A stretch of DNA of 64,000 bases. Origin: Myxococcus fulvus (GTDB lineage Bacteria; Myxococcota; Myxococcia; Myxococcales; Myxococcaceae). Numbering within the stretch: position 1 is the first letter of the stretch; the number at the start of each line of letters is the position of its first letter. The translations under genes and the position numbers were made by a program. The DNA lies in NCBI RefSeq assembly GCF_900111765.1, contig NZ_FOIB01000006.1, forward strand, positions 310,001 through 374,000, read 5' to 3'. The notes under the pieces were generated by a model, which did not search any database, was not told the origin of the DNA, and worked only from the letters and a program-made list of their open reading frames with translations. Positions 1-64,000 of this stretch are shown here, piece after piece.

Positions 1-389
1 AGGAGATCGACGGCGAGCTCGTAATTGAGGATGTTTGCTTGGACTTCGTCGTCTACCTGGGCGAGTTGACTAAAGAAGAGGCCGCCATACTTGTCGTTGT
101 GCTTCTTGCTGATCTGAAAGCCATCATCGAGGAATAGAAGAATCGTGCGGAGGCGTTGTTGTCCGTCGACGACTTCCCGAGTGGATGCCTTGGTGGTTGG
201 ATTTAGCTTTTGTCTGATAAAGAATTTAGGAATGGGTTTTCCTCTGATGATTGTATCCATTAGGTAGGAGCGCGCGTTGTCGCTCCATACGTTCCTTCGT
301 TGGAATTTCGGCGAGAGTTCAAGTTGTTTGTTTTTGTTCCATTCGACGAAGTCGTTGATGCTGTAGGCTCTGGAGTCAAAATTTTTCAT
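1..389 (-). CDS. DUF262 (GmrSD N-terminal-like) protein, 3' end cut by window edge
   Basis: The reverse strand reads open from an ATG at 389 to the window edge (129 codons visible). It begins MKNFDSRAYSINDFVEWNKN and contains EVVDGQQRLRTILLF at about residues 72-86. The DGQQR signature with the flanking I-x-G-x-P-I-P-x-F pattern (IIRGKPIPKFFIR) is typical of the DUF262 domain. DUF262 is the ParB/sulfiredoxin-like nucleotide-binding domain of GmrSD-type type IV restriction enzymes and related defence proteins. Codon use is clearly more AT-rich than in every gene downstream, which suggests horizontal acquisition. The C-terminal part, which would show whether an HNH/DUF1524 nuclease follows, lies outside the window, so a defence role is inference from the family. 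Confidence 0.8.
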   Translation of the reverse strand, partial: MKNFDSRAYSINDFVEWNKNKQLELSPKFQRRNVWSDNARSYLMDTIIRGKPIPKFFIRQKLNPTTKASTREVVDGQQRLRTILLFLDDGFQISKKHNDKYGGLFFSQLAQVDDEVQANILNYELAVDL

Positions 390-947
390 TTTTGATTTCT
401 GCAGTGGGAGGGGCCTGATTGCGAAGTCTAGCCGTGTCGGGAATCGTAGGGAAGGGCGTGATGCGAAAAATGTCTGTGCCGCCAACATCACCTTGGCGTA
501 CGCGAAAGTGAAGCTGGAATGGCAGTGGCCCCGGTCGCTCGATGAGGTCTTTCTGGGGACAACGGGAAATGGCCGGCAGATTCAGCGCGTGCGAGCCTGG
601 TTGGGCTGCGTGTGTTTGTGGTAATGTTTTTGATGCGGGAGTACATGTCTTGCAGGGTCGCGCTCTATCTCTAGTCTACACTTGTGTTGTTTTGTTGTCT
701 GGGGGCGAGTAATGCGCTGGTTCCAGTATGGACTGGGATGGCGGAGGCTCGTGACTTGCCCCGTCGTTGACCGCAACAACCGGGTCGCCTCTCTTCATCA
801 CGTGCGTCATTCCTGAACCGTGTCCGGGCGCGAGCTTCGTGCCTCGGTGACGAATGGGAGTGTGCACATGCGGCGAAGCACGGTGGGGTGGTCGGGAGTC
901 CAGGTGCGAGGGGCGTCGTGAGTGCCCGAGCCCTCCCTGCGCGGCCG
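390..947. other. AT-richer intergenic stretch with a possible coding remnant
   Basis: No convincing gene is seen. Composition is lower in GC than the rest of the window up to about 850. The + strand frame from 367 to the TAA at 622 stays open for 85 codons and reads like protein in its second half (e.g. AANITLAYAKVKLEWQW). It has no ATG or GTG positioned as a start, so it could be a decayed fragment of an imported gene. Short frames on the - strand around 580-1156 show no family features. The stretch probably also holds the promoter of the oxygenase gene, but I cannot place it. Confidence 0.4.
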
Positions 948-1667
948 ATGCGCAGCGCGGTTTCCGTGGAGACGAGGCTGGATGCGCTCGACTGGGCCGG
1001 GCTCGGCGCGGAGCTGGATGCGCGCGGATGTGCCACGCTGAGCGGCTTGCTCACGCCCGAGGAGTGCGGCGCCTTGTCGGCGCTATACCCCGAGGATGCG
1101 CCGTTTCGCAGTCGGGTCGTCATGGGGCGCCATGGCTTCGGGCGAGGGGAATACAAGTACTTCGCCCATCCGCTCCCGGACCTCGTGGCCCGACTGCGGA
1201 CCTCGCTCTATCCCGGGCTCGCGTCCATCGCGAATCGGTGGAACGAAACGCTGCGCATCGACGTGCGATACCCCGAGATGCACGCCGCTTATCTCCAGCG
1301 GTGTCACGCGGCGGAGCAACTCCGGCCGACACCCTTGCTGCTCCAGTACGGAGAAGGGGACTACAACTGCCTGCATCAGGACCTCTACGGTGACGAGGTC
1401 TTCCCGCTCCAGGTGGCCATTCTCTTGTCCGAGCCGGACCGCGACTTCTCCGGTGGCGAGCTGGTGCTCACCGAGCAGCGTCCTCGCATGCAGTCTCGCG
1501 TGGAGGTCGTGCCGCTTCGGCAGGGGGATGGGGTCATCTTTCCGGTCCATCATCGCCCCGTGCAGGGGACTCGCGGCGTCTACCGCGTCAACATGCGTCA
1601 CGGAGTCAGCCGCATCCGCTCCGGTCACCGGCACACGGTGGGCATCATCTTCCACGACGCGAGCTGA
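948..1667 (+). CDS. 2OG-Fe(II) oxygenase family protein
   Basis: About 239 aa from the ATG of MRSAVSVETR; an in-frame ATG at 888 would add 20 poorly conserved residues, so the shorter form is preferred. The metal site is visible as HQD in YNCLHQDLYGDE (His and Asp about residues 143 and 145 of the short form), followed by GGELVL. The C-terminal MRHGVSRIRSGHRHTVGIIF segment supplies the distal His and the Arg that binds 2-oxoglutarate. This arrangement matches the prolyl-hydroxylase-like 2OG-Fe(II) dioxygenases, which couple 2-oxoglutarate decarboxylation to hydroxylation of a substrate. The substrate cannot be told from sequence. The gene stands alone upstream of the glutaminase gene. Confidence 0.8.
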   Translation: MRSAVSVETRLDALDWAGLGAELDARGCATLSGLLTPEECGALSALYPEDAPFRSRVVMGRHGFGRGEYKYFAHPLPDLVARLRTSLYPGLASIANRWNETLRIDVRYPEMHAAYLQRCHAAEQLRPTPLLLQYGEGDYNCLHQDLYGDEVFPLQVAILLSEPDRDFSGGELVLTEQRPRMQSRVEVVPLRQGDGVIFPVHHRPVQGTRGVYRVNMRHGVSRIRSGHRHTVGIIFHDAS

Positions 1668-1749
1668 CTCGGGGAGCGTGTGTCCTGGGAAACCTGCACG
1701 GAGGGCTGGCTCGCGCGGCTATCCTGGGGCCCAGGCAGGTGGGCGCGCG

Positions 1750-2664
1750 ATGGACGACTTCCAGGCGGTTCTCGACGAGGTGATGACGGCCGTCCTGCCG
1801 GTGGTGGGGCAGGGCCGTGTGGCCAACTACATCCCCGCGCTGGCCGCGGTGGACCCATCGCGGTTCGGCATGGCGTTGGCCACGCTCGATGGTCAGGTCT
1901 TCGGCGTGGGTGATTGGCGCACGCCCTTCTCGGTGCAGAGCATCTCGAAGGTCTTCGCGTTGGCGCTGACGCTCGCGAGAGACGGGGACGCGCTGTGGCG
2001 CAGGGTGGGGAAGGAGCCCTCGGGCAATCCGTTCAACTCCCTGGTGCAGCTCGAGTACGAGCAGGGTGTGCCCCGCAATCCGTTCATCAACGCGGGGGCG
2101 CTGGTTGTCACGGACCGGCTGCTCAGCCTCACCGGGGACTCACGCGGTCTGCTGCGGGAGTTCCTGCGTGAGGAGAGCGGCAATGCCTCGGTGGACTTCG
2201 ACCCGGTCGTCGCCGCGTCCGAGGCCGAGCATGGCCATCGCAACTCCGCGCTGGCGCACTTCATGGCGAGCTACGGGAACATCGAGAACCCGGTGCCTCG
2301 CGTGCTCGAGCACTACTTCTGGCAGTGCTCCTTGCGCATGAGCTGCGCGGACCTGGCGCGTGCTTGTGGATTCCTGGCGCGACATGGGCAGGGCGCCTCG
2401 GGGAGGAGACTGCTCACGCGCAGTCAGGCCAAGCAGGTCAACGCGGTGATGCTCACCTGCGGCACCTACGACGCCGCGGGCGAGTTCGCCTATCGCGTGG
2501 GCCTGCCGTGCAAGAGTGGTGTCGGTGGCGGCATCATCGCCGTCATCCCGAATCGCTGTGGTTTGTGTGTGTGGAGCCCGGGGCTCGATGCCCACGGGAA
2601 CTCTGTCGCGGGTGTGGAAGCCCTGGATCGGTTCACGACGCTCACGGGCCTCTCGGTGTTCTGA
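1750..2664 (+). CDS. glsA: Glutaminase A
   Basis: 304 aa, the usual length for the beta-lactamase-fold glutaminases that hydrolyse L-glutamine to glutamate and ammonia in the cytosol. The start is the ATG of MDDFQAVLDE; the frame stays open far upstream but that part overlaps the oxygenase gene and is not conserved. Family signatures are complete: VANYIPALA near the N terminus, PFSVQSISKVF containing the nucleophile motif S64-x-x-K67, EPSGNPFNSL, NPFINAGAL, the E-x-x-x-N-x-x-x-A region (EAEHGHRNSALAHFMASYGN) and KSGVGGGI near the C terminus. It lies 82 bp after the oxygenase gene on the same strand. No regulator is apparent. Confidence 0.96.
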   Translation: MDDFQAVLDEVMTAVLPVVGQGRVANYIPALAAVDPSRFGMALATLDGQVFGVGDWRTPFSVQSISKVFALALTLARDGDALWRRVGKEPSGNPFNSLVQLEYEQGVPRNPFINAGALVVTDRLLSLTGDSRGLLREFLREESGNASVDFDPVVAASEAEHGHRNSALAHFMASYGNIENPVPRVLEHYFWQCSLRMSCADLARACGFLARHGQGASGRRLLTRSQAKQVNAVMLTCGTYDAAGEFAYRVGLPCKSGVGGGIIAVIPNRCGLCVWSPGLDAHGNSVAGVEALDRFTTLTGLSVF

Positions 2665-2810
2665 CGTCGCCGCGTGGATGAAGGCGAACCGGTCCTCACG
2701 AAGTGATGCTTCCGCCGAGGACCGGCTCCCACCGCCCATCCTTCACGCCCGAGCCGTCTCACCTTGTTGAAGCGGTCTCCCGCTTCGCTCGCTGCGACAC
2801 GCCCATCCAA

Positions 2811-3330
2811 CCCGCCGCCCGTACTGCCCCGTACTGCCCCGTACTGCCCCGTACCGCGTGCTGCTCCGTGCTGCCCGTCCTGCGTGCTGCCCCGTCCGAC
2901 CCGCCGCCCCTGCTGCCCCGCCCTGCGTGCCGCCCCGTCCTCCCCGCCGCCCGTACTGCCCCGTCCTGCGTGCTGCCCCGTCCTGCGTGCTGCCCCGTCC
3001 AACCCGCCGCCCGTACCTCCCCGTCCTGCGAGCTGCCCCGTCCGCCCCGCCGCCCGTGCTGCCCCGTCCGACCCGCCGCCCGTACTGCCCCGTTCTGCGA
3101 ACTGCTCCGACCAACCCGCCGCCCGTGCTGCCCGTACCACCCCGTCCTGCGTGCTGCCCCGTCCGACCCGCCGCCCTTGCTGCCCCGACCAACCCGCCAC
3201 CCGTGCTGCCCGTACCGCCCCGTCCTGCGTGCTGCCCCGTCCGCCCCGACCAACCCGCCGCCCGTCCGCCCCGTCCTGCGTACCGCCCCGTCCGACCCGC
3301 CGCCCTTGCTGCCCCGCCCGACCCGCCCAC
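2811..3330. repeat. GC-rich imperfect short-unit repeat block
   Basis: About 0.5 kb made of interspersed 12-20 bp units such as CCGCCCGTACTGCC, CCCCGTCCGACCCGCCGCC and GTCCTGCGTGCTGCCCCG. The last of these occurs exactly at 2877, 2963, 2980, 3144 and 3222. A longer unit around 3122 recurs 78 bp later with one mismatch. The units are multiples and fragments of one another rather than a clean array. All six frames stay open here, giving Pro/Cys/Arg- or Gly/Arg/Gln-rich translations that have no start context and are not counted as genes. Spacers of uniform length are absent, so this is not a CRISPR array. The flanks 2665-2810 and 3331-3515 hold no gene. Confidence 0.8.
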
Positions 3331-3515
3331 CGCTGCGTCATCTTCGCTGCGTGCTCTACCCCATAGCAGGGCGCGTGCCGCTCGAATGACCTCCACTGAT
3401 CCAAGTTTTTCCAAGCACTTGCACCGCACCCCCAGCAAGTGAGTCACGCGGTCCAGTAAGAAGTCCGGTGCTGTCCTTCCGGAATACCGAAAGCGCGCCA
3501 CCGCGTTGACCCTGA

Positions 3516-3890
3516 ATGCCCATCAAGACCCGTCGCTGGTGTGTCCCTGGCGAGCCCGATGACGGCTGGAGAGTCCTCATCTGCCGCTACAGGCCCCGCG
3601 GCCTCCCCAAGGCCAAGGAGACCTGGGACGAGTGGCGCCGCGAGCTCGCCCCCAGCCCCGACCTCTTCGACGCCTTCTATGGAAAGGGCCAGACGCCCAT
3701 CACCCTGGACGCCTACCGCGCCCGCTATCTCGAAGAGATGCAGTCCCAGCGTGAAATCATCACGTCACTGGCCCGCCGCGTGGACGCGGGCGAAACCGTG
3801 ACGCTCCTCTGCTCCAAGGACTGCATCCTGGAGCCGGTGTGTCACCGCACGATTCTCGCCGAGCTCATCCAGTCCGCCCGGGGCACCTGA
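3516..3890 (+). CDS. DUF488 family protein
   Basis: 124 aa. The sequence has the DUF488 hallmarks: an N-terminal YRPRGLPKAKETWDEW segment, then FYGKG, a Tyr-rich helix (YRARYLEEM), and the C-terminal TVTLLCSKDCILEPVCHR motif with paired cysteines. The family is widespread in bacteria and has no assigned reaction; the conserved CS-x-D-x-x-x-x-x-C-H-R segment suggests a metal or thiol site, but that is inference. The gene follows the repeat block and is convergent with the efflux operon. No clear ribosome-binding site precedes the ATG. Confidence 0.85.
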   Translation: MPIKTRRWCVPGEPDDGWRVLICRYRPRGLPKAKETWDEWRRELAPSPDLFDAFYGKGQTPITLDAYRARYLEEMQSQREIITSLARRVDAGETVTLLCSKDCILEPVCHRTILAELIQSARGT

Positions 3891-3977
3891 AGCCTCACAT
3901 CCCCGGACACGACTCCGCCGGCGCGGTGAAGGAGCCTGGTTGCTCCCTCGCCGGCCGGCGGGCCGTACTGCCAGACT

Positions 3978-6900
3978 TCAGGGCGCGTGAGCCGGCGCCG
4001 GCAGCTCGTCTTCCGACGCATCACGCCGGGACGTCTCGCCGCGCAGCTTCTGCATCAGCACGTAGAGGCCCGGGATGAAGATGAGGTTCACGATGGTGGA
4101 CACCAGCATGCCGCCGAACACCGCGGTGCCCAGCGAGTTGCGCGCCGCCGCGCCCGCGCCCTGCGCCAGCATCAGCGGCACCACGCCCAACAGGAACGCA
4201 ATCGACGTCATCAGGATGGGACGCAGCCGCACCTCGGCGGCCTCGACCACCGCGTCCAGCGCGCTCTTGCCCTGCTCGCGCAGCTGCTCGGCGAACTCGA
4301 CGATGAGGATCGCGTTCTTGCTGGCCAGGCCCACCAGCATCACCAGACCCACCTGGCAGAACACGTCGTTGGCGTAGCCCCGGAGCAGCTGCAGCGCCAC
4401 CGCGCCCATGATGGCCAGCGGCACCGACAGGATGATGACGAACGGCAGGGCGAAGCTCTCGTACTGCGCCGCCAGCACCAGGAACACGAACAGGATGCCC
4501 AGGCCGAAGATGATGAGCGTCTGACCACCGCTCTCCTTCTGCTCCAGGCTGATGCCCGTCCACTCCGCCGCCATGCCCTGCGGCAGGTTCTGCGCCGCCA
4601 GCGCCTCCATCGCCTCGATGGCCTGACCGGAGGACACCCCCGGCGCGGGCTGACCGTTGATCTCCGCCGAGCGGAACAGGTTGTAGTGCCGGATGACCTG
4701 CGCGGACACCGTGGGCGTCACCTTCACCAGCGACTCGAGCGGAATCATGTCCCCGCTGTCGCTGCGCACGTAGAACGCGCCGATGTCCTGCGGGCTGTCG
4801 CGGAACTGCTGCTCGGCCTGCGTGTACACGCGGTAGGTGCGGTTGGCGTAGTTGAAGTCGTTGACGTACTGGCTGCCCATGTAGACCTGCATCGTCCCGA
4901 AGATCTGCTCGATGGGCACCCCGAGCGCCTTGGCCTTCTGCCGGTCCACGTCCACGTCCAACAGCGGCGTGTTCGCGTTGAACGCCGTGAACACGCCGCG
5001 AAGCTGCCCGCCCTCGTTGCCCTTGTTCACCAGGTCATCCGTGGCCGAGGCCAATTCGTCCAGCGTGCGCGAGCCCGCCACGTCCTCCACGATGAACTGG
5101 AAGCCGCCCACGCTGCCCACGCCGCGAATCGCCGGAGGCTGGAAGGGCAGCACGCGCGCCCCACCGATGCGGCTCAAGGGCCCGCGCAGCCGCTCCACCA
5201 GCGCCGCCACGGTGCTGCCCTCGCCGGGCCGCTCCTCCCAGGGCTTCAAGCTGCTGAAGACGGTGGCCATGTTGGCGCCGGAGCCCTGCATGGAGAAGCC
5301 GCCGATGGCGAACATCGCGCGCACCTCCGGCTGGGCCTTGAGGATCTCCTCCACCTGCACCAGCACCTTCTCCGTCTGGGCCAGCGACATGCCCTCCGGG
5401 CCCTGCACGGAGATGATGACGTAGCCCTGGTCCTCGTCCGGGATGAAGCCCGTGGGGGCCACCTTGAACAGCACCACCGTGGCGCCGATGCAGGCGAGGA
5501 ACGCCAGGAGCACCAGCACCGGGTGGCGGAGCATGGCGCGCAGACCCCGGCCGTACGCCGCCTTCGTCGCATCCAGCACCTTGTCCACCCAGCGGAAGAA
5601 CACCCACTTCTCACCGTGGTGGTGCTTGAGCATGCGCGCGCTCAAGGCGGGCGTCAGCGTCAGCGCGCAGAAGGTGGACAGCGCCACCGACGCGGCGATG
5701 GTCAGCGCGAACTGGCGGTAGATGGCGCCCGTGGTGCCCGGGAAGAGCGCCACCGGCACGAACACCGCCACCAGCACCACCGAGATGGCGATGACGGCGC
5801 CGGACACCTCCTTCATGCCCTCGCGCGCCGCCTGCCTGGGGGACAGGCCCCGCTCGGCCATCAGTCGCTCGATGTTCTCGATGACGACGATGGCGTCGTC
5901 GACGACGAGGCCCGTGGCCAGCGTGAGGCCGAACAGGGTGAGCGTGTTGATGGAGAAGCCCAGGAGCTGCACGAAGGCGAACGTGCCCACCAGCGAGACG
6001 GGCAGGGTGAAGGCGGTGATGAGCACGCTTCGCCACCCGTGCAGGAACAGGAAGATGACGAGGATGACCAGGATGATGGCTTCCACCAGCGTCTGGAGCA
6101 CCTCGTGGATGGAGGCGCGCACCGCGAGCGTGGTGTCCGTGCCCGTCAGGTACTCCATGCCCGGGGGGAACTGCTCGGACAGGCGGTCCAGCTCCCGGTA
6201 CACGCCGTCGCGCACGTCCAGCGCGTTGGCGGTGGGGAGCTGGAAGATGCCCATGCCCACGCCCACGCGGCCGTTGAAGCGCAGGATGGTGCCGTAGTTC
6301 TCCGCGCCCAGCTCCACGCGGCCCACGTCCTTCACGCGCACCGCCTTGCCGCTCGGGTCGCGCATCAGGACGATTTCACCGAACTCCGCCGGCTCCACCA
6401 GTCGGCCGCGTGCGCGCACCGCAATCTGGTACGGCTGCTCCTCGGTGGAGGGCGGCTGGCCCACCTGTCCCGCGGCCACCTGGAGGTTCTGCTCCTGAAG
6501 GGCCCGCGTCACGTCCATGGGCGTGAGCTTGCGGCGCGCCAGCTCCGTGGGGTCCAGCCACACGCGCATGGAGAACTTGCGCTCGCCGAAGATGCGCACG
6601 TCACCCACGCCGCGCACGCGCTTGATGGCGTCCTTGAGATTCACGTCCGCGTAGTTGGAGAGGAACTGCGCGTCGTAGCGGTTGTCCGGGCTGGACAGGG
6701 CCACCGTCATCAGCATCTGGCTGGAGGCCTTGTTGACCACGATGCCCGTCTGGTTCACCTGCGAGGGCAGGCGCGAGGCGGCGCGGCTGACGCGGTTCTG
6801 CACGTCGACAGCGGCGACCTCGATGTCGCGCGTGGGCTCGAAGGTGACGGTGATTTGACTGGTGCCGTCGTTGCCGCTGGTGGAGGTGATGTAGCGCATG

Positions 6901-7133
6901 CCCTCCACGCCATTGAGCTCCTGCTCGATGGGGATGGTGACGGCGCTCTCCACCACTTCGGCGCTGGCGCCCACGTACGTGGACGTCACCGTCACCTGCG
7001 GCGGTGCCAGGTCCGGGTACTGGGAGATGGGCAGGGTGGGAATGGCAATCAAGCCCACCAGCGTCAGCAGGATGGAGCAGACGATGGCGAAGACGGGTCT
7101 GCGGATGAAGAAGTCGACGAACACGGCGTTCAA
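3978..7133 (-). CDS. RND multidrug efflux pump inner-membrane subunit (HAE1/AcrB family)
   Basis: 1051 aa, full length for AcrB/MexB-type hydrophobe/amphiphile exporters. It starts MNAVFVDFFIRRPVFAIVCS, the conserved first transmembrane segment. Twelve membrane helices are expected, with two large periplasmic loops. The proton relay aspartates of TM4 are present in GLVVDDAIVVIENIERL (about residue 405), and the second half holds GFIPDEDQGY and the TM10 GLASKNAILIVEFAEQL motif. It uses the proton gradient to drive drugs or lipophilic compounds from periplasm or inner leaflet into the TolC channel. It is last in a tolC-adaptor-pump operon divergent from a MarR regulator. The substrate is unknown. 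Confidence 0.96.
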   Translation of the reverse strand: MNAVFVDFFIRRPVFAIVCSILLTLVGLIAIPTLPISQYPDLAPPQVTVTSTYVGASAEVVESAVTIPIEQELNGVEGMRYITSTSGNDGTSQITVTFEPTRDIEVAAVDVQNRVSRAASRLPSQVNQTGIVVNKASSQMLMTVALSSPDNRYDAQFLSNYADVNLKDAIKRVRGVGDVRIFGERKFSMRVWLDPTELARRKLTPMDVTRALQEQNLQVAAGQVGQPPSTEEQPYQIAVRARGRLVEPAEFGEIVLMRDPSGKAVRVKDVGRVELGAENYGTILRFNGRVGVGMGIFQLPTANALDVRDGVYRELDRLSEQFPPGMEYLTGTDTTLAVRASIHEVLQTLVEAIILVILVIFLFLHGWRSVLITAFTLPVSLVGTFAFVQLLGFSINTLTLFGLTLATGLVVDDAIVVIENIERLMAERGLSPRQAAREGMKEVSGAVIAISVVLVAVFVPVALFPGTTGAIYRQFALTIAASVALSTFCALTLTPALSARMLKHHHGEKWVFFRWVDKVLDATKAAYGRGLRAMLRHPVLVLLAFLACIGATVVLFKVAPTGFIPDEDQGYVIISVQGPEGMSLAQTEKVLVQVEEILKAQPEVRAMFAIGGFSMQGSGANMATVFSSLKPWEERPGEGSTVAALVERLRGPLSRIGGARVLPFQPPAIRGVGSVGGFQFIVEDVAGSRTLDELASATDDLVNKGNEGGQLRGVFTAFNANTPLLDVDVDRQKAKALGVPIEQIFGTMQVYMGSQYVNDFNYANRTYRVYTQAEQQFRDSPQDIGAFYVRSDSGDMIPLESLVKVTPTVSAQVIRHYNLFRSAEINGQPAPGVSSGQAIEAMEALAAQNLPQGMAAEWTGISLEQKESGGQTLIIFGLGILFVFLVLAAQYESFALPFVIILSVPLAIMGAVALQLLRGYANDVFCQVGLVMLVGLASKNAILIVEFAEQLREQGKSALDAVVEAAEVRLRPILMTSIAFLLGVVPLMLAQGAGAAARNSLGTAVFGGMLVSTIVNLIFIPGLYVLMQKLRGETSRRDASEDELPAPAHAP

Positions 7134-7200
7134 GCCCTCGAAATCATGGTGGGGGCCGGGCCTCGCGGCGTGCCGTCCGAGGCCCGGTCCATCCAGCGCT

Positions 7201-8340
7201 TCAGCGGCTGCCCGCCGTCGCCGCGCCCGCGCCCGTGCTCGGGGCGCTGTCCGCGGACTTCACCTTCACGGCCATCCCGTCACGCAGGGCCTGCAGCGAG
7301 GACACCGCCACGCGGTCCCCCTGCTTCAGCCCGTTCTCGATGACGTAGGCCATCTCACCCAGCGCGCCCAAGGTAATCGGGCGACGCTCCACCACCGTCT
7401 TGCCGTCCTTCTCCTGCACCACCATGGCGAAGGGCTGGCCGCTCAGGCGCACCACCGCGAGCGCGGGAATCTGCAGCGCGTCCCGCTTCGCGTAGACGAT
7501 GCGCGAGCGCACCAGCTCGCTGGGGCGCAGCCCCACGGTGTTCTGGAACGCGGCCTTCACCTCCACCAGCTGCGTGCGCGGGTCCGCCTGCGGCGCGACG
7601 AAGAACAGGGGGCTGGTGAGCAGCACCTTGCCCTGCGCGTCCAGCACCTCCAGCTGCGTGTCCGGCTTGAGCGCGCGCGCCCGCTCCGAAGGCAGCGACA
7701 CGCTGACCTCCAGCACGTCCGCCTGGGCGATGGTCGTCAGGGGCGTGGTGGCCCCCACGAAGTCACCCATGCGCACCAGCACGTCGCCCACCGTGCCCGC
7801 GAAGGGCGCGCGCACGGCGTGGAACTGCAGCTGCACCTGACGCTGCGCCACCTGCGCGGCTGCCGAGCGCGCCGAGGCCTCGGAGGCCTCCAACTGCGCG
7901 CGGCCCTGCTCCAGCTCCTGCGCGCTGGCGAGGCCCTCCTTGTAGAGCGCCTCCGTGCGCGCGAAGGTGCGCTTGGCCAGCTCGCGGTTGATGTTCGCGG
8001 AGCTCTGCTGGGCCTGCGCGCTGTCGAGCGCGGCCGTCTCCGTGCGCGAGTCGACCTCCAGCAGCGTCGCGCCCGCCTCCACCTTCTGGCCGGGCTTCAC
8101 GTGGATGCGGCGGATGTAGCCGGCCACCTGGGGCAGCACGGTGATGTTCTGCCGCGACAGGAGCGAGCCCAGGTACTCACCCGTGTCCCGCACCTCGCTG
8201 GGCGACAAGGTCAGCACCTGCACCTCGCGGGGCGGAGGCGCGGCGGGCGCCGCGGACTTGCCCGAGCAACCCGCCGCCATCAACAGGGCCGTGCTCCACA
8301 CCGTCATCTTCAGCGCCATCAGGGGGCGCACCCGTCTCAC
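7201..8340 (-). CDS. Efflux RND periplasmic adaptor (membrane fusion lipoprotein)
   Basis: About 379 aa. The chosen start is the GTG at 8340, whose GTGA overlaps the stop of the upstream tolC-like gene, so translation is probably coupled. A GTG at 8349 and an ATG at 8319 are alternatives. The N terminus is an n-region with several Arg followed by a lipobox LMAAGC, so the protein should be lipid-anchored in the periplasm. Domain order is that of AcrA: beta-barrel and lipoyl halves (VAGYIRRIHVKPGQKVEAG), an alpha-helical hairpin rich in Ala/Gln/Glu (TAALDSAQAQQSSANINREL onwards), lipoyl second half (VRAPFAGTVGDVLVRMGDFV), then beta-barrel and membrane-proximal domains. It bridges the RND pump and the outer-membrane channel. 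Confidence 0.93.
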   Translation of the reverse strand: MRRVRPLMALKMTVWSTALLMAAGCSGKSAAPAAPPPREVQVLTLSPSEVRDTGEYLGSLLSRQNITVLPQVAGYIRRIHVKPGQKVEAGATLLEVDSRTETAALDSAQAQQSSANINRELAKRTFARTEALYKEGLASAQELEQGRAQLEASEASARSAAAQVAQRQVQLQFHAVRAPFAGTVGDVLVRMGDFVGATTPLTTIAQADVLEVSVSLPSERARALKPDTQLEVLDAQGKVLLTSPLFFVAPQADPRTQLVEVKAAFQNTVGLRPSELVRSRIVYAKRDALQIPALAVVRLSGQPFAMVVQEKDGKTVVERRPITLGALGEMAYVIENGLKQGDRVAVSSLQALRDGMAVKVKSADSAPSTGAGAATAGSR

Positions 8341-9713
8341 CAGTCGCACCGGGCCTCCGTCAAGAATGCGTCCAGGCGCGCCTGGACCGCCTCGAATTCA
8401 CGCAGCGCCAGGGCCAGCTCCGCCTGGCGCAGGGCCGCTCCGCTCTGCACCAGCTCCAAGCTGCTGCCGCGGCCCACTTCAAAGGAACGTCGCGTCAGCC
8501 GGTCCGTGCGGTCCGCCAGCTCTCGCGCCTCGCTCGCCGTCTTCACCAGCGCGTCCGCCACCTCGACGCTGCGCCGGGCCTGCGCCACCTCGACGGACAC
8601 GTCGCGGCGGTTGCCCTCCAGCGTCTCGGCCGCCTGGCGCTCGATGCCCGTGCGCTCGCGCACCAGCCCCCCGCGCAGGCCACCCTCCCAGAGGGGGACG
8701 GCGATGACGGCGGAGATGGTCCACGTGGAGAAGCGGCCGAAGCCCGGGTCCGTCGTCACGCCGTTCAGGTTGGAGGCCAGGCCCAGCGTGGGCAGGTAGC
8801 CCGCGGACGCCTGACGCCGGCTGTCGCGCGCGGAGTCCACCTGCGCCTTCGCGGCGACCAGGTCCGGACGGGACTCCAAATCCTGGAGCGGCGTACACGC
8901 CTGGCGCGCCTCCTCCATCAGCCCGTTGAGGTTGAAGGAGGGGTCCACGCCCACCGCGTGGCCGAAGCCCAGCGCGATGCCGAGCGCCTCGCGCGCCCGC
9001 CGCAGCTGTTCGTCCCCGGCCACGAGCGACCCGCGCGCCAGCGCCACGTCCTGGTTCACCCGCACCACGTCCAACTGGTTGCTGGCGCCCAGGTCGAACG
9101 AGCGCGTCGTCAGCGCGGCGCGCTCCAGCGCCTGGAGCAGGCCCACGCGGTTGAGCTCCGCGGCGCGCTCGGCGGCCACGGTGGCCACCAGCGTGCGGGC
9201 GAGGCCCAGCGTGAGCCGGCGTCGGGTGTCCTGGAGGCTCGCCACCGCGCCCCGCTCGGCCGCGGATGCGGAGGAGAGGTTGCGCCACGCGCCCACGTCC
9301 ACCAGCGATTGCGTCAGCGACGCCGTCAGCGTGCCCAGGATGGGCGCGGTGGGCGTGCGGCCGTCCAGCGCCGGGGAGGGGAAGACACCCACGGCGGTGT
9401 CCGGGTTGAGCAGGTCGTGGGCCGCCGTCGCCCGGGCGTTCGCGTTGGGCAAGAGCGACGCCAGGGCCTGACGCCAGCGGCCCTCGGCGCGCTGCACGCC
9501 CGCTTCGGCGGAGCGCAGGTTGGTGGAGCGCTCCCGGACGAGCGTCAGGGCCTCATCCCAGGTGCGCACCTGCTGCTGGGCGGGAGGGACGGGGGCCAGC
9601 ATCGGGTCCTCCACCTTCGTCTGGAAGGGCTGGGGCGGAGGGACGGAAGGGCTCGACTCGGGCGGCGTCGAGGTCGCGACGAGCGCCAGGAGGATGACGG
9701 TGGGGGCGGACAT
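8337..9713 (-). CDS. TolC-family outer membrane efflux channel
   Basis: 458 aa from the ATG of MSAPTVILLALVATSTPP, which gives a normal Sec signal peptide; the frame runs upstream through the promoter region, and that extension is rejected. The two homologous outer-membrane-efflux repeats are seen as long Ala/Leu/Arg/Glu-rich helices, at about residues 55-235 and 265-455. Each includes the typical TWDEALTLV...R start or an NL-x-V/S-x-N segment (NQLDVVRVNQDVALARG). It should form the trimeric outer-membrane barrel and periplasmic tunnel of the tripartite pump encoded by the next two genes. It is the first gene of the operon, starting about 65 nt after the predicted promoter. Confidence 0.93.
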   Translation of the reverse strand: MSAPTVILLALVATSTPPESSPSVPPPQPFQTKVEDPMLAPVPPAQQQVRTWDEALTLVRERSTNLRSAEAGVQRAEGRWRQALASLLPNANARATAAHDLLNPDTAVGVFPSPALDGRTPTAPILGTLTASLTQSLVDVGAWRNLSSASAAERGAVASLQDTRRRLTLGLARTLVATVAAERAAELNRVGLLQALERAALTTRSFDLGASNQLDVVRVNQDVALARGSLVAGDEQLRRAREALGIALGFGHAVGVDPSFNLNGLMEEARQACTPLQDLESRPDLVAAKAQVDSARDSRRQASAGYLPTLGLASNLNGVTTDPGFGRFSTWTISAVIAVPLWEGGLRGGLVRERTGIERQAAETLEGNRRDVSVEVAQARRSVEVADALVKTASEARELADRTDRLTRRSFEVGRGSSLELVQSGAALRQAELALALREFEAVQARLDAFLTEARCDW

Positions 9714-9784
9714 ACCAAGGGGGTAGGCAAGGGTGACGACAGGTGCGACTGGATTCCCCCCGTGTGGCCAGATGCGCCGAGCCG

Positions 9785-9820
9785 ATGTAATTGACAACCG
9801 TTGTAGGTGACAACTATTTC
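9785..9820. promoter_or_regulatory. Divergent overlapping promoters with MarR-type operator
   Basis: On the - strand, TTGTCA (9813-9808) lies 17 bp from TTACAT (9790-9785) and drives the efflux operon. On the + strand, TTGACA (9791-9796) lies 18 bp from TATTTC (9815-9820), just ahead of the marR start. Three alternating half-sites ACAAC (9794), GTTGT (9800) and ACAAC (9810) fill the space between, forming a perfect 5+1+5 palindrome ACAACCGTTGT at 9794-9804. MarR repressors bind such dyads between divergent promoters, so dual repression by the adjacent regulator is likely. Element positions are read from sequence; binding is inference. Confidence 0.65.
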
Positions 9821-9829
9821 GGAAGTCAG

Positions 9830-10279
9830 ATGACTTTCGCGGAGCAACTCGCTTCCTTGCGTCGTGCCATCCGCCGCCACCTCACCGAGAAGCTGGGTGC
9901 GCGGACGAGTCGGCCGTTCAATCAACTGCTGGCGTTGAAGGGCATTTCCGAGGGCGCGCGGCGGCAGGCGGCGCTGGCGGAGCGGCTGCTGGTGGACGCG
10001 CCCGCCGCGAGCCGGCTGGTGGACCGGTTGGAGGAGGACGGGCTGGTGCTGCGGCGCGCGGGAGAGGACCGGCGCTGCGTGCGGCTGGAGCTGACGGCCG
10101 CGGGTGAGCGCGAGCTGTCCTACCTGGTGGACGCACTGCGGGAGCTGGATGGAGAGCTGGGGGAATACCTGCCCGCCTCCGAGGTGACGGAGCTCCAGCG
10201 GCTGATGGGAAAGCTCCAGGAGGGGCTGGTGACGCGGCAGTCCGGCGACGGCGCGCCTCCGACGGACGGGTGCGAGTGA
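9830..10279 (+). CDS. MarR-family transcriptional regulator
   Basis: 149 aa from the ATG at 9830, which follows GGAAG at a short spacing; a TTG frame start at 9791 lies within the promoter and is rejected. The winged helix-turn-helix shows as QAALAERLLVDAPAASRLVDRLEEDGLVLRRAGEDRRCVRLELTAAG, with the wing D-R-R-x-x-R-L-E-L-T typical of MarR. MarR dimers repress until a ligand (often a phenolic compound or an antibiotic) releases them. The gene is divergent from the RND operon and separated from it by a three-half-site operator, so it most likely controls that pump and itself. The internal part of the recognition helix is Ala/Arg-rich as usual for this phylum. Confidence 0.92.
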   Translation: MTFAEQLASLRRAIRRHLTEKLGARTSRPFNQLLALKGISEGARRQAALAERLLVDAPAASRLVDRLEEDGLVLRRAGEDRRCVRLELTAAGERELSYLVDALRELDGELGEYLPASEVTELQRLMGKLQEGLVTRQSGDGAPPTDGCE

Positions 10280-10295
10280 CGCTCCGGCGCGCGCG

Positions 10296-10319
10296 GGGCC
10301 CTTGAACGACGAAGGGCCC
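10296..10319. terminator. Hairpin between convergent marR and coiled-coil gene
   Basis: GGGCCCTT at 10296-10303 pairs perfectly with AAGGGCCC at 10312-10319 over an 8-nt loop. No long T tract follows, so termination strength is uncertain, but its place just after the marR stop and between convergent genes fits a bidirectional terminator. Confidence 0.55.
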
Positions 10320-10384
10320 GGCCCACCGGAACGGATGTCCCGGAAGACCGAGCCCCTCGGGCTCTGGCAGGCGCGGTGTGCGGC

Positions 10385-11428
10385 TCAGGCCTGCTGCGCG
10401 GACTTGGCCTCGCCGTCGGCGGCGTGCGAGTCGGTGGCGGCGGGGGCCTCGGGGGCCTGCTGCTGGGCGGCGGCCTGGGCCTCGGACTCGGCGCGCACGC
10501 GCGAGGTCTCCTCGGTGCGCTGGTCGCTGGCGGCCATCTCCTCGGGGGTGAGCTCGGTGCGCTCGGCGAGGATGCCCGTCTTCTTCTCCAGGTCCTTGAT
10601 GGCGCGGCGCATGAGGTCGCGCTCGAGCAGCGTCCGGTTCAGGCGCTTCTCCAGGGCCTTGTACTTGTCCTTCATCAGGTCCAGGTCGTGCTTCGTCACG
10701 GTGTAGACGCGCTGCTGCGTCTCCGCGCGGCCCTTGACCCGGCGCACTTCCTTCTCCAGCTCCACGGCGCGGAGGCGGTCCTTGTTGGCCGCCTGCTCCA
10801 GCCGGTCCATCTTCTCCTTGTCCGCCTCGCTCAGCTCGCGGATGACGCGGCGGGGCGTGCGGTCCTCGCGCGCGGCCTCGGCGGCGGGCACCACCGGCAC
10901 GGCGGCGGCGACGACGGACTCACCCTCCTTGGCGGGGGCGGCAATCTGCGGCGCGGGCGTGGCGGGGGCGGCGGCGACGGGCGCGGGAGCCTGGGGCTCA
11001 CGGCGGCGGCCCTTGCCCTCGGACTCGGCCTTCAGGCGCTGGTTCTCGGTGAGCACCTGCGCCAGCTCCAGGCGGGTCTGCTCCAGCTGGATGGAGGCGT
11101 TGCGCTCCACCTCGGCGCGGGCCTTGGCCAGGTCATTGGAACCCTTGTCGGACTCCTTCTGCTCGAAGACCTTGCGCTTGGTCTGCTTGAGCTGCTCCTT
11201 CACCTCCTGGAGCTGATTCCGGTTCTCGTCGAGCTCCTTCTGCTTGCGCTGCAGCTCCGCCTCGGCCCGGGCGCGCGCGGCCTTGTGGTCGGCCTCCAGC
11301 TCCACGCGGGGCGCGTTGTTGGACGCGGACGAGGACGACGGGAGCGCGGCCTGCTTCGCGCCGCCGAAGAGGTTGAAATACAGCGAGATGGCGAGCCCGA
11401 CTGCCAGGGCGATGACCAGGAACGACAC
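10385..11428 (-). CDS. Membrane-anchored coiled-coil protein, function unknown
   Basis: 347 aa, starting with GTG preceded by GGAGG at 7-nt spacing. One N-terminal transmembrane segment (FLVIALAVGLAISLYFNLFG, residues 3-22) is followed by a Ser/Asn linker and then long heptad-rich helices (about 45-135 and 190-290). These are broken by an Ala/Pro-rich linker (PQAPAPVAAAPATPAPQIAA, about 145-175). The C-terminal 50 residues are Ala/Gln/Glu-rich and probably disordered. The topology suggests a single-pass inner-membrane protein projecting a coiled coil, TolA- or SMC-like only in composition. No catalytic domain is seen. It is convergent with marR and divergent from the E2-like gene. Confidence 0.75.
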   Translation of the reverse strand: MSFLVIALAVGLAISLYFNLFGGAKQAALPSSSSASNNAPRVELEADHKAARARAEAELQRKQKELDENRNQLQEVKEQLKQTKRKVFEQKESDKGSNDLAKARAEVERNASIQLEQTRLELAQVLTENQRLKAESEGKGRRREPQAPAPVAAAPATPAPQIAAPAKEGESVVAAAVPVVPAAEAAREDRTPRRVIRELSEADKEKMDRLEQAANKDRLRAVELEKEVRRVKGRAETQQRVYTVTKHDLDLMKDKYKALEKRLNRTLLERDLMRRAIKDLEKKTGILAERTELTPEEMAASDQRTEETSRVRAESEAQAAAQQQAPEAPAATDSHAADGEAKSAQQA

Positions 11429-11666
11429 GGGACGACCTCCACGGGAGGGATCTGCAAAAAGCGGGGCAGCCTACCGTCCAGCACAGGCGCGTCAAGGGTG
11501 CGCTGGGGGCGTGCGCGGGGTTCACCGCCTCCCTGCCTCGTCCGTGCGCTGGGGGGACGGCTGGAAATCCCGGCCACGCCGGGCGTCCGGCCGATCGGGG
11601 TCTTCCCCGCCCCGTCGCGAGCCGCGATGCTGGGCGTCATCCATTCCCCCTTGAGGCCCGCGTGAC

Positions 11667-12482
11667 ATGGCGCACCTGGAGCTGAGACCCAAGCCGCGCA
11701 TCTCCAGCTTCCGCAAGCTGGCCCTCGGCAGCTGGGCGGCGCCATATGACCCCACCGTCTACGGCTCGCTCACGGTCCGGATGGACCGGGCGCTGGCCTA
11801 TATGGATGCCTTCCAGCGGGGCACGGGGACGCGGCTGACGGTGACGCACCTGGTGCTCAAGGCCCTGGCGGTGGCGCTGCGCCGCTGTCCCGACGCGAAC
11901 GCGGTGCTGCGCTTCCACCGGCTCTACCTGCGCGAGCGCGCCACGGTGGCCGCGCTGATGCGGGACACCTCGGGCGGGGAGGCGCGGTGGAGTCCGGTGC
12001 GGGTGGCGGACGCGGACCTCAAGGGCCTGCGGGACATCGTCGCGGAGCTGGAGGCGGGGCCGCGCGACGTGGCGGCGGCCTCCCGGGGTTGGCGGTGGGT
12101 GGAGCGGATGCCCGGGCCGCTGATGCGGGGGTTCACCCGGTGGGTGTCGTTCCTGGCGGTGACGCTCAACGTGGACTTGAGTCGCTTCGGGCTGCCCCGG
12201 GATGCGTTCGGCGCGGCCATCGTCACGGACGTGGGCGCGCTGGGGCTGGACGCGGCCTATCTGCCGCTGGTGCCCTTCACGCGGGCGGCGGTGTTCCTGG
12301 CGCCTGGCGCGGTGCGCGAGGTGGCGGTGGTGGAGCAGGGGCGGGTGGTGGTGGGGAAGGTGATGAGCCTCAACGCGTCCATCGACCACCGCTTCATCGA
12401 CGGCTTCCACGCGGGCGTGCTGGCGAACACGTTGAAGGAGCTGCTGGAGGACCCGGAGGCGGCGTTCGGGCCTCCGGGGTGA
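11667..12482 (+). CDS. Stand-alone 2-oxoacid dehydrogenase E2-type acyltransferase domain protein
   Basis: 271 aa. The whole protein corresponds to the catalytic (chloramphenicol-acetyltransferase-like) domain of dihydrolipoamide acyltransferases. The active-site signature H-x-x-x-D is present near the C terminus in SIDHRFIDGFHAG (His about 238, Asp about 242), with the preceding TDVGALGLDAAYLPLVP strand typical of E2 trimers. No lipoyl domain or peripheral-subunit-binding domain is present, and no E1 or E3 genes lie nearby. It therefore may acylate something other than a lipoyl arm, or may not be part of a dehydrogenase complex. Enzyme class is supported by motif; substrate is unknown. Confidence 0.8.
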   Translation: MAHLELRPKPRISSFRKLALGSWAAPYDPTVYGSLTVRMDRALAYMDAFQRGTGTRLTVTHLVLKALAVALRRCPDANAVLRFHRLYLRERATVAALMRDTSGGEARWSPVRVADADLKGLRDIVAELEAGPRDVAAASRGWRWVERMPGPLMRGFTRWVSFLAVTLNVDLSRFGLPRDAFGAAIVTDVGALGLDAAYLPLVPFTRAAVFLAPGAVREVAVVEQGRVVVGKVMSLNASIDHRFIDGFHAGVLANTLKELLEDPEAAFGPPG

Positions 12483-12488
12483 AGCGGG

Positions 12489-12516
12489 GCGGGAGCCCGG
12501 TGTCCTGGGCTCCCGC
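12489..12516. terminator. Bidirectional hairpin between E2-like gene and htpX
   Basis: GCGGGAGCCC at 12489-12498 pairs perfectly with GGGCTCCCGC at 12507-12516 across an 8-nt loop, 7 bp after the + strand stop and 18 bp before the end of the convergent gene. It lacks a clear T tract. Confidence 0.65.
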
Positions 12517-12533
12517 GCTCGGCTGTCACGTCA

Positions 12534-13520
12534 TCAGTACGCGTACTCCCAGCCGCCGCGGCCCCGGGCTCGCGAGCCACCCGCGCGAGCGCTCATGGCG
12601 CGCAGCCGGCGCACCCGCTCGGGGATGGGCGGGTGGGTGGAGAACAGCGCCATGACGCCGCCCTTGTGCAGCGGGTTGACGATGAACAGGTGCGACGTCG
12701 CCGGCGCCCTGTCGTACGGCATCATCTCCGCGCCGCGCTCCATCTTGAGCAGGGCGTCCGCGAGGGCATCGGGGTCCCCGCTCAGCTCGGCGCCGGTGGC
12801 GTCCGCGCCGTACTCGCGCGAGCGGCTGACGGCGAGCTGCAGCAGCGTGGCGGCGATGGGCGCCACCAGCAGCAGGCCCAGGTTGGCGAAGGCGCCGCCG
12901 ATGCCGCCGCCCTCCTCGTCATCGCTCCGGCCGAGCATGGAGCCGCCGAACCAGAAGAGCATCTGCGCCGCGTAGCTGATGATACCGGCGAGCGTGGCCG
13001 CCACCGTGCCGATGAGCGTGTCGCGGTTGCGCACGTGACCGATTTCGTGGGCGAGCACGCCCTCCAGCTCGCGCTGGTCGAGGATCTCCATGATGCCGGC
13101 CGTCACCGCGACGGCGGCGTGCTTGGGGCTGCGCCCGGTGGCGAACGCGTTGGGCGCGCGCGTGGGCAGAATGTAGACCTTCGGCTTGGGCATGCCCGCG
13201 CGGGCGGACAGCCGCTCCACCATCTGATGGAGCCAGGGGGCCTGCTCGTAAGGCAGCGGCTGGGCGCCATGGATGGCCAGGGCGATCTTGTCGCTGAACC
13301 AGTACGAGCCGAAGTTCATCACCACGGCGAAGAAGCCGGCGAACATGAGTCCCTGCGCGCCGCCCAGCCGCTGGCCGATGACGAGCACCAGCGCGGTGAG
13401 GCCCGCGAGCAGCACCGTCGTCTTGAGCGCGTTGCCCAGGCGGTGCCACCCACCGCCGCCGTGCAGCGCCGGACGTCCGCCGCCGTTCCGGGAAGTTTCG
13501 TGGGTGTCGGTGAAAGCCAT
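12534..13520 (-). CDS. htpX: Membrane zinc metalloprotease HtpX (M48B)
   Basis: 328 aa from the ATG of MAFTDTHETS, placed 10 nt after AAGGAA; a GTG nine bases upstream is too close to that site. The zinc-binding motif is H158-E-I-G-H162 in VLAHEIGHVRNRDT, with the third ligand region in SREYGADATGAEL. N-terminal hydrophobic segments (TVLLAGLTALVLVIG and GLMFAGFFAVVMNFGSYW) and two more after the motif match HtpX topology. HtpX acts in quality control of inner-membrane proteins together with FtsH. The C-terminal tail is Gly/Arg-rich (ARAGGSRARGRGGWEYAY), which is unusual compared with the enterobacterial enzyme. Confidence 0.93.
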   Translation of the reverse strand: MAFTDTHETSRNGGGRPALHGGGGWHRLGNALKTTVLLAGLTALVLVIGQRLGGAQGLMFAGFFAVVMNFGSYWFSDKIALAIHGAQPLPYEQAPWLHQMVERLSARAGMPKPKVYILPTRAPNAFATGRSPKHAAVAVTAGIMEILDQRELEGVLAHEIGHVRNRDTLIGTVAATLAGIISYAAQMLFWFGGSMLGRSDDEEGGGIGGAFANLGLLLVAPIAATLLQLAVSRSREYGADATGAELSGDPDALADALLKMERGAEMMPYDRAPATSHLFIVNPLHKGGVMALFSTHPPIPERVRRLRAMSARAGGSRARGRGGWEYAY

Positions 13521-13891
13521 TTTCGTCACGTTCCTTTCCCCCGCTCAGGGGCTTCAGAAACGTAAACAGGGGCGCTGGCTCGTCAATGAAAGCCCGTGGA
13601 GAGTCCCGTGAATCCGAGGGCTTGCGGGGGCTCTGGGTCGACGGTCGGACTGTCAGTCGGCGAGCTGGCGAGCAGGCGCCTGTGCGCATGGATTGGCACC
13701 GCGAACGCGATGCGCGACCTGCGCCGACGTTTCACTCGGACGCCTGTTTGAAAGACGAGAGGGTGACCGCTGCGCGGCATCGCTCGCTCCAGGACGCGAG
13801 AACGGGGCTCCCGTGCATGATGCAGAGGCCGACTGACCCGCGGCACGCGCGAGAAGTGTCCCGCGGTGCCGCGGTCATCGCCGCGCGTGAC
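13521..13891. other. Intergenic region between htpX and the HTTM gene
   Basis: Both neighbours are on the - strand, so this holds the htpX promoter and the end of the upstream transcript. A - strand TTGACG followed 16 bp later by TACGTT (around 13590 to 13563) could be the htpX promoter, with a CCCC/GGGG hairpin just before its ribosome-binding site. No open frame here shows protein-like features. Confidence 0.35.
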
Positions 13892-15316
13892 TCAATGCAC
13901 CTGCGCGCGCCACGTCGGACGCAGCTTCACGGGCGGAGTCTCGGGCGCCGGAAGAATCCACGGCTTCGCGGCGAGCCCATCCTCCACGCGCGCCAGGTCC
14001 ACGTCCGGGTCCACGAGCAGCTGCGCCGCGCGCCCGTTCAACGACACGCGCACGTCGGCGCGCACCTCGACAGGGCCCAACCCCCGCGCCTCGAAGTCGC
14101 GAGCGATGTGTCGCGCGAGCTGGAGGATGAGGTCCGGCTGCACGGACATCTCGCGCTCCTGCAGCCGCGTGAGGTAGTCGCTGGGCGGCACGTGCCACTC
14201 ACGCCCGGTGGCGGGCGAGGTCACCACGAACGTCGCGCTGCCGTTCTTCTCCCGCGCCATCACCCGCCAGGAGAAGCGCATCCCCTGCTCGTGCCACAGC
14301 ACGTTGCCGCCATACAGATGCGTGCGCAGCGGCATCGCGACCTGGAGCACGCCGTACACCACGGCCACCGCGAGCCCCGCCCACGCGAGCCGCGTCACGG
14401 GCTGAACCGGGGCGGGGAGGGCGGGCACGGACACCGGAGCCACCGTGCCGCTCCGCCACGCATGCACCCGCGCCGCGATGCGACGAGGCCACGACGAGTC
14501 GAAGAAGACGAGCGCCGCCGTCACCATGATGAAGGGGAACATCCCGATGGGGAACAGCACCGACGTCGCCGCGTGGAAGCCCACCACCACCACGTACGCG
14601 AAGGGCCGCAGCCTGCGCGACAGCAGGAAGGCGACGATGGTGGTATCGAACAGGAAGCCGGACCACGCCGCCGTGTACGCCACCCAGCGCTCGTCCAGGA
14701 ACGGCCCCACGAGCGGGAGGCTCGTCCGCGCGGACAGCCAGATGTTGAGCGGCTGCGCGTGCACGAGCCAGTCGGTGGTGAGCTTCGCCAGCCCCGCGAA
14801 CACGTAGACGACGGTGACCTGGAAGCGCAGCAGGTACGTGCACCACGCGGGCAGCGTGTCGCTCCTCAGCGCGGGCTTGCGCCACGCATCGAGCGAGAAG
14901 GCGCGGTGCGTGGGCACGAAGACGAGCAGCCCCAGCAGCAGGCTCACCAAGTAATAGTGGTTGAGGTAGTTGCTGACGTCGACGAGCTGCACGTACGAGA
15001 ACGCGACGAACAACAGCACCGTCGTGGCCCGGTAGAACAACCCCGCCGACAGCAGCACCCCGAGCACCGCCAGCACCGCGAACAGCGCGTGCATCCACGG
15101 CGCGGGCAGCGCCGGCACCCAGGAGAATCCCCAATAGGTGAAGTGGTAGCGCGGCCCCGTGAAGAGCACGTCCACCCAGCCGTAGGCCAGGAATCGCACC
15201 GACGAGACGGTGATGAGCGCGCCGAGCGCCACGCGGAACGCCACCAGCGCCGCGATGTCCCGCGGCGCCAACAGCCAGCTCCAGAGCCGCGCGGCTCCTC
15301 GGGCCTGCTCAGTCAT
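13892..15316 (-). CDS. HTTM-domain membrane protein (vitamin K-dependent gamma-carboxylase-like)
   Basis: 474 aa. About eight hydrophobic segments fill residues 20-345, followed by a soluble C-terminal part. The order and motifs match the HTTM domain shared with eukaryotic gamma-glutamyl carboxylase: SSVRFLAYGWVDVLF with GPRYHFTYWGFSWVP, SNYLNHYYLVSLL, FQVTVVYVFAGLAKLTTDWL, SGFLFDTTIVAFLLSRR and FHAATSVLFPIGMFPFIMV. Its reaction is not known; carboxylation is not established for bacterial members. The start overlaps the end of the imelysin gene by 8 bp, so the two are co-transcribed and translationally coupled. Because the operon lies beside a Fur-like box, a part in iron handling is likely. 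Confidence 0.88.
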   Translation of the reverse strand: MTEQARGAARLWSWLLAPRDIAALVAFRVALGALITVSSVRFLAYGWVDVLFTGPRYHFTYWGFSWVPALPAPWMHALFAVLAVLGVLLSAGLFYRATTVLLFVAFSYVQLVDVSNYLNHYYLVSLLLGLLVFVPTHRAFSLDAWRKPALRSDTLPAWCTYLLRFQVTVVYVFAGLAKLTTDWLVHAQPLNIWLSARTSLPLVGPFLDERWVAYTAAWSGFLFDTTIVAFLLSRRLRPFAYVVVVGFHAATSVLFPIGMFPFIMVTAALVFFDSSWPRRIAARVHAWRSGTVAPVSVPALPAPVQPVTRLAWAGLAVAVVYGVLQVAMPLRTHLYGGNVLWHEQGMRFSWRVMAREKNGSATFVVTSPATGREWHVPPSDYLTRLQEREMSVQPDLILQLARHIARDFEARGLGPVEVRADVRVSLNGRAAQLLVDPDVDLARVEDGLAAKPWILPAPETPPVKLRPTWRAQVH

Positions 15317-16541
15317 TGTCCCCTTCGACGGACTGCGGCAGCTCCAGGTCCAGCACCGTGACGAGCTCCGTCTTCAGCACGTCCGTGACGCCCTTGAAGG
15401 CGTCATGCAGCGCGCGCACCGACGCCTTGTCCTGGGCCAGGGCCTGGTGCAGGTCGTCCTCCTCGATGACGGCGAACGCCGCCTCCGCGGCCACCACGCG
15501 CTCGACCAGCTTCTGCGCCAGCGCCTCCGCGCCCGCGGCCTTCAGCACGTCGTCGAAGCCCGTGCCCTGGTAGTTCGCCTCGCAGCCCTCCGCGAGCAGC
15601 CGGAAGCCCTTCACGTTGGCGCGCAGGTTCGCCTTCGAGCGGTGCGCGAACTGGGACTCGAGGTGCTCCGGGCACGTGTCCGTGGAGCACTCGCGCATGC
15701 CCAACGGCCGCGCCAGCTTCAGGTCCTTGCCCTCGCGCTCGAAGTAGAACAGCGCGTCGCTGATGGAGTTGAGCGCCGCCTGGCTCGTGGGGAACACCGC
15801 GTTGCCCGAGCCCGCCGTCGCCAGCGTGTTGGCGAAGTCGTCCTGGTCCGCCGCCCACGCCTTCACCAACTGCCCGGCCTTCACGTCCACCTCGCGCGCC
15901 ACCACGGCGGCGTACGCGCGCTTGCGCGAAGCCCGCTCCTCCGTGGACAGCGCCGCCCACGTCCCCTGCGCGACGATGGGCGAGGTGCCCTGGCACGCGG
16001 TGTCCTCACCCGCGTAGAACAGCAGGTACTCCAGCGCGTACAGCCCGCGCCGGCTCACCAGCGACGTCGGGAAGCCCGGGGCCTCATAGCCCTTGGAGAC
16101 GAGCTGCTCCTCGATGGCGCACCGGCTCACCAACGGCCACGAGTAGATGTTGTCGCGAAGCTCCGCTCCACCCGCCGCGCTGCGAGGCGCCGCCGGGCCC
16201 ACCTGCATCACTTCCGCCACCTGCCACGCATCCATGGCCGTGTGGAACGCCGCCTTCGCCTGCGCCAGGCTCGCCGCGTCCGGCTGGGCCGCCCACGCCG
16301 ACACCGCCTGCGACAGCGCGGTGCTCGTCGTGTGGAACTCGCGCGCCGTGCGCTCCACGCACACGCCCGTGGCCTTCAGGAGCGCCCCTCGGGATGTGTC
16401 CGGACCGCTCGGCCCTCCCGGCCCCGCGTCGTCCTTGCCGCGCTCGGACTCCTTGCAGCCCCCGAGCGTCGCCAGGGCGGTGATGAGAAGCAGCGCGCGA
16501 GTGCTCCGCGCGCGAGGGGGAACGACGAACGGGAAAGACAT
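15309..16541 (-). CDS. Imelysin-family lipoprotein (IrpA/EfeO-like, iron-associated)
   Basis: 410 aa. Signal peptide with lipobox TLGGC (Cys29) followed by a Lys/Asp/Gly linker. The imelysin fold (mostly helical, two EfeO-like halves) runs from about 55 to 400. The region equivalent to the GxHxxE motif reads G166-L-Y-A-L-E171, so the His is replaced by Tyr while the Glu is kept; whether it is still a protease or metal-binding protein is open. Related proteins are Fur-regulated periplasmic or outer-membrane iron-uptake factors. It is the first gene of an operon with the HTTM gene and diverges from an iron-receptor gene set, with a Fur-like site 84 bp upstream of its start. Confidence 0.88.
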   Translation of the reverse strand: MSFPFVVPPRARSTRALLLITALATLGGCKESERGKDDAGPGGPSGPDTSRGALLKATGVCVERTAREFHTTSTALSQAVSAWAAQPDAASLAQAKAAFHTAMDAWQVAEVMQVGPAAPRSAAGGAELRDNIYSWPLVSRCAIEEQLVSKGYEAPGFPTSLVSRRGLYALEYLLFYAGEDTACQGTSPIVAQGTWAALSTEERASRKRAYAAVVAREVDVKAGQLVKAWAADQDDFANTLATAGSGNAVFPTSQAALNSISDALFYFEREGKDLKLARPLGMRECSTDTCPEHLESQFAHRSKANLRANVKGFRLLAEGCEANYQGTGFDDVLKAAGAEALAQKLVERVVAAEAAFAVIEEDDLHQALAQDKASVRALHDAFKGVTDVLKTELVTVLDLELPQSVEGDND

Positions 16542-16624
16542 GGGATCTCGCTTGTCTCGGTCGGGTTCACGGCTCTTGCCTTGACACCCAGTGAAGCCCT
16601 GGGCTACGAGCCGCTTCCGATTTT

Positions 16625-16643
16625 GAGAACGATTATCGTTAGC
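16625..16643. promoter_or_regulatory. Fur-like box between imelysin and delta-60 genes
   Basis: GAGAACGATTATCGTTAGC matches most positions of the 19-bp Fur consensus GATAATGATAATCATTATC. It contains a perfect AACGAT-T-ATCGTT palindrome in an otherwise GC-rich intergenic region. It sits 84 bp from the imelysin start and 41 bp from the lipoprotein start, so it could repress both directions when iron is plentiful. The following AT-rich run to 16662 probably holds the + strand -10 element. Confidence 0.78.
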
Positions 16644-16683
16644 AGGTTACGGATTATTACCATCACCCGGGAGCGGGGCCACC

Positions 16684-18165
16684 ATGAAGCGAAGCAGTGA
16701 GCAGCGAAAGTTCGTCGGCGTAGCATTCCTCACGGCGGCGTTGGCCGTTTTCAGCAGCGCGTGCGGTGACGACGACGAGAAGCAGCCCCAGCAGCAGACC
16801 CCGGACTCCGGTACGCCCGACTCTGGCACGCCTGACTCTGGCACGCCTGACTCCGGCACGCCCGACGCGGGCCCCGGCACGGCGGTGCTCGACAGCGACA
16901 TCGGGCTGATGCGCTTCAACGCGGACGGCACGGTGGACACGACGTTCGGCGCGAGCGGCACGACGCGGCTGGACCTGACCACGGTGGTGCCGGGCGGCGC
17001 CCGCGACTCCGTGTGGGGCGTGGCGGCGGATGCCACGGACCGGCTGGTGGTCTTCGGCGCTCGCCGCGGTGATGGTGACCGGGTGGACGCGGACCGCGTG
17101 GTGGTGCGCTTCGCCGCCAACGGCACGCTGGACACCACGTTCGCCACCAACGGCGTGCACACGCTGAACATCTCCAACCTGAGCGACGGCGCGCGCAACG
17201 GCATCGTGCAGGCGGACGGGAAGATCCTCGCCTCGGGTTACACCAGCCAGCCGACGGGCGTGGGCACCCAGGCGGCCAACCGCATCGTCCTGCTGCGCCT
17301 GGATGACGCGGGCAAGGTGGACAACAGCTTCGGCTGGAAGGGCGTGGTCAACAACGCGCCGTTCGGTCCGGTGAGCGCGGCGAACCCCGAGTGGGGCATG
17401 GCCGAGGCGTACACGGCGGGCCAGTTCTCCGACGGCAGCTACGTCACCACGGGCTACGGCCGCAGCGCGTCCTCCGGCACGGTGGACCTGGTGAACTTCA
17501 AGTACAAGGCGAATGGCGATCGCGACATGGAGTTCGGCACTGGCGGCGTCGTGATGCTGGACCTGGTGGGCGACAATGACCGCGGCCGCCACCTGGTGGT
17601 CCTCAACGATGACCGCGTGGTGTCGGTGGGCAGCGCGACGCCGGTGGCGCAGAAGATCGCGGGCCTCATCCACATCACCGACAAGAACGGCGTGCCCACC
17701 ACGCAGCTCGGCGCGGACGGCTACAAGCTGTACGACTTCGAGCGCCCGGAGCAGGCGTTCTTCGGCGTGGCGAAGTCGCAGGACGGCAACTGGGTGGCCG
17801 CGGCGGGCTACCGCGCGGGCGGCGACAACGATGACGACGCGGTGCTCGTCATCCTCCCGGTGGGCGCGAACCCGGGCGCGGACGTGGCGATTGCCGCGCC
17901 CATCTCCGAGACGGAGAACGACCGGTTCTGGTCGGTGGCCTTCGACTCGACCAACCGCATCTACGCGGCGGGCTTCGTCACCGAGGGCGGCGACAACCGC
18001 CTGGCGGTGGCGCGCTACACGACGGCCGGCGTGCTGGACACGTCGTTCGGCACGGGCGGCGTCGTGAAGCACAACTTCTCCGTCGGCAAGACGGAGGAGG
18101 CGGTGCGCGGCATCGTGGTTCAGTCCGACGGCAAGATCGTCGTGGCGGCCACGGTCGAGAAGTAG
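16684..18165 (+). CDS. Delta-60 repeat lipoprotein
   Basis: 493 aa. Signal peptide ending in the lipobox SSAC (Cys27), then an acidic stretch and a tandem pentapeptide TPDSG repeated four times plus TPDAG (about 39-63), which acts as a flexible stalk. The rest is a beta-propeller-like array of delta-60 repeats, recognised by N-G-T-x-D-T-x-F-x-x-x-G units (DGTVDTTFGASG, NGTLDTTFATNG, GVLDTSFGTGG) alternating with D-G-K-I/L strands. Delta-60 proteins are secreted or surface-bound and mostly of unknown function. The gene is 41 bp from the Fur-like box and upstream of a FecA-type receptor, so a surface role in iron acquisition is plausible but unproven. Confidence 0.85.
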   Translation: MKRSSEQRKFVGVAFLTAALAVFSSACGDDDEKQPQQQTPDSGTPDSGTPDSGTPDSGTPDAGPGTAVLDSDIGLMRFNADGTVDTTFGASGTTRLDLTTVVPGGARDSVWGVAADATDRLVVFGARRGDGDRVDADRVVVRFAANGTLDTTFATNGVHTLNISNLSDGARNGIVQADGKILASGYTSQPTGVGTQAANRIVLLRLDDAGKVDNSFGWKGVVNNAPFGPVSAANPEWGMAEAYTAGQFSDGSYVTTGYGRSASSGTVDLVNFKYKANGDRDMEFGTGGVVMLDLVGDNDRGRHLVVLNDDRVVSVGSATPVAQKIAGLIHITDKNGVPTTQLGADGYKLYDFERPEQAFFGVAKSQDGNWVAAAGYRAGGDNDDDAVLVILPVGANPGADVAIAAPISETENDRFWSVAFDSTNRIYAAGFVTEGGDNRLAVARYTTAGVLDTSFGTGGVVKHNFSVGKTEEAVRGIVVQSDGKIVVAATVEK

Positions 18166-18187
18166 TCACGTAGGAGTGGTCAGTCCC

Positions 18188-18234
18188 GGAGCCGGGGAGG
18201 TGGGCCCATGTCCGGGCCCGCTCGCCCCGGCTCC
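18188..18234 (+). terminator. Long hairpin after delta-60 gene
   Basis: GGAGCCGGGG (18188-18197) pairs perfectly with CCCCGGCTCC (18225-18234); the 27-nt loop holds a second GGGCCC...GGGCCC element. No T tract follows. It could terminate, attenuate or stabilise the upstream message before the TonB-receptor gene. Confidence 0.5.
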
Positions 18235-18286
18235 TGGCGTCTGACGCAGTGCCACCGCAGCACCGGGATAGAGGCGTACTTCGCAG

Positions 18287-20731
18287 ATGGCATGGCTCAA
18301 GGACAGGTTGAGGCGGGCACGAGGCTGGGCGGCTCCGGTGCTCCTGGTGGGAATCGTCGCGGCCCCCGCGGCCGGGCGCGCGCGGCAGGAGTCGGGCGCG
18401 GAAGGTGTCCCCGTTCCGACGGACCCGCCGACGAGCACCGTGGCCCCGGAAGCGGGCACGACGCAGGACTCCATCCCCGCGGCTTCGGGGGATGCATCGA
18501 CTCCGCCCGCGCCAGAGACCTCGGACGCCACCGCGACCCAGACCGCGCCCGAGCAGGCGCCCGGGCTTCCGGGTGACGCACCGACGCAAGCCGCGAGCGA
18601 GGCGCCCCCCGCGTCGCCGGACCTGACGCCGGAGCCCGGGCAGCGCAAGTTCGAGAGCGTGGTGGTGGGGACGTCGGAGACGCGCACGAGCGGCTCGGTG
18701 CATGTCCTCAAGCCGTCGCAGCTGGAGCGCTTCAAGCGCGATGACCCGAGCATGGTCCTGATGACGGTGCCCGGCGTCTACGCGCGCGGCGAGGACGGCT
18801 ACGGGCTCCGGCCGAACGTGGGCCTTCGCGGCGTCAACCCGGACCGCAGCAAGAAGGTGACGCTGCTGGAGGACGGCGTGCTCTTCGGCCCGGCGCCCTA
18901 CAGCGCGCCCGCGGCCTACTTCTTCCCGCTCGTCACGCGCATGCAGTCGGTGCGCGTGCTCAAGGGCCCCTCGGCGATTCAACAGGGGCCGCAGACGGTG
19001 GCGGGCTCCGTGGAGTTCATCACCCGCGACATCCCCGCCTCGGAGTCGGCGTGGCTGGACATCGCCGGCGGTGGCTACCTGTACGGCAAGGCGCACGGCG
19101 TCTTCGGCGCGAGCACCGAGCGCGCGGGCTTCCTCCTCGAGGGCCTGCACCTGCGCAGCAACGGCTTCAAGGAGCTGGACGGCGGCGGCACCACGGGCTT
19201 CCGCCGCAACGAGTGGATGGCCAAGGGCCGCTACTGGCTGGTGCCCGACGGCGAGGTGCGCCAGAGCCTGAACATCAAGCTGGGCTACTCCGACGAGGTC
19301 TCCAACGAGACCTACCTGGGCCTGTCCGACGAGGACTTCCGCGCCAACCCGCTGCGCCGCTACGCCTCCAGCGCGTTGGACAGGATGGAGTGGCACCGCA
19401 CGCAGGTGGCCGTCAGCCACGTGCTGGAGGCGGGCTCGCTGGCCATCACCACGACGGCCTACCGCCACGACCTCACGCGCGCCTGGCGGAAGATCAACCG
19501 CCTGGGCGGCGCCGCCATCGCCACCGTGCTCGCGGACCCGACCAGCGCGCGCAACTCCATCTACTACGGCGTGCTCACCGGCCAGCTCGACAGCGCGTCC
19601 TCGCAGGAGCTGCTCTTCATCGGCCCCAATGACCGGACCTTCGTGTCCCAGGGTGTCCAGAGCGTCGCGCGGTGGACCACGACGACGGGGCCGCTGAGCC
19701 ACAACCTGGAGGTCGGCGCCCGCTTCCACTTCGACAGCATCGACCGGCTGCACACCGAGGACGCGTTCCGCATGGCCGGCGGCGAGCTGGTCGCCACCAA
19801 CACCGCCACGTCCACCACGGCGAACAACAAGGACGCCACGCACGCGCTCGCGCTCCACGTGACGGACGCCATCGCCTGGGGCCCGCTCGTGCTCACGCCC
19901 GGCGTGCGCCTGGAGGTCATCCGCTCCCGCTCCTACGACCGGCTCACCGGCGAGGACACGAACGGAGCGCTCGAGGTGCTGATGCCCGGCATGGGCGCGT
20001 TCGGCGCGCTGACGCCGAACCTGGGCCTCTTCGCCGGCGCGTACCGGGGCTTCTCACCGCCGGCGCCCGGTCAGCCGGACTCGGTGGGCGCGGAGCGGAG
20101 CATCAACTACGAGACGGGCGCCCGGTGGACCCGCCGCGGCGAGCGCTTCGAGGTGGTGGGCTTCTTCAACGACTACTCGAACCTCACCGCCATCTGCACC
20201 TTCTCCAGCGGCTGCGTGGACGACGACCTGGACCGCCAGACGGACGCGGGCCGCGCCCACATCTACGGCCTGGAGGTCTTCGCGGAGAAGGTCTTCCGTC
20301 CCGGCGGCGGCCTGACGTTCCCCGTCACCGCGTCGTACACCTTCACGCGCACGGAGCTGCTCGAGGACTTCCAGTCCGCCGACCCGCAGTTCGGCAACGT
20401 GAAGGCCGGGGACGAGCTGCCGTACGTCCCCCGGCACCAGCTCTCCGCGTCCGTCGGCGTCGAGGGCCGGCTGGGCGGCGTGGCCGTGAGCGCCCTCTAC
20501 ATCGACACGATGCGCGAGAAGGCGGGGCAGGGCGAGGCGCCTCCCGGGGAGCTGACGGACTCGCTCCTGACGTTCGATGTCAACGCGAACTGGAACTTCT
20601 CGCGCTGGGGGCAGCTGTACCTGAGCGCGCGCAACATCCTCGACACGGTGGAGATCGCCTCCCGCCGGCCGTACGGCGCGCGCCCCAACGCGCCGCGCAC
20701 CGTCATCCTGGGCTTCAAGCTCACCCACTGA
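18287..20731 (+). CDS. TonB-dependent outer membrane receptor, FecA-like
   Basis: 814 aa. Signal peptide (KDRLRRARGWAAPVLLVGIV then AAPAAG), then an Ala/Pro/Thr-rich linker to about residue 115, a plug domain (about 120-250) and a 22-strand barrel ending NILDTVEIASRRPYGARPNAPRTVILGFKLTH, cut at the usual aromatic-type C-terminal strand. The plug carries GLRGVNPDRSKKVTLLEDG and APYSAPAAYFFP, typical of ferric-dicitrate-type (FecA) receptors and closely related ferric siderophore receptors. A FecA-style N-terminal signalling domain is not evident; the long linker replaces it. Energy comes from TonB-ExbBD encoded elsewhere. Its position downstream of a Fur-like box supports an iron ligand; the actual ligand is unknown. 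Confidence 0.92.
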   Translation: MAWLKDRLRRARGWAAPVLLVGIVAAPAAGRARQESGAEGVPVPTDPPTSTVAPEAGTTQDSIPAASGDASTPPAPETSDATATQTAPEQAPGLPGDAPTQAASEAPPASPDLTPEPGQRKFESVVVGTSETRTSGSVHVLKPSQLERFKRDDPSMVLMTVPGVYARGEDGYGLRPNVGLRGVNPDRSKKVTLLEDGVLFGPAPYSAPAAYFFPLVTRMQSVRVLKGPSAIQQGPQTVAGSVEFITRDIPASESAWLDIAGGGYLYGKAHGVFGASTERAGFLLEGLHLRSNGFKELDGGGTTGFRRNEWMAKGRYWLVPDGEVRQSLNIKLGYSDEVSNETYLGLSDEDFRANPLRRYASSALDRMEWHRTQVAVSHVLEAGSLAITTTAYRHDLTRAWRKINRLGGAAIATVLADPTSARNSIYYGVLTGQLDSASSQELLFIGPNDRTFVSQGVQSVARWTTTTGPLSHNLEVGARFHFDSIDRLHTEDAFRMAGGELVATNTATSTTANNKDATHALALHVTDAIAWGPLVLTPGVRLEVIRSRSYDRLTGEDTNGALEVLMPGMGAFGALTPNLGLFAGAYRGFSPPAPGQPDSVGAERSINYETGARWTRRGERFEVVGFFNDYSNLTAICTFSSGCVDDDLDRQTDAGRAHIYGLEVFAEKVFRPGGGLTFPVTASYTFTRTELLEDFQSADPQFGNVKAGDELPYVPRHQLSASVGVEGRLGGVAVSALYIDTMREKAGQGEAPPGELTDSLLTFDVNANWNFSRWGQLYLSARNILDTVEIASRRPYGARPNAPRTVILGFKLTH

Positions 20732-20743
20732 GGCCCTGGGACT

Positions 20744-20770
20744 CCGCCCCGGGCGTGCTCGCCGGGGCGG
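20744..20770. terminator. Bidirectional hairpin after TonB receptor
   Basis: CCGCCCCGG (20744-20752) pairs perfectly with CCGGGGCGG (20762-20770) between the convergent receptor and DsrE-like genes, immediately before the stop codon of the latter. No T tract. Confidence 0.65.
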
Positions 20771-20771
20771 C

Positions 20772-21182
20772 CTAGAGGTAGAAGCGGTCCGTCACCCCGG
20801 CGGTGCGCTGGAGGATGGCGCTCCAGCCCAGCCACAGCGGGATGCGGCTGTCGCCGGTAAGCGCCTCGCCGCCCAGCGCGCCGAGCGAGCCGGTGCAGCC
20901 CGCGAGCGTGCACAGCCCCGAGTCCGTCAGGTGCTCCAGCAGCGCGCGCAGCGTGGGCATGCCCCGGGACTCGAAGCGGTCCGTCACGTCCTCTCGGCCC
21001 GCGAAGTCCGGCTCGTCGAGCGCGTCCTTCAGGAAGCGCTCGAGTGCCCACCAGAAGAGATAGATCTCCGCGCGCCGTCCCGCCGCCGTGGCCGCCGCCG
21101 CGATGGACAGGCCCTGGTGCACGCGGTCGTAGTCTCCACTGTGAAGGAAGACGACCACCTTGGGCGACGCGGGGGCGCTCAT
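20772..21182 (-). CDS. DsrE/F-like small protein
   Basis: 136 aa from the ATG of MSAPASPKVVVFLHSGDYDR; a longer frame upstream runs through the promoter of the divergent fni gene and has no conserved start. The Rossmann-like core (KVVVFLHSGDYDRVHQGLSIAAAATAAGRRAEIYLFWWALERFL) and the later CTLAGCTGSLGALGG loop match the DsrE/DsrF-like superfamily (sulfur-relay and small peroxiredoxin-like folds). Two Cys in C-T-L-A-G-C could carry sulfur or be redox-active. It is divergent from the mevalonate operon with about 160 bp between the starts. The cellular role is not known. Confidence 0.75.
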   Translation of the reverse strand: MSAPASPKVVVFLHSGDYDRVHQGLSIAAAATAAGRRAEIYLFWWALERFLKDALDEPDFAGREDVTDRFESRGMPTLRALLEHLTDSGLCTLAGCTGSLGALGGEALTGDSRIPLWLGWSAILQRTAGVTDRFYL

Positions 21183-21340
21183 GCGGGCCTCATACTGTCC
21201 CGCACTGGATTTCGTCCATTGGCATGCCCTCTTGGACCGCTCGGCCCTTTGGCTTGCACCCCTCCCCCGGCGCTTGCTAGGTAACTCGGACCTTCCGCAC
21301 ACCTCCGCCTTGTCGGGCACCCGGGACGGACCCACTTCAA

Positions 21341-22399
21341 ATGGTCGAGGACATCACAGCGCGGCGCAAGGACGCTCACCTCGACCTGTGCGCCACCGGT
21401 GACGTGGAGCCCGGTCAGAACAGCACCCTGCTGGACCTGGTCCACCTGGTCCACTGCGCCATGCCGGAGATGTCCGTGGAGGACGTGGACCTGTCCACGC
21501 CGTTCCTGGGCAAGCGGCTGCGCCACCCGCTGCTCGTCACGGGCATGACGGGCGGCACCGAGCGCGCCGGTGTGGTCAATCGCGACCTGGCCCTGGTGGC
21601 CGAGCGCCACGGGCTGGCCTTCGGCGTGGGGAGCCAGCGGGCCATGTCGGAGGACGCGACGCGGGCGGCCTCGTTCCAGGTGCGGCAGGTGGCGCCCACG
21701 GTGGCGCTCCTGGGCAACATCGGCCTGTACCAGGCGGTGCGGCTGGGCGTGGACGGCGTGCGGCGGCTGATGGACGGCATCGGCGCGGACGGCATCGCCC
21801 TGCACCTCAACGCCGGGCAGGAGCTGACCCAGCCCGAGGGCGACCGGGACTTCCGCGGCGGCTACGCGGTGGTGGAGTCGCTGGTGAACGCCCTGGGAGA
21901 GCGGCTGCTCGTCAAGGAGACCGGGTGCGGCATCGGCCCGGAGGTGGCGCGGCGCTTGGTGGAGTTGGGTGTGCGCAACATCGACGTGTCCGGGCTGGGC
22001 GGCACGTCGTGGGTCCGGGTGGAACAACTTCGGGCCACGGGCGTACAAGCCCAGGTGGGCGCGGAATTCAGCGCGTGGGGCATCCCCACGGCGGCGGCGG
22101 TGGCCACCGTCCGCGGGACCGTGGGCCCGGACGTGCGGCTGGTGGGGAGCGGAGGCATCCGCACGGGGTTGGAGGTGGCGAAGGTGCTGGCGCTGGGGGC
22201 GGACGTGGCGGGCATGGCCCTGCCGTTGTTCCGGGCGCATCAGACCGGTGGGGTGGCGGCGGCCGAGCAGGCGCTGGAGGTCATCCTGACGGGGTTGCGT
22301 CAGGCGCTCGTGCTCACCGGAAGCAGAAGCTGCGCTGCGCTGCGGCGCCGGCCGCGGGTGGTGACCGGTGTATTGAAGGATTGGATGGCGGCGCTGTAG
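21341..22399 (+). CDS. fni: Type 2 isopentenyl-diphosphate delta-isomerase (FMN-dependent)
   Basis: 352 aa, usual length. It starts MVEDITARRKDAHLDLC, where R-K-D-x-H binds substrate. Flavin- and substrate-binding motifs are all present: VTGMTGGT (about 67-74), FGVGSQRAM (about 95-103), ALHLNAGQELTQPEGDRDF with the catalytic Gln and Glu, KETGCGIG, DVSGLGGTSW and GSGGIRTG. It converts IPP to DMAPP with reduced FMN. First gene of a five-gene mevalonate operon in which the next gene begins 35 bp downstream; the order fni-mvaA-mvaK1-mvaD-mvaK2 is as known in myxobacteria. HMG-CoA synthase is not in the window. Confidence 0.96.
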   Translation: MVEDITARRKDAHLDLCATGDVEPGQNSTLLDLVHLVHCAMPEMSVEDVDLSTPFLGKRLRHPLLVTGMTGGTERAGVVNRDLALVAERHGLAFGVGSQRAMSEDATRAASFQVRQVAPTVALLGNIGLYQAVRLGVDGVRRLMDGIGADGIALHLNAGQELTQPEGDRDFRGGYAVVESLVNALGERLLVKETGCGIGPEVARRLVELGVRNIDVSGLGGTSWVRVEQLRATGVQAQVGAEFSAWGIPTAAAVATVRGTVGPDVRLVGSGGIRTGLEVAKVLALGADVAGMALPLFRAHQTGGVAAAEQALEVILTGLRQALVLTGSRSCAALRRRPRVVTGVLKDWMAAL

Positions 22400-22434
22400 T
22401 GGGGACCGCCAACGCAGGAGAGGGAAGACTCATC

Positions 22435-23766
22435 ATGTCTGAGACGGTGACGTCCCGGCTATCCGGGTTCCACAAGCTGCCGATGGACGAGCGCCTCGCG
22501 ACGCTCGCCCGCATGTTCCGGCTGTCGCCCGGGGACTTGGAGCAGCTTCGAGGGACGGAGGCGCTCCAGCCGGTGCTGGCCAATCAGATGATCGAGAACG
22601 CGGTGGGGACCTTCTCCCTGCCGCTGGGCCTGGGGCTCAACCTCCAGGTGAACGGGCGCGACTACCTGGTGCCCATGGCGGTGGAGGAGCCGTCCGTCGT
22701 GGCGGCCGTGTCCTTCGCCTCGAAGATCGTCCGCGAGAACGGTGGCTTCAGCGCCGAGGCGGACGAGTCGATGATGATCGGCCAGATCCAGGTGACGCGC
22801 TTCGGCGACCCGACGGAGGCCGCCGAGAAGATCCTGGCGCACAAGGAGCAGCTCCTCGCGCTGGCCAACAGCTTCCATCCGGCCATGGTGGCGCGCGGCG
22901 GTGGGGCCCGGGACGTGGAGGTGCGCATCCTCCCGGCGCCGGAGGGCCCTCGGGGCGAGCCGCTGCTCGTGGTGCACATCCTCATCGACACGCAGGAGGC
23001 GATGGGGGCCAACCTCATCAACACCGTGGCGGAGGGCGTGGCGCCGCTCGTCGAGCAGATCACCGGCGGCAAGGTGTACCTGCGCATCCTCTCCAACCTG
23101 GCGGACCGGCGGCTGGCGCGCGCCACGTGCCGCATCCCCCTGGCGGCGCTGGCGGACTTCGAGATGCCGGGCGAGATCATCGCCGAGGGCATCGCCCAGG
23201 CCAGCCGCTTCGCCGAAGCCGACCCGTACCGCGCGGCCACGCACAACAAGGGCGTGATGAACGGCATCGACGCGGTGGCCATCGCCACGGGCCAGGACTG
23301 GCGCGCGATTGAAGCCGGCGCGCACGCCTTCGCCTGCCGCAACGGCCAGTACCGTCCGCTGTCCACCTGGTACCTGGAGGAAGGGCACCTGGTGGGCCGC
23401 ATCGAGCTGCCCATGGCGCTGGGCATGGTGGGTGGCCCCATCAAGGTGCACCCCGGCGTGCAGATGGCGCTCAAGCTGCTGCGCGCCTCGGGCGTGCGTG
23501 AGCTGTCCATGGTGTTCGCGGCGGTGGGCCTGGCGCAGAACTTCGCGGCGCTCCGGGCGCTGGGCAGCATCGGCATCCAGAAGGGTCACATGGCGCTGCA
23601 TGCGCGGTGCGTGGCGGTGACGGCCGGCGCGCGCGGCGACTGGGTGGAGAAGCTGGCGGACCTGTTGGTGCAGGCGGGCCACGTGAAGGTGGAGAAGGCC
23701 CGGGAGATCCTCGCCAGCCTGTCCGCCGAGGACGCCAAGGCGGCCACCACCGGTACCACCGTCTAG
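22435..23766 (+). CDS. mvaA: Hydroxymethylglutaryl-CoA reductase, class II
   Basis: 443 aa from the ATG of MSETVTSRLSGFHKLPMDER, preceded by AGGAGAGGGAAGA. Class II (bacterial) features include IENAVGTFSLPLG (the ENVIG-type motif with catalytic Glu), VEEPSVVAAVS, the catalytic Lys and Asp region HNKGVMNGIDAVAIATGQDWRA and the C-terminal GHMALHAR with the catalytic His. It reduces HMG-CoA to mevalonate, the committed step of the pathway; class II enzymes use NADH or NADPH and are soluble, fitting the absence of membrane segments. The frame is open well upstream of the start, but that part overlaps fni. Confidence 0.96.
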   Translation: MSETVTSRLSGFHKLPMDERLATLARMFRLSPGDLEQLRGTEALQPVLANQMIENAVGTFSLPLGLGLNLQVNGRDYLVPMAVEEPSVVAAVSFASKIVRENGGFSAEADESMMIGQIQVTRFGDPTEAAEKILAHKEQLLALANSFHPAMVARGGGARDVEVRILPAPEGPRGEPLLVVHILIDTQEAMGANLINTVAEGVAPLVEQITGGKVYLRILSNLADRRLARATCRIPLAALADFEMPGEIIAEGIAQASRFAEADPYRAATHNKGVMNGIDAVAIATGQDWRAIEAGAHAFACRNGQYRPLSTWYLEEGHLVGRIELPMALGMVGGPIKVHPGVQMALKLLRASGVRELSMVFAAVGLAQNFAALRALGSIGIQKGHMALHARCVAVTAGARGDWVEKLADLLVQAGHVKVEKAREILASLSAEDAKAATTGTTV

Positions 23767-23773
23767 CGCGCCC

Positions 23774-24706
23774 GTGGCCACCTCACCCCCACTGTCCACG
23801 TTCGGCGCCGGCAAGGTCATCCTGCTGGGCGAGCACAGCGTGGTGTACGGCCACCCCGCGCTCGCGGGGCCGCTGTCGCAGGGGGTGAAGGCGCGGGGCG
23901 TGCCGGCCCGGAAGTGTCAGCTGACGCTCCCCGCCACCATGAGCCGCGCCCAGCGCGCTCAGCTCACCGGCGCCTTCCTGCGCGCGGCGAAGCTGGTGGG
24001 CGAGCCTCCCGTGAAGGTGTCGTTGGACCCGGAGCTGCCCTTGTCCGCGGGACTGGGCAGCTCCGCCGCGGTGTCCGTCGCCTGCGCGCGCATGTTGCTC
24101 TGTGCCGCGGGCCGGGAGCCCACGCCCAAGGAGGCCGGGCGCCTGGCGTGGGAGATGGAGCAGGAGTTCCACGGCACGCCCTCGGGCGTGGACCACACCA
24201 CCAGCGCCCATGAGCAGCTGCTCTTGTACCGCCGTGCGCCGGGCTCCTCCGACGTGGGGCGCGGCAAGGTGGTGGACAGTCCGCGTCCCTTGCGCGTGGT
24301 CGTGGCGCTGGCCGGTGAGCGCAGCCCCACGAAGAAGACCGTCGGGGCGCTGCGCGAGCGGCAGGCGCGCTGGCCCGAGCGCTACCAGCGCCTCTTCGCG
24401 CAGATGGGGAAGCTGGCGTCGGAGGGCGCGCGGGCGGTGGAGGCCGGTGACCTGGAGGGCCTGGGCGACGCGATGAACGTCAACCAGGGCCTGCTGGCGG
24501 CGCTGGGGCTGTCCTCGCCGGCATTGGAAGAGATGGTGTACCGACTGCGGGGCCTGGGAGCGCTGGGCGCCAAGCTCACCGGAGCCGGTGGGGACGGCGG
24601 GGCCGTGGTCGGTCTGTTCCTCGAACCCGAGCCCGCGGTGGACCAGCTCACCCGGCTCGGCGTGCGCTGCTTCAGCAGCCAGCTCGCGGGTCCGCGAGCG
24701 ACCTAG
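23774..24706 (+). CDS. mvaK1: Mevalonate kinase
   Basis: 310 aa, GTG start 8 bp after mvaA. A GHMP kinase with the three family motifs: N-terminal FGAGKVILLGEHSVVYGHPAL, the ATP-binding PLSAGLGSSAAVSVACARML (about 93-112), and C-terminal KLTGAGGDGGAVVGLF. TPSGVDHTTSAHEQL holds the catalytic Asp of mevalonate kinases. It phosphorylates mevalonate to 5-phosphomevalonate. Assignment to this step rather than phosphomevalonate kinase rests on the GEHSVVYGHPA and GVDHTTS motifs and on the operon content. Genes on each side are only 8 bp apart, so the operon is tightly packed. Confidence 0.93.
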   Translation: MATSPPLSTFGAGKVILLGEHSVVYGHPALAGPLSQGVKARGVPARKCQLTLPATMSRAQRAQLTGAFLRAAKLVGEPPVKVSLDPELPLSAGLGSSAAVSVACARMLLCAAGREPTPKEAGRLAWEMEQEFHGTPSGVDHTTSAHEQLLLYRRAPGSSDVGRGKVVDSPRPLRVVVALAGERSPTKKTVGALRERQARWPERYQRLFAQMGKLASEGARAVEAGDLEGLGDAMNVNQGLLAALGLSSPALEEMVYRLRGLGALGAKLTGAGGDGGAVVGLFLEPEPAVDQLTRLGVRCFSSQLAGPRAT

Positions 24707-24714
24707 GTGTCCGC

Positions 24715-25704
24715 ATGAAAGCCACTGTCCTGGCGCATCCCAACATCGCCCTGGTGAAGTACTGGGGGAAGCGGGACGACGCCCTCATCCTGCCGCACCA
24801 GTCCAGCCTGTCGCTGACGCTCTCCCCGCTGTCGGTGACGACGACGGTGGAGTTCGGCGTCCCCACGGACGCGGTGGAGCTCAACGGCCACGTCGCCAAG
24901 GGCAGCGAGCGCGAGCGGGTGCTGCGCCTGTTGGAGTCGGTGCGCGCGCAAGCCGGCGACAAGTCCCTGGGCCCGGCGAAGGTCGTCTCGCGCGGGGACT
25001 TCCCCATGGCGGCGGGCCTTGCCAGCAGCGCGGCGGGCTTCGCGGCGCTGGCGGTGGCGGGGCGCGCGGCGGCGGGCCTTCCCCGCGACACGAAGGCGGA
25101 GAGCATCCTGGCCCGGCTGGGCAGCGGCTCGGCGTGCCGCAGCGTGCAGGGCGGCTTCTGCGAGTGGCAGCGCGGCGAGCGTCCGGACGGTGACGACAGC
25201 TTCGCGGTGCAGCGCTTCGACGCCGCGCACTGGCCGGAGCTGCGCATGGTGGTGGCCATCCTGGACCGCGGCGAGAAGGACGTGAAGTCGCGCGACGGGA
25301 TGAAGCAGGCGGTGGAGACCAGCCCCTACTACGCGGCCTGGGTGAAGGACGCGGAGGCGGAGGTGCCCCGCGCGCGCGAGCACATCGCCCGCCGGGACTT
25401 GCAGGCGCTGGGCGAGCTGTGTGAGCGCAACGCGTGGCGGATGCATTCCACGTCGCTCGCGGCCGAGCCCCCGCTCTGCTACCTGAACGCGGCCACGGTG
25501 GGGCTCATCCACCACCTGCGCGAGCACCGCAAGAAGGGCGTGCCCGTCTGGTTCACGCTGGACGCGGGCCCCAACCCGGTGCTGCTGACGGACGCGGCGA
25601 ACGAGGTGGCGGCGGAGGCGCTGGCCCGCGCGTGCGGCGCGCTGGACGTGATTCGCTGCGTGCCCGGTGGTGACGCGACGCTGAAGTCGGAGCACCTGTT
25701 CTGA
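24715..25704 (+). CDS. mvaD: Diphosphomevalonate decarboxylase
   Basis: 329 aa. It starts MKATVLAHPNIALVKYWGKRDDALILPHQSSLSLTL, where NIALVKYWGK and the S-S-L-S/LTL motif bind diphosphomevalonate. The GHMP motif is FPMAAGLASSAAGFAALAVA, followed by GSGSACRSVQGGFCEW, and C-terminal FTLDAGPNPVLL carries the catalytic Asp. It decarboxylates and dehydrates mevalonate diphosphate to IPP with ATP. Its TGA stop shares its last base with the ATG of the next gene. The start is 8 bp after mvaK1. Confidence 0.95.
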   Translation: MKATVLAHPNIALVKYWGKRDDALILPHQSSLSLTLSPLSVTTTVEFGVPTDAVELNGHVAKGSERERVLRLLESVRAQAGDKSLGPAKVVSRGDFPMAAGLASSAAGFAALAVAGRAAAGLPRDTKAESILARLGSGSACRSVQGGFCEWQRGERPDGDDSFAVQRFDAAHWPELRMVVAILDRGEKDVKSRDGMKQAVETSPYYAAWVKDAEAEVPRAREHIARRDLQALGELCERNAWRMHSTSLAAEPPLCYLNAATVGLIHHLREHRKKGVPVWFTLDAGPNPVLLTDAANEVAAEALARACGALDVIRCVPGGDATLKSEHLF

Positions 25705-26783
25705 TGGAGCGCGCGCTCTCGGCTCCGGGGAAGCTGTTCGTCTCCGGCGAGTACGCGGTGCTGTGGGGCGGGGTGGCGCGGCTGGTGGCGGTGGCGCCCC
25801 GCACGCAGGCCTACGTGCGGCGGCGCGACGACGCGCGCGTGCACGTCTGCCTGGAGGAGGGGACGCTCGCCGGGAGCATGACGCCGCGCGGAGTCCGATG
25901 GGAGCGCGACGTGCCCGCGGGCTTCTCCTTCGTGGCGCGCACGCTGGACGAGGCGCTGCGCGCGCATGGCCGCGCGAGCCAGGGCTTCGACTTCGCGGTG
26001 GCCCCTTCGGCGGTGGGCCCCAACGGCCAGAAGCTGGGCATGGGCGGCAGCGCCTGCGCCACGGTGCTGGCGTCGGAGGCCGCGCGTTGGGTGCTGGATG
26101 AACGCTATGACGCGCTGAAGCTGGCGCTGCTGGCGCACACGCAGGGGCAGGGCGGCAAGGGCAGCGGCGGGGACGTGGCGACGAGCTTCGCGGGCGGCGT
26201 GCTGCGCTACCGGCGCTATGACGTGTCGGCGCTGGTGGATGCGAGCAACAACGGCCGGCTGAGCGCGGCGATGACGGAGTCCGCGTCCGTCGACGTCTGG
26301 CGGCTGCCTCCGCCCCGGGTGCCCATGGCGTATGCCTTCACGGGCGAGAGCGCCTCCACGCGCGTGCTCATCGGCCAGGTGGAGGCGAGGCTGGAGGAGC
26401 TGGGCCGTCAGGCCTTCGTCGCGCGCTCGGACGCGGTGGGGCAGGCGGTGGAGGACGGGCTCGCCGGCTGGGACTTCCGGACGTTCTCCGAGGCGGTGAA
26501 GGCCCAGCACGCGCTGCTGTTGGAGCTGGGCCCGCTGGAGACGGAAGGCATGCGCCGCGTGCTGTCGCTGGCGGCGGCCTACGGTTGTGTCGGGAAGCTG
26601 TCGGGAGCGGGCGGAGGCGACGGCTGCATCCTCTTCGCGCCGGACGTGGCGGCCCGCGACGAGCTGTGTGAGGGCCTGGAGTCGCGCGGCTTCCACACGC
26701 TGCTGCTGGAGCCGGAGCCCGGTGTCCGCGGCGAGGCGCACCTGGACGCGCGCCTGCGGGCCTGGGTGGACGCGCTCGTCTGA
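25704..26783 (+). CDS. mvaK2: Phosphomevalonate kinase (GHMP type)
   Basis: 359 aa. Starts with SAPGKLFVSGEYAVLWGG, the GHMP N-terminal motif in the form G-E-Y-A-V typical of phosphomevalonate kinases. KLGMGGSACATVLASEAARW is the ATP-binding loop, GQGGKGSGGDVATSFAGGVLRY is the signature region for phosphomevalonate kinases, and GKLSGAGGGDGCILF is motif 3. It makes mevalonate diphosphate for MvaD. The start codon overlaps the mvaD stop by one base (TGATG), so translation is coupled. It is the last gene of the operon, closed by a hairpin 5 bp downstream. Confidence 0.92.
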   Translation: MERALSAPGKLFVSGEYAVLWGGVARLVAVAPRTQAYVRRRDDARVHVCLEEGTLAGSMTPRGVRWERDVPAGFSFVARTLDEALRAHGRASQGFDFAVAPSAVGPNGQKLGMGGSACATVLASEAARWVLDERYDALKLALLAHTQGQGGKGSGGDVATSFAGGVLRYRRYDVSALVDASNNGRLSAAMTESASVDVWRLPPPRVPMAYAFTGESASTRVLIGQVEARLEELGRQAFVARSDAVGQAVEDGLAGWDFRTFSEAVKAQHALLLELGPLETEGMRRVLSLAAAYGCVGKLSGAGGGDGCILFAPDVAARDELCEGLESRGFHTLLLEPEPGVRGEAHLDARLRAWVDALV

Positions 26784-26787
26784 AGCG

Positions 26788-26806
26788 GGGGCCCACGGTG
26801 GGCCCC
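26788..26806. terminator. Compact hairpin ending the mevalonate operon
   Basis: GGGGCCCAC (26788-26796) and GTGGGCCCC (26798-26806) are near-perfect complements around a single base, which in RNA would fold as GGGGCCC/GGGCCCC with a 5-nt loop. It lies between mvaK2 and a convergent gene. Confidence 0.6.
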
Positions 26807-26813
26807 TCGTGGA

Positions 26814-27257
26814 TCAGCCGACCGAGAGGCGCGGCCCCTCGTCGAGGAGCTCCTGGGTGGGCTCGTTGCTCGCGCGGGTGCGCCGGGCGTTGGGGCGACG
26901 GGCGACCACGGGGGCGTTGCCGCCGAGCCAGTCCCACTTCTCGCCGTCCCACAGCTGCTCCCGCCAGCCCAGCTGGGAGGCTGCGTCGCGCGCCTTCTCG
27001 CCGTGGGCGATGAGCGCCCAGCCCGCGCGCGACTGCTTGCACTCGCCGCTCTTGAACTTCAGCAGCCGGTGCTGGCCCTGAGCCTCGTCACGGTCCGCGT
27101 CCCACAGCGCCTGCTGCTTGCCGCCCGTCCCCTCGTAGTCGACGCCGTTCCACTCACACCAGGCGATGACGTCCTTGAGCCGCACCAGCTTCGCGCTCCG
27201 CGACAAGGAGAGTTCCGTCACGGCCGCCACGAGGAGGCCAGGGGAGATGACACGCAT
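26814..27257 (-). CDS. Hypothetical protein, Trp/Lys-rich
   Basis: 147 aa from the ATG of MRVISPGLLV; the frame continues upstream (to 27365) with alternative ATGs, and no clear ribosome-binding site decides between them. I do not recognise the family. The protein has a short hydrophobic N terminus, then a polar region with several Trp (IAWCEWNGVDYEG, GWREQLWDGEKWDWLGG) and a basic, likely disordered C-terminal tail (VARRPNARRTRASNEP). Two Cys are present but no metal motif. It is convergent with the mevalonate operon. Coding potential is supported by low-frequency residues (W, K, E) in a sensible pattern. Confidence 0.55.
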   Translation of the reverse strand: MRVISPGLLVAAVTELSLSRSAKLVRLKDVIAWCEWNGVDYEGTGGKQQALWDADRDEAQGQHRLLKFKSGECKQSRAGWALIAHGEKARDAASQLGWREQLWDGEKWDWLGGNAPVVARRPNARRTRASNEPTQELLDEGPRLSVG

Positions 27258-27425
27258 GGAAGAAGCCCCGTTGCAGGTCAGCGATTGCAGCCAACCTACA
27301 GCGGGGGTGGTGTCGGAAGGTCCATGACGACTCCATGCCTTTGTCATGGTTCTGTCATGCCTCACGCGGCGCTTGACTCGCAGCGTTGAAGACAGCGCGC
27401 GGCGTCATGGCTGGCGGGCGTGGAC

Positions 27426-29594
27426 TCAGTACAGCAGCGAGGGGACGGGCACGAGCGCGTCGAACGCGGCGCCATGGCCCAACTGTCCGTCGCAGTTGTT
27501 GCCCCACGCCCAGAGGATACCCTCCGAGTCCACGGCGAGCGAGTGCTCGGGTCCCGCGGCCATGGCCTGCACTCCGCTGGTGAGATTCAGGACCTCGTTG
27601 GGCTGGATGCGCAGGCGGTCATGCCCCGCGCCCCGGTTGCCCCACGTGTTGTCGCCGCCCATCCACAGCGTCCCGAAGGCGGTGCGCGCCATCGACGAGG
27701 CACCGCCGGCGGCGACGTCGAGGATGCCCTCGATGTCGATGGCTCGCGGGCTCGTGGCCACGCTCCAGTCGGTGGTCATCAGCGAGGCCGACGCGCCGAA
27801 GCCGCAGGCCCAGCCGCGGCCCTCGGACGTCACCAGCAGCGAGTGGCTCTCTCCCGCAGCCACCGAGGTGACCTCCGCGAGCCCGGACACCTGCACAGGG
27901 AGCAGGCCGTGGGTGCGCGTCCCCTGGCAGAGCTGGCCATCGCCGTTGGCACCCCAGCTCCACACCGTGCCGTCATAGCGCACCGCCAGGGCATGGCTCG
28001 AGCCCGCGGCGATGGCGACGATTCCGTCCAGCGTGGTGATGCGGGCGGGGGTGAAGCGCATCGTCGTGGTGCCGTCGCCCAGCTGTCCCGCCCAGTTCTC
28101 GCCCCAGGCCCACACCGTCCCGTCTCCGCGCAGCGCCAGGCCGTAGTAGTTGCCCGCGGCGATGGCCACGATGTCGTCGAGCCCCGGTACCTGCCACGGC
28201 GTGGAGGCGTAGTTGCCCCAGCGCCAGACGGTGCCGTCCCAGCGCAGTCCGATGGACTGGTGGCCATGGGCGGCGACGCTCTGGAAGCCAGCGAGCCCCG
28301 GCACCTGGGCGGGGGTGATTCGACGCGCCGAGGTGCCGTCGCCCAGCTGGCCCTGCTGGTTGTCGCCCCAGGCCCAGACGGTGCCGTCGTCGCGCACGGC
28401 CAGCGAGTGGCTCTCTCCCGCCGCCACGGAGACCACGCCCGACAGTCCCTCGGTGGCCACGGGCGTCCAGTGGCGGATGGGCTCGCCGCCGCCGCGCTGA
28501 CCGTAGCGGTTGTGTCCCCAGGCCCAGAGCGTGCCGTTGGAGCGAGTGGCCAGCGAGTGGCCCTCGCCCGCGGCAATCGCCGTCACGCCCGTGAGCCCCA
28601 CCACCTGCGTGGGCACGAGTGCCACCGCCTTGCTGCCGGTGCCCAGCTGGCCGTGCTGGTTCGCCCCCCAGCTCCACACCGTGCCGCTGGAGGTCAGCGC
28701 CAGGATGAAGGTGTCGCCCACGGCCACGTCCGTGACGCCGCTCAGCCCCGCGACCTGCTCGAGCGGGTAGTCCTTGAACACCCACCGCCAGACGGTGCCG
28801 TCGGACTTCACGGCCACCACCTCCATGGAGCCCACGCTCGCGGCGGTGACCTGGGTGATGCCCTGGACCTGGACGGGCGTGCTGCTGGACTCGACCGTCT
28901 CATCACCGATGACGCCCGTGTCGTTCGAGCCCCACGCCCACAGCGTGCCGTCGAAGCGCATCGCCAGGGACAGTTGGGAGCCCGCGGCGACGGCCACCAT
29001 GCCGCTCAGGCCAGGCACCTGGGCGGGTGTCCCGCGCGCGCTCGTCGTCCCGTCGCCCAGCTCTCCCGAAGCGTTGCAGCCCCAGGACCACACCGTCCCA
29101 TCCGCCTTGGCGACCAGCGTGTGGCAATAGCCCGCCGCGATGGCCGTCGCCCCCGTGAGCCCTGGCACCTGGCGGGGCACCATGCTGCGCGTCGTCGAGC
29201 CGTCACCCAACTGGCCCTCCTGGTTGTCACCCCAGGCCCAGACGGTGCCTCCGGACTTGAGCGCGAGCGAGAAGTAGGCCCCCGCGGAGACCGCCACGGC
29301 GCCCGTCAGGCCCTGCGCCTGGATGGGCGTGGAGGTGAACAGGGGCGAGGCGTTGCCGAGCTGCCCCTGCGTGTTGGACCCGGCGCCCCAGACGGTGCCG
29401 TCCGGGCGGATGGCCAGCGAGTGGTCGGCCCCGGCGGCGATGCGCGCCTTGGGCTTCGTGCGGATGACGGCGGCGGTGGCGCGCGCCTCGTCCTCATGTG
29501 GCGTCGCCTCGCGCGGCTCACAACCCACCGCGAGACAAACCCCGACGCACAGACTCATCCAGAAGACCGGACGCGGCGCTGCGGCTCGATGCAT
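27426..29594 (-). CDS. RCC1-repeat lipoprotein
   Basis: 722 aa. ATG preceded by GGGGGAG at 5-nt spacing. The signal peptide ends in lipobox LAVGC (Cys25). The rest is about a dozen RCC1 (regulator of chromosome condensation) repeats of roughly 50 residues with the core H-S-L-A-x-R-x-D-G-T-V-W-A-W-G-x-N-x-x-G-Q-L-G-D-G, which fold as one or two seven-bladed propellers. RCC1 repeats were first defined in eukaryotic Ran exchange factors; bacterial members are surface or secreted proteins of unknown ligand, common in myxobacteria. The last blades are degenerate. It lies 108 bp after an outer-membrane barrel gene on the same strand and may share its transcript. Confidence 0.92.
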   Translation of the reverse strand: MHRAAAPRPVFWMSLCVGVCLAVGCEPREATPHEDEARATAAVIRTKPKARIAAGADHSLAIRPDGTVWGAGSNTQGQLGNASPLFTSTPIQAQGLTGAVAVSAGAYFSLALKSGGTVWAWGDNQEGQLGDGSTTRSMVPRQVPGLTGATAIAAGYCHTLVAKADGTVWSWGCNASGELGDGTTSARGTPAQVPGLSGMVAVAAGSQLSLAMRFDGTLWAWGSNDTGVIGDETVESSSTPVQVQGITQVTAASVGSMEVVAVKSDGTVWRWVFKDYPLEQVAGLSGVTDVAVGDTFILALTSSGTVWSWGANQHGQLGTGSKAVALVPTQVVGLTGVTAIAAGEGHSLATRSNGTLWAWGHNRYGQRGGGEPIRHWTPVATEGLSGVVSVAAGESHSLAVRDDGTVWAWGDNQQGQLGDGTSARRITPAQVPGLAGFQSVAAHGHQSIGLRWDGTVWRWGNYASTPWQVPGLDDIVAIAAGNYYGLALRGDGTVWAWGENWAGQLGDGTTTMRFTPARITTLDGIVAIAAGSSHALAVRYDGTVWSWGANGDGQLCQGTRTHGLLPVQVSGLAEVTSVAAGESHSLLVTSEGRGWACGFGASASLMTTDWSVATSPRAIDIEGILDVAAGGASSMARTAFGTLWMGGDNTWGNRGAGHDRLRIQPNEVLNLTSGVQAMAAGPEHSLAVDSEGILWAWGNNCDGQLGHGAAFDALVPVPSLLY

Positions 29595-29702
29595 GTGTGC
29601 TCCCCCTGGTTCCCCGATAACGGCCGCGAATCATCGGGAAACAGGGGCGACACACGCAAGACGGACGGCGTTGATTCCGCGTCGCGAAGCCACCAAGGCG
29701 CT

Positions 29703-30911
29703 TCAGAACATGTGGCCGAAGGTGATGTAGACGCGCTGGCGTCCCGTCTCGGTGGAGCGCGCGTAGTCCATGCGGACCACGGCGGCGCGGCGCATGAGGC
29801 GCAGGCCTCCGCCGATGCCCGGGTGCCACTCGTGCCACTTGCCGTCGGGCACGCCCGGGTGCCACACGCGGCCCAGGTCCAGGAACATCACCGCGCCCAC
29901 CTTCATGCTCTTGCCGAACACCTGGAGGTTGGCGGCGTGGTAGCGCAGCTCCGTGTTGCTGAAGGCCTTGACGTTGCCGGAGAAGCGGTTGCGCTCGATG
30001 CCGCGCACGCTGCTCATCCCGCCGATGCCCTCCGACACGTTGACGCCGCCGGTGTTGCTCCACTCGAAGAACGGCACCTCGCCGAAGAGCATGTCCAACG
30101 TCAGCCGCTGCGCCAGCGTCAGCCGCGACGACAGCTTGAGGTAGCGCCGCTCGCTCAAGGTGATGCCCGCGTACTGGTAGCGGCTGCCGGTGGCCATGCC
30201 GGAGACGCGCAGGGCGATCTCCTCCACGCCGCCCTCCAGCGGGTCCGTCTCGTCGTCGCGCGTGTCCCACAGCGCGCCCACGAGCAGCTGCCCCGTCATG
30301 CCGCCCTCGATGCCCAGCGGACGCTGCTGGTGGAGCATCGATTCGTCGTACGTGTCCACGCTGGTGTAGCGCAGCGCATAGCCCACGTAGGACTGCAGCG
30401 GATGGGTGGGGCCGAAGGGCCGCCCGCGCAGGCGGAACCAGCCGCCCGGCGCGCCCTTGTCGAAGGTGTAGCGCTCGTTGTCCAGGTCGCCCTGGAAGTC
30501 GGGCGCCGAGAGGTTGCCCGCGCCGAAGAAGGGGCTCTTCAGCTCACGCCGGTACTCCAGGCCGGCCTCCAGGCGCAGCGGGCCGATGAGCCGGGGCCCG
30601 TCGTAGCGCACGTAGTGGCTCTGCACGCCGCGGCTGCTGAAGAGCACCTGCGCGCCGATGCTGTGCGCGTACGGCGTCTTGCCGGGGCCGTACAGGTAGA
30701 TGCCACCGACGGCGCCGTAGCTGATGCCGTGGTCCGAGCTGAACGTCATCATCGGCAGGGCGATGATGTCCGAGCCGGAGTCCGCCTTCGTTTGAGGCAG
30801 CCCGGGCGCTGGCCGGGGAGGCGGCTTCACCGGAGCGGCGCCGAGCACGACGAGGAGGACAGCGGGAAGGAGCATGGGGACCGTGGTGACGTCTCTCTGA
30901 GTCGGAACCAT
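29703..30911 (-). CDS. Omp85/BamA-like outer membrane barrel protein without POTRA domains
   Basis: Up to 402 aa; the ATG at 30875 (MLLPAVLLVVLGAAP) is an alternative start. N-terminal signal peptide followed by a short Pro-rich linker and directly by a 16-strand barrel beginning DIIALPMMTFSSDHGISYGAVGGIYLYG. The surface-antigen signature SVRGIERNRFSGNVKAFSNTELRY (about 300-325) and the closing strand RQRVYITFGHMF are those of Omp85 barrels (BamA/TamA/patatin-associated). No POTRA repeats are present, so it is a minimal barrel like those fused to or paired with patatins and other exported effectors. Function cannot be assigned. The next gene on the strand encodes the RCC1 lipoprotein. Confidence 0.85.
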   Translation of the reverse strand: MVPTQRDVTTVPMLLPAVLLVVLGAAPVKPPPRPAPGLPQTKADSGSDIIALPMMTFSSDHGISYGAVGGIYLYGPGKTPYAHSIGAQVLFSSRGVQSHYVRYDGPRLIGPLRLEAGLEYRRELKSPFFGAGNLSAPDFQGDLDNERYTFDKGAPGGWFRLRGRPFGPTHPLQSYVGYALRYTSVDTYDESMLHQQRPLGIEGGMTGQLLVGALWDTRDDETDPLEGGVEEIALRVSGMATGSRYQYAGITLSERRYLKLSSRLTLAQRLTLDMLFGEVPFFEWSNTGGVNVSEGIGGMSSVRGIERNRFSGNVKAFSNTELRYHAANLQVFGKSMKVGAVMFLDLGRVWHPGVPDGKWHEWHPGIGGGLRLMRRAAVVRMDYARSTETGRQRVYITFGHMF

Positions 30912-31027
30912 CCCGACAGAAGGACGGCGCTACCTGCCCGCCTGCTTTCCAGGAGGGCTGCCTTCGACTGAAGGCGGCCGTCCCCCCGAGTGCTCATTCT
31001 GGCGGGTGAGGGAGGGGAGGCGTCAAC

Positions 31028-32605
31028 GTGAGTGGTGTGATTACTCCGGCGTCCTGGATGTGGGCCCATGGGCTCGCGCGGCGGATTGGAACGAAAGTTC
31101 CGCCCGCAGCGGCGCATCGGCGCAGGAAGCTGCTGCTCATCCACCTCGATGGCGTACCCAAGGCCCTCCTGGACGAGGCGATTGTCGCCGGCAAGCTCCC
31201 GTTCGTCTCACGACTCATCCGCTCCGGCACGTATCAATTGGATGACGCCTTCTGGGGCGCGCCTACCTCCACGCCGTACTTCCAGGCGGGGCTCCTGTAC
31301 GGCCTGAGGAATTCGAACCTGCCCGCCTATTCCTGGTTCGACAGGGAGCTTGGACGACAGGTGCGGATGAGCACGCCCACGGACGCACAGGTCATCGACG
31401 AGCGCCTGCGGAGCCAGGGGCGCGAGAGCCTGTTGGACGGAGGCGGCCACGGCTACTTCTCGCTGTTCCGCGCGGGCGCCCAGAACGCGCTCAGCATGAG
31501 CACGCTGGCCAGCTTCAAGCAGATGTCGCGCGCGTTCTCGTACGAGATGATGGGCCTGTCGGCGGGACGCACGCGAGGCCTCTGGGACTTCCTCGGCGCG
31601 TTCGGCATGGACACGTGGCGCTCGGCGCGCGAGGTGGCGCACTGGGCCCACGCGCTGCACGACTGGCGGCACGAGCAGTCCTTCCTCGTCAGCCGCGTGT
31701 TGTTGCAGCGGCTGGGCTGGAGCTTCGCGTACACCAAGGCGCTGGTGGACATGGTGCGCGGCGTGCCCGCCATCTACCTGGTGTTCGGCAACTACGACGA
31801 AGTCGCGCATCGCCGGGGGCCTCGCTCGGAGCTGGCGCTGTCCGAGCTGCACCGCGTGGACGCGTACCTGGAGGACCTCTACGCGATGTCCCAATCGGTG
31901 GAGCGCCCCTACGACGTCATCATCCTCTCGGACCATGGCCACGTGGACAGCCTGCCGTTGGAACAGCGCCAGGGGCGGAAGCTGGAGTCGCTGCTCCTCG
32001 AGGGCGCGCCTGGCGAGCTGTCCGAGGACGTGGTGCGCGGACTGCGCGACGGTCGTCCTCGTCAGGATTCAGTGGCGAGCGCGCCCTTCGAGCCCGTCAT
32101 CGTCGAGTGCGGCAACTTCGCGCACGTCTATCTCTCCGGTGCGCGCGAGCCGCTGGAGGCCCGCGAGCTGCTCGCGCGACATCCGGATGTGCTGGCTCGC
32201 GCCACGCGCAGCGAGGACATCGGCATCGTCGCGCTGAGACGAGGTCACTCCGCGGTGGCGGTGATTCGCGGCGGCGTGTACGGCCCGGACGAGGTGGAGC
32301 GCGCGCCGCTGTCACCTGAGTTCAGCCGCCGCGCGGTGGCGGACTTCCTGCGGGGGCTGCCGGCGATGAAGACGGCGGGGGACCTGGTCGTCTTCGGAGA
32401 AGCGGTGCGCAGGGGCGGCACGGTGGGCTTCGCGTGGGAGTTCGGCTCGCACGGTGGGCTGACGCGCACGGAGGCCAACAGCCTGGTGTGCTGGCCCGCG
32501 GACGCGCCGGTGGACCTGTCCGGACTGGGGCACTGCGCCCAACTGCATGACCGGCTCGCGGAGGTCTATGTGCGGCAGGCGCCTCGCCTGAGGTGGGTGC
32601 AATGA
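31028..32605 (+). CDS. Alkaline phosphatase superfamily (phosphodiesterase/nucleotide pyrophosphatase-like) protein
   Basis: 525 aa, GTG start after GGAGGGGAGG. Metal-site motifs of the superfamily are visible: HLDGVPKALLD (first metal Asp, about residue 41), PTSTPYFQAGLLYG with the Thr/Ser nucleophile (about 79-92), GNYDEVAHRRGP (Asp and His ligands, about 258-269) and ILSDHGHVDS (second-metal Asp-His, about 303-312). It lacks a signal peptide and membrane helices. Such enzymes hydrolyse phosphodiesters or transfer phospho-alcohol groups. Its stop overlaps (ATGA) the start of a flippase-like membrane protein, which suggests lipid- or glycan-linked substrates; this is inference. Confidence 0.82.
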   Translation: MSGVITPASWMWAHGLARRIGTKVPPAAAHRRRKLLLIHLDGVPKALLDEAIVAGKLPFVSRLIRSGTYQLDDAFWGAPTSTPYFQAGLLYGLRNSNLPAYSWFDRELGRQVRMSTPTDAQVIDERLRSQGRESLLDGGGHGYFSLFRAGAQNALSMSTLASFKQMSRAFSYEMMGLSAGRTRGLWDFLGAFGMDTWRSAREVAHWAHALHDWRHEQSFLVSRVLLQRLGWSFAYTKALVDMVRGVPAIYLVFGNYDEVAHRRGPRSELALSELHRVDAYLEDLYAMSQSVERPYDVIILSDHGHVDSLPLEQRQGRKLESLLLEGAPGELSEDVVRGLRDGRPRQDSVASAPFEPVIVECGNFAHVYLSGAREPLEARELLARHPDVLARATRSEDIGIVALRRGHSAVAVIRGGVYGPDEVERAPLSPEFSRRAVADFLRGLPAMKTAGDLVVFGEAVRRGGTVGFAWEFGSHGGLTRTEANSLVCWPADAPVDLSGLGHCAQLHDRLAEVYVRQAPRLRWVQ

Positions 32606-33717
32606 AGGCTCCTCCGCGTCGCTCGAAGAGTGCGTGGCCCAGGCCGTCCGCGAAGGGCCTGAGCCTGCCCAAGGTGCTGCTCGGCGTGGTGGGGCTGGTG
32701 CTGTCCGCCGTCCTGCTCTCCACGGCCTTCTTCCACTGGAACCCCAAGGGCCCAGGTCCCCTGCTCCAGCCGCGCTTCCCGCTGGACGACTTCTTGCGGG
32801 ACCTGCCCGGCCACCTGGTGTGGCTGCTGCCCTTCGTGTTGCTGCAGGGCTCCATCATCCCGCTGCGCGCGGTGCAGTGGCAGAGCACCCTGCGCAAGCG
32901 CGTGCCCTTCCGCGAGCGCTACCACCTGGTGGCCATCGGCGCCTTCGTCCACAACGCGCTGCCGGGGAAGCTGGGCGACATCCTGCGCTCGTTCCTGCTG
33001 TCGCGCACCGAGCGCATCCCCTTCCTGCGCTGCCTGGGCACCGTCGCCGTCGGCAAGCTGATGGAGTTCGCCGCGCTGATGATGCTGGTGACGCTGTCAC
33101 TGCTGGGGCCCTTCGGCTCCACCCTCACGCGCTTCCAGGGGCAGCTGAAGGTGGCGGTGTCCCTGTGCGTGGGGCTCGTCGCGCTCGTGGTGCTGCTGGC
33201 CCACTGGTCGCTCCCGCTGGCGAACGCGCTGCACCGGCGGCACCGCTTCCCGCGGCTGGAGGGCTTCCTCCACCACGTGAGCGACGGGCTGGGCTCCGCG
33301 CGCTCCTTCATCGGCATGGGCAAGGTGCTCTTCTTCTCCCTGGGCCCCGTGCTCGCGTCGGCGCTGGCCTACGGACTGGCGCTGCATGGCATCGGCATCT
33401 CCGGCGGGCTCTTCGCGGGCGCGGTGGTGCTGGGCGCCATCTCCCTGGGACAGGCGCTCCCGGGCGTGCCCGCGGGCATGGGCATCTACTACTTCGTCAC
33501 CAGCTGGGCGGCCCGCAGCCTGGGCGCCACCCCCGAGGACGCGGCGGCCTTCGCCACGCTCACCCACCTGGGCACGGTGTTCAGCCAGGCCGGCGTGGGC
33601 GCCGTCTCCGTCTACGTCCGGAAGATTCGAATCCGCGACTTGAGGAAGGGCGGCAGCCTGGCGCGCGAGGCCGCGCAGCACGTGGCGCATGAAGCGGTGG
33701 AGCCAGCGCCGCAGTGA
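32602..33717 (+). CDS. Flippase-like integral membrane protein (UPF0104/LPG-synthase TM domain family)
   Basis: 371 aa from the ATG that overlaps the previous stop (ATGA), showing coupling. About eight to nine transmembrane segments follow a basic N-terminal tail. Family signatures are seen in LRAVQWQSTLRKRVPFRERYHLVAIGAFVHNALPGKLGDILRSFLL and in the C-terminal LGAISLGQALPGVPAGMGIYYFVTSWAARSLG. This domain (PF03706) is the membrane half of MprF and also occurs alone in glycan- and lipid-transfer loci as a putative flippase. Here it is without the MprF synthase domain. With the phosphatase-superfamily partner it may act on lipid-linked intermediates. Confidence 0.85.
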   Translation: MKAPPRRSKSAWPRPSAKGLSLPKVLLGVVGLVLSAVLLSTAFFHWNPKGPGPLLQPRFPLDDFLRDLPGHLVWLLPFVLLQGSIIPLRAVQWQSTLRKRVPFRERYHLVAIGAFVHNALPGKLGDILRSFLLSRTERIPFLRCLGTVAVGKLMEFAALMMLVTLSLLGPFGSTLTRFQGQLKVAVSLCVGLVALVVLLAHWSLPLANALHRRHRFPRLEGFLHHVSDGLGSARSFIGMGKVLFFSLGPVLASALAYGLALHGIGISGGLFAGAVVLGAISLGQALPGVPAGMGIYYFVTSWAARSLGATPEDAAAFATLTHLGTVFSQAGVGAVSVYVRKIRIRDLRKGGSLAREAAQHVAHEAVEPAPQ

Positions 33718-33737
33718 GCAGGCCCCTGAAAAGCGAA

Positions 33738-33768
33738 AAGGGGCCCCGGTTTGAAACCGGGACCCCTT
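33738..33768. terminator. Bidirectional intrinsic terminator (flippase gene / tRNA-Leu)
   Basis: AAGGGGCCCCGGTTT (33738-33752) pairs with GAAACCGGGACCCCTT (33753-33768) with one mismatch and a tight loop. On the - strand it is followed by TTTTCGCTTTTC, which makes a good Rho-independent terminator for the tRNA; on the + strand it closes the flippase gene 20 bp upstream. Confidence 0.88.
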
Positions 33769-33778
33769 ATCGACTTTG

Positions 33779-33862
33779 TGCCCAGGAGAGGACTCGAACC
33801 TCCATGCCCTTGCAGGCGCTAGACCCTGAATCTAGTGTGTCTACCAATTCCACCACCTGGGC
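33779..33862 (-). tRNA. tRNA-Leu (anticodon CAG)
   Basis: The reverse complement begins GCCCAGGTGGTGGAATTGGT and ends CCTCTCCTGGGCA, with a 7-bp acceptor stem GCCCAGG/CCTGGGC and discriminator A. The D-arm holds GGTAGACAC; the anticodon stem CTAGA/TCTAG encloses the loop TTCAGGG, giving CAG. A long class II variable arm (about CGCCTGCAAGGGCAT) and the T-arm GGAGGTTCGAGTCCTCT follow. CCA is not encoded. 84 nt. It lies downstream of the isc operon and ends at a strong hairpin. Confidence 0.97.
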
Positions 33863-33955
33863 AGGTGGCTGCACCGCCTCGGCGCCGTGGCGTCGCTGCG
33901 ATGGGGCGGACATATAGAAGTCCTGCCCCGGCTCGTCAAGAACTACGTAACAACC

Positions 33956-34333
33956 TCACTTCTTCAGCGGCCATTTCCCCTCGGCCTCCAGGGCCCGGCG
34001 GATGACCGGGTTCTCGTCCATGAAGGCCGTGAGGGACTCCTCGGTGATCTCCACCACCACGTCCTCCTGGCTGACCTCCGTCTGGCAGCTCAACCGGGAG
34101 TACGGACGCACGTCGAACCCCATGTCCAACCGGTCCGCCTCCGCGTCCGATTGCTCGCTGAGCGAGTCCAGGCCCTTGCGCACCCAGATGTGACAGGTGG
34201 AGCAGCCACAAACGCCGCCACAGCTGTGGCCCACCTGGGCCCCCGACTGCTCGGCGGCGTCCAGGAGGATGGTCCCGGGGGGAACGTCCACGCTGACCTC
34301 GGCCAGCGGGCTCTTGAAGGTGACCTTGGGCAC
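33956..34333 (-). CDS. fdx: 2Fe-2S ferredoxin of the ISC system
   Basis: 125 aa. The plant/adrenodoxin-type cluster site is SCGGVCGCSTCHIWV (C-x5-C-x2-C, about residues 38-47) with the fourth Cys in RLSCQT (about 84). E-Q-S-D-A-E-A-D-R-L is the adrenodoxin-like interaction helix. It supplies electrons for cluster assembly on IscU. It starts 1 bp after hscA ends and is the last isc gene. The C-terminal extension (ESLTAFMDENPVIRRALEAEGKWPLKK) is somewhat longer than in E. coli Fdx. Confidence 0.94.
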   Translation of the reverse strand: MPKVTFKSPLAEVSVDVPPGTILLDAAEQSGAQVGHSCGGVCGCSTCHIWVRKGLDSLSEQSDAEADRLDMGFDVRPYSRLSCQTEVSQEDVVVEITEESLTAFMDENPVIRRALEAEGKWPLKK

Positions 34334-34334
34334 G

Positions 34335-36175
<1,841 letters not shown>

Positions 36176-36179
<4 letters not shown>

Positions 36180-36724
36180 GACAGACTCTCCTCCTCGAAC
36201 GCTTCCACCTGCTCGAGAAAGCGCGTGAAGTAGCGCACCCGACCCAGGGCATGCGACGCCTTTCTCACCGGCACCTGTGAGTCACTGTCGCCCTCCAGGG
36301 CGCGCAGGGCACCGGCCGCCTCGTCGAGCGCCGCCTTGCGACGCCCCTCCACCTGGGTCCCCATGGCCTGCACCCGCGTCAGGTCCTTCTTCTCCATCGC
36401 GGTGTCGAGCGCCTCGCGCAGCTCCATGACCTCCTCCAGGAACTCCAGGGGCATGTCCTTCTGCGCGCCCGCGTCCTCGCGGTCCAGGTCCACGCCGTGG
36501 AGCTTGAGCAGGTAGAAGGCGCGGCGCACCGGGTCCTTGAGCGCCTTGAAGGCCTCGTTGAGGGCGGTGGTGCCCTCCAGGGCCTTGAGGCGCTCGCGCG
36601 CGTCGGCCTGGGCCACGCGGTCCGGATGCAGCTGGAGCGACAGCTCGCGGTACTGCTTCTCCAGCGCCGGCACGTCCACGTCGTAGGCGCGCGGCAGCCC
36701 GAAGACGTCGAAGTGGGTCCTCAC
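36176..36724 (-). CDS. hscB: J-domain co-chaperone HscB
   Basis: 182 aa from a GTG at 36724, placed downstream of GGAG; longer frames upstream cross the hairpin after iscA and are rejected. The J domain starts [20 protein letters not shown] and has the HPD motif in QLHPDRVAQ (about residue 32), followed by [24 protein letters not shown]. The C-terminal helical IscU-binding bundle contains [16 protein letters not shown], a hallmark of HscB. It delivers IscU to HscA and stimulates its ATPase. It overlaps hscA by 4 bp. Confidence 0.93.
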
Positions 36725-36755
36725 TCGGTGTGCTCCATGGGGGCAGGGGGCGGAT

Positions 36756-36788
36756 AAACGAAAGGGGCCCGGCGGCTGGCCGGACCCC
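36756..36788 (-). terminator. Attenuator-like terminator inside the isc operon
   Basis: On the - strand GGGGTCCGGC (36788-36779) pairs with GCCGGGCCCC (36773-36764), one mismatch and 5-nt loop, followed by TTTCGTTT. It sits in the 115-bp gap between iscA and hscB, where the genes are otherwise contiguous. It would reduce read-through into hscBA-fdx and so lower the chaperone genes relative to iscSUA. Confidence 0.7.
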
Positions 36789-36839
36789 GCGTGACTGAAG
36801 GTCCCCCGCGCGAGGCGAGGGACGAGGGCTGTCCCCACG

Positions 36840-37241
36840 TCAGACGGAGAAGCTCTCTCCGCAGCCGCACGCGGCCTTGATGTTGGGGTTGTTGAGCTTG
36901 AAGCCGGAGGCCATGAGCGTCTGCTCGAACACCAGCTCCGTGCCAATGAGGTACAGGTAGCTCTTCGGGTCCACGAAGACGCGTACGCCGTCCTTCTCGA
37001 AGATCTTGTCGCGCTCGCGGGCCTTCTCGGACCACTCCATGGAGTACTGGAGTCCCGAGCACCCGCCGCCCTTCACGGCCAGCCGCAGGCCGGCCTCGGG
37101 CGTCTGGCGCTGCTCCAGGAGCTCCTTGAGCCGCGCCACGGCGCTGTCCGCCACGACGATGCCCTTGGGGGCCGACTTCGCCACGGGCGCCGCGTTGGCC
37201 ACCGGGCCGGGCGTCATCTGCTGGGTCGCCTGTTCGCTCAT
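36840..37241 (-). CDS. iscA: A-type Fe-S carrier IscA (HesB/IscA family)
   Basis: 133 aa from the ATG of MSEQATQ, which follows a textbook AGGAGGTGAACCC. The first 28 residues are a low-complexity extension; the A-type fold starts at KGIVVADSAVARLKELLE. The three conserved Cys are in GGGCSGLQY and ACGCGESF at the C terminus. It carries Fe-S clusters from IscU to apo-proteins or supplies iron. The extended N terminus is unusual against the 107-aa E. coli protein. Third gene of the isc operon. Confidence 0.94.
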   Translation of the reverse strand: MSEQATQQMTPGPVANAAPVAKSAPKGIVVADSAVARLKELLEQRQTPEAGLRLAVKGGGCSGLQYSMEWSEKARERDKIFEKDGVRVFVDPKSYLYLIGTELVFEQTLMASGFKLNNPNIKAACGCGESFSV

Positions 37242-37287
37242 GGGTTCACCTCCTGGAGTCATGTGAAGAGCACCGTGCTCCCAGGAC

Positions 37288-37689
37288 TTAAGATGCCTGG
37301 GCCTTGCGCGCGGCGCGCTTCTTCTTGAAGTCCTCGATGGCCGCCTTGATGGCGTCCTCGGCGAGGACCGAGCAGTGGATCTTCACCGGCGGCAGCGCCA
37401 GCTCGCGGGCCACGTCCTTGTTGGAGATGGTCATCGCCTGGTCCACCGTCTTGCCCTTCACCCACTCGGTGACCAGCGACGAGGACGCGATGGCGGAGCC
37501 GCAGCCGAAGGTCTTGAAGCGCGCGTCCTCGATGAGGCCGTCGTCCGAGATCTTCAACTGCAGGCGCATCACGTCGCCGCACGCGGGCGCGCCGACCAGA
37601 CCCGTGCCCACGTTCGGGTCTTCCTTGTCCATCGTCCCGACGTTGCGGGGGTTCTCGTAGTGGTCGATGACCTTGTCGCTGTAAGCCAT
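37288..37689 (-). CDS. iscU: Fe-S cluster scaffold IscU
   Basis: 133 aa from the ATG of MAYSDKVIDHYENPRNVGTMDK, the conserved N terminus. Cluster ligands are in ACGDVM (Cys about 37), CGSAIASSS (about 63) and HCSVLAED (about 105-106), and the HscA-recognition LPPVK motif is intact (LALPPVKIHCS). It assembles [2Fe-2S] from IscS sulfur. The C-terminal KKKRAARKAQAS tail is basic. The frame continues upstream but that part overlaps the gap after iscS and has no conserved residues. Confidence 0.96.
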   Translation of the reverse strand: MAYSDKVIDHYENPRNVGTMDKEDPNVGTGLVGAPACGDVMRLQLKISDDGLIEDARFKTFGCGSAIASSSLVTEWVKGKTVDQAMTISNKDVARELALPPVKIHCSVLAEDAIKAAIEDFKKKRAARKAQAS

Positions 37690-37787
37690 GCCAACTCCTT
37701 CAACCGATGCTTCGCACCAATGGTTCCGGCGAGCAATGCCCACCGTCCGGGGAGTCATGCGCCCCGCTGTCTGCTCGGGAAGGCGCG

Positions 37788-39152
37788 CTAATGCGCCGTC
37801 CACTCGATGCTCTTGAGGTCGATGCCTTCCTTGGCCATCTCGTACAGCGGGCTCATGTCGCGCAGCTTGCGCACCTTGTCCACGACGAGCTGGACGACGT
37901 AGTCGACCTCCTCCTCCGTGGTGAAGCGCCCCAGGCCGAAGCGGATGGAGCTGTGCGCCAGCTCCTCGTCCACGCCCAGCGCGCGCAGCACATACGAGGG
38001 CTCCAGCGAGGCGGACGTGCACGCGGAGCCGGACGACACCGCCACGTCCTTGATGCCCATCATCAGGGACTCGCCCTCGGCGTGGGCGAAGGAGATGTTG
38101 AGGTTGCCCGGCAGGCGGTGCTCCATCGAGCCGTTGATGATGGTCATGTCCAGCGCGTCCGTGAGGCCCTTGCGCAGCTTCTCGCGCAGCCGGAGGATTC
38201 GCGCGGACTCCTCGGCCAGCTCCTCGCGCGCCAGCTGCGCCGCGTGACCGAAGCCGACGATGGCCGACACGTTGAGCGTGCCCGAGCGCATGCCGCGCTC
38301 ATGACCGCCGCCGTCGATGATGGGGGCGATGCGCACGCGCGGCTTGCGGCGCACGTACAGGGCGCCGATGCCCTTGGGGCCGTACATCTTGTGCGAGGTG
38401 ATGGAGGCCAGGTCCACCTTCATGGCCTCAACATCGAAGGGCACCTTGCCGATGCCCTGCACCGCGTCGCAGTGGAAGAGGATGCCCTTCTTGCGGCACA
38501 GCGCGCCAATCTCCGCGACCGGCTGCACCACGCCGATCTCGTTGTTGGCGAACATGATGGAGACCAGCACCGTGCGAGGCGTCATCGCCTCCTCGAGCTT
38601 CTCCAGGTTGACGCGGCCGTCCTGCTCCACGTCCAGGTACGTCACGCGCGCGCCGCCGGTGGGCATGTCCGCCCACTTCTTGTACGTCGCGTCGTTCTCC
38701 ACGTCGTGCTTCGCGGCCAGCTCCGGTACTTCCTCGGGCGACACGTCGCGCTCGGCGAGCTGCGACAGGCGAAGCAGCTTGAGCTCGTCCAGGCGCTCCT
38801 GGCGCACGCGCTCCAGGCGCTTGCAGGTGTCCAGGATGGCCTTGTGCTCGGTCTTCAGGGTGATGATGTGGTCACCCTTCGACTTGTAGTACTCGATGAC
38901 CCCCTTGATGGCCAGGTTGTCGGACTCGGTGGCGCCGGAGGTGAAGACGATCTCCTGGTCCGTCGCGCCGATGAGCTCCGCCACCTGCTGGCGGGCCTTC
39001 TTCACCGCCGCCTCGGCCTTCCAGCCGAACACGTGGTTGCGACTGGACGCGTTGCCGAAGTCCTCGCGCAGATAGGGAAGCATCACGTCCAGCACGCGCG
39101 GGTCCAGCGGCGTGGTGGCGTGGTTGTCCATGTAGATCGGCAGCTTCACCAT
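37788..39152 (-). CDS. iscS: Cysteine desulfurase IscS with an internal insertion
   Basis: 454 aa from the ATG of [23 protein letters not shown]-enzyme features: [14 protein letters not shown] (72-84), H103 of [16 protein letters not shown] with the PLP Lys255, [14 protein letters not shown] and the mobile-loop nucleophile C378 in [21 protein letters not shown]. It takes sulfur from cysteine for IscU. Compared with E. coli IscS (404 aa) it carries about 50 extra residues, roughly 116-167, between L-E-R-V and A-R-V-T-Y-L, rich in Glu/Leu/Arg. First gene of the operon; iscR is not adjacent. Confidence 0.95.
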
Positions 39153-39520
39153 TGCGTCCCACACCTTCCTGAAGGGGCTTGCGACTGCCCCCGCACCCCG
39201 GCGCCACCCAGGGGGCGCGCTGCGGCGGGCATACACCGTCTCACATGAATGTGGACCGGACTGGTCAATTATAAAATCGGGTGCCCTCGGGTCAAGCGAA
39301 CATAAGGCGTACGGGAGACCTGCCGGGACTGGCTGGAAGGAGGGGATGTCGGCGTCGGAACGACTGCACCGGGGTGGATCACCCCGGGTGGGCCGTCCTG
39401 GCGCGGGGTGGTCCGGAATGGGGCGATGCGCGGGCCTCTTCGCGCGCAAGCGGCTGATTTCCCGAGGGGTGTGGGGCTGGCCGGGGGGCTGCAACCTGGG
39501 GGCGCCGCCAGGAGGCAGGC
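39153..39520. other. Divergent intergenic region iscS / SPFH gene
   Basis: It contains the isc promoter (separate entry). The + strand half, 39300-39500, has no clear promoter but ends with AGGAGG nine bases before the SPFH start. Short open frames here have no family features. Confidence 0.5.
39268..39295 (-). promoter_or_regulatory. Sigma-70-type promoter of the isc operon
   Basis: On the - strand TTGACC (39295-39290) is followed after 16 bp by a perfect TATAAT (39273-39268), a clear AT-rich island in GC-rich DNA. The transcript would start near 39261, about 109 nt before iscS. GACC-AGTCC-GGTC, an inverted repeat immediately downstream of the -10, could be an operator, but it does not match the IscR consensus well. 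Confidence 0.72.
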
Positions 39521-41347
39521 ATGAGCGCGAACGCGAAGCGGGTGAGGGAGTCGTCTGAGTCGTCGGACCAGGGCCGTGCACAGCTCGTCCGGATGGAGGG
39601 TGGCGGTGGGGGGATGGATAAGAACCGTTACTCGGACGGCTGGCGCGCGGGGAAGCCCGCCGAGGACCCGGAGAAGATGAAGCGCTGGGGCCTCATCACC
39701 GCCCGGCCGAGCGAGTTCCTGGTCCACATGCGCCGCGGCCGCGTGCGCGACATCAGCGGCCAGGGGGCCAGCTGCTTCAAGCTGCCGGGTGACTCGGTGG
39801 CCATCGTCCCCACCAGCATCCAGCGGCTGCAGTTCACCGCGGACCAGGTGACGAGCGAGAAGGTGGGCGTGCAGGTGACGGGCCTGGCGGTGTACCGCAT
39901 CGCGGATCCGCTGGTGGCCTTCCGCATGCTGAACTTCTCCTTCCCGGAGCGGGCGCAGGAGAAGCTGGCGGAGCTGCTCAGCGAGATGTTCGTGGGCGCC
40001 GCGCGCAGGCTCGTGGCCAACCTCTCCGTGGAGGAGTGCCTGTCCCGCCGCAAGGAGGGCATCGCCGCGGAGCTGATGCGCGAGATCGCGCCGGTGCTGT
40101 CGGGGCAGGGGCGTCTGGAGGACTCGACGGACGCGGGCTGGGGCGTGCTGCTGGACACGATTGAAATCCAGGACGTGCGCGTCCTGTCGTCCACCGTCTT
40201 CGAGAACATGCAGGCGCGCTTCCGCCGCGAGCAGGAGCGTCAGGCGCGCGAAGCGGAGCTGGCCAAGGAGCGCTTCGTCCACCGCGAGGAGACGGAGGCC
40301 GAGCGGCAGCTGAGCCTGCAGAAGCTGGAGGCCGAGGACGAGGTGCGCCAGCGCCGGCAGGGCGCGGACGAGCAGTCGCGGCTGGAGACGCTGGCCGTCG
40401 AGGCACGCGTGGCCGAGGCGAAGCTCGCGCAGGAGCGCACGCTGAAGCAGGAGCAGGCGACGGTGGAGCGCGAGGTGGCGCTCACCAAGCTCGCCGCCGA
40501 GCAGGACGTGCGTCAGAAGAAGCAGGTGGCCGACGAGCAGTCCAAGCTGGAGGCGCTCACCGCCGAGGCGCGGCTGGCCGAGGCGAAGATCGTCTCCGAG
40601 CGGCAGCTGGCCACCAGCCGCGCGCAGGTGGAGATGGAGAAGCTGTCGCGCGAGCAGGAGCTGGAGGGGGCCCGCGCGCGCATCGCCCTGGAGAAGCTCA
40701 AGCGCGAGCAGGACGCGGACGTGGGCCGCGCGAAGCTGGAGCTGGAGAAGCAGAAGCTGCTGCAGGAGGCCGAGGCCGCCCAGGCGCGCTTCGAGCTGGT
40801 GCGGCTGCAGCGCGAGCAGGAGAACGAGAGCGCGAAGGCGACCATCGAGCTGGAGCGGCTGCGCCGGGAGCAGGAGCAGCAGAACGCGCTGGCGCAGATG
40901 GAGTTGGAGCGGCTGCGCCGGGAGCAGGAGCAGGCGGCGGCCCGGCACGAGGGGCAGCTGGCCGAGCAGCTCCAGGAGGTGGAGAAGCTCAAGGCGCAGC
41001 TGCAGGTGGTGCAGTCGCGGCGCGGAATCGCCGAGGCGGAGGTGGCCATCGCGGAGCTGGAGGTGCGGCGGGAGAACGCGCGGCAGGAGCTGGAGCTGTC
41101 GCGGGCCCGGGCCCTGCGGGACATCGAGAACACCATCAGTCCTGAGGTCATCCAGATGACGCTGGCGCAGCAGCTTCCCCAGGTGGCGGCCGCGTTCCAG
41201 CAGAAGATGGGCGAGGTCCACGTCACGGCGGTGGATGGGGCGAACCCCTTTGGCTACATCGCCGCCGCGGTGGAGGGCGTCATGGGGCTGGCGCGGTCCG
41301 CGGGCCTGAAGGTGCCCGCCTCCTCGCTTGCCCCCACGGCGCAGTAG
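39521..41347 (+). CDS. SPFH/band-7 domain protein with long coiled coil
   Basis: 608 aa; ATG after AGGAGG. After a polar N terminus (about 50 aa, no membrane helix visible), residues about 55-225 form an SPFH domain ([21 protein letters not shown], then [35 protein letters not shown]). A 300-residue coiled coil rich in Glu/Arg/Ala/Gln follows; it contains a duplicated segment ([20 protein letters not shown] at about 274 and [20 protein letters not shown] at about 328). The C terminus ([20 protein letters not shown] onward) resembles flotillin oligomerisation tails. Likely a membrane-scaffold or cytosolic assembly protein; role not known. Confidence 0.85.
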
Positions 41348-41413
41348 CCCCCGGGCCGGGGCCTGCGTATACAAAGCGGGCCCTTTTGCTCGGGACGACG
41401 GAAGAGAGCGCGC

Positions 41414-42856
41414 ATGAATGCCAAGAAGCTCGGGTTGATGGCCGTACTGGCCGGCGTGGCGGTGGTGGTGGTGCCGTGGCTGTTGCCCACCGGCCCCAGC
41501 ACCGAGCTCGACGCGGCGCGTTTCCTGGAGTCGGGCAGCCTCTTCCTCGGCGCGGCCATCGTCTTCGGCGGGGGTCTGCTCACCGCGCTGACGCCCTGCG
41601 TCTACCCGCTCATTCCCATCACGGTCTCCGTCTTCGGCGCCCGGAAGGCGGAGAGCCGGGGCAAGGCGATGCTGCTCACCACGTCCTACATCGTGGGCAT
41701 GGGCGTGGTGTTCAGCGGCCTGGGCATCCTGGCGGCGAAGACGGGCCAGGCGTTCGGCTCGATGTTGGGGCACCCCGCGGTGGTGACGGGGCTGGCGGTG
41801 TTCCTGCTGCTGCTCGCCTCGTCGATGTTCGGCGCGTTCGAGCTGGCGCTGCCGTCGGGGCTGCAGACGCGGCTGAACTCGGTGGGCGGCGCGGGTGTGG
41901 CGGGCGCGTTCCTGATGGGCAGCGTGTCGGGCTTCCTGGCGGCGCCGTGCACGGGGCCGGTGCTCACGGGGCTGCTCGCCTTCGTGGCGAAGACGGCGAA
42001 CGTGACGCTGGGCGCGTCGCTGCTGTTCATCTATGCGTTGGGCATCGGCGTGCCGTTCTTCATCCTCGGTGTGTCCACGGTGCGGCTGCCCAAGAGCGGC
42101 GTGTGGATGGAGTGGGTGAAGAGCGTGCTGGGCATCATGCTCGTCGCGCTGGCGTTCAGCTATCTGAAGGACGCGTCGCCGTGGGCGCGCGACGTGGTGA
42201 AGGCGGCGGGCGCGGAGCTGGGGCGTCTGCCGGGCGCGGCGCTGGCGGGTGCGCTCGCGGTGGTGGGCGTGCTCCTGGGCGCGGTGCACCGCTCGTTCAA
42301 GGAAGGCGCGCGCGACTTCTCGTTCAAGGCGTTCGGTGTGGCGCTGGTGGTGGTGGCGCTGATGGTGCGCGGTGGCGCGCTGGACGCGGGCCCGGTGGGC
42401 GAGCTGTGGGTGCGTCTGGGCGTGGCCGAGCGTCCGCAGGCGCCGACGTGGGCGTGGGACCACGTGATGCCCGCGAAGAAGGCGACCTTCTCTCGCGAGG
42501 CGTTCGACCAGGTGCTGGCCCAGGCGAAGGCCGAGGGCCGCCCGGTGCTCATCGACTTCTTCGCGGACTGGTGCGCGGCCTGCAAGGAGCTGGACCGCGA
42601 GACGTATCCAGCGCCGCAGGTCATCTCGCAGTCGTCCGAGGGGCAGTTCCTCACCATCAAGATCGACGCGACGAACAGCGACGACGCGCTCGACGCGCTG
42701 ATGGAGCGCTTCGGCGTGGAGGGCCTGCCCACCGTGGCCTTCGTGTCGCAGACGGGCACGGAGCTCAAGCGCCCGCGCGTCACCGGCTTCCTGGAGCCCG
42801 TGCCGTTCGCCGAGCAGATGCGCAAGGCGCGCTGCAGCGAGGGCGCCTCCTGCTGA
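41414..42856 (+). CDS. dsbD: Thiol:disulfide interchange protein DsbD, lacking the alpha domain
   Basis: 480 aa. The membrane domain (about eight helices) carries the redox Cys pair C62 in LTPCVYPLIPITVS and C178 in AAPCTGPVLTG. The C-terminal thioredoxin-like gamma domain has W-C387-A-A-C390-K in FFADWCAACKELDRETYP. DsbD passes electrons from cytosolic thioredoxin across the membrane for periplasmic disulfide reduction or cytochrome c maturation. The N-terminal periplasmic alpha domain of E. coli DsbD is missing; only a short N-terminal anchor precedes the membrane domain, so a separate periplasmic acceptor must exist. It is 66 bp after the SPFH gene on the same strand. Confidence 0.93.
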   Translation: MNAKKLGLMAVLAGVAVVVVPWLLPTGPSTELDAARFLESGSLFLGAAIVFGGGLLTALTPCVYPLIPITVSVFGARKAESRGKAMLLTTSYIVGMGVVFSGLGILAAKTGQAFGSMLGHPAVVTGLAVFLLLLASSMFGAFELALPSGLQTRLNSVGGAGVAGAFLMGSVSGFLAAPCTGPVLTGLLAFVAKTANVTLGASLLFIYALGIGVPFFILGVSTVRLPKSGVWMEWVKSVLGIMLVALAFSYLKDASPWARDVVKAAGAELGRLPGAALAGALAVVGVLLGAVHRSFKEGARDFSFKAFGVALVVVALMVRGGALDAGPVGELWVRLGVAERPQAPTWAWDHVMPAKKATFSREAFDQVLAQAKAEGRPVLIDFFADWCAACKELDRETYPAPQVISQSSEGQFLTIKIDATNSDDALDALMERFGVEGLPTVAFVSQTGTELKRPRVTGFLEPVPFAEQMRKARCSEGASC

Positions 42857-42889
42857 GCACGCTGCGCGCTTCGTGAGACGGCTCGACGC

Positions 42890-43507
42890 TCAGTCCCCGT
42901 CGTCCTCGTCACAGGACGGCGCCGGGCCCCGGCCGCGGCTCGCGAGCACCCGGTCGATCATCTTCTCGTGCAGGTCGTAGAGCGGCCGGGCGACGTCCTC
43001 GCCCTCCAGGTACGCGAGCGCACCGGCGATGGCTTCAATCGTCGACATGCCGTCTGGATGCGGCGGCCTGCGCAGCCGGCGTGAATCCACCGGCGGCGGA
43101 GGCAGCTTCAGTCCGGGCAGCCTGCGCAACCCCGGCAGGCGCTGCACCATGCGGCGCGCCTGTCCCCAGCTCCCGTCCAGGACGATGAGCCTCCGGGGCT
43201 TCTCCGCCTCCGGTGCGACGGTCTGCTGCGCGTCCGGGAACAGGAGCCACGTGGAGCCGTCATCCTCCAGCACCGACGCATCGAAGCGCTGACCCGGCGA
43301 GCCATACGAGACGATGTGACAGCGCGGCAGCGCGAGCGCCGCCATGCGCGCGGTGTTCGTCGACTTCAGCGTCTCCTTGTGGTGACGGATGACGAGCAGC
43401 TCCGTGCGCGTGGGGATGCTCGGGAGCTCGGCGCACAGGCACAGCGGGGAAGGCAGGAAGCAGCGCGGACAGCGGCCCGCGAGGTCCTCCGGAGTTCGAG
43501 ACCTCAT
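42890..43507 (-). CDS. tapT: DTW-domain tRNA-uridine aminocarboxypropyltransferase
   Basis: 205 aa. Conserved parts of the DTW domain: N-terminal CPRCFLPSPLCLCAELP (zinc-like Cys cluster), LLVIRHHKETLKSTNTARMAALALP, the signature LIVLDGSWGQARRMVQRLPGLRRLPG, and PDGMSTIEAIAGALAYLEG. The core D-x-T-W motif appears as D-G-S-W. The E. coli homologue transfers the 3-amino-3-carboxypropyl group from SAM to U47 of some tRNAs (acp3U). The gene start overlaps the end of the next upstream gene by 4 bp, so they form an operon. The symbol is by homology. Confidence 0.85.
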   Translation of the reverse strand: MRSRTPEDLAGRCPRCFLPSPLCLCAELPSIPTRTELLVIRHHKETLKSTNTARMAALALPRCHIVSYGSPGQRFDASVLEDDGSTWLLFPDAQQTVAPEAEKPRRLIVLDGSWGQARRMVQRLPGLRRLPGLKLPPPPVDSRRLRRPPHPDGMSTIEAIAGALAYLEGEDVARPLYDLHEKMIDRVLASRGRGPAPSCDEDDGD

Positions 43508-44052
43508 TTCCCCTGACGGTAGCGCTCCATCAAGGCTTTCGCCTCGCGAAGCTTCTCCTCCACGTAGCGGTCATCCGCGTCCGGCTCGTAGTCCGCGTCC
43601 GGCACGTCGAGCTGGAAGATGGCGGAGAGGAGAATGGGCGCGACCTCCAGCCACTCGGCCGTGCGGTTGAGCGCGGCCTGCCTGCGGCCCGCGAAGGTCT
43701 CCGGTCCATCCTCCGGCCCACAGCGGCAGATGCGCGCCGAGTCTCCGGAGACGTCCACGTAGAGCCCGAGCACCTCGGCGTCGACCTCGGCCGCCAGCGC
43801 GCACGTGGCCTCGCTGACGTACGCGGCCATGGCCTGCGCCGCCGAACGCTCCGTGAGCGAGCGCACCAGGTACACCTGCCACCCGGCCTCCGACAGCGCC
43901 CCGGACTCCTGGATGGGCGTCAGCTCCGCGGGCGGTGCCTGGATGCGCGACAGCAGCCGTCGCACGGGCGCCTCCAGCCGCTCCAGCCTCGCGCTCGACG
44001 CGGGGCAGAAGAAGAGGACGCGGTACTCACGACTGTCTGCTGCGGTTTCCAT
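43504..44052 (-). CDS. Hypothetical protein co-transcribed with the DTW enzyme
   Basis: About 182 aa from METAADSREYRVLFFC; ATG at 44058 or TTG at 44070 are alternatives, and no ribosome-binding site decides. No known domain is recognised. The sequence alternates helix and strand (YRVLFFCPASSARLERLEAPVRRLLSR, then GWQVYLVRSLTERSAAQAMAAYVSEATCALAAEVDAEVLGLYVDVSGD) and ends with an acidic D-A-D-Y-E-P-D-A-D-D-R-Y-V-E-E-K segment. The predicted protein is soluble. Its stop overlaps the next start (ATGA), which suggests a link with tRNA modification, but this is only neighbourhood evidence. Confidence 0.65.
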   Translation of the reverse strand: METAADSREYRVLFFCPASSARLERLEAPVRRLLSRIQAPPAELTPIQESGALSEAGWQVYLVRSLTERSAAQAMAAYVSEATCALAAEVDAEVLGLYVDVSGDSARICRCGPEDGPETFAGRRQAALNRTAEWLEVAPILLSAIFQLDVPDADYEPDADDRYVEEKLREAKALMERYRQGK

Positions 44053-44155
44053 GGGCATACGGCGTCGCAAGCACGGCGCTGCGGGGAGAAGCTGCGTTGG
44101 CCCAAGAGGACCAAAGGATTCCCCGACCTTGCAAGTGGGGAGTTGGGTGGAGATT

Positions 44156-45025
44156 TCAAGACGTGGCGGACGGGAGGGCCATGTTTGACGCGGGCGCCCG
44201 ACGCTCGGAGGCGACCCAGACCCCCGCGGCCAGCACCAGGAGTCCCCCCGCCACGCCCACGGGTGTGAGCGCCTCGGAGAAGACGGCCCAGCCCACCAGG
44301 GAGGCCGTGAGCGGCTCCAGGTACGTCAGCGCCCCGGCCGCCGCCGTGGGCACCCGGCTCAGCCCCGCATTGAAGAGGCACGTCCCGGCGAGGCCGCACA
44401 CCGCGCCCCCGGCGAGCACCTGGAGGGTGGCGGAGTCCAGCGCCGTCGGCAGCGCGTCCGTCCCGGCGATGAGCAGCAGCACCCCGGCGGACACCGGCGC
44501 GTGCAGCGAGGCCACGGCCAGCGGCGAGTAGGCCCGCGTCGCCGCCTTCGTCCCCAGGACGATGGCCGCGAAGAACAGGGCGCTGCCCGCGCCCAGCGCC
44601 GCCGTCATCCCCGCTCCTCCCTGTCCATCGGGCCGGCCGATGAGCATCACCAGCCCCACCAGCGTCACCGGCCCGGCGACGAGGGCCCGCACGGAGCGCT
44701 TCTCCCCCAGCACCCAGGGCGCGGCGAACGCGAGCAGCAGGGGGGCGAGATAGTGCGTGAGCACGGCCACCGACACGGGACCGCGCTTCATGGCGGCGAA
44801 GAACAGGCTGATGTTGGCCGCGTCCGCCAGGGCCACGACGAGCAGGGCCAGGGTGGCGCGCCGGTCATGGAACGGGGCGCCGCGCAGCAGCAGGGGCACC
44901 GGCAGCGACATGGCGACGAGCGCCAGGAACGCGTTCTGCGCCCAGGACAGGCCCGCGGGCCGGAGGAAGAGGGACCAGCACCCCCAGAGGGTGGCCCCCG
45001 CCGCGACCATCGCGAAATGCCGCAC
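44156..45025 (-). CDS. DMT-superfamily (EamA) transporter
   Basis: 289 aa, GTG start. Ten hydrophobic segments arranged as two EamA repeats of five helices each. Repeat 1 includes WGCWSLFLRPAGLSWAQNAFLALVAM and ADAANISLFFAAMKRGPVSVAVLTHYLAPLLLAF; repeat 2 begins at the GSALFFAAIVLGTKAAT helix and includes LAGTCLFNAGLSRVPTAAAGALTYLEPLTASLVGW. These are the family's conserved helix 4 and helix 9 regions. Substrate (amino acids, metabolites, drugs) is not predictable. It stands alone, divergent from a histidine kinase gene 80 bp away. Confidence 0.88.
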   Translation of the reverse strand: MRHFAMVAAGATLWGCWSLFLRPAGLSWAQNAFLALVAMSLPVPLLLRGAPFHDRRATLALLVVALADAANISLFFAAMKRGPVSVAVLTHYLAPLLLAFAAPWVLGEKRSVRALVAGPVTLVGLVMLIGRPDGQGGAGMTAALGAGSALFFAAIVLGTKAATRAYSPLAVASLHAPVSAGVLLLIAGTDALPTALDSATLQVLAGGAVCGLAGTCLFNAGLSRVPTAAAGALTYLEPLTASLVGWAVFSEALTPVGVAGGLLVLAAGVWVASERRAPASNMALPSATS

Positions 45026-45105
45026 TGCTCGTGACTCCTGGTGACGTCGGAGCGCCTCCAGGCGCCGACGGGGCGCACACTAGGAACATCTGCCACACTC
45101 CGTCC

Positions 45106-46713
45106 ATGGGGCCCCTGTTCGCCTACAGCCTCGTGCCTGTCCTGTCGGTGTCGCTCCTCTTGTGTTTCACGGCCGCGCTGCGAGGCCGGGACGCCGCGGG
45201 GCTGACGCTGTACTGCCTCGCCACCGCGTTCTGGAGCGGCTCGCTCCTCTTGTTGTGCGTGCCCCAGGCCGCGTGGCTCGGCGAGCGCTTCGCCGCCAGT
45301 GGCGCCTTCACCGCCGCCGCCTTCTTCCACACCGCGCAGGACGTCTCGCGCCAGCGCTCCCCCCGGCTGGTGGTGCTCGCGTACGTCGTGGCCACTGTCG
45401 TCACCGGGGTGGGGGCGCTCTTCCCGGACGCGCTCTACGGCCCCCTGGCGATGAAGCGCGGGCCGCTGTTCTGGCCCACCATGGCGCTGTCGGTCTCCGC
45501 GGCGGGCGTGCCCCTGGTGCTCCTGGCGCGCTCGTACCGGAAGGAGACGCCCGAGCGCCGGCCGCTCCTGCGCAGCCTGGGCATCGTCGGCGCGCTCGCG
45601 TACTCGGGCGGGCTGGCCACGGCGCTGCTGCTGTCCGCGGGCTACGCGCTGCCCTTCGGGATGTACCTGGTGCTGGCCTCGTTGCTGGTGCTCGTGCACG
45701 TCATCAACGCGCACCAGCCGCCCTCCGAGCGCAGGCTCCTGGAGCGCAGCCTCGTCTACTCGGCGATGGCGGCGGTGCTGTCCGCGGGCTTCCTCTTTGG
45801 CGTGCTGACGCTGATGGCGGGCAGCGGCCAGCCCTTCCTCGCCGAGTACCGTGCGGGCGCCTTCTTCCTGCTCGCCCTGGCGGCGCTCGCCTTCGAGCCG
45901 CTGCGTCAGGGGCTCCAGGAGTGGCTGGGACGCAGGCTGCTGAGAGGGCGCGCCACGGGCACGGAGCTGGTGGCGGCGCTGGCGGAGCAGGAGACCCGCG
46001 CGGATCAGGCCGCGCGCCTGGCGGAGCTGGGACAGTTCTCCTCGGCCGTGGCCCATGAGGTGCGAAACCCGCTGGGCGTGCTCGCCGCGCAACTGAAGCT
46101 GCTGGAGCGCCAGGGCGCGGACGCGGACACGCTGGCCGGCATGCGCGAGCAGATCTCCCGCGCGGGCCACTTCGTCGACGAGCTGTTGCGCTACGGCCGG
46201 CCCCGCCCGCTGGAGCTGCGACGGGTGGATGTCCAGGCCACCGTGGCGCTGGCGTACTCCACCGCGCGACAGGGATTGGGCGCCCTGGCGCCGGACGTGT
46301 CCTTCGAGCTGGAGGAGGGGGAATCGCTGTCCATGGAGGCGGACCAGTCCCAGCTCTCCCAAGTGTTTGTCATTGTCCTGGAGAACGCATTGCTCGCGCT
46401 GCGGGAGGTCACCCATCCCAGGCTCCAGGTCCGTCTGTCTCGAACAGACACGATGCTCCAGGTCCTCGTGGAGGACAGCGGTCCGGGCATCCCACCGGAG
46501 CTGTTGCCCCGGCTGTTCCAGCCCTTCGTCACGGGGCGGCGGCGCGAGGGTCCTCGCCCGGGGACGGGGCTGGGATTGGCCATCGCCCGCGGCATCCTGG
46601 AGCGCCACGGAGGCTCGGTGCGGGCCAGCCGCTCCGGGTCGCTGGGTGGCGCATGTTTCACCCTCTCCTTGCCGCTGAAGCAGCCCGCACCGCTCTCCGC
46701 CGCTGCTTCATGA
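45106..46713 (+). CDS. Orphan membrane sensor histidine kinase
   Basis: 535 aa from MGPLFAYSLVPV; an in-frame upstream start at 45031 overlaps the divergent promoter. About seven N-terminal transmembrane segments fill residues 1-265 (7TM-type input domain). A short linker leads to HisKA with the phospho-acceptor His317 in SSAVAHEVRNPLGVLAAQLKLL. HATPase_c follows, with N-box ENALLALREV, G1 DSGPGIPPELL and G2 GTGLGLAIARGILERHGG. No receiver or regulator gene is adjacent, which is common in myxobacteria. The next + strand gene is an ECF sigma factor 147 bp downstream, but nothing shows that the kinase controls it. Confidence 0.92.
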   Translation: MGPLFAYSLVPVLSVSLLLCFTAALRGRDAAGLTLYCLATAFWSGSLLLLCVPQAAWLGERFAASGAFTAAAFFHTAQDVSRQRSPRLVVLAYVVATVVTGVGALFPDALYGPLAMKRGPLFWPTMALSVSAAGVPLVLLARSYRKETPERRPLLRSLGIVGALAYSGGLATALLLSAGYALPFGMYLVLASLLVLVHVINAHQPPSERRLLERSLVYSAMAAVLSAGFLFGVLTLMAGSGQPFLAEYRAGAFFLLALAALAFEPLRQGLQEWLGRRLLRGRATGTELVAALAEQETRADQAARLAELGQFSSAVAHEVRNPLGVLAAQLKLLERQGADADTLAGMREQISRAGHFVDELLRYGRPRPLELRRVDVQATVALAYSTARQGLGALAPDVSFELEEGESLSMEADQSQLSQVFVIVLENALLALREVTHPRLQVRLSRTDTMLQVLVEDSGPGIPPELLPRLFQPFVTGRRREGPRPGTGLGLAIARGILERHGGSVRASRSGSLGGACFTLSLPLKQPAPLSAAAS

Positions 46714-46859
46714 CACCCCGCGGGGCCGTGTCGTGTTGTCATCAGAACACCACACCTTGGACGTCCCCTCTCCAACTCCGGGGTGACCTGTTTGTAAGAA
46801 TAAGGGGGTGTCGGCAATAAAGCAGACCTGACGCGTTCTCTGGTCAAGGAGGATGGGCA

Positions 46860-47447
46860 ATGAGCTCGAGGCCGCGATTGAGGGTGGTGGAGCCTCCGTC
46901 AGGGGATTCAGGCGCGGATTTCGAGGCATTCGCCCGCCAGTATCAACCGCTGCTGTTTGCCATTCTTCGCAAGTACTGTGTCGGGATTGAACATGAAGTG
47001 GAGGATTTGGTGCACGATGTGTTGCTTCGTGCGCTCCTCCGGTGGGACCACCTACAGCGTTGGGACACCTTCAAGCAGCGCTCGTGGTTGGGGCGGGTGG
47101 CGGAGAACTGTTTCCTGGACCGGTGTCGGCGTCGCCGCAGTGAGTCGGACCGGCTGCGGGGGCTGCTCGAGCTGGCCGTGGACGCGGAGGAGCGCGACGC
47201 GCTGGAGCAGGACGAGCTCTGGGGCTACGTCGGCGTGGAGGACTTACGGTGGGCGCTGAGCTTCCTGAGTCCCACGCTGCGTCGGACCTTCGAGTTGTAT
47301 CTCCAGGGGTGGTCCTACTCGCGAATCGCCCGGGAGACGGGCGTGGCGCCGGGCACGGTGGGGGCGCGGCTGCACCACGCGAGGTTGGAGCTGCGCGAGG
47401 TCTTGAAGGAGACGGCTGAGCGGCGTCGGCGGGAGCGGAGGCAATGA
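46860..47447 (+). CDS. ECF RNA polymerase sigma factor, module 1
   Basis: 195 aa; ATG a few bases after AAGGAGGATG. Region 2 is FARQYQPLLFAILRKYCVGIEHEVEDLVHDVLLRALLRW...SWLGRVAENCFLDRCRRR, with the -10 recognition and melting residues. Region 4 is LSFLSPTLRRTFELYLQGWSYSRIARETGVAPGTVGARLHHARLELREVL, a helix-turn-helix for the -35. Only regions 2 and 4 are present, as in the ECF (group 4) class. Its stop overlaps the start of the zinc-finger/CHAT gene (ATGA), the usual sigma/anti-sigma coupling. Related to the sigma factor at 51003 but clearly diverged. Confidence 0.93.
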   Translation: MSSRPRLRVVEPPSGDSGADFEAFARQYQPLLFAILRKYCVGIEHEVEDLVHDVLLRALLRWDHLQRWDTFKQRSWLGRVAENCFLDRCRRRRSESDRLRGLLELAVDAEERDALEQDELWGYVGVEDLRWALSFLSPTLRRTFELYLQGWSYSRIARETGVAPGTVGARLHHARLELREVLKETAERRRRERRQ

Positions 47448-50434
47448 CGGTTGATTGCAAGGACTTGCAACGCTTCCTCGATGGACAGATGCAGGCTCGG
47501 GAGCAGGGGAGGTTCCGACAGCATCTGGGGGGCTGCGGCGCGTGCGAGGCGCGCTTCCGGGAGTCGATGCAGCTCGAGTTGCTCGCGCAGCTCGCGATGA
47601 CGCCGGAGGTGTCGTCGCCAGCGCCCGTGCCACCGGCGCCCGCGGAGCGTCGGGAGCGGCGGACGTGGCTCCGGGGACTGCGCGGGCTCGAGGTGCTGGT
47701 GGCGGGCGTCGCGGTGTGGATGCTCCTGCCCTTCTCCTTCCCGTGGGGAGGGGAAGAGAGCGCCTGGCTGTCCGCGGAGGGCCCGCGCGTGCTGGAGGGC
47801 CGGGTGACCTATCGGGCGGTGGATGCCCACCATCGACCGTTCGTCCCGGACCGGGGCGAGGACGCGGCGCCACCGCCGGTGCCCTCATTGCCGCTGCAGG
47901 ACCTGTGGCGGATGGAGACGCGCGGAGACCTCCACGGGGTCGCCACGGCCTATCTGCTCCATGGCGCGCCCCGACAGGCGCAGGCCTTCTTGAAGCGCAT
48001 GCCCGCCTCGGCGGACCGGGATTCCGACCTCGCGCTGCTGGCGCTGGAGCAGGCGCGACAGGAGGGCTCGCTCGACACGCGCCCGGCGCGGCTGGAGGAG
48101 GCCCTGGAGCTGCTCGAGGGCGTCCTGCGCGAGTGGCCGCGCCATCCCCAGGCCCTGTGGAATCGGGCCCTGGCGTTGAGCGAGCTGGGGCTGCTGCTCC
48201 AGGCGGCCGACGCGTTCGGAGAGGTCGCCAGGTTGGGAGAGCCTGGATGGAGCGAGGAGGCGGCGCATCGGGAGCGCGTGCTTCGCGAGTCCACGTCGAC
48301 GCGCGCCCGGGCCTGGAAGGACGCCTACGCGGCGGTGCGGGAGCTGGTGACGGATTCGTCCGCGCCCCTGCCGCTGGCCGCGGCGCGTGAGCATCCCGGC
48401 ATCGTCCGGCTCGGCTTCTACGACGCGGTCAGGGCCGCGCCCTCGCGTGAGGAGGTGCTGCGCCTGGAGCCGCTGGCGCGCGTGCTCGACGAGCGCTACG
48501 GCGGAAGCGTCCTGCGCACGTGGCTGACGCGGGTGGCGGAGCGGGACTTCGCGCACCGGGGGCCGCTCTCGCGGCTGTACGGGCGGCTGCTGCTGGGCTC
48601 GCTCGCGCCGGTGGGAGAGGTGATGGAGACACTCCGGCGCTCGGGCGAGGAGGACTTGTACCTGGGCGCGCTGGTCCTCGCGGACGCCTACCGGGAGCCC
48701 GTCGATTCGCAGGCGGTGATTCGCCTGGCGCGCGCCTCCGGGGACCCCTGGATGCGCGTCCTCGCGGACCAGGAGCAGGCGAAGCTCTGGGAGCGTGAGG
48801 GCCAGTGGTGGAGGGCCGAGCAGCGCTTGTTGGAGGCGCTGGACACCTGTCAGAAACAGGGCCTGGTGTACCGCTGCCTGGGCCTGCAGCGGAGGCTCGC
48901 CGACCTCTATCTGGCCCAGCACCGTCCCGCGGAGGCCTTCCAGCACGCGTGGAAGGGATGGTCGCGCGCGCTGGAGGCCCGGGAGTGGCACTTCGAGCAG
49001 GACTTCCTCCAGGAGCTGGCGGACGTGGCGCGCTACCAGCACGCGTTCACCACCGCGCGCGCGTATCTGGAGGAGTCTTTGGGGCGCATGCCGGAGGACT
49101 GCGCCCAGCGCACGCACGTGCACCGGAACGTGGCGTTGCTGGAGTGGCAGCGCTTCCGACCGGAGGCCGCGCGCGCGGCGCTGGAGCGCGCGATGGAGTG
49201 TGAGCGGCCGCTGGGGCTGACGGGCGCCTGGGTCTTGTCGGAGATGGCGCGCGCGGTGCCCGGGCCCCATGACGGCGCGCTGCTGCGTCGGACCCTGGCC
49301 GACCTGCGACGGGGACCTGTCTCTCCAGGGCTGGAGGCGCTGCTGCTCGTCATCGAGGGGCAGTTCCTGCTCGAGCAGCCGGGGACCTCTGGCCGTGAGC
49401 TGGTGCATCGGGGCCTGGAGATGGCGGACCTGGAGCCGGACAGCGTCGACGCGCGCAAGGCCCGCGCCTTCGGCTACTCCGCGCTGCTCTCCCAGGCGGG
49501 ACGCGCTGGCGCGTGGGAGGAGGCCCTGGCGCTGATGGGCCACGAGCTGCGCGTGGAGCCCGTGGCGCCGAGCTGTCTGCTCGCGGTGTCCGTGCAACAC
49601 GAGCGGACCCTGGTCCTCGTGCGCGGTCTTCAAGGGGAGCTGAAGGGGGTGTACTCCACCGGGCGCCAGGTGCCGCTGCGAGACGAGGCCACGGGGCTGG
49701 TGCCCGCCGAGCTCGTGAAGGAGCTGGCGGGCTGCGAGCACGTCGACGTGCTCACCCGTCCGCCGGTCCATGGGCTCGCGGGGCTGTTGCCGGACTCGCT
49801 CGCGTGGAGCTACCGCGTCGGGCGGGGCGCGAGGGGTGTGCCCGCTCGCACCGGGCCCTCGATGCATCTGGTGGTCACCGAGGTGGCGAGCCCGCCGTCC
49901 CTGCGGCTGCCGAGACTGGCCCCGCTGACGCCACCTCGCGTTCCGGACCCGTGGCGCGTGGAGCTGCGCGGCGCGGAGGCGACACCCACGCGCGTGCTGG
50001 CGGAGATGGCCCAGGCGTCCGAGGTGGAGCTCCACACGCATGGGCTGTTCAGCGCGTCCCAGTCGGATGCGTCGATGGTGGTGCTCGCGCCGGAGGCGGA
50101 CGGCGGCTACGTGCTGACGGCGGACAAGGTCCGTCAGGCGCGGCTGAGTCATGCGCCGCTGGTGTTGCTCGCCACCTGTGGGGCCGCGAGGACGGCGCCC
50201 TTTCCCCACGAATCCTTCAGCCTGCCCATGGCCTTCATCGAGGCGGGCGCGAGCGCGGTGTTGGCGGCGTCCGTGGAGATTCCCGACTCCGCGGGCGCCT
50301 TCTTCGAGCGGGTGCGAGAGCGCATCCGCGCGGGCGAGCGGCCCTCGGTGGCGTTGAGGGACTTGCGCGCCTCGTGGTTGCTCGAGCGCCCCGACGACGC
50401 CCGCTGGCTGTCGCGCGTGCTGCTGTTCGAGTGA
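47444..50434 (+). CDS. Anti-sigma-like zinc head + TM + helical repeats + CHAT protease, module 1
   Basis: 996 aa. Residues 1-50 form a putative zinc-binding anti-sigma (ZAS-like) head with C5, H27, C31, C34 (H-x3-C-x2-C in RQHLGGCGACEARF). A Pro/Ala linker with a basic patch (RRERRTWLRGLR) precedes one transmembrane helix (about 82-100). About 130-760 is helical, TPR-like (LEEALELLEGVLREWPRHPQALWNRALAL and following). The C-terminal CHAT domain has the His-Cys dyad: H864 in VELHTHGLF and C912 in VLLATCGAARTAP. Coupled to the sigma gene by ATGA overlap. Likely a membrane sensor that holds the sigma factor; protease action is inferred from intact catalytic residues. Confidence 0.85.
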   Translation: MTVDCKDLQRFLDGQMQAREQGRFRQHLGGCGACEARFRESMQLELLAQLAMTPEVSSPAPVPPAPAERRERRTWLRGLRGLEVLVAGVAVWMLLPFSFPWGGEESAWLSAEGPRVLEGRVTYRAVDAHHRPFVPDRGEDAAPPPVPSLPLQDLWRMETRGDLHGVATAYLLHGAPRQAQAFLKRMPASADRDSDLALLALEQARQEGSLDTRPARLEEALELLEGVLREWPRHPQALWNRALALSELGLLLQAADAFGEVARLGEPGWSEEAAHRERVLRESTSTRARAWKDAYAAVRELVTDSSAPLPLAAAREHPGIVRLGFYDAVRAAPSREEVLRLEPLARVLDERYGGSVLRTWLTRVAERDFAHRGPLSRLYGRLLLGSLAPVGEVMETLRRSGEEDLYLGALVLADAYREPVDSQAVIRLARASGDPWMRVLADQEQAKLWEREGQWWRAEQRLLEALDTCQKQGLVYRCLGLQRRLADLYLAQHRPAEAFQHAWKGWSRALEAREWHFEQDFLQELADVARYQHAFTTARAYLEESLGRMPEDCAQRTHVHRNVALLEWQRFRPEAARAALERAMECERPLGLTGAWVLSEMARAVPGPHDGALLRRTLADLRRGPVSPGLEALLLVIEGQFLLEQPGTSGRELVHRGLEMADLEPDSVDARKARAFGYSALLSQAGRAGAWEEALALMGHELRVEPVAPSCLLAVSVQHERTLVLVRGLQGELKGVYSTGRQVPLRDEATGLVPAELVKELAGCEHVDVLTRPPVHGLAGLLPDSLAWSYRVGRGARGVPARTGPSMHLVVTEVASPPSLRLPRLAPLTPPRVPDPWRVELRGAEATPTRVLAEMAQASEVELHTHGLFSASQSDASMVVLAPEADGGYVLTADKVRQARLSHAPLVLLATCGAARTAPFPHESFSLPMAFIEAGASAVLAASVEIPDSAGAFFERVRERIRAGERPSVALRDLRASWLLERPDDARWLSRVLLFE

Positions 50435-50579
50435 GCCTTCCTCGCGGCACGCGTGCTCCCCGCCCGATGGGACGTGAGAGGTTCAACGCAACAAGAAAGA
50501 CCTGGGGCGTTTTGTTCCATGAGGACTGCGCGCTCCCGCATCCGGCGGGAGAGGGGCGGGGTCCCAGGAGCAGCGTGCC

Positions 50580-50771
50580 ATGATGGGCAGGATGAACGAG
50601 GCGAAGTCTTCGGAGCAGATCACCCCGATGGCGATGCTCCCGGAGGTCCACCACCCCACTCCGGGACCGTCTTCTGACGTGGGGCTGGATGGCGACGGGG
50701 AGGTGCCGGTGCCGCCGCCTCCGTCCAAGCCCGATGTGAGGGACCCGCCTCCGGACGGGCCGCGGGGCTGA
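50580..50771 (+). CDS. Proline-rich microprotein downstream of CHAT gene 1
   Basis: 63 aa; ATG 9 bases after AGGAG. No signal peptide, helix or Cys. The second half is Pro/Asp/Gly-rich with PEVHHPTPGP, GDGEVPVPPPPSKPDVRDPP. The gene after the second CHAT gene encodes a similar peptide sharing E-V/I near the middle and PVPPPP(S/A)(K/R)P near the end, which supports that both are real. It lies 145 bp after the CHAT stop and 231 bp before the next sigma gene. Function unknown; candidate CHAT substrate or inhibitor (inference). Confidence 0.55.
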   Translation: MMGRMNEAKSSEQITPMAMLPEVHHPTPGPSSDVGLDGDGEVPVPPPPSKPDVRDPPPDGPRG

Positions 50772-51002
50772 GCGCTCATCCTGGCGCGTCCGGTGAGGGC
50801 GCGTCGGTCGCAGGGCATCCGAGCGGGCGTCCAAGGCGCTCGGTGTCTGTCTCACCATGCCCCGGGGCCACCCGGCCCCAGGGCGTGGAGCGATGTCCTG
50901 GAGCCACCGGAACCCTGCGTGACTGCGTCGGTTTCCAGACGACGACCCAAGGATTCGGGGTGGCTGCGTTTCGAGTGGGCGTGGAAGGAGGGCGAGGGGT
51001 CG

Positions 51003-51599
51003 ATGAGGGACCATCGCATTGCCTCGGTGAAGCGATTCGCCGTGGCCTACAGTGCCCGCGTGGCACACGAAGGCTTCGAGGAGTTTGCTCAGCGCGTCAG
51101 GCCCATGCTCGTGGCCCTGGCGAAGCGTCTGTGCGGTCAGGGGGGCATCGACCCGGAGGACCTGGCGCAGGAGGCGCTGGTGCGCGCGCTCGTGCACCAC
51201 GCGGCGTTGTCCGCGCAGCCGGAGCCCGTGTATCGCGCGTGGCTGTGCCGGGCGTTGACCAATCATTTCCTGGACCAGTGCCGCAAGCGCCGCACGGAGC
51301 TGCTGGAGCAGGAGCGCCGGGACATCCGGCTGGTGCGCGAGGACGTGGGCTCGCCCGACGCGGTGACGGGGGAGATGTGGGAGCGCATCTCCGACGCGGA
51401 CCTGCTCAAGGCCATCGCCCGGCTGCCCAACGCCCGCGTGCGTGAGGCCTTCGAGCTGCACGCCAAGGGGCTGCGCTACCGCGCCATCGCCCAGCGCATG
51501 GGCGTGCCCGAGGGCACCGTGGGCAGCTGGCTGTTCCAGGCGCGCAAGGAGCTGCGCGAGCTGCTGATGCCGCTGACGGATGGCGGAGGGGACGCATGA
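51003..51599 (+). CDS. ECF RNA polymerase sigma factor, module 2
   Basis: 198 aa from the ATG of MRDHRIASVKRF after GGAAGGAGGGCGAGG; an upstream in-frame start at 50793 is rejected as it adds 70 unconserved residues. Region 2 is FAQRVRPMLVALAKRLCGQGGIDPEDLAQEALVRALVHH...RAWLCRALTNHFLDQCRKRR; region 4 is LLKAIARLPNARVREAFELHAKGLRYRAIAQRMGVPEGTVGSWLFQARKELRELL. Paralogue of the sigma factor at 46860, with the same ATGA overlap to a zinc-head/CHAT gene. The 50772-51002 gap upstream has no recognisable promoter motif. Confidence 0.93.
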   Translation: MRDHRIASVKRFAVAYSARVAHEGFEEFAQRVRPMLVALAKRLCGQGGIDPEDLAQEALVRALVHHAALSAQPEPVYRAWLCRALTNHFLDQCRKRRTELLEQERRDIRLVREDVGSPDAVTGEMWERISDADLLKAIARLPNARVREAFELHAKGLRYRAIAQRMGVPEGTVGSWLFQARKELRELLMPLTDGGGDA

Positions 51600-54500
51600 G
51601 CCCCCCGTGTCACAAGCTGTACCTGTTCCTGGATGGTGAGCTGCCCCCGGTCGACGAAGAGAACTTCCGCCACCACCTGGCGCGCTGTCCCATGTGCGCC
51701 ACGGGCCTGCACGAGGCGATGCAGCTCGAGCTGCTCGGCTTCCAGGCGCTCCACGAGGAGGGGCTCCCGTCCGATGACGAGCTGATTGCCGCGCCCGAGG
51801 CGGTGTTGCCCGCGTGGCCGACGCCGCCCTGGCCCCGGCCGTCGTGGCGACAGCGGCTGCGCTCGCTCGCGCCCGCGTGGCCGCGCGCCGTGAAGGTCTG
51901 GGCCGTGGGGGGCGTGGCGCTGGCCGCGGTGCTGCTGGCGCTGGTGCTGGCCGTGCCGATGTCTCGCCAGACGCCGCCCGAGGTATGGGGCGCTCATGTC
52001 TCACAGCGAGGGCTGGAGGGGCGCGTGGCATACGCGCGGGCGGATGGGTATCGGCGCTACGTGCCGATGCGCGCCGGGCCCGAGGCGCCGGAGTCGACGA
52101 CGCCCTTGCCGCTGAGCGAGCTGGCCGAGCTGGAGGAGCGGGGAGACCTGCACGGCATCGCGGCCGCGTACCTGGTGCGTCAGGACTGGCGTCAGGCGTC
52201 GGACTTCCTGCGACGCACGCGGCCTTCCGTCGACCGCGACAGCGACCTGGCCCTCATCGCGCTGGAGCAGGGGCGGCGCGAGGAGGCGCTGGAGCTGCTG
52301 GAGGCCGTGCTGCGCGCGGCGCCGAACCATCCCCAGGCGCTGTGGAACCGGGCGCTGGTGCTGCGCGAGCTGGGGCTGTCGCTCCAGGCGGCCGAGGCCT
52401 TCGACGCGGTGGTGAGGCTGGGGGAGCCGGGCTGGAGCGAGGAGGCGCGTCTTCGCGCCACGGCGCTGCGCAGCGAGACGAACCTGCGCTCGCGCGACTT
52501 CCATGACGCCCGCGCGGCGGCGCAGAACCTCGCCTCGCTGGAGGGCTCGCGGCTCCCGCTCGAGGAGGCCCGCCGCTTCCCGGGCGTGGTGCGCCTGGTC
52601 TTCTATGACGCGGTGAGGGCCGCGCCCACGCGCGAGGCGGTGCTGCGCCTCTTGCCGCTCGCGCGGGTGCTGGACGAGGTGCAGGGGGGCTCCACGCTGG
52701 CCGACACGGTGAACCGCGTCTCGCTCGCGGACTTCCAGCGCCGAGGGCCCCTGGCGCGCGACTACGCCCGGCTGCTTCGCCAGGAGCACCCCACGCCGGA
52801 CGCGTTCCTGGAGACGCTGCGGCGCTCCGGGGAGGAGGACCTGTACCTGGGCGCGCTCGTCACGCTGGACGCGGTGGAGGGGCACCTGGACGACTTCGAG
52901 CGCATCGCGCGGGCCAGCCAGGACCCGTGGCTGGTGCTCTTGGCCGAGCGCGAGCTGTCCGTGCGCGAGGAGCGCGAGGGGCAGTGGTGGAAGGCGGAGC
53001 AGCGGCTGCGCGCGGCCCTGGCCTCCTGCACGGGGCGGGGGCTGGCATACCGGTGCGCGACGCTGCGGCGCAGGCTCGTGGACCTCTTCGTGCGCCTGCA
53101 TCGCCCGGCCGACGCGCTGGAGGATGCCCGCGAGGGTCTTCGCCTGACGCGCGAGCTGGGCGAGTGGAACCTGGAGCAGCAGTTCCTCCAGGAGATGGCG
53201 CAGATTGCCCGCTACCGTCACAGCGCGGCCAGCGCGCGCGCGTTCCTGCGCGAGTCGCTGTCGCGCATCCCCGACGACTGCGAGCAGCGCACGTACGTGC
53301 ACCGCAACCTGGCCACCGTGGCGTGGGCGGACTTCCGTCCGGACGAGGCGCGCGACGAGCTGGAGCAGGCCACGCGCTGCGGACGTCCCCTGGGCATGCC
53401 CGGCGCCTGGGTGTTGTCCTATCTGGCCCGCCATGGCGCGCAGGTGCGCGACGAGGACCTGCTGCGGCGCACGCTGGGGGAGCTGCGACGCGGCTCGCGC
53501 ACGCCCGGTGAGCTGGCGCTGCTGTCCTTCCTGGAGGGCCAGTTCATGCTGGAGCGCGAGCGCGCGTCCGGGCGGGAGCTGCTGCTCGGCGCCATCGACG
53601 CGGCCCAGGCGCTCCCGCTCGACGTGGACGCGCGCAAGGCCCGCACCTTCGCCTATGGCGTGCTGGTGAGCGACGCGGGCCGCGCGGGCGCGCAGGAGCA
53701 GGTGCTGGAGCTGATGGGCCAGGCCCTGCGCGTGCCCGTGCCGGAGCGCTGCGTGCTCGCCGTGGCGGTCGACCACGAGCGCACGGTGGCCGCCGTGAGG
53801 GACTCGCAGGGGGCGCTGGTGGGCACGTACGACGACCACCGCACCGCGCCCCTGCATGCCTCCGCCGACGGGCTCGTCCCGGCGAGGCTGGTGGCGGCCC
53901 TGCGCGGCTGCGCGCACGTGGATGTGCTGGCGCTGCCTCCCGTGCACGGCCTGCCGGGCCTGCTGCCGGCGGACCTGGCGTGGAGCTACCGCGTGGGCCG
54001 CTCGGGCGTCGCCCCGGAGGCGCGCGGACAGGCGGGCCATCACCTGGTGGTGACGGGCGTGGAGGCGCCCCGCTCGCTGGCGCTCGAGAAGCTCCTGCCC
54101 CTGGAGGCGCCGCGCGTCCCGGACCCGCTGCGCGTGGAGCTGCGAGGCGCGGCGGCCACGCCCTCGCGCGTGCTGCGCGAGATGGCCCAGGCGCGGGAGA
54201 TAGAGCTCCACACGCACGGCCTCTTCAGCCCGGAGCTGTCGGATGCCTCGCTGCTGATACTGGCGCCCGAGGAGGACGGCCGCTACGCGCTCGCGGCGAC
54301 GCAGGTGCGCGAGCAGCCGCTGCACGGCGCGCCCCTGGTGCTGCTCGCCGCGTGTGGCGCCGCCCGCGCCGCGCCCTTCCTCCACGAGTCGGTGAGCCTG
54401 CCGGTGGCCTTCATCGAGGCGGGCGCGCGCACCGTGCTCGCCTCCACCGGTGACATCCCCGACACCGCGGGGCGCTTCTTCGAGTCCGTGCGCGAGCGCA

Positions 54501-54607
54501 TCCGCGCCGGAGCCCCGGCCTCCCAGGCCCTGCGCGACGAGCGCCTGGCGTGGCTGTCCCGCGAGCCGTCCGCGACCTGGCCCGCCCTCGTCCTGCTGTT
54601 CGAGTGA
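51596..54607 (+). CDS. Anti-sigma-like zinc head + TM + helical repeats + CHAT protease, module 2
   Basis: 1003 aa. Layout matches module 1 residue for residue in key places: C5, H27, C31, C34 (RHHLARCPMCATGL), basic linker, transmembrane helix at 101-121 (VWAVGGVALAAVLLALVLAV), helical repeats (about 140-770), and CHAT His872 (IELHTHGLFSPELSD) with Cys920 (VLLAACGAARAAPF). The His-Cys distance is 48 in both paralogues. Positive charge before the helix suggests the head in the cytosol and repeats plus CHAT in the periplasm. The N-terminal MQLELL helix after the zinc site is identical in both and may bind the sigma factor. Functional assignment beyond domains is inference. Confidence 0.85.
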   Translation: MSPPCHKLYLFLDGELPPVDEENFRHHLARCPMCATGLHEAMQLELLGFQALHEEGLPSDDELIAAPEAVLPAWPTPPWPRPSWRQRLRSLAPAWPRAVKVWAVGGVALAAVLLALVLAVPMSRQTPPEVWGAHVSQRGLEGRVAYARADGYRRYVPMRAGPEAPESTTPLPLSELAELEERGDLHGIAAAYLVRQDWRQASDFLRRTRPSVDRDSDLALIALEQGRREEALELLEAVLRAAPNHPQALWNRALVLRELGLSLQAAEAFDAVVRLGEPGWSEEARLRATALRSETNLRSRDFHDARAAAQNLASLEGSRLPLEEARRFPGVVRLVFYDAVRAAPTREAVLRLLPLARVLDEVQGGSTLADTVNRVSLADFQRRGPLARDYARLLRQEHPTPDAFLETLRRSGEEDLYLGALVTLDAVEGHLDDFERIARASQDPWLVLLAERELSVREEREGQWWKAEQRLRAALASCTGRGLAYRCATLRRRLVDLFVRLHRPADALEDAREGLRLTRELGEWNLEQQFLQEMAQIARYRHSAASARAFLRESLSRIPDDCEQRTYVHRNLATVAWADFRPDEARDELEQATRCGRPLGMPGAWVLSYLARHGAQVRDEDLLRRTLGELRRGSRTPGELALLSFLEGQFMLERERASGRELLLGAIDAAQALPLDVDARKARTFAYGVLVSDAGRAGAQEQVLELMGQALRVPVPERCVLAVAVDHERTVAAVRDSQGALVGTYDDHRTAPLHASADGLVPARLVAALRGCAHVDVLALPPVHGLPGLLPADLAWSYRVGRSGVAPEARGQAGHHLVVTGVEAPRSLALEKLLPLEAPRVPDPLRVELRGAAATPSRVLREMAQAREIELHTHGLFSPELSDASLLILAPEEDGRYALAATQVREQPLHGAPLVLLAACGAARAAPFLHESVSLPVAFIEAGARTVLASTGDIPDTAGRFFESVRERIRAGAPASQALRDERLAWLSREPSATWPALVLLFE

Positions 54608-54713
54608 AGTGTCCGCTCCTCAAGGATTCCGACCCGCCACGTTCTGGTGTTGACGCTTCGCCACAGGTGGCGGCGCGTCGACCTTGAACCGTCGAACCCA
54701 GGGGGAGCCTCAC

Positions 54714-54887
54714 ATGAGGAATTCGAACTCGAGGATGCCGGGCCTCATCGCCCACGAGATTCCAGATCCACCGCCGGAGCGGGACCGGGGCCTGCGCGCC
54801 CCCACGGAGGAGGCCCCCGACGCCCTCTCCGCCAAGCCGCCCGTCCCGCCGCCCCCCGCCAGGCCCGCTGTCAATCCGGAGCGGTGA
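54714..54887 (+). CDS. Proline-rich microprotein downstream of CHAT gene 2
   Basis: 57 aa from the ATG of MRNSNSRMPGLIAHEI, preceded by GGGGGAG; an in-frame ATG at 54684 lacks such a site. It ends PPVPPPPARPAVNPER. Resembles the 63-aa peptide after CHAT gene 1 in length, position and the E-I/V...P-V-P-P-P-P-(A/S)-(R/K)-P pattern. No membrane segment or known domain. It is followed 57 bp later by a strong terminator, which makes it the last gene of module 2. Confidence 0.55.
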   Translation: MRNSNSRMPGLIAHEIPDPPPERDRGLRAPTEEAPDALSAKPPVPPPPARPAVNPER

Positions 54888-54943
54888 AACACGTCTCAGT
54901 GGTGACATGACTCTCCCGAATTTCCGGTGAGTTGCATGTTTTG

Positions 54944-54980
54944 CGGGCGTTTCTCGTGAGGAGGAACGCCCGTTTTATTT
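54944..54980 (+). terminator. Intrinsic terminator after the second ECF-CHAT module
   Basis: CGGGCGTT (54944-54951) pairs with AACGCCCG (54965-54972) across a 13-nt loop, followed immediately by TTTTATTT (54973-54980): a classical Rho-independent terminator, one of the few with a T tract in this window. Confidence 0.92.
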
Positions 54981-55604
54981 CACCGCGAAACACTCAAGAA
55001 AAAGGGCTCGCCGCGTATTTCAGATGGAAGACGGCGGCGACGGGGGAGTGGAGCTGCATCGACTGCATCGCGACGAGGGGGGAGTGATGTTCCGATGTGA
55101 CGCGAGGGGCCAAGGGGAGTCTCACGGGATGTGGGCGCCGGAGGAGCGGGGCGCGGGCGGGGGGAGCTGGGGGGCGTTGGCGGAGGGCGGCGGACGGGAG
55201 CTGGGCGGGGGGCGGTGCCGGGGGGGCGCTTCTGAAGAGGAGGAGGAGCAGCAGGAGGCGCGTGACGCGGAGCTCCTCCTGGACGACGACCTGGATTTCC
55301 AGATCGCCAGTTACTGAGGTTTTGGCGCGAGGGTTTGGGAGCGCTTCAAACGGGCAGGCGGCGTCGGGGGACGACCGTCGCCTCTGACGGATGGCGTCGT
55401 GAAGGTGGGGGAGACGACGCGAATGACTCCAGGTCGTGGGGGGGCGTCATCCGGGAGGGCCTGCGTGGAGCGTGGAGGAGGAAGGGGCAGTCCGCGCCCC
55501 AGGTCCTCCGCCTCCGGAGTCTCCAAGGGCTCCGGGGGTGGGGGGACTTCGGTGAGTGCCGTCTGAGCGATAGGGTGTGGCTCCAGCTCGACTCGGAGTC
55601 CCCC
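54981..55604. other. Intergenic region with an AT-rich patch
   Basis: An AT-rich segment (54973-55023) in otherwise GC-rich DNA probably carries a promoter, but no matched -35/-10 pair stands out. One small open frame (separate entry) lies at 55087-55317. From 55320 to 55604 several frames are open; none shows protein-like conservation signs, and the M24 gene promoter is presumably here. Confidence 0.45.
55087..55317 (+). CDS. Possible small Gly/Glu-rich protein with acidic C terminus
   Basis: 76 aa from the ATG of MFRCDARGQG, preceded by GGGGGGAGTG; an ATG at 55024 lacks a ribosome-binding site. The middle is Gly/Arg-rich low complexity (GALAEGGGRELGGGRCRGG), and the end is strongly acidic: EEEEEQQEARDAELLLDDDL then DFQIASY. 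No family is recognised. The low-complexity middle could be random GC-rich DNA, so its reality is doubtful; the acidic hydrophobic ending is the main reason to list it. Confidence 0.3.
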   Translation: MFRCDARGQGESHGMWAPEERGAGGGSWGALAEGGGRELGGGRCRGGASEEEEEQQEARDAELLLDDDLDFQIASY

Positions 55605-56948
55605 ATGACCCTGCTGAAGTGGGCGGCCCTGCCGCTCCTGTTCCTGTCGTTGTCCGCGTGTTCGGCGTCCCGGTGTGCCCAGGCCCGCGACGAGAAGCCC
55701 CGGCTGTTGCCCATGTCCCAGCAGATTGCGCTGCGGGAGGGCTGGCTGCAGAAGCGCCACGGCATGCTGCTGGAGATGATGCGCCGCCATGGCGTGGGCA
55801 TGTGGATTGTCGTCAACGAGGAGTTCCATGACGACCCGCTGACGCAGTACGTGGCGCCGCCTCGTCCGTACGCGGGCAACCGGGACGTCTTCGTCTTCGT
55901 GGACGCGGGCGCCGAGGGGTTGCGGCGCGTGGCGCTGACGGGCTACGCGGAGGAGGCGGTGCTCCAGTTCTTCGAGACGCCCGAGGAGGGCACGTCCGGG
56001 CCGGAGTTCCTGGCGGAGCTGGACGCGCGCCACCAGCCGAAGGCGATTGCGCTGGGCATCGACGGCAAGCGGGGCGTGACGCGCAGCCTGACGCGGGACG
56101 GGTATGCGTGGGTTCTGGAGGCGCTCGGGCCGAAGGCGGAGGCGCGCTTCGTGAGCGCGGCGCCGCTCATCGAGGAGTACCTGGACACGCGGCTGCCCGA
56201 GGAGTGGGAGCACTACAAGGGGCTGGTGGAGCTGACGGACGAGGTGGTGAAGGAGGCCTTCTCGTCGAAGGTGGTGGTGCCGGGGAAGACGACGGTGGGG
56301 GACATCCGCCGGTGGCTCTACGACAGGCTGTGGGCGCTGGGCGTGAGCACGTGGTTCCAGCCGGACATGCGCGTGCAGCGCAAGGGTGGGGTGAACTCCA
56401 AGTCGCGCGGCTTTCTCGCGGTGACGAAGGAGGACGTCGTCATCGAGCGCGGAGACCTCATCCACGTGGACTTCGGCATCAGCTACCTGGGGCTGCACAC
56501 CGACTGGCAGAAGATGGCCTATGTGCTGCGCGAGGGTGAGACGGACGCGCCCCAGGGTTTGAAGCAGGCCTTGGCCAACACGAACACGCTCCAGGATGTG
56601 TTGATGCTGGAGACGTCCCGGCCGGGGCTCTCCTCGGCGGATGTGTACGACGCGACGATGGCGAGGATGGACGCGCTTGGAATCACGGCGCAGGTCTACA
56701 GCCATCCGCTGGGCAACCAGGGGCACGCGCTGGGGGCGTCCATCGACTTCCGCTCGGCGACGCGCAAGGAGGCGCCGAAGCTGTTGCGCGAGGGCTCATA
56801 CATCGCCATCGAGCTCAACACGTCCACGCCGGTGCCGGAGTGGGACGGGCAGAAGGTCGCGGTGATGGAGGAGGACCCGGCCTATCTCACGCAGGAGGGC
56901 TGGAAGTTCTTCGTGCCGCGGCAGGAGGCCTTCTACCTCATCAAGTAG
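55605..56948 (+). CDS. M24-family (Xaa-Pro aminopeptidase-like) lipoprotein
   Basis: 447 aa from MTLLKWAALPLLFLSLSACSAS, a signal peptide with lipobox LSAC (Cys19). After an N-terminal creatinase-like domain (about 40-195), the pita-bread domain has the metal-ligand order of M24 enzymes: HVDFGISYLGLHTDWQKM (two Asp), YSHPLGNQGHALGASIDF (His), YIAIELNTSTPVPEWDGQKVAVMEED (Glu, Glu). These correspond to the D-D-H-E-E metal set, though flanking residues differ from canonical aminopeptidase P. It probably acts in the periplasm or on the outer membrane on proline-containing peptides. Upstream frame extension to 55335 is ignored because the signal peptide defines the start. Confidence 0.85.
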   Translation: MTLLKWAALPLLFLSLSACSASRCAQARDEKPRLLPMSQQIALREGWLQKRHGMLLEMMRRHGVGMWIVVNEEFHDDPLTQYVAPPRPYAGNRDVFVFVDAGAEGLRRVALTGYAEEAVLQFFETPEEGTSGPEFLAELDARHQPKAIALGIDGKRGVTRSLTRDGYAWVLEALGPKAEARFVSAAPLIEEYLDTRLPEEWEHYKGLVELTDEVVKEAFSSKVVVPGKTTVGDIRRWLYDRLWALGVSTWFQPDMRVQRKGGVNSKSRGFLAVTKEDVVIERGDLIHVDFGISYLGLHTDWQKMAYVLREGETDAPQGLKQALANTNTLQDVLMLETSRPGLSSADVYDATMARMDALGITAQVYSHPLGNQGHALGASIDFRSATRKEAPKLLREGSYIAIELNTSTPVPEWDGQKVAVMEEDPAYLTQEGWKFFVPRQEAFYLIK

Positions 56949-56956
56949 CGGGCCCG

Positions 56957-57859
56957 TCAGAAGCCGACGCCGAGCCCCAGGCCCAGCGCCCACATCCGTG
57001 ACGCGCTGGGCATGGGGGCGGCCCGAGGGTCGCCCAGGTCGATGCGCACGCCCGCGCGGGCGAAGGCAGGCCCCAGGCGGACGCGGACGAAGGGCTCCAG
57101 CGAGACACGGGAGTCCTCGCCGTCCCAGGCCGCCTCGGTGAGGTGGGGCGTGACGACCTGCACCCGCGCGCCGGGCTCCAGCATGCCGAGCCCGAGCGCG
57201 GCCTCCAGGCTGGCCTGCGCCACGAAGTGCGTGTCCCTGGCGGTGCGCGAGACGGGGATGAGCATCCCGAGTGTCACGTCCGCGCGGAGCTGGAAGCCGG
57301 GCAGGTCCAGGCCCACGGCCATGGGCAGCACGACGGAGGTGGTGTCGAGCGTCCACAGCCACGGGTCCGCGAGCCCGCGCACCGCGGCGGCGGTGGTGTA
57401 GTTGGCGTCCTGGGTCTCGGGCCCGCGCGCGTCGAGTTCGTCGGCGTCCTGATGGCGGGCCAGGGGCACGGCGACGCCCACGCCCATGCGGACGAAGACG
57501 GTGTCATCGACGAAGGCGCGGACGTTGTGCAGGCCGACGAGCAGGTTGGAGGAGCCCAGGTGGCTGCTGGGTCCTTCAAGTGCGCCGGCGGGGTCCACCG
57601 AGGTGTAGGGCAGTCCCCAGTCGAGGCGGAGCTGCGAGTGCTCGGAGAGCCGGAAGCCGGCGGCGAGCATGGGCGAGGCGTGTCGCGTGGAGACCTGACG
57701 CAGCCGAGGCGCGGAGGAGAGGGTGACGGACGTGGCGAGGAAGTTGTCCGGCTCCCGCACCTGCGCTTCCACGCTCCGCCCCATCAGGAGGAGGACGATG
57801 GCGATGAGCCACGTGCCTGTCCGACGACAGGAGTCGAGGTGGAGCTGCGGCGTGGACAT
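56957..57859 (-). CDS. Putative outer membrane beta-barrel protein, unknown function
   Basis: 300 aa from the ATG of MSTPQLHLDSCRRTGTWLIAIVLLLMGRSVEAQ, a signal peptide ending A-x-A-like before QVREPDN. The remainder shows alternating amphipathic strands with Gly/Leu turns (LVGLHNVRAFVDDTVFVRMGVGVAVPLARH, VVLPMAVGLDLPGFQLRADVTLGML) and a C-terminal strand ending GLGLGVGF with a final Phe, typical of outer-membrane barrels. No specific family is recognised; transporter or porin roles are possible. Convergent with the M24 gene, 8 bp between stops. Confidence 0.65.
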   Translation of the reverse strand: MSTPQLHLDSCRRTGTWLIAIVLLLMGRSVEAQVREPDNFLATSVTLSSAPRLRQVSTRHASPMLAAGFRLSEHSQLRLDWGLPYTSVDPAGALEGPSSHLGSSNLLVGLHNVRAFVDDTVFVRMGVGVAVPLARHQDADELDARGPETQDANYTTAAAVRGLADPWLWTLDTTSVVLPMAVGLDLPGFQLRADVTLGMLIPVSRTARDTHFVAQASLEAALGLGMLEPGARVQVVTPHLTEAAWDGEDSRVSLEPFVRVRLGPAFARAGVRIDLGDPRAAPMPSASRMWALGLGLGVGF

Positions 57860-58021
57860 GGCGGTGCTTTCGTGTCGAAGGTCCGTCCGGCTCACGGCCC
57901 CCATTGCCTTCAACACCGATGAAGACGCGCTCCGTCACCGTCCTTTGCGTGGCCCGTGCTTTTTTCGGTGGGCCGCTTCAGAAGGTCGTGGAAACCCCCG
58001 ATGGCCAACGGCCGTGCCGAG

Positions 58022-59644
58022 TCAGCTCACATCGGCCCAGGTCAGGCCGAAGCGCGCCAGGTACTTCTTCAGTCGGTCCGCGTCGTTGACGCTCGACTTG
58101 CGAGCACGGGACTGAGCGAACAGCACGCGCCCGGCCTCCGAGAGCGAGCGGCTTCCCTGGCACACCCCCAACACGTCCGCGAGCTGGACGCGGTCGAACC
58201 GGTCCAGCTCCGAGGCGAGCTCTTCACCGAGCACCTCCGCGACCCGGTCCACACCGCTCGTTGTCGACACGGGACCCGGGCGAGTACTGCCCGTCCGCCA
58301 CTGCGTGCGCAGGCGCTCCAGCTCCTCGTCCACCACCTCACGGGTGATGCGCCCCCCGGGCGCGAGCGTGGCCATGCGCAGCACCGCGGCGTTGAGGTCC
58401 CGGAAGTTGCCTGACCAGCGCGCATCGGGCGAGGTGGCGAAGCGCAGGAAGCGCTCCTGGGCCTCCTTGTTCAGCGTGATGCGCGCGCCCATCGCCTCCG
58501 ACGCCCGGTCCAGCTCGTAGAGCAGGTTCGGCGGGATGTCCTCGGGGCGCTCGCGCAGCGCGGGCAGTCGGAAGGTCCACAGGTTGATGCGCGCGAGCAG
58601 GTCCTCACGGAAGCGTCCGCGCTCCACCTCGGTCTGCAAGTCCCGGTTCGTACCGGCGATGAGCTGGAAGTCGCTCTCCACCTCCTTGTCCGAGCCCACC
58701 GGCAGGAACCGCTTGTCCTCCAGCGCGCGCAGCAGCATGGCCTGCTCGTCAGCCCCCAGCTCCCCAATCTCATCGAGGAACAGCACGCCGCCGTTCGCCT
58801 GCCGCAAGAGTCCAGGCCGGTCCTGCAGCGCGCCGGTGAACGAACCCTTCACATGTCCGAAGAGCGCGGACATGGCCCCATCGCCGCGCAGCGTGGCGCA
58901 GTTGAGGTCCACGAACGGCCCGCTCACCGTGCCGCGCGACTTCTTCAGCGTGTAGACGCGGCGCGCGAGCTGCGACTTGCCCGCGCCCGTGGGACCGGTG
59001 ATGAGCAGCGGCGCGCGCGAGTGACTGGCCACCTGTTCGATGCGCTCGATGATGTGGTTGAACGCCGCGTTGCGCGTGTCGATACCCGCCTTGAGGTACG
59101 ACAACCCCTCGCGCTGCTCACGCTGGAAGCGCGCCGCCAGCGTGTCGTAGCGCGACAGGTCCAGGTCGATGAGCGTGTTCGTCCCCGCGCCCGCCTTGTC
59201 CCGAGGGTCCGGTGACAGCTGCACCAGCCGCCCCGGAATCAGCCGGCTCTCCACCAACAGGAACATCGAGATCTGCGCGATGTGCGTGCCCGTGGTGATG
59301 TGGACCAGGTAGTCCTCCTCCTCGGGGTTGAAGGTGTACCCGCGCACGTAGTCGAGCAGCGCGCCGTACGTCTCCTCCAAATCCCACGGGTTTCGGATGT
59401 CCAGCAGCGTGGTGCGCACCGACGTCTCCGGCGACACCTGTCGGATGTCCGCCACCACCGTCGCGGCAATCTGTGTGGCCGCCGGCGGGTGCAACAGCTC
59501 CAGCCGGTGCACCACCAGGTCCTCCTGCTGGCACAGCGCCACCGTGGGCCGCCACTTCGTCCACCGGTTCGGGCCCTGCCCCGTGTCGAGCGTCGTCCCC
59601 AGCATGCCCAGGACCACCGTCTGCCGCGTGCGTGTCTTCGCCAT
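58022..59644 (-). CDS. rtcR: Sigma-54-dependent regulator RtcR (CARF domain)
   Basis: 540 aa. N-terminal CARF-type domain (about 1-170; VVLGMLGTTLDTGQGPNRWTKWRPTVAL, HITTGTHIAQISMFLLVESRLIPGRLVQL) that senses RNA-derived ligands in RtcR. AAA+ domain: Walker A GPTGAGKS (217-224), GSFTGA loop (267-272; the canonical first Ala is Ser) and Walker B LFLDE. The C-terminal part ends in a Fis-like helix-turn-helix (SLSEAGRVLFAQSRARKSSVNDADRLKKYL). It activates the rtcB sigma-54 promoter on the opposite side of the intergenic region. An inverted repeat lies 1 bp upstream of its ATG, so self-control is possible. Confidence 0.94.
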   Translation of the reverse strand: MAKTRTRQTVVLGMLGTTLDTGQGPNRWTKWRPTVALCQQEDLVVHRLELLHPPAATQIAATVVADIRQVSPETSVRTTLLDIRNPWDLEETYGALLDYVRGYTFNPEEEDYLVHITTGTHIAQISMFLLVESRLIPGRLVQLSPDPRDKAGAGTNTLIDLDLSRYDTLAARFQREQREGLSYLKAGIDTRNAAFNHIIERIEQVASHSRAPLLITGPTGAGKSQLARRVYTLKKSRGTVSGPFVDLNCATLRGDGAMSALFGHVKGSFTGALQDRPGLLRQANGGVLFLDEIGELGADEQAMLLRALEDKRFLPVGSDKEVESDFQLIAGTNRDLQTEVERGRFREDLLARINLWTFRLPALRERPEDIPPNLLYELDRASEAMGARITLNKEAQERFLRFATSPDARWSGNFRDLNAAVLRMATLAPGGRITREVVDEELERLRTQWRTGSTRPGPVSTTSGVDRVAEVLGEELASELDRFDRVQLADVLGVCQGSRSLSEAGRVLFAQSRARKSSVNDADRLKKYLARFGLTWADVS

Positions 59645-59645
59645 C

Positions 59646-59671
59646 GGGATAGGACTTTATCCCAAGGGATA
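59646..59671. promoter_or_regulatory. Probable RtcR binding site (three GGGATA half-sites)
   Basis: GGGATA (59646-59651) and TATCCC (59658-59663) form a perfect 6+6+6 inverted repeat, followed by a third GGGATA (59666-59671). The cluster lies between the rtcR start and the rtcB sigma-54 promoter, about 43-70 bp upstream of the latter, a usual place for an enhancer site. Half-site number and symmetry suit a bacterial enhancer-binding protein. Confidence 0.65.
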
Positions 59672-59713
59672 CGCCGAGCCAGTGCTCTTGCGATGCTCCC
59701 CTCTGAAGCGGGG

Positions 59714-59730
59714 TTGGCACGCCGGCTGCT
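59714..59730 (+). promoter_or_regulatory. Sigma-54 promoter of rtcB
   Basis: TTGGCACGCCGGCTGCT has the invariant GG (59716-59717) and GC (59728-59729) exactly 10 bp apart, with a full TTGGCAC -24 element and a CTGCT -12 element (consensus TTGCW). Transcription should start near 59741, giving a leader of about 49 nt before rtcB. Confidence 0.9.
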
Positions 59731-59789
59731 CTAGGTCCCAGCGTGCCCGGGAAACAGAGCCCAGGGCGAACGACCGAAAGGTGAAGGCC

Positions 59790-61025
59790 ATGGAGCGCAA
59801 CAAGGTGAACTACGAGGTGCTGTCGGACGAGGCGGGTCGCCCCATCAAGTCGTGGACCGTGGGCGTGCCGTTCGAGGACGAGGCCAAGAAGCAGCTCCGA
59901 AACCTCCGTGGCCTGCCCTTCATCCACAAGTGGATCGCCGCGATGCCGGACGTGCACCGCGGCTACGGCGCGACGGTCGGCAGCGTGGTCCCGACGGTGG
60001 GCGCGGTGGTGCCGGCGGCGGTGGGGGTGGACATCGGCTGCGGAATGATTGCCGTGCGCACGACGCTGCGCGCGGACCAGCTCCCGGACTCGCTGCGTGG
60101 GGTGCGCTCGGCCATCGAGCGGGCGGTGCCGCATGGCCGCTCGGACAACGGCGGCCGTAACGACGTCGGCGCGTGGCGCGTGGCTCCGGCCTCGCACCAG
60201 AAGGAGTGGGCGCGACTGATGGAGGGGTATGACCGCATCGTCGCCAAGCACCCGCGCATCGGCCGTGGGCCGGACCTGGGTCACCTGGGTACGCTCGGCA
60301 CGGGGAACCACTTCATCGAGCTGTGCCTGGACGAGTCGGATGGCGTGTGGCTGATGTTGCACTCCGGTTCGCGCGGCGTGGGTAACCGCATCGGAAGCCA
60401 CTTCATCGAGCTGGCGAAGGAGGACATGCGCCGCTGGTACATCAACCTGCCCGACGCGGACCTGGCGTACCTGCCCGAGGGCTCCGAGCACTTCGACGAC
60501 TACGTCTTCGCGGTGAGCTGGGCGCAGGACTACGCGGCGACCAACCGCGAGCTGATGCTGCGTGGCGCAATCGAGGCCCTGCAGATGAGCAACGAGCTGC
60601 CTCCGTTCGAGCTGTCTGAAGCGGCGGTGAACTGCCATCACAACTACGTGGCGCGTGAGCACCACTTCGGGAAGAACTGCTTCGTGACGCGAAAGGGCGC
60701 GGTGCGGGCGCGCGAGGGTGACCTGGGCATCATCCCCGGCAGCATGGGGGCGCGCTCGTTCATCGTCCGCGGGAAGGGGAACGCGGACAGCTTCCACTCC
60801 TGCAGCCACGGCGCGGGTCGGGCGATGTCGCGTGAGGCGGCGAAGAAGCGCTTCACGCTGGAGGACCACGCGAAGGCGACCGAGGGCGTGGAGTGCCGGA
60901 AGGATGCCGAGGTGATTGACGAGACGCCGGCGGCGTACAAGCCCATCGACGCGGTGATGGCGGCGCAGTCGGACCTGGTCGACGTGGTCCACACGCTCAA
61001 GCAGGTCGTTTGCGTGAAGGGGTAG
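59790..61025 (+). CDS. rtcB: RNA-splicing ligase RtcB
   Basis: 411 aa from MERNKVNYEVLSDEAGRPIK; the frame continues upstream to 59397 but that overlaps the promoter and rtcR. Catalytic features: DIGCGM with D81 and C84 (Mn ligands), GTGNHFIEL (His174), LMLHSGSRGVGN (His191), VNCHHNYV (His 283-284) and the guanylated H340 in SFHSCSHGAGRAMS. RtcB joins 2',3'-cyclic phosphate or 3'-phosphate RNA to 5'-OH ends using GTP and Mn2+. E. coli-type paralogue by length and presence of RtcR. Preceded by a sigma-54 promoter, so induced under RtcR control. Confidence 0.97.
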   Translation: MERNKVNYEVLSDEAGRPIKSWTVGVPFEDEAKKQLRNLRGLPFIHKWIAAMPDVHRGYGATVGSVVPTVGAVVPAAVGVDIGCGMIAVRTTLRADQLPDSLRGVRSAIERAVPHGRSDNGGRNDVGAWRVAPASHQKEWARLMEGYDRIVAKHPRIGRGPDLGHLGTLGTGNHFIELCLDESDGVWLMLHSGSRGVGNRIGSHFIELAKEDMRRWYINLPDADLAYLPEGSEHFDDYVFAVSWAQDYAATNRELMLRGAIEALQMSNELPPFELSEAAVNCHHNYVAREHHFGKNCFVTRKGAVRAREGDLGIIPGSMGARSFIVRGKGNADSFHSCSHGAGRAMSREAAKKRFTLEDHAKATEGVECRKDAEVIDETPAAYKPIDAVMAAQSDLVDVVHTLKQVVCVKG

Positions 61026-61081
61026 ACGGCACCACCCCGACTCCTGCACGCGAGGTGACCATGCCGGGATGACGACATCGA

Positions 61082-61136
61082 GGCGCCCGCTCCCCCCAAG
61101 AGGCCGAAAGGCCGCCAGAGTGGGGGAGCGGGCGCC
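61082..61136. terminator. Strong bidirectional terminator after rtcB
   Basis: GGCGCCCGCTCCCCC (61082-61096) pairs perfectly over 15 bp with GGGGGAGCGGGCGCC (61122-61136); the loop holds a nested GGCCgaaaGGCC hairpin. It separates rtcB from the convergent lipoprotein gene. Confidence 0.85.
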
Positions 61137-61157
61137 GCTATTTCAGGGCAGGGCGCT

Positions 61158-61601
61158 TCAGCGCGAGCGGCCCTGGCACCAGCCGGAGGGGCTGCACGTG
61201 CGCATGCCGTCGCACTGACAGGCGCTCCAGCAGCGGTTGGAGCCGCCCGGGTTCCAGGCCTCGTTCCAGTAGTAGTTGGGGCTGGTGCAGCTCACGCCGG
61301 GGCGCGCGGTGCCCTGGCACCAGCCGGCCGAGCTGCAGGTGCGCATGCCGTCACATTGGCAGCTGTTGGTGCACCGGTTGGGGCCGCCCGGGTTGCGGCC
61401 CTCGTCCCAGTAGTAGTTGTAGAACTGGCACTGCGACTGCTCCTGGGAGGTCTCCTCCAGGGCGGAGTCGTCGGGCGGAGCGGATTCCATCTCCGTGGCG
61501 GGCGCCTCCATGTTGTCCGGGCCACACGCGGACGTGAGGACCATGAGCAGCGCCGCGAGGGGGACCATCAGATTGCGAGCAATGAGACTGCGAGAGACCA
61601 C
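61158..61601 (-). CDS. Cysteine-rich lipoprotein with two tandem repeats
   Basis: 147 aa from a GTG five bases after GGAGG (signal peptide VSRSLIARNLMVPLAALLMV then LTSAC lipobox, Cys about 26); a far upstream ATG at 61781 is rejected. After an acidic linker (MESAPPDDSALEETSQEQSQ), two copies of a roughly 45-residue unit follow: YNYYWDEGRNPGGPNRCTNS-CQCDGMRTCSSAGWCQG and PNYYWNEAWNPGGSNRCWSA-CQCDGMRTCSPSGWCQG. The Cys spacing C-x3-C-x-C-x5-C-x4-C is shared, with one more Cys before each unit, suggesting a small disulfide-bonded domain. The family is not recognised. It lies between rtcB and rtcA on the opposite strand. Confidence 0.75.
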   Translation of the reverse strand: MVSRSLIARNLMVPLAALLMVLTSACGPDNMEAPATEMESAPPDDSALEETSQEQSQCQFYNYYWDEGRNPGGPNRCTNSCQCDGMRTCSSAGWCQGTARPGVSCTSPNYYWNEAWNPGGSNRCWSACQCDGMRTCSPSGWCQGRSR

Positions 61602-61834
61602 GACTGCCTCCAATGCAAGACACGCTTCCGCGGTGAGAGCCTCGGAAGCGCGGTTCGTGTAAGGCCTGGCGCGGGCGCGCGGTGGCTTTTCTGGAGGAGC
61701 GCTGGGTTGTGGATGCTTCGGGTGTTGACTGACACCGCGCGTGGCCGGTAGCGGGCCGGAGTGCGGGGCGTGCTCGCGCATGTCAGATTGCGCGGGTGGG
61801 GCCGTGAGGCGTGGGAAGACGGGAGAGACGAGAC

Positions 61835-62851
61835 ATGCTGCGCATCGATGGTTCCAAGGGAGAGGGCGGCGGCCAGGTGCTGCGCACGTCGCTGGCGTTG
61901 TCGCTGGTGACGGGGACGCCGTTCACGATGACGAACATCCGCGCGGGCCGCGCGAAGCCGGGCCTGTTGCGCCAGCACCTGACGGCGGTGAAGGCGGCCG
62001 AGGCGGTGGGCGCGGCGGAGGTGTCCGGCGCGGAGCTGGGCTCGCGAGAGCTGACGTTCCAGCCGCGCGCCCTGGCGGCGGGCAACTACCACTTCGCCGT
62101 GGGCACGGCGGGCAGCGCGACCCTGGTGTTGCAGACGGTGTTGCCCGCGCTGCTGGCCGCGAAGGAGCCGTCCACGCTGATGCTCGAGGGCGGGACGCAC
62201 AACCCGGCGGCGCCGCCGTTCGACTTCCTGGCGCGCGCCTACCTGCCGCTGTTGCGGCGCATGGGCGCCGACGTGACGGCGACGCTGGACCGGCCCGGCT
62301 TCTTCCCGGCGGGCGGCGGGAAGTTCCGCGTGGACGTGCGGCCCCAGGCGCTCAAGCCCCTCTCGCTGATGTCGCGCGGACGGGTGCTGCGCCGCGAGGC
62401 GAAGGCGGTGGTGTCGATGATTCCCTTCGACGTGGCGAAGCGCGAGCTGGAGACGGTGGGCTCGCTCCTGGAGCTGCGTCCCGACCAGCTCCGCCCGGAG
62501 GAGCTGAAGCGCGGGCAGGGGCCCGGCAACGCGCTCGTGGTGGAGGTGGAGAGCGAGCACGTGACGGAGGTCTTCACGGGCTTCGGGGAGCGCGGCAAGC
62601 GCGCGGAGACGGTGGCGGAGGAGGTGGCCGCCGAGGTGAAGCGCTACCTGAACGCGGAGGTGCCCGTGGGCGAGCACCTGTGTGACCAGTTGCTGCTGCT
62701 GTGCGCGCTCGCGCGCGGTGGTGAGTTCCGCACGCTGCCCCTGGATGGGCACGCGCTGACGCAGCTCGAGACGATGGCTCACTTCCTGGACGTGAAGGTG
62801 GACGTGGGCGAGGTGGACCGCGACGTTCGCGACGTGGTGGTGCGCGGCTGA
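61835..62851 (+). CDS. rtcA: RNA 3'-terminal phosphate cyclase RtcA
   Basis: 338 aa from MLRIDGSKGEGGGQVLRTSL after GGGAGAG; a GTG at 61811 would add eight residues. Family motifs: DGSKGEGGGQVLRTSLALS (nucleotide-binding), HLTAVKAA, FAVGTAGSATLVLQTVLPALL, EGGTHNPAAPPFDFL, GFFPAGGGKF and GPGNALVVEVESEHVTEVFTGFGERGKRAE. The adenylated His is H306 in LDGHALTQLETM. It converts RNA 3'-phosphate to 2',3'-cyclic phosphate with ATP, a substrate class of RtcB. Unlike in E. coli it is not in one transcript with rtcB: a convergent gene and a terminator lie between. No good sigma-54 site precedes it. Confidence 0.95.
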   Translation: MLRIDGSKGEGGGQVLRTSLALSLVTGTPFTMTNIRAGRAKPGLLRQHLTAVKAAEAVGAAEVSGAELGSRELTFQPRALAAGNYHFAVGTAGSATLVLQTVLPALLAAKEPSTLMLEGGTHNPAAPPFDFLARAYLPLLRRMGADVTATLDRPGFFPAGGGKFRVDVRPQALKPLSLMSRGRVLRREAKAVVSMIPFDVAKRELETVGSLLELRPDQLRPEELKRGQGPGNALVVEVESEHVTEVFTGFGERGKRAETVAEEVAAEVKRYLNAEVPVGEHLCDQLLLLCALARGGEFRTLPLDGHALTQLETMAHFLDVKVDVGEVDRDVRDVVVRG

Positions 62852-62862
62852 TTCGCGCCGAT

Positions 62863-62895
62863 GGGGCTCCAGGCCGTTGTGGCACCTGGAGCCCC
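62863..62895. terminator. Bidirectional hairpin after rtcA
   Basis: GGGGCTCCAGG (62863-62873) pairs perfectly with CCTGGAGCCCC (62885-62895) over an 11-nt loop, between rtcA and the convergent peptidase gene. No T tract. Confidence 0.75.
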
Positions 62896-62915
62896 CGGTG
62901 TTCACCGCGTCGTCA

Positions 62916-64000
62916 TCACTGGCCGGTGTGCAGGAACTGGATGGCGCGCAGCAGCTCCGGGTCGGTTCCGGTGGCGATGTCCTGGACGGTGGGCGCCACC
63001 TCGATGTGCGGGACGATGCCCACGCCGTGGAAGCGGGACTGGTCGGGGAAGAGAATCCCCATGCCGGTGAAGCTGACGGCCATCTGCCCTGGCAGCAGCA
63101 GCCGGGTGACGTTGCCGTTCGTCCCCGCGCTGCGCCGGCCAATCACCGTCACGCGCTGGGCGCCGGTCAGCATGATGCTGAAGTTCTCCGCCGCCGACAC
63201 GGTGCGAGGGCCGACGAGCAGGACGATGGGGCCCGCGTAGGACGGGTTCGTCAGCGGCTGCCGCGTGTGGCCGGAGTCCCAGGTCTCGAAATGGTCGGGC
63301 CCGACCCAGATGGGATAGCGGAAGACGGGCGTGCGGAACGGCGTGGGGATGAGCCGGTCCGCGACCTCGTAGTGGCTGATGCCCGGATAGCCGCGCATGT
63401 CGACCACCAGCCCGCTCGCGCCTTGCGCCGCGGTGAGCGCCGCGCGGAAGGCGTCCGGTGAGGTGAGCACCTCGCTCGCCATGTTGAGGTAGTGCAGGTC
63501 CGGCGCGCCGAGGTCCGCGAGGCTGCCCGCGGCCCTTAGCGAGGGAGGACCACTCACCTGGTTGAGCAGCTCCACCGGCTGGGGCTGGACCTGGACGACG
63601 CGTGTGGTGCCATCCATGGCGCGAAGGCCGACGTCCATGGGGGCATTCATGATGAGGAGCCGGCGGATGGCCACGTCATGCAGGTAGCCCGGCGTGGCGG
63701 CCGAGGCGTGGGCCTGCTCCTCGGCGAGCCACTCCGACATGGGCGTGCCGTTGATGCTCACCAGCGTGTCACCCGGTTGCATGTCGGGGAGCGCGGAGCG
63801 GCGGATGATGGGCTGGCCCTGCACCTCCTCCAGGGAGACGGGGAAGAAGCCCGCCGGCGGGGGCCCTCCGTACATGGTGACGAAGCCGTGGCCGTCCTTC
63901 AGGACCTCGTTGAAGCGCAGCAGCAGTCGACGTGTCTGGTCGCGGTGGGTGACGGGGGTGGCGTCCACGCGGGCCAGCGTCTCCAGCAGGCGCCCGTCGA
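62916..64000 (-). CDS. S41-family peptidase (C-terminal processing protease-like), 5' end outside window
   Basis: The reverse strand frame is open through the window edge (at least 361 codons; upstream DGRLLETLARVDATPV is in frame), so the start is missing. A PDZ-like segment (QPIIRRSALPDMQPGDTLVSINGTPMSEWL, about 50-80 of the visible part) is followed by the S41 core: LVVDMRGYPG, IVLLVGPRTVSAAENFSIML with the likely nucleophile Ser (T-V-S-A-A-E), GRRSAGTNGNVTRLLLPGQM, and PHIEVAPTVQDIATGTDPELLRAI at the end. Members resemble tail-specific or tricorn-like proteases acting in the periplasm; a signal peptide cannot be checked. Confidence 0.85.
   Translation of the reverse strand, partial: DGRLLETLARVDATPVTHRDQTRRLLLRFNEVLKDGHGFVTMYGGPPPAGFFPVSLEEVQGQPIIRRSALPDMQPGDTLVSINGTPMSEWLAEEQAHASAATPGYLHDVAIRRLLIMNAPMDVGLRAMDGTTRVVQVQPQPVELLNQVSGPPSLRAAGSLADLGAPDLHYLNMASEVLTSPDAFRAALTAAQGASGLVVDMRGYPGISHYEVADRLIPTPFRTPVFRYPIWVGPDHFETWDSGHTRQPLTNPSYAGPIVLLVGPRTVSAAENFSIMLTGAQRVTVIGRRSAGTNGNVTRLLLPGQMAVSFTGMGILFPDQSRFHGVGIVPHIEVAPTVQDIATGTDPELLRAIQFLHTGQ

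Follow-up and report, generated by a model that had tools for sequence, protein, structure and literature searches.

Tandem cassettes of probable DdvS/DdvA-like ECF sigma/anti-sigma pairs with C-terminal CHAT domains in Myxococcus fulvus

DdvA of Myxococcus xanthus, the anti-sigma factor of the ECF sigma factor DdvS, is the closest relative of the large proteins described here, and their architecture is already known from the DdvS/DdvA pair. DdvS controls a CBASS/type III-B CRISPR island (PMC12288465). Loss of DdvA activates DdvS, and the DdvA-inactivating signal was described as unidentified as of 2015 (PMC4374960). Solved DdvA structures are 8rot, 8rw5 and, for the N-terminal domain, 8rlz. 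Two other described systems join CHAT proteins to ECF sigma factors. In Craspase, the TPR-CHAT protease Csx29 sits in the Cas7-11 complex, where target RNA switches it on to cleave an inhibitor that is a separate protein (PMC10028731). For group ECF54, CHAT-domain proteins have been described among the neighbouring genes, along with a proposal that control is proteolytic (PMC8999054).

We analyzed a 64,000-nt stretch of Myxococcus fulvus DNA (contig NZ_FOIB01000006.1, positions 310,001 to 374,000; the window). It contains two consecutive cassettes, each consisting of an ECF sigma gene and a ~1000-codon gene for a zinc-head/TM/TPR/CHAT protein, the two genes overlapping by ATGA. This tandem arrangement, including the ATGA overlaps, had been described in the original prediction and was confirmed in both cassettes. 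The features are as follows.

46815..46841, + strand: promoter-like element of sigma1 (CAATAAAGCAGACCTGACGCGTTCTCT), which aligns as a variant (AATAAA) of the family element
46860..47447, + strand: sigma1, ECF sigma factor 1 (195 aa; Sigma70_r2 51.1 bits, Sigma70_r4_2 41.5 bits, TIGR02937 74.3 bits)
47444..50434, + strand: big1, putative DdvA-type anti-sigma factor 1 (996 aa) with zinc head, TM helix, TPR and CHAT; H866, C912
47444..47593, + strand: zinc anti-sigma head of big1, residues 1-50 (C5, H27, C31, C34; zf-HC2 23.5 bits)
47684..47740, + strand: predicted TM helix of big1, residues 81-99 (numbers counted by hand), basic flank on the N-terminal side
50580..50771, + strand: Pro-rich microprotein 1 (63 aa), C-terminal end VRDPPPDGPRG, no Pfam match
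50948..50974, + strand: promoter-like element of sigma2 (CAAGGATTCGGGGTGGCTGCGTTTCGA)
51003..51599, + strand: sigma2, ECF sigma factor 2 (198 aa; Sigma70_r4_2 48.5 bits, Sigma70_r2 43.0 bits)
51596..54607, + strand: big2, putative DdvA-type anti-sigma factor 2 (1003 aa) with zinc head, TM helix, TPR and CHAT; H874, C920
51596..51745, + strand: zinc anti-sigma head of big2, residues 1-50 (zf-HC2 27.1 bits; matches 8rlz, the N-terminal domain of DdvA, at E 9.6e-7)
51896..51952, + strand: predicted TM helix of big2, residues 101-119 (105-118 in the structural model)
53741..54604, + strand: CHAT region of big2, residues 716-1003 by our boundaries (Pfam match 847-990, CHAT 59.7 bits; structural matches to separase and Csx29)
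54714..54887, + strand: Pro-rich microprotein 2 (57 aa), with PDPPPERDRGL, no Pfam match

The open reading frame list starts sigma2 at GTG 50793; we chose ATG 51003 instead because of the promoter-like element at 50948-50974. The large proteins are 54% identical to each other and the sigma factors 37%. A recent duplication of the tandem was ruled out: given this 54% identity and a family gene just upstream in 17 of the 39 big2-class loci whose upstream DNA was long enough to judge (some species counted twice), the pair is old. It represents two of eight family members in its own genome; the six others, as well as the small downstream genes, were absent from the original prediction, which also made no mention of DdvS/DdvA. 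A Pfam scan of nine neighbouring ORFs identified a kinase, EamA, an M24 peptidase, RtcR, RtcB, RtcA, DTW and a DsbD-like protein, with one ORF lacking a match.

Each cassette is probably a DdvS/DdvA-type membrane-spanning ECF sigma/anti-sigma unit, a confidence that covers the core and the topology, not the CHAT step. In a phmmer comparison, big2 matched DdvA (8rot) with an E-value of 1.2e-136. The AlphaFold2 model of big2 (pLDDT 86.8, pTM 0.81) aligned with DdvA over 868 residues in VIA-align (Z 45.1, rmsd 3.9, 38% identity) and in Foldseek (E 5.6e-49); the next VIA-align rows scored at most 19.6, the best structural matches after DdvA being Csx29 chains (Z 19.6 and lower). With DdvA as query, 27 genomes of the genus gave one match at 100% and, among the matches listed, a next best of 44%. 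Both big1 and big2 are paralogues of DdvA.

The zinc head is likely the cognate sigma-binding part, as argued by ECF adjacency, co-divergence and DdvA homology. C5, H27, C31 and C34 occupy identical positions in both large proteins, as originally noted; these residues fit the ZAS pattern, HxxxCxxC preceded by a Cys or His, and both heads exceed the zf-HC2 cut-off of 22.2 bits, with weaker matches to RsrA (below the RsrA cut-off) and RsiW (E 4.3e-4). The search for the same gene pair across genomes that had been proposed as a check yielded 97 family members (57 headed and 34 headless full-length ones and six cut by contig ends), in which an ECF gene abuts all 57 headed full-length members and none of the 34 headless ones. 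Across the 57 pairs, sigma and head distances correlate with r 0.956 and, given the TPR, with a partial r of 0.84, compared with 0.01 for sigma and CHAT; this co-divergence could in part reflect adjacency on the DNA. Seven short members (L110-L115, L117) carry a zinc head without an ECF of their own; an ECF gene lies upstream in all six inspected, and the fetched stretches hold no other long family gene.

The predicted topology, from the TM helix, the charge bias and the paired cysteines, places the zinc head in the cytoplasm and the TPR-CHAT part outside. The TM helix separates head from TPR and is flanked by basic residues on the side of the head, a bias found in 49 of the 57 headed members but only in 27 of the 40 unheaded ones. 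C478, C487, C719 and C772 are invariant in 97/97 members, and the pair formed by the C562 region and C595 is complete in 90, absent in seven and single in none. Cysteines after the TM helix number seven in 50 members, eight in 31, nine in nine and five in seven; extra cysteines are therefore common. The original prediction made no mention of the side of the membrane; read as a model of an all-cytoplasmic chain, it has CHAT cutting its own zinc head and directly freeing sigma. The domain order supports its fusion of sensor-like repeats, a caspase-like domain and an anti-sigma head in one chain, and Craspase, in which an inhibitor of a sigma factor is cut by a TPR-CHAT protease, offers a precedent (PMC10028731). 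However, CHAT is predicted on the opposite side of the membrane from the zinc head and sigma, two cysteine pairs are invariant with the third gained or lost as a unit, and sigma co-diverges with the head rather than with CHAT. We rejected direct cleavage of the head in a single compartment on this topology and regard the all-cytoplasmic model as very improbable.

A CHAT domain placed across the membrane from sigma could therefore make at most the first cut, outside the membrane. Both large proteins have the clan CD peptidase fold with a His-Cys dyad; the Pfam CHAT match is found with whole big2 and, for big1, is unlisted with the whole protein and reaches 57.6 bits with the C-terminal 292 residues alone. 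A His and a Cys 48 residues apart had been singled out originally, and this spacing is real (H872 and H864), but the catalytic His is probably H874/H866, which lies 46 residues before the Cys and has a Gly directly after it: H874 and C920 (big2 numbering) occur in 97/97 members compared with 96/97 for H872, and DdvA retains the equivalent of H874 only. Tentatively, and at somewhat less than even confidence, we read CHAT as an on-board site-1-type protease that would cut a periplasmic stretch of its own chain or of a partner, leaving the stub to ordinary proteases of the membrane interior and the cytoplasm. A fuller version, in which CHAT is a periplasmic caspase/separase-type site-1 protease, ligand binding to the TPR coil triggers a cut just outside the membrane that begins sigma release, and the split loci described below use the cut in trans on a CHAT-less anti-sigma factor, appears rather doubtful. 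R138, ~20 residues outside the TM helix, is a weak lead for the position of such a cut; it is invariant in the 57 headed members and in a set of 26 headed rows that are short, split or low-scoring (including L106 and L109, low-scoring full or broken members), and is present in 60% of the 40 unheaded members (including six contig-edge cases). We rejected auto-cleavage at the juxtamembrane motif L-E141-(A/G)-R143: both E141 and R143 are conserved at 100% in the 57 headed members and also in the 40 unheaded ones, and their conservation in headless proteins favours a structural role (in the 26 short or split rows, R143 100% and E141 88%).

A split class bears on what CHAT does. It comprises 17 ECF-linked loci whose CHAT-less anti-sigma factors contain the zinc head, the TM helix and a portion of the TPR; their C-termini are conserved and fall close to position 300 or 490 of big2. 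The existence of such proteins suggests that CHAT in cis is dispensable, and together with the seven short members and the title of 8rw5, which calls DdvA dimeric, it is consistent with CHAT serving as a ligand-binding and dimerisation platform whose dyad does not cut the anti-sigma factor, sigma being released by site-1/site-2 proteases or a conformational change. We hold this to be possible at less than even confidence; the His and Cys in all 97 members and in DdvA would be unusual for a pure scaffold, and a free TPR-CHAT gene lies in the same stretch in 16/17 split loci and, for the remaining locus (L008), in a longer stretch (L038), a count biased by most split stretches having been fetched through the CHAT gene. 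The 34 headless TPR-CHAT members without an abutting ECF gene indicate an independent use of the TPR-CHAT part, and some headless proteins in split loci lie ~2 kb from the ECF/anti-sigma pair. CHAT might then act on other periplasmic substrates, such as an effector or, in trans, a neighbour's anti-sigma factor, with the sigma unit regulating CHAT production. We judge this unlikely: in the headed members, CHAT and the anti-sigma factor are one chain, and since DdvA loss activates DdvS (PMC4374960), the chain itself would be the switch.

The upstream regions define a promoter-like family element, AAGNNW-N12-CGTY, which occurs upstream of 66/83 ECF genes compared with 131/5678 background windows (true regions masked), a wording fitted on the same 83 regions after inspection. 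The 12-nt spacing accounts for all 66, and any other spacing from 4 to 24 gives at most three. The stricter first wording, AAGRRA, matched 26/83, and an earlier scoring placed 29/83 sites above the 99th percentile of a background whose windows could overlap true sites. The 17 misses include 8/12 c4-class genes, for which a fit was seen by eye only when the pattern was relaxed. In its own genome, the sigma1 element is the sole match at up to three mismatches (backward control, 0), and the sigma2 element has three sites at up to two mismatches (backward control, 1). A matching element precedes a distant conserved transcript that is probably non-coding. Its single Rfam match (E 0.67, 18.5 bits against a gathering threshold of 45) was taken as chance and rejected as an identity. 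The original suggestion of two parallel pathways or cross-talk thus stands in part: the two elements differ, which makes parallel pathways plausible, and their common CGTY core leaves room for cross-talk, within a genome that holds eight members rather than two.

A Pro-rich microprotein gene follows 46/52 members of the big1/big2 subfamily and 0/56 others. Versions that otherwise differ share a DPPP or DKPPP core with a Gly after it. Searched as a pattern in the genome, the motif gave 0 matches (backward control, 3); since the known copies also went undetected, this result is uninformative. The association and the conserved core would suit a ligand, inhibitor or substrate read by the large protein, which we consider improbable: inspection of the printed sequences by eye revealed no signal peptide or hydrophobic stretch, so the microprotein should remain cytoplasmic and apart from TPR-CHAT, and the other subfamilies lack it.

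Taken together, we propose that the N-terminal zinc head would bind and silence, in the cytoplasm, the sigma factor encoded just upstream, and that the single TM helix would carry the TPR coil and CHAT to the periplasm as a receptor. An envelope signal would inactivate the anti-sigma factor, and the released sigma factor would transcribe its own operon from the AAGNNW-N12-CGTY element, sigma2 perhaps also driving the distant transcript. The family makes the anti-sigma-inactivating signal testable outside a defence island, by way of the tandem pair, the split and headless versions, the dyad, the promoter-like element and the microprotein. If CHAT does cut, sigma release would begin with a caspase-type step in the periplasm, making the system a counterpart of Craspase across the membrane.

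Compared with known systems, the ZAS anti-sigma factors of the RsiW and RsrA type share the zinc head with the large proteins, and only the latter have a ~880-residue TPR-CHAT region after the TM helix. ECF54, compared here by gene neighbourhood, likewise has neighbouring CHAT-domain proteins, but in its description is proposed to work without an anti-sigma factor, whereas the CHAT proteins of the window have an anti-sigma head of their own. Craspase (Csx29, Csx30 and CASP-sigma) also links a TPR-CHAT protease with an inhibitor of an ECF sigma factor in a single pathway; here, by contrast, receptor, anti-sigma factor and CHAT are joined in one transmembrane chain, and no Cas7-11 or Csx30 Pfam domain was found in the cassette proteins and nine neighbouring ORFs. 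The likeness to DdvS/DdvA comprises whole-length homology, the zinc head, TM helix, TPR and CHAT, as well as the His-Cys dyad and, of the three Cys pairs, two. DdvA differs in its ~38% identity to the window protein, in lacking the C562/C595 pair and in its own locus: it belongs with a CBASS/CRISPR island, whereas the nine ORFs scanned here contain no CBASS or CRISPR Pfam domain, PADLOC gave no match for the four cassette proteins, and a microprotein gene follows each cassette. To the known DdvS/DdvA design, the family adds the microprotein gene, the split loci and a matching promoter-like element before a probably non-coding transcript.

The two cassettes exist as the original prediction described them: the ATGA overlaps, the zinc ligands and the CHAT domains were all found. 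Each pairs an ECF sigma gene with a gene of the type of DdvA, the transmembrane anti-sigma partner of the ECF sigma DdvS in Myxococcus xanthus.

46860-47447: sigma1, ECF sigma gene of cassette 1, overlapping big1 by ATGA
47444-50434: big1, DdvA-type gene of cassette 1, with zinc head (the N-terminal ZAS-type anti-sigma part) and CHAT domain
51003-51599: sigma2, ECF sigma gene of cassette 2, overlapping big2 by ATGA
51596-54607: big2, DdvA-type gene of cassette 2, with zinc head and CHAT domain

The zinc ligands C5, H27, C31 and C34 occupy the same positions in big1 and big2, and zf-HC2 scored above the Pfam cut-off in both. Pfam called CHAT in big2, and in big1 on the isolated C-terminal part. 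The two large proteins are 54% identical and the two sigma factors 37%. An RNA repair cluster with an RtcR regulator, an RtcB ligase and an RtcA cyclase (Pfam) lies at 58022-62851 of the window.

The own genome has eight family members:

Window tandem pair: zinc head and ECF gene
L004, L005: zinc head and ECF gene
L003, L006, L007: without zinc head
L008: zinc-head/TM/TPR protein without CHAT, adjoining an ECF gene, near the free TPR-CHAT protein L003

A family match at E<=1e-30 was present in 67 of 195 Myxococcota genomes, with at most four candidates scored per genome, which makes the copy numbers minimum values. In a collection of 84,980 species genomes, a scan that relies on exact peptide patterns and may miss relatives elsewhere gave 91 relatives; the best 80 of these (75 loci) belong by record name to myxobacteria or their MAGs with two exceptions, one Comamonas and one labelled Deltaproteobacteria only. 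The contig labelled Comamonas sp. (BNCN01000015.1, L102) carries a Myxococcus-like family locus and is perhaps mislabelled or contaminated. Among the other loci, L033 (1483-4185) is a shortened copy that stops before the CHAT end, L109 (1-3090) is broken and divided between two frames, and L054 (5635-9899) contains a second, overlapping partial copy.

To relate the zinc head to the ECF gene, we read 117 loci, leaving out L038-L042 as repeats of own-genome stretches. Members whose profile match started before column 100 and ended after column 960 were taken as full length (108), and 97 remained once those >=98% identical had been removed. The zinc head occurs in 57 of the 97, always with an ECF gene at the junction. 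The 40 unheaded members comprise six cut by a contig end and 34 headless ones without an abutting ECF gene, two of which have <700 bases upstream to check. Counting against this pairing, seven short members (six Corallococcus, one Myxococcaceae MAG) have a zinc head without an ECF gene of their own. In each of the six examined (five Corallococcus, one Myxococcaceae MAG; L110, L111, L112, L114, L115 and L117), an ECF gene lies upstream together with a weaker family frame, and the next gene encodes a zinc-head/TM/TPR protein lacking both its own ECF gene and CHAT. These loci look like a reduced tandem, since the upstream frame of L111, the single locus read in detail, is a short zinc head. L109, a broken MAG member reaching the contig edge, was left out of this count. 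Over the 57 pairs, pairwise sigma and head distances correlate with r 0.956, a value that may be inflated as adjoining DNA tends to be inherited jointly. With TPR distance held constant the correlation was 0.84 for sigma and head vs 0.01 for sigma and CHAT. This co-divergence fits cognate sigma binding by the zinc head.

A promoter-like element, AAGNNW-N12-CGTY, is found in 66 of 83 regions upstream of ECF genes vs 131 of 5678 equally long background windows, for which the true regions were masked.

Regions with the element, by class of family locus
big2: 34/37
big1: 4/8
c4: 4/12
c5: 8/9
split: 16/17

The 66 are not independent events, as the regions contain near-identical orthologues and the motif wording was chosen post hoc. 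More telling is how strictly the spacing holds across classes: with the gap set to any other length from 4 to 24, at most three of the 83 regions match. The own site of sigma1 is a variant, AATAAA. For the sigma2 version, the own genome has three sites with <=2 mismatches vs one in the backward control. Across the genus, CAAGGATT-N11-CGTTTSGA is present with <=1 mismatch in 26 of 27 genomes (backward control 0).

A second sigma2-type site precedes a conserved stretch of ~330 bases in nine genus genomes with aligned DNA; in a tenth, G130, the stretch is kept but the element differs.

L150 2808-3140 (G000:C10, outside the window): conserved stretch with the sigma2-type element upstream

The stretch is probably non-coding, judging from the ORFs listed on the same strand: in five of six loci the first 330 bases from the site contain no ORF start (>=60 aa, GC3 >0.85), and the sixth, L148, has one at 226. 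It ends with a strong terminator-like hairpin followed by a T-rich run. Its predicted hairpins change on both sides at 10 of 103 pairs (nine sequences, few lineages), and covariation contributes only -3.58 of -159.34 kcal/mol. When 86 family genomes were searched at the DNA level, 15 had the stretch; eight of the matches were strong, and the other seven were weak or covered the terminator part only. No Rfam family reached its score. The stretch is a possible sigma2 target, and another family sigma could use the site instead.

A small Pro-rich ORF follows both large window genes (63 aa after big1, 57 aa after big2). Defined as an ORF <=420 bases downstream that contains DPPP or DKPPP followed 2-5 residues later by Gly, it accompanies 46 of 52 members of the big1/big2 subfamily vs 0 of 56 of the others (36/42 vs 0/56 by distinct C-termini) among 108 members scoring >=900, a set slightly unlike the full-length one. 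The motif occurs twice in some versions. Changes summed over ten pairs were 75, 62 and 116 at codon positions 1, 2 and 3, with two pairs showing no excess at position 3, which lends mild support to translation. Pfam gave no match for any of four microproteins tested.

A single hydrophobic helix separates the zinc head from the TPR region. Its flanking 20-residue segments have a mean net charge of +3.6 on the N-terminal and +0.6 on the C-terminal side in headed members (greater before the helix in 49/57), and of +2.7 and +1.4 in unheaded ones (27/40). Just outside the membrane, R138 of big2 and its equivalents are invariant in headed members and short anti-sigmas and present in 60% of unheaded ones. 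C478, C487, C719, C772 and the catalytic C920 (big2 numbering) are present in 97/97. A Cys near 562 and C595 occur together in 90 and are both lacking in seven, as in DdvA, with no member having only one. After the helix there are seven Cys in 50 members, eight in 31, nine in 9 and five in 7, the last matching in number those lacking the 562/595 pair. Such pairs plus one catalytic Cys would agree with periplasmic disulfides; the extra Cys in many members is unexplained.

In the original prediction, CHAT cleavage could free the sigma factor. That CHAT cuts the zinc head directly is improbable, as the membrane is predicted to lie between the two. At 17 split loci, the ECF gene overlaps a gene for a zinc-head/TM/TPR protein ending near big2 position 300 or 490, and a free TPR-CHAT gene lies within the same DNA stretch in 16 and, for the seventeenth, L008, in the longer stretch L038, a count biased by most of these stretches having been fetched via the CHAT gene. 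The seven short members have no free TPR-CHAT gene within their fetched stretches.

L038 7999-14225: split locus, read in detail
L059 911-7414: split locus, read in detail

Both have the order free TM-TPR-CHAT, JmjC/cupin-like (opposite strand), ECF, CHAT-less zinc-head anti-sigma and acyl-CoA synthetase-like, the gene labels being assigned by eye. The CHAT-less anti-sigmas are conserved, which suggests that they are functional and would let CHAT work in trans or serve as a scaffold. Proteolysis by CHAT is unproven; the invariant dyad favours catalysis, and the CHAT-less anti-sigmas favour one of the other two functions.

In the literature passages available to us, there was no mention of the microprotein (not searched specifically), the split loci, the family-wide promoter element, the Cys-pair pattern or the possible distant target (its transcript not searched specifically). 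The parts, their order and conservation, the co-divergence and the promoter-like element are established here. The kind of system is already known from DdvS/DdvA, and the window cassettes are new members. By homology with that pair, the zinc head would bind sigma, sensing would occur in the periplasm, and release of sigma would lead to autoregulation. A search with a profile of 59 family members gave a single full-length solved relative, DdvA (8rot, E 1.4e-250), along with its N-terminal domain (8rlz); big2 by itself matched at E 1.2e-136. Judged by sequence, the window proteins are its paralogues, because one of 27 genus genomes carries DdvA at 100% identity and the next best among the matches listed is 44%. 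The AlphaFold2 model of big2 (pLDDT 86.8, pTM 0.81) aligns with DdvA at Z 45.1 over 868 residues with 38% identity; Csx29 (Z at most 19.6), generic TPR proteins (at most 17.6) and separases (at most 17.3) rank below it.
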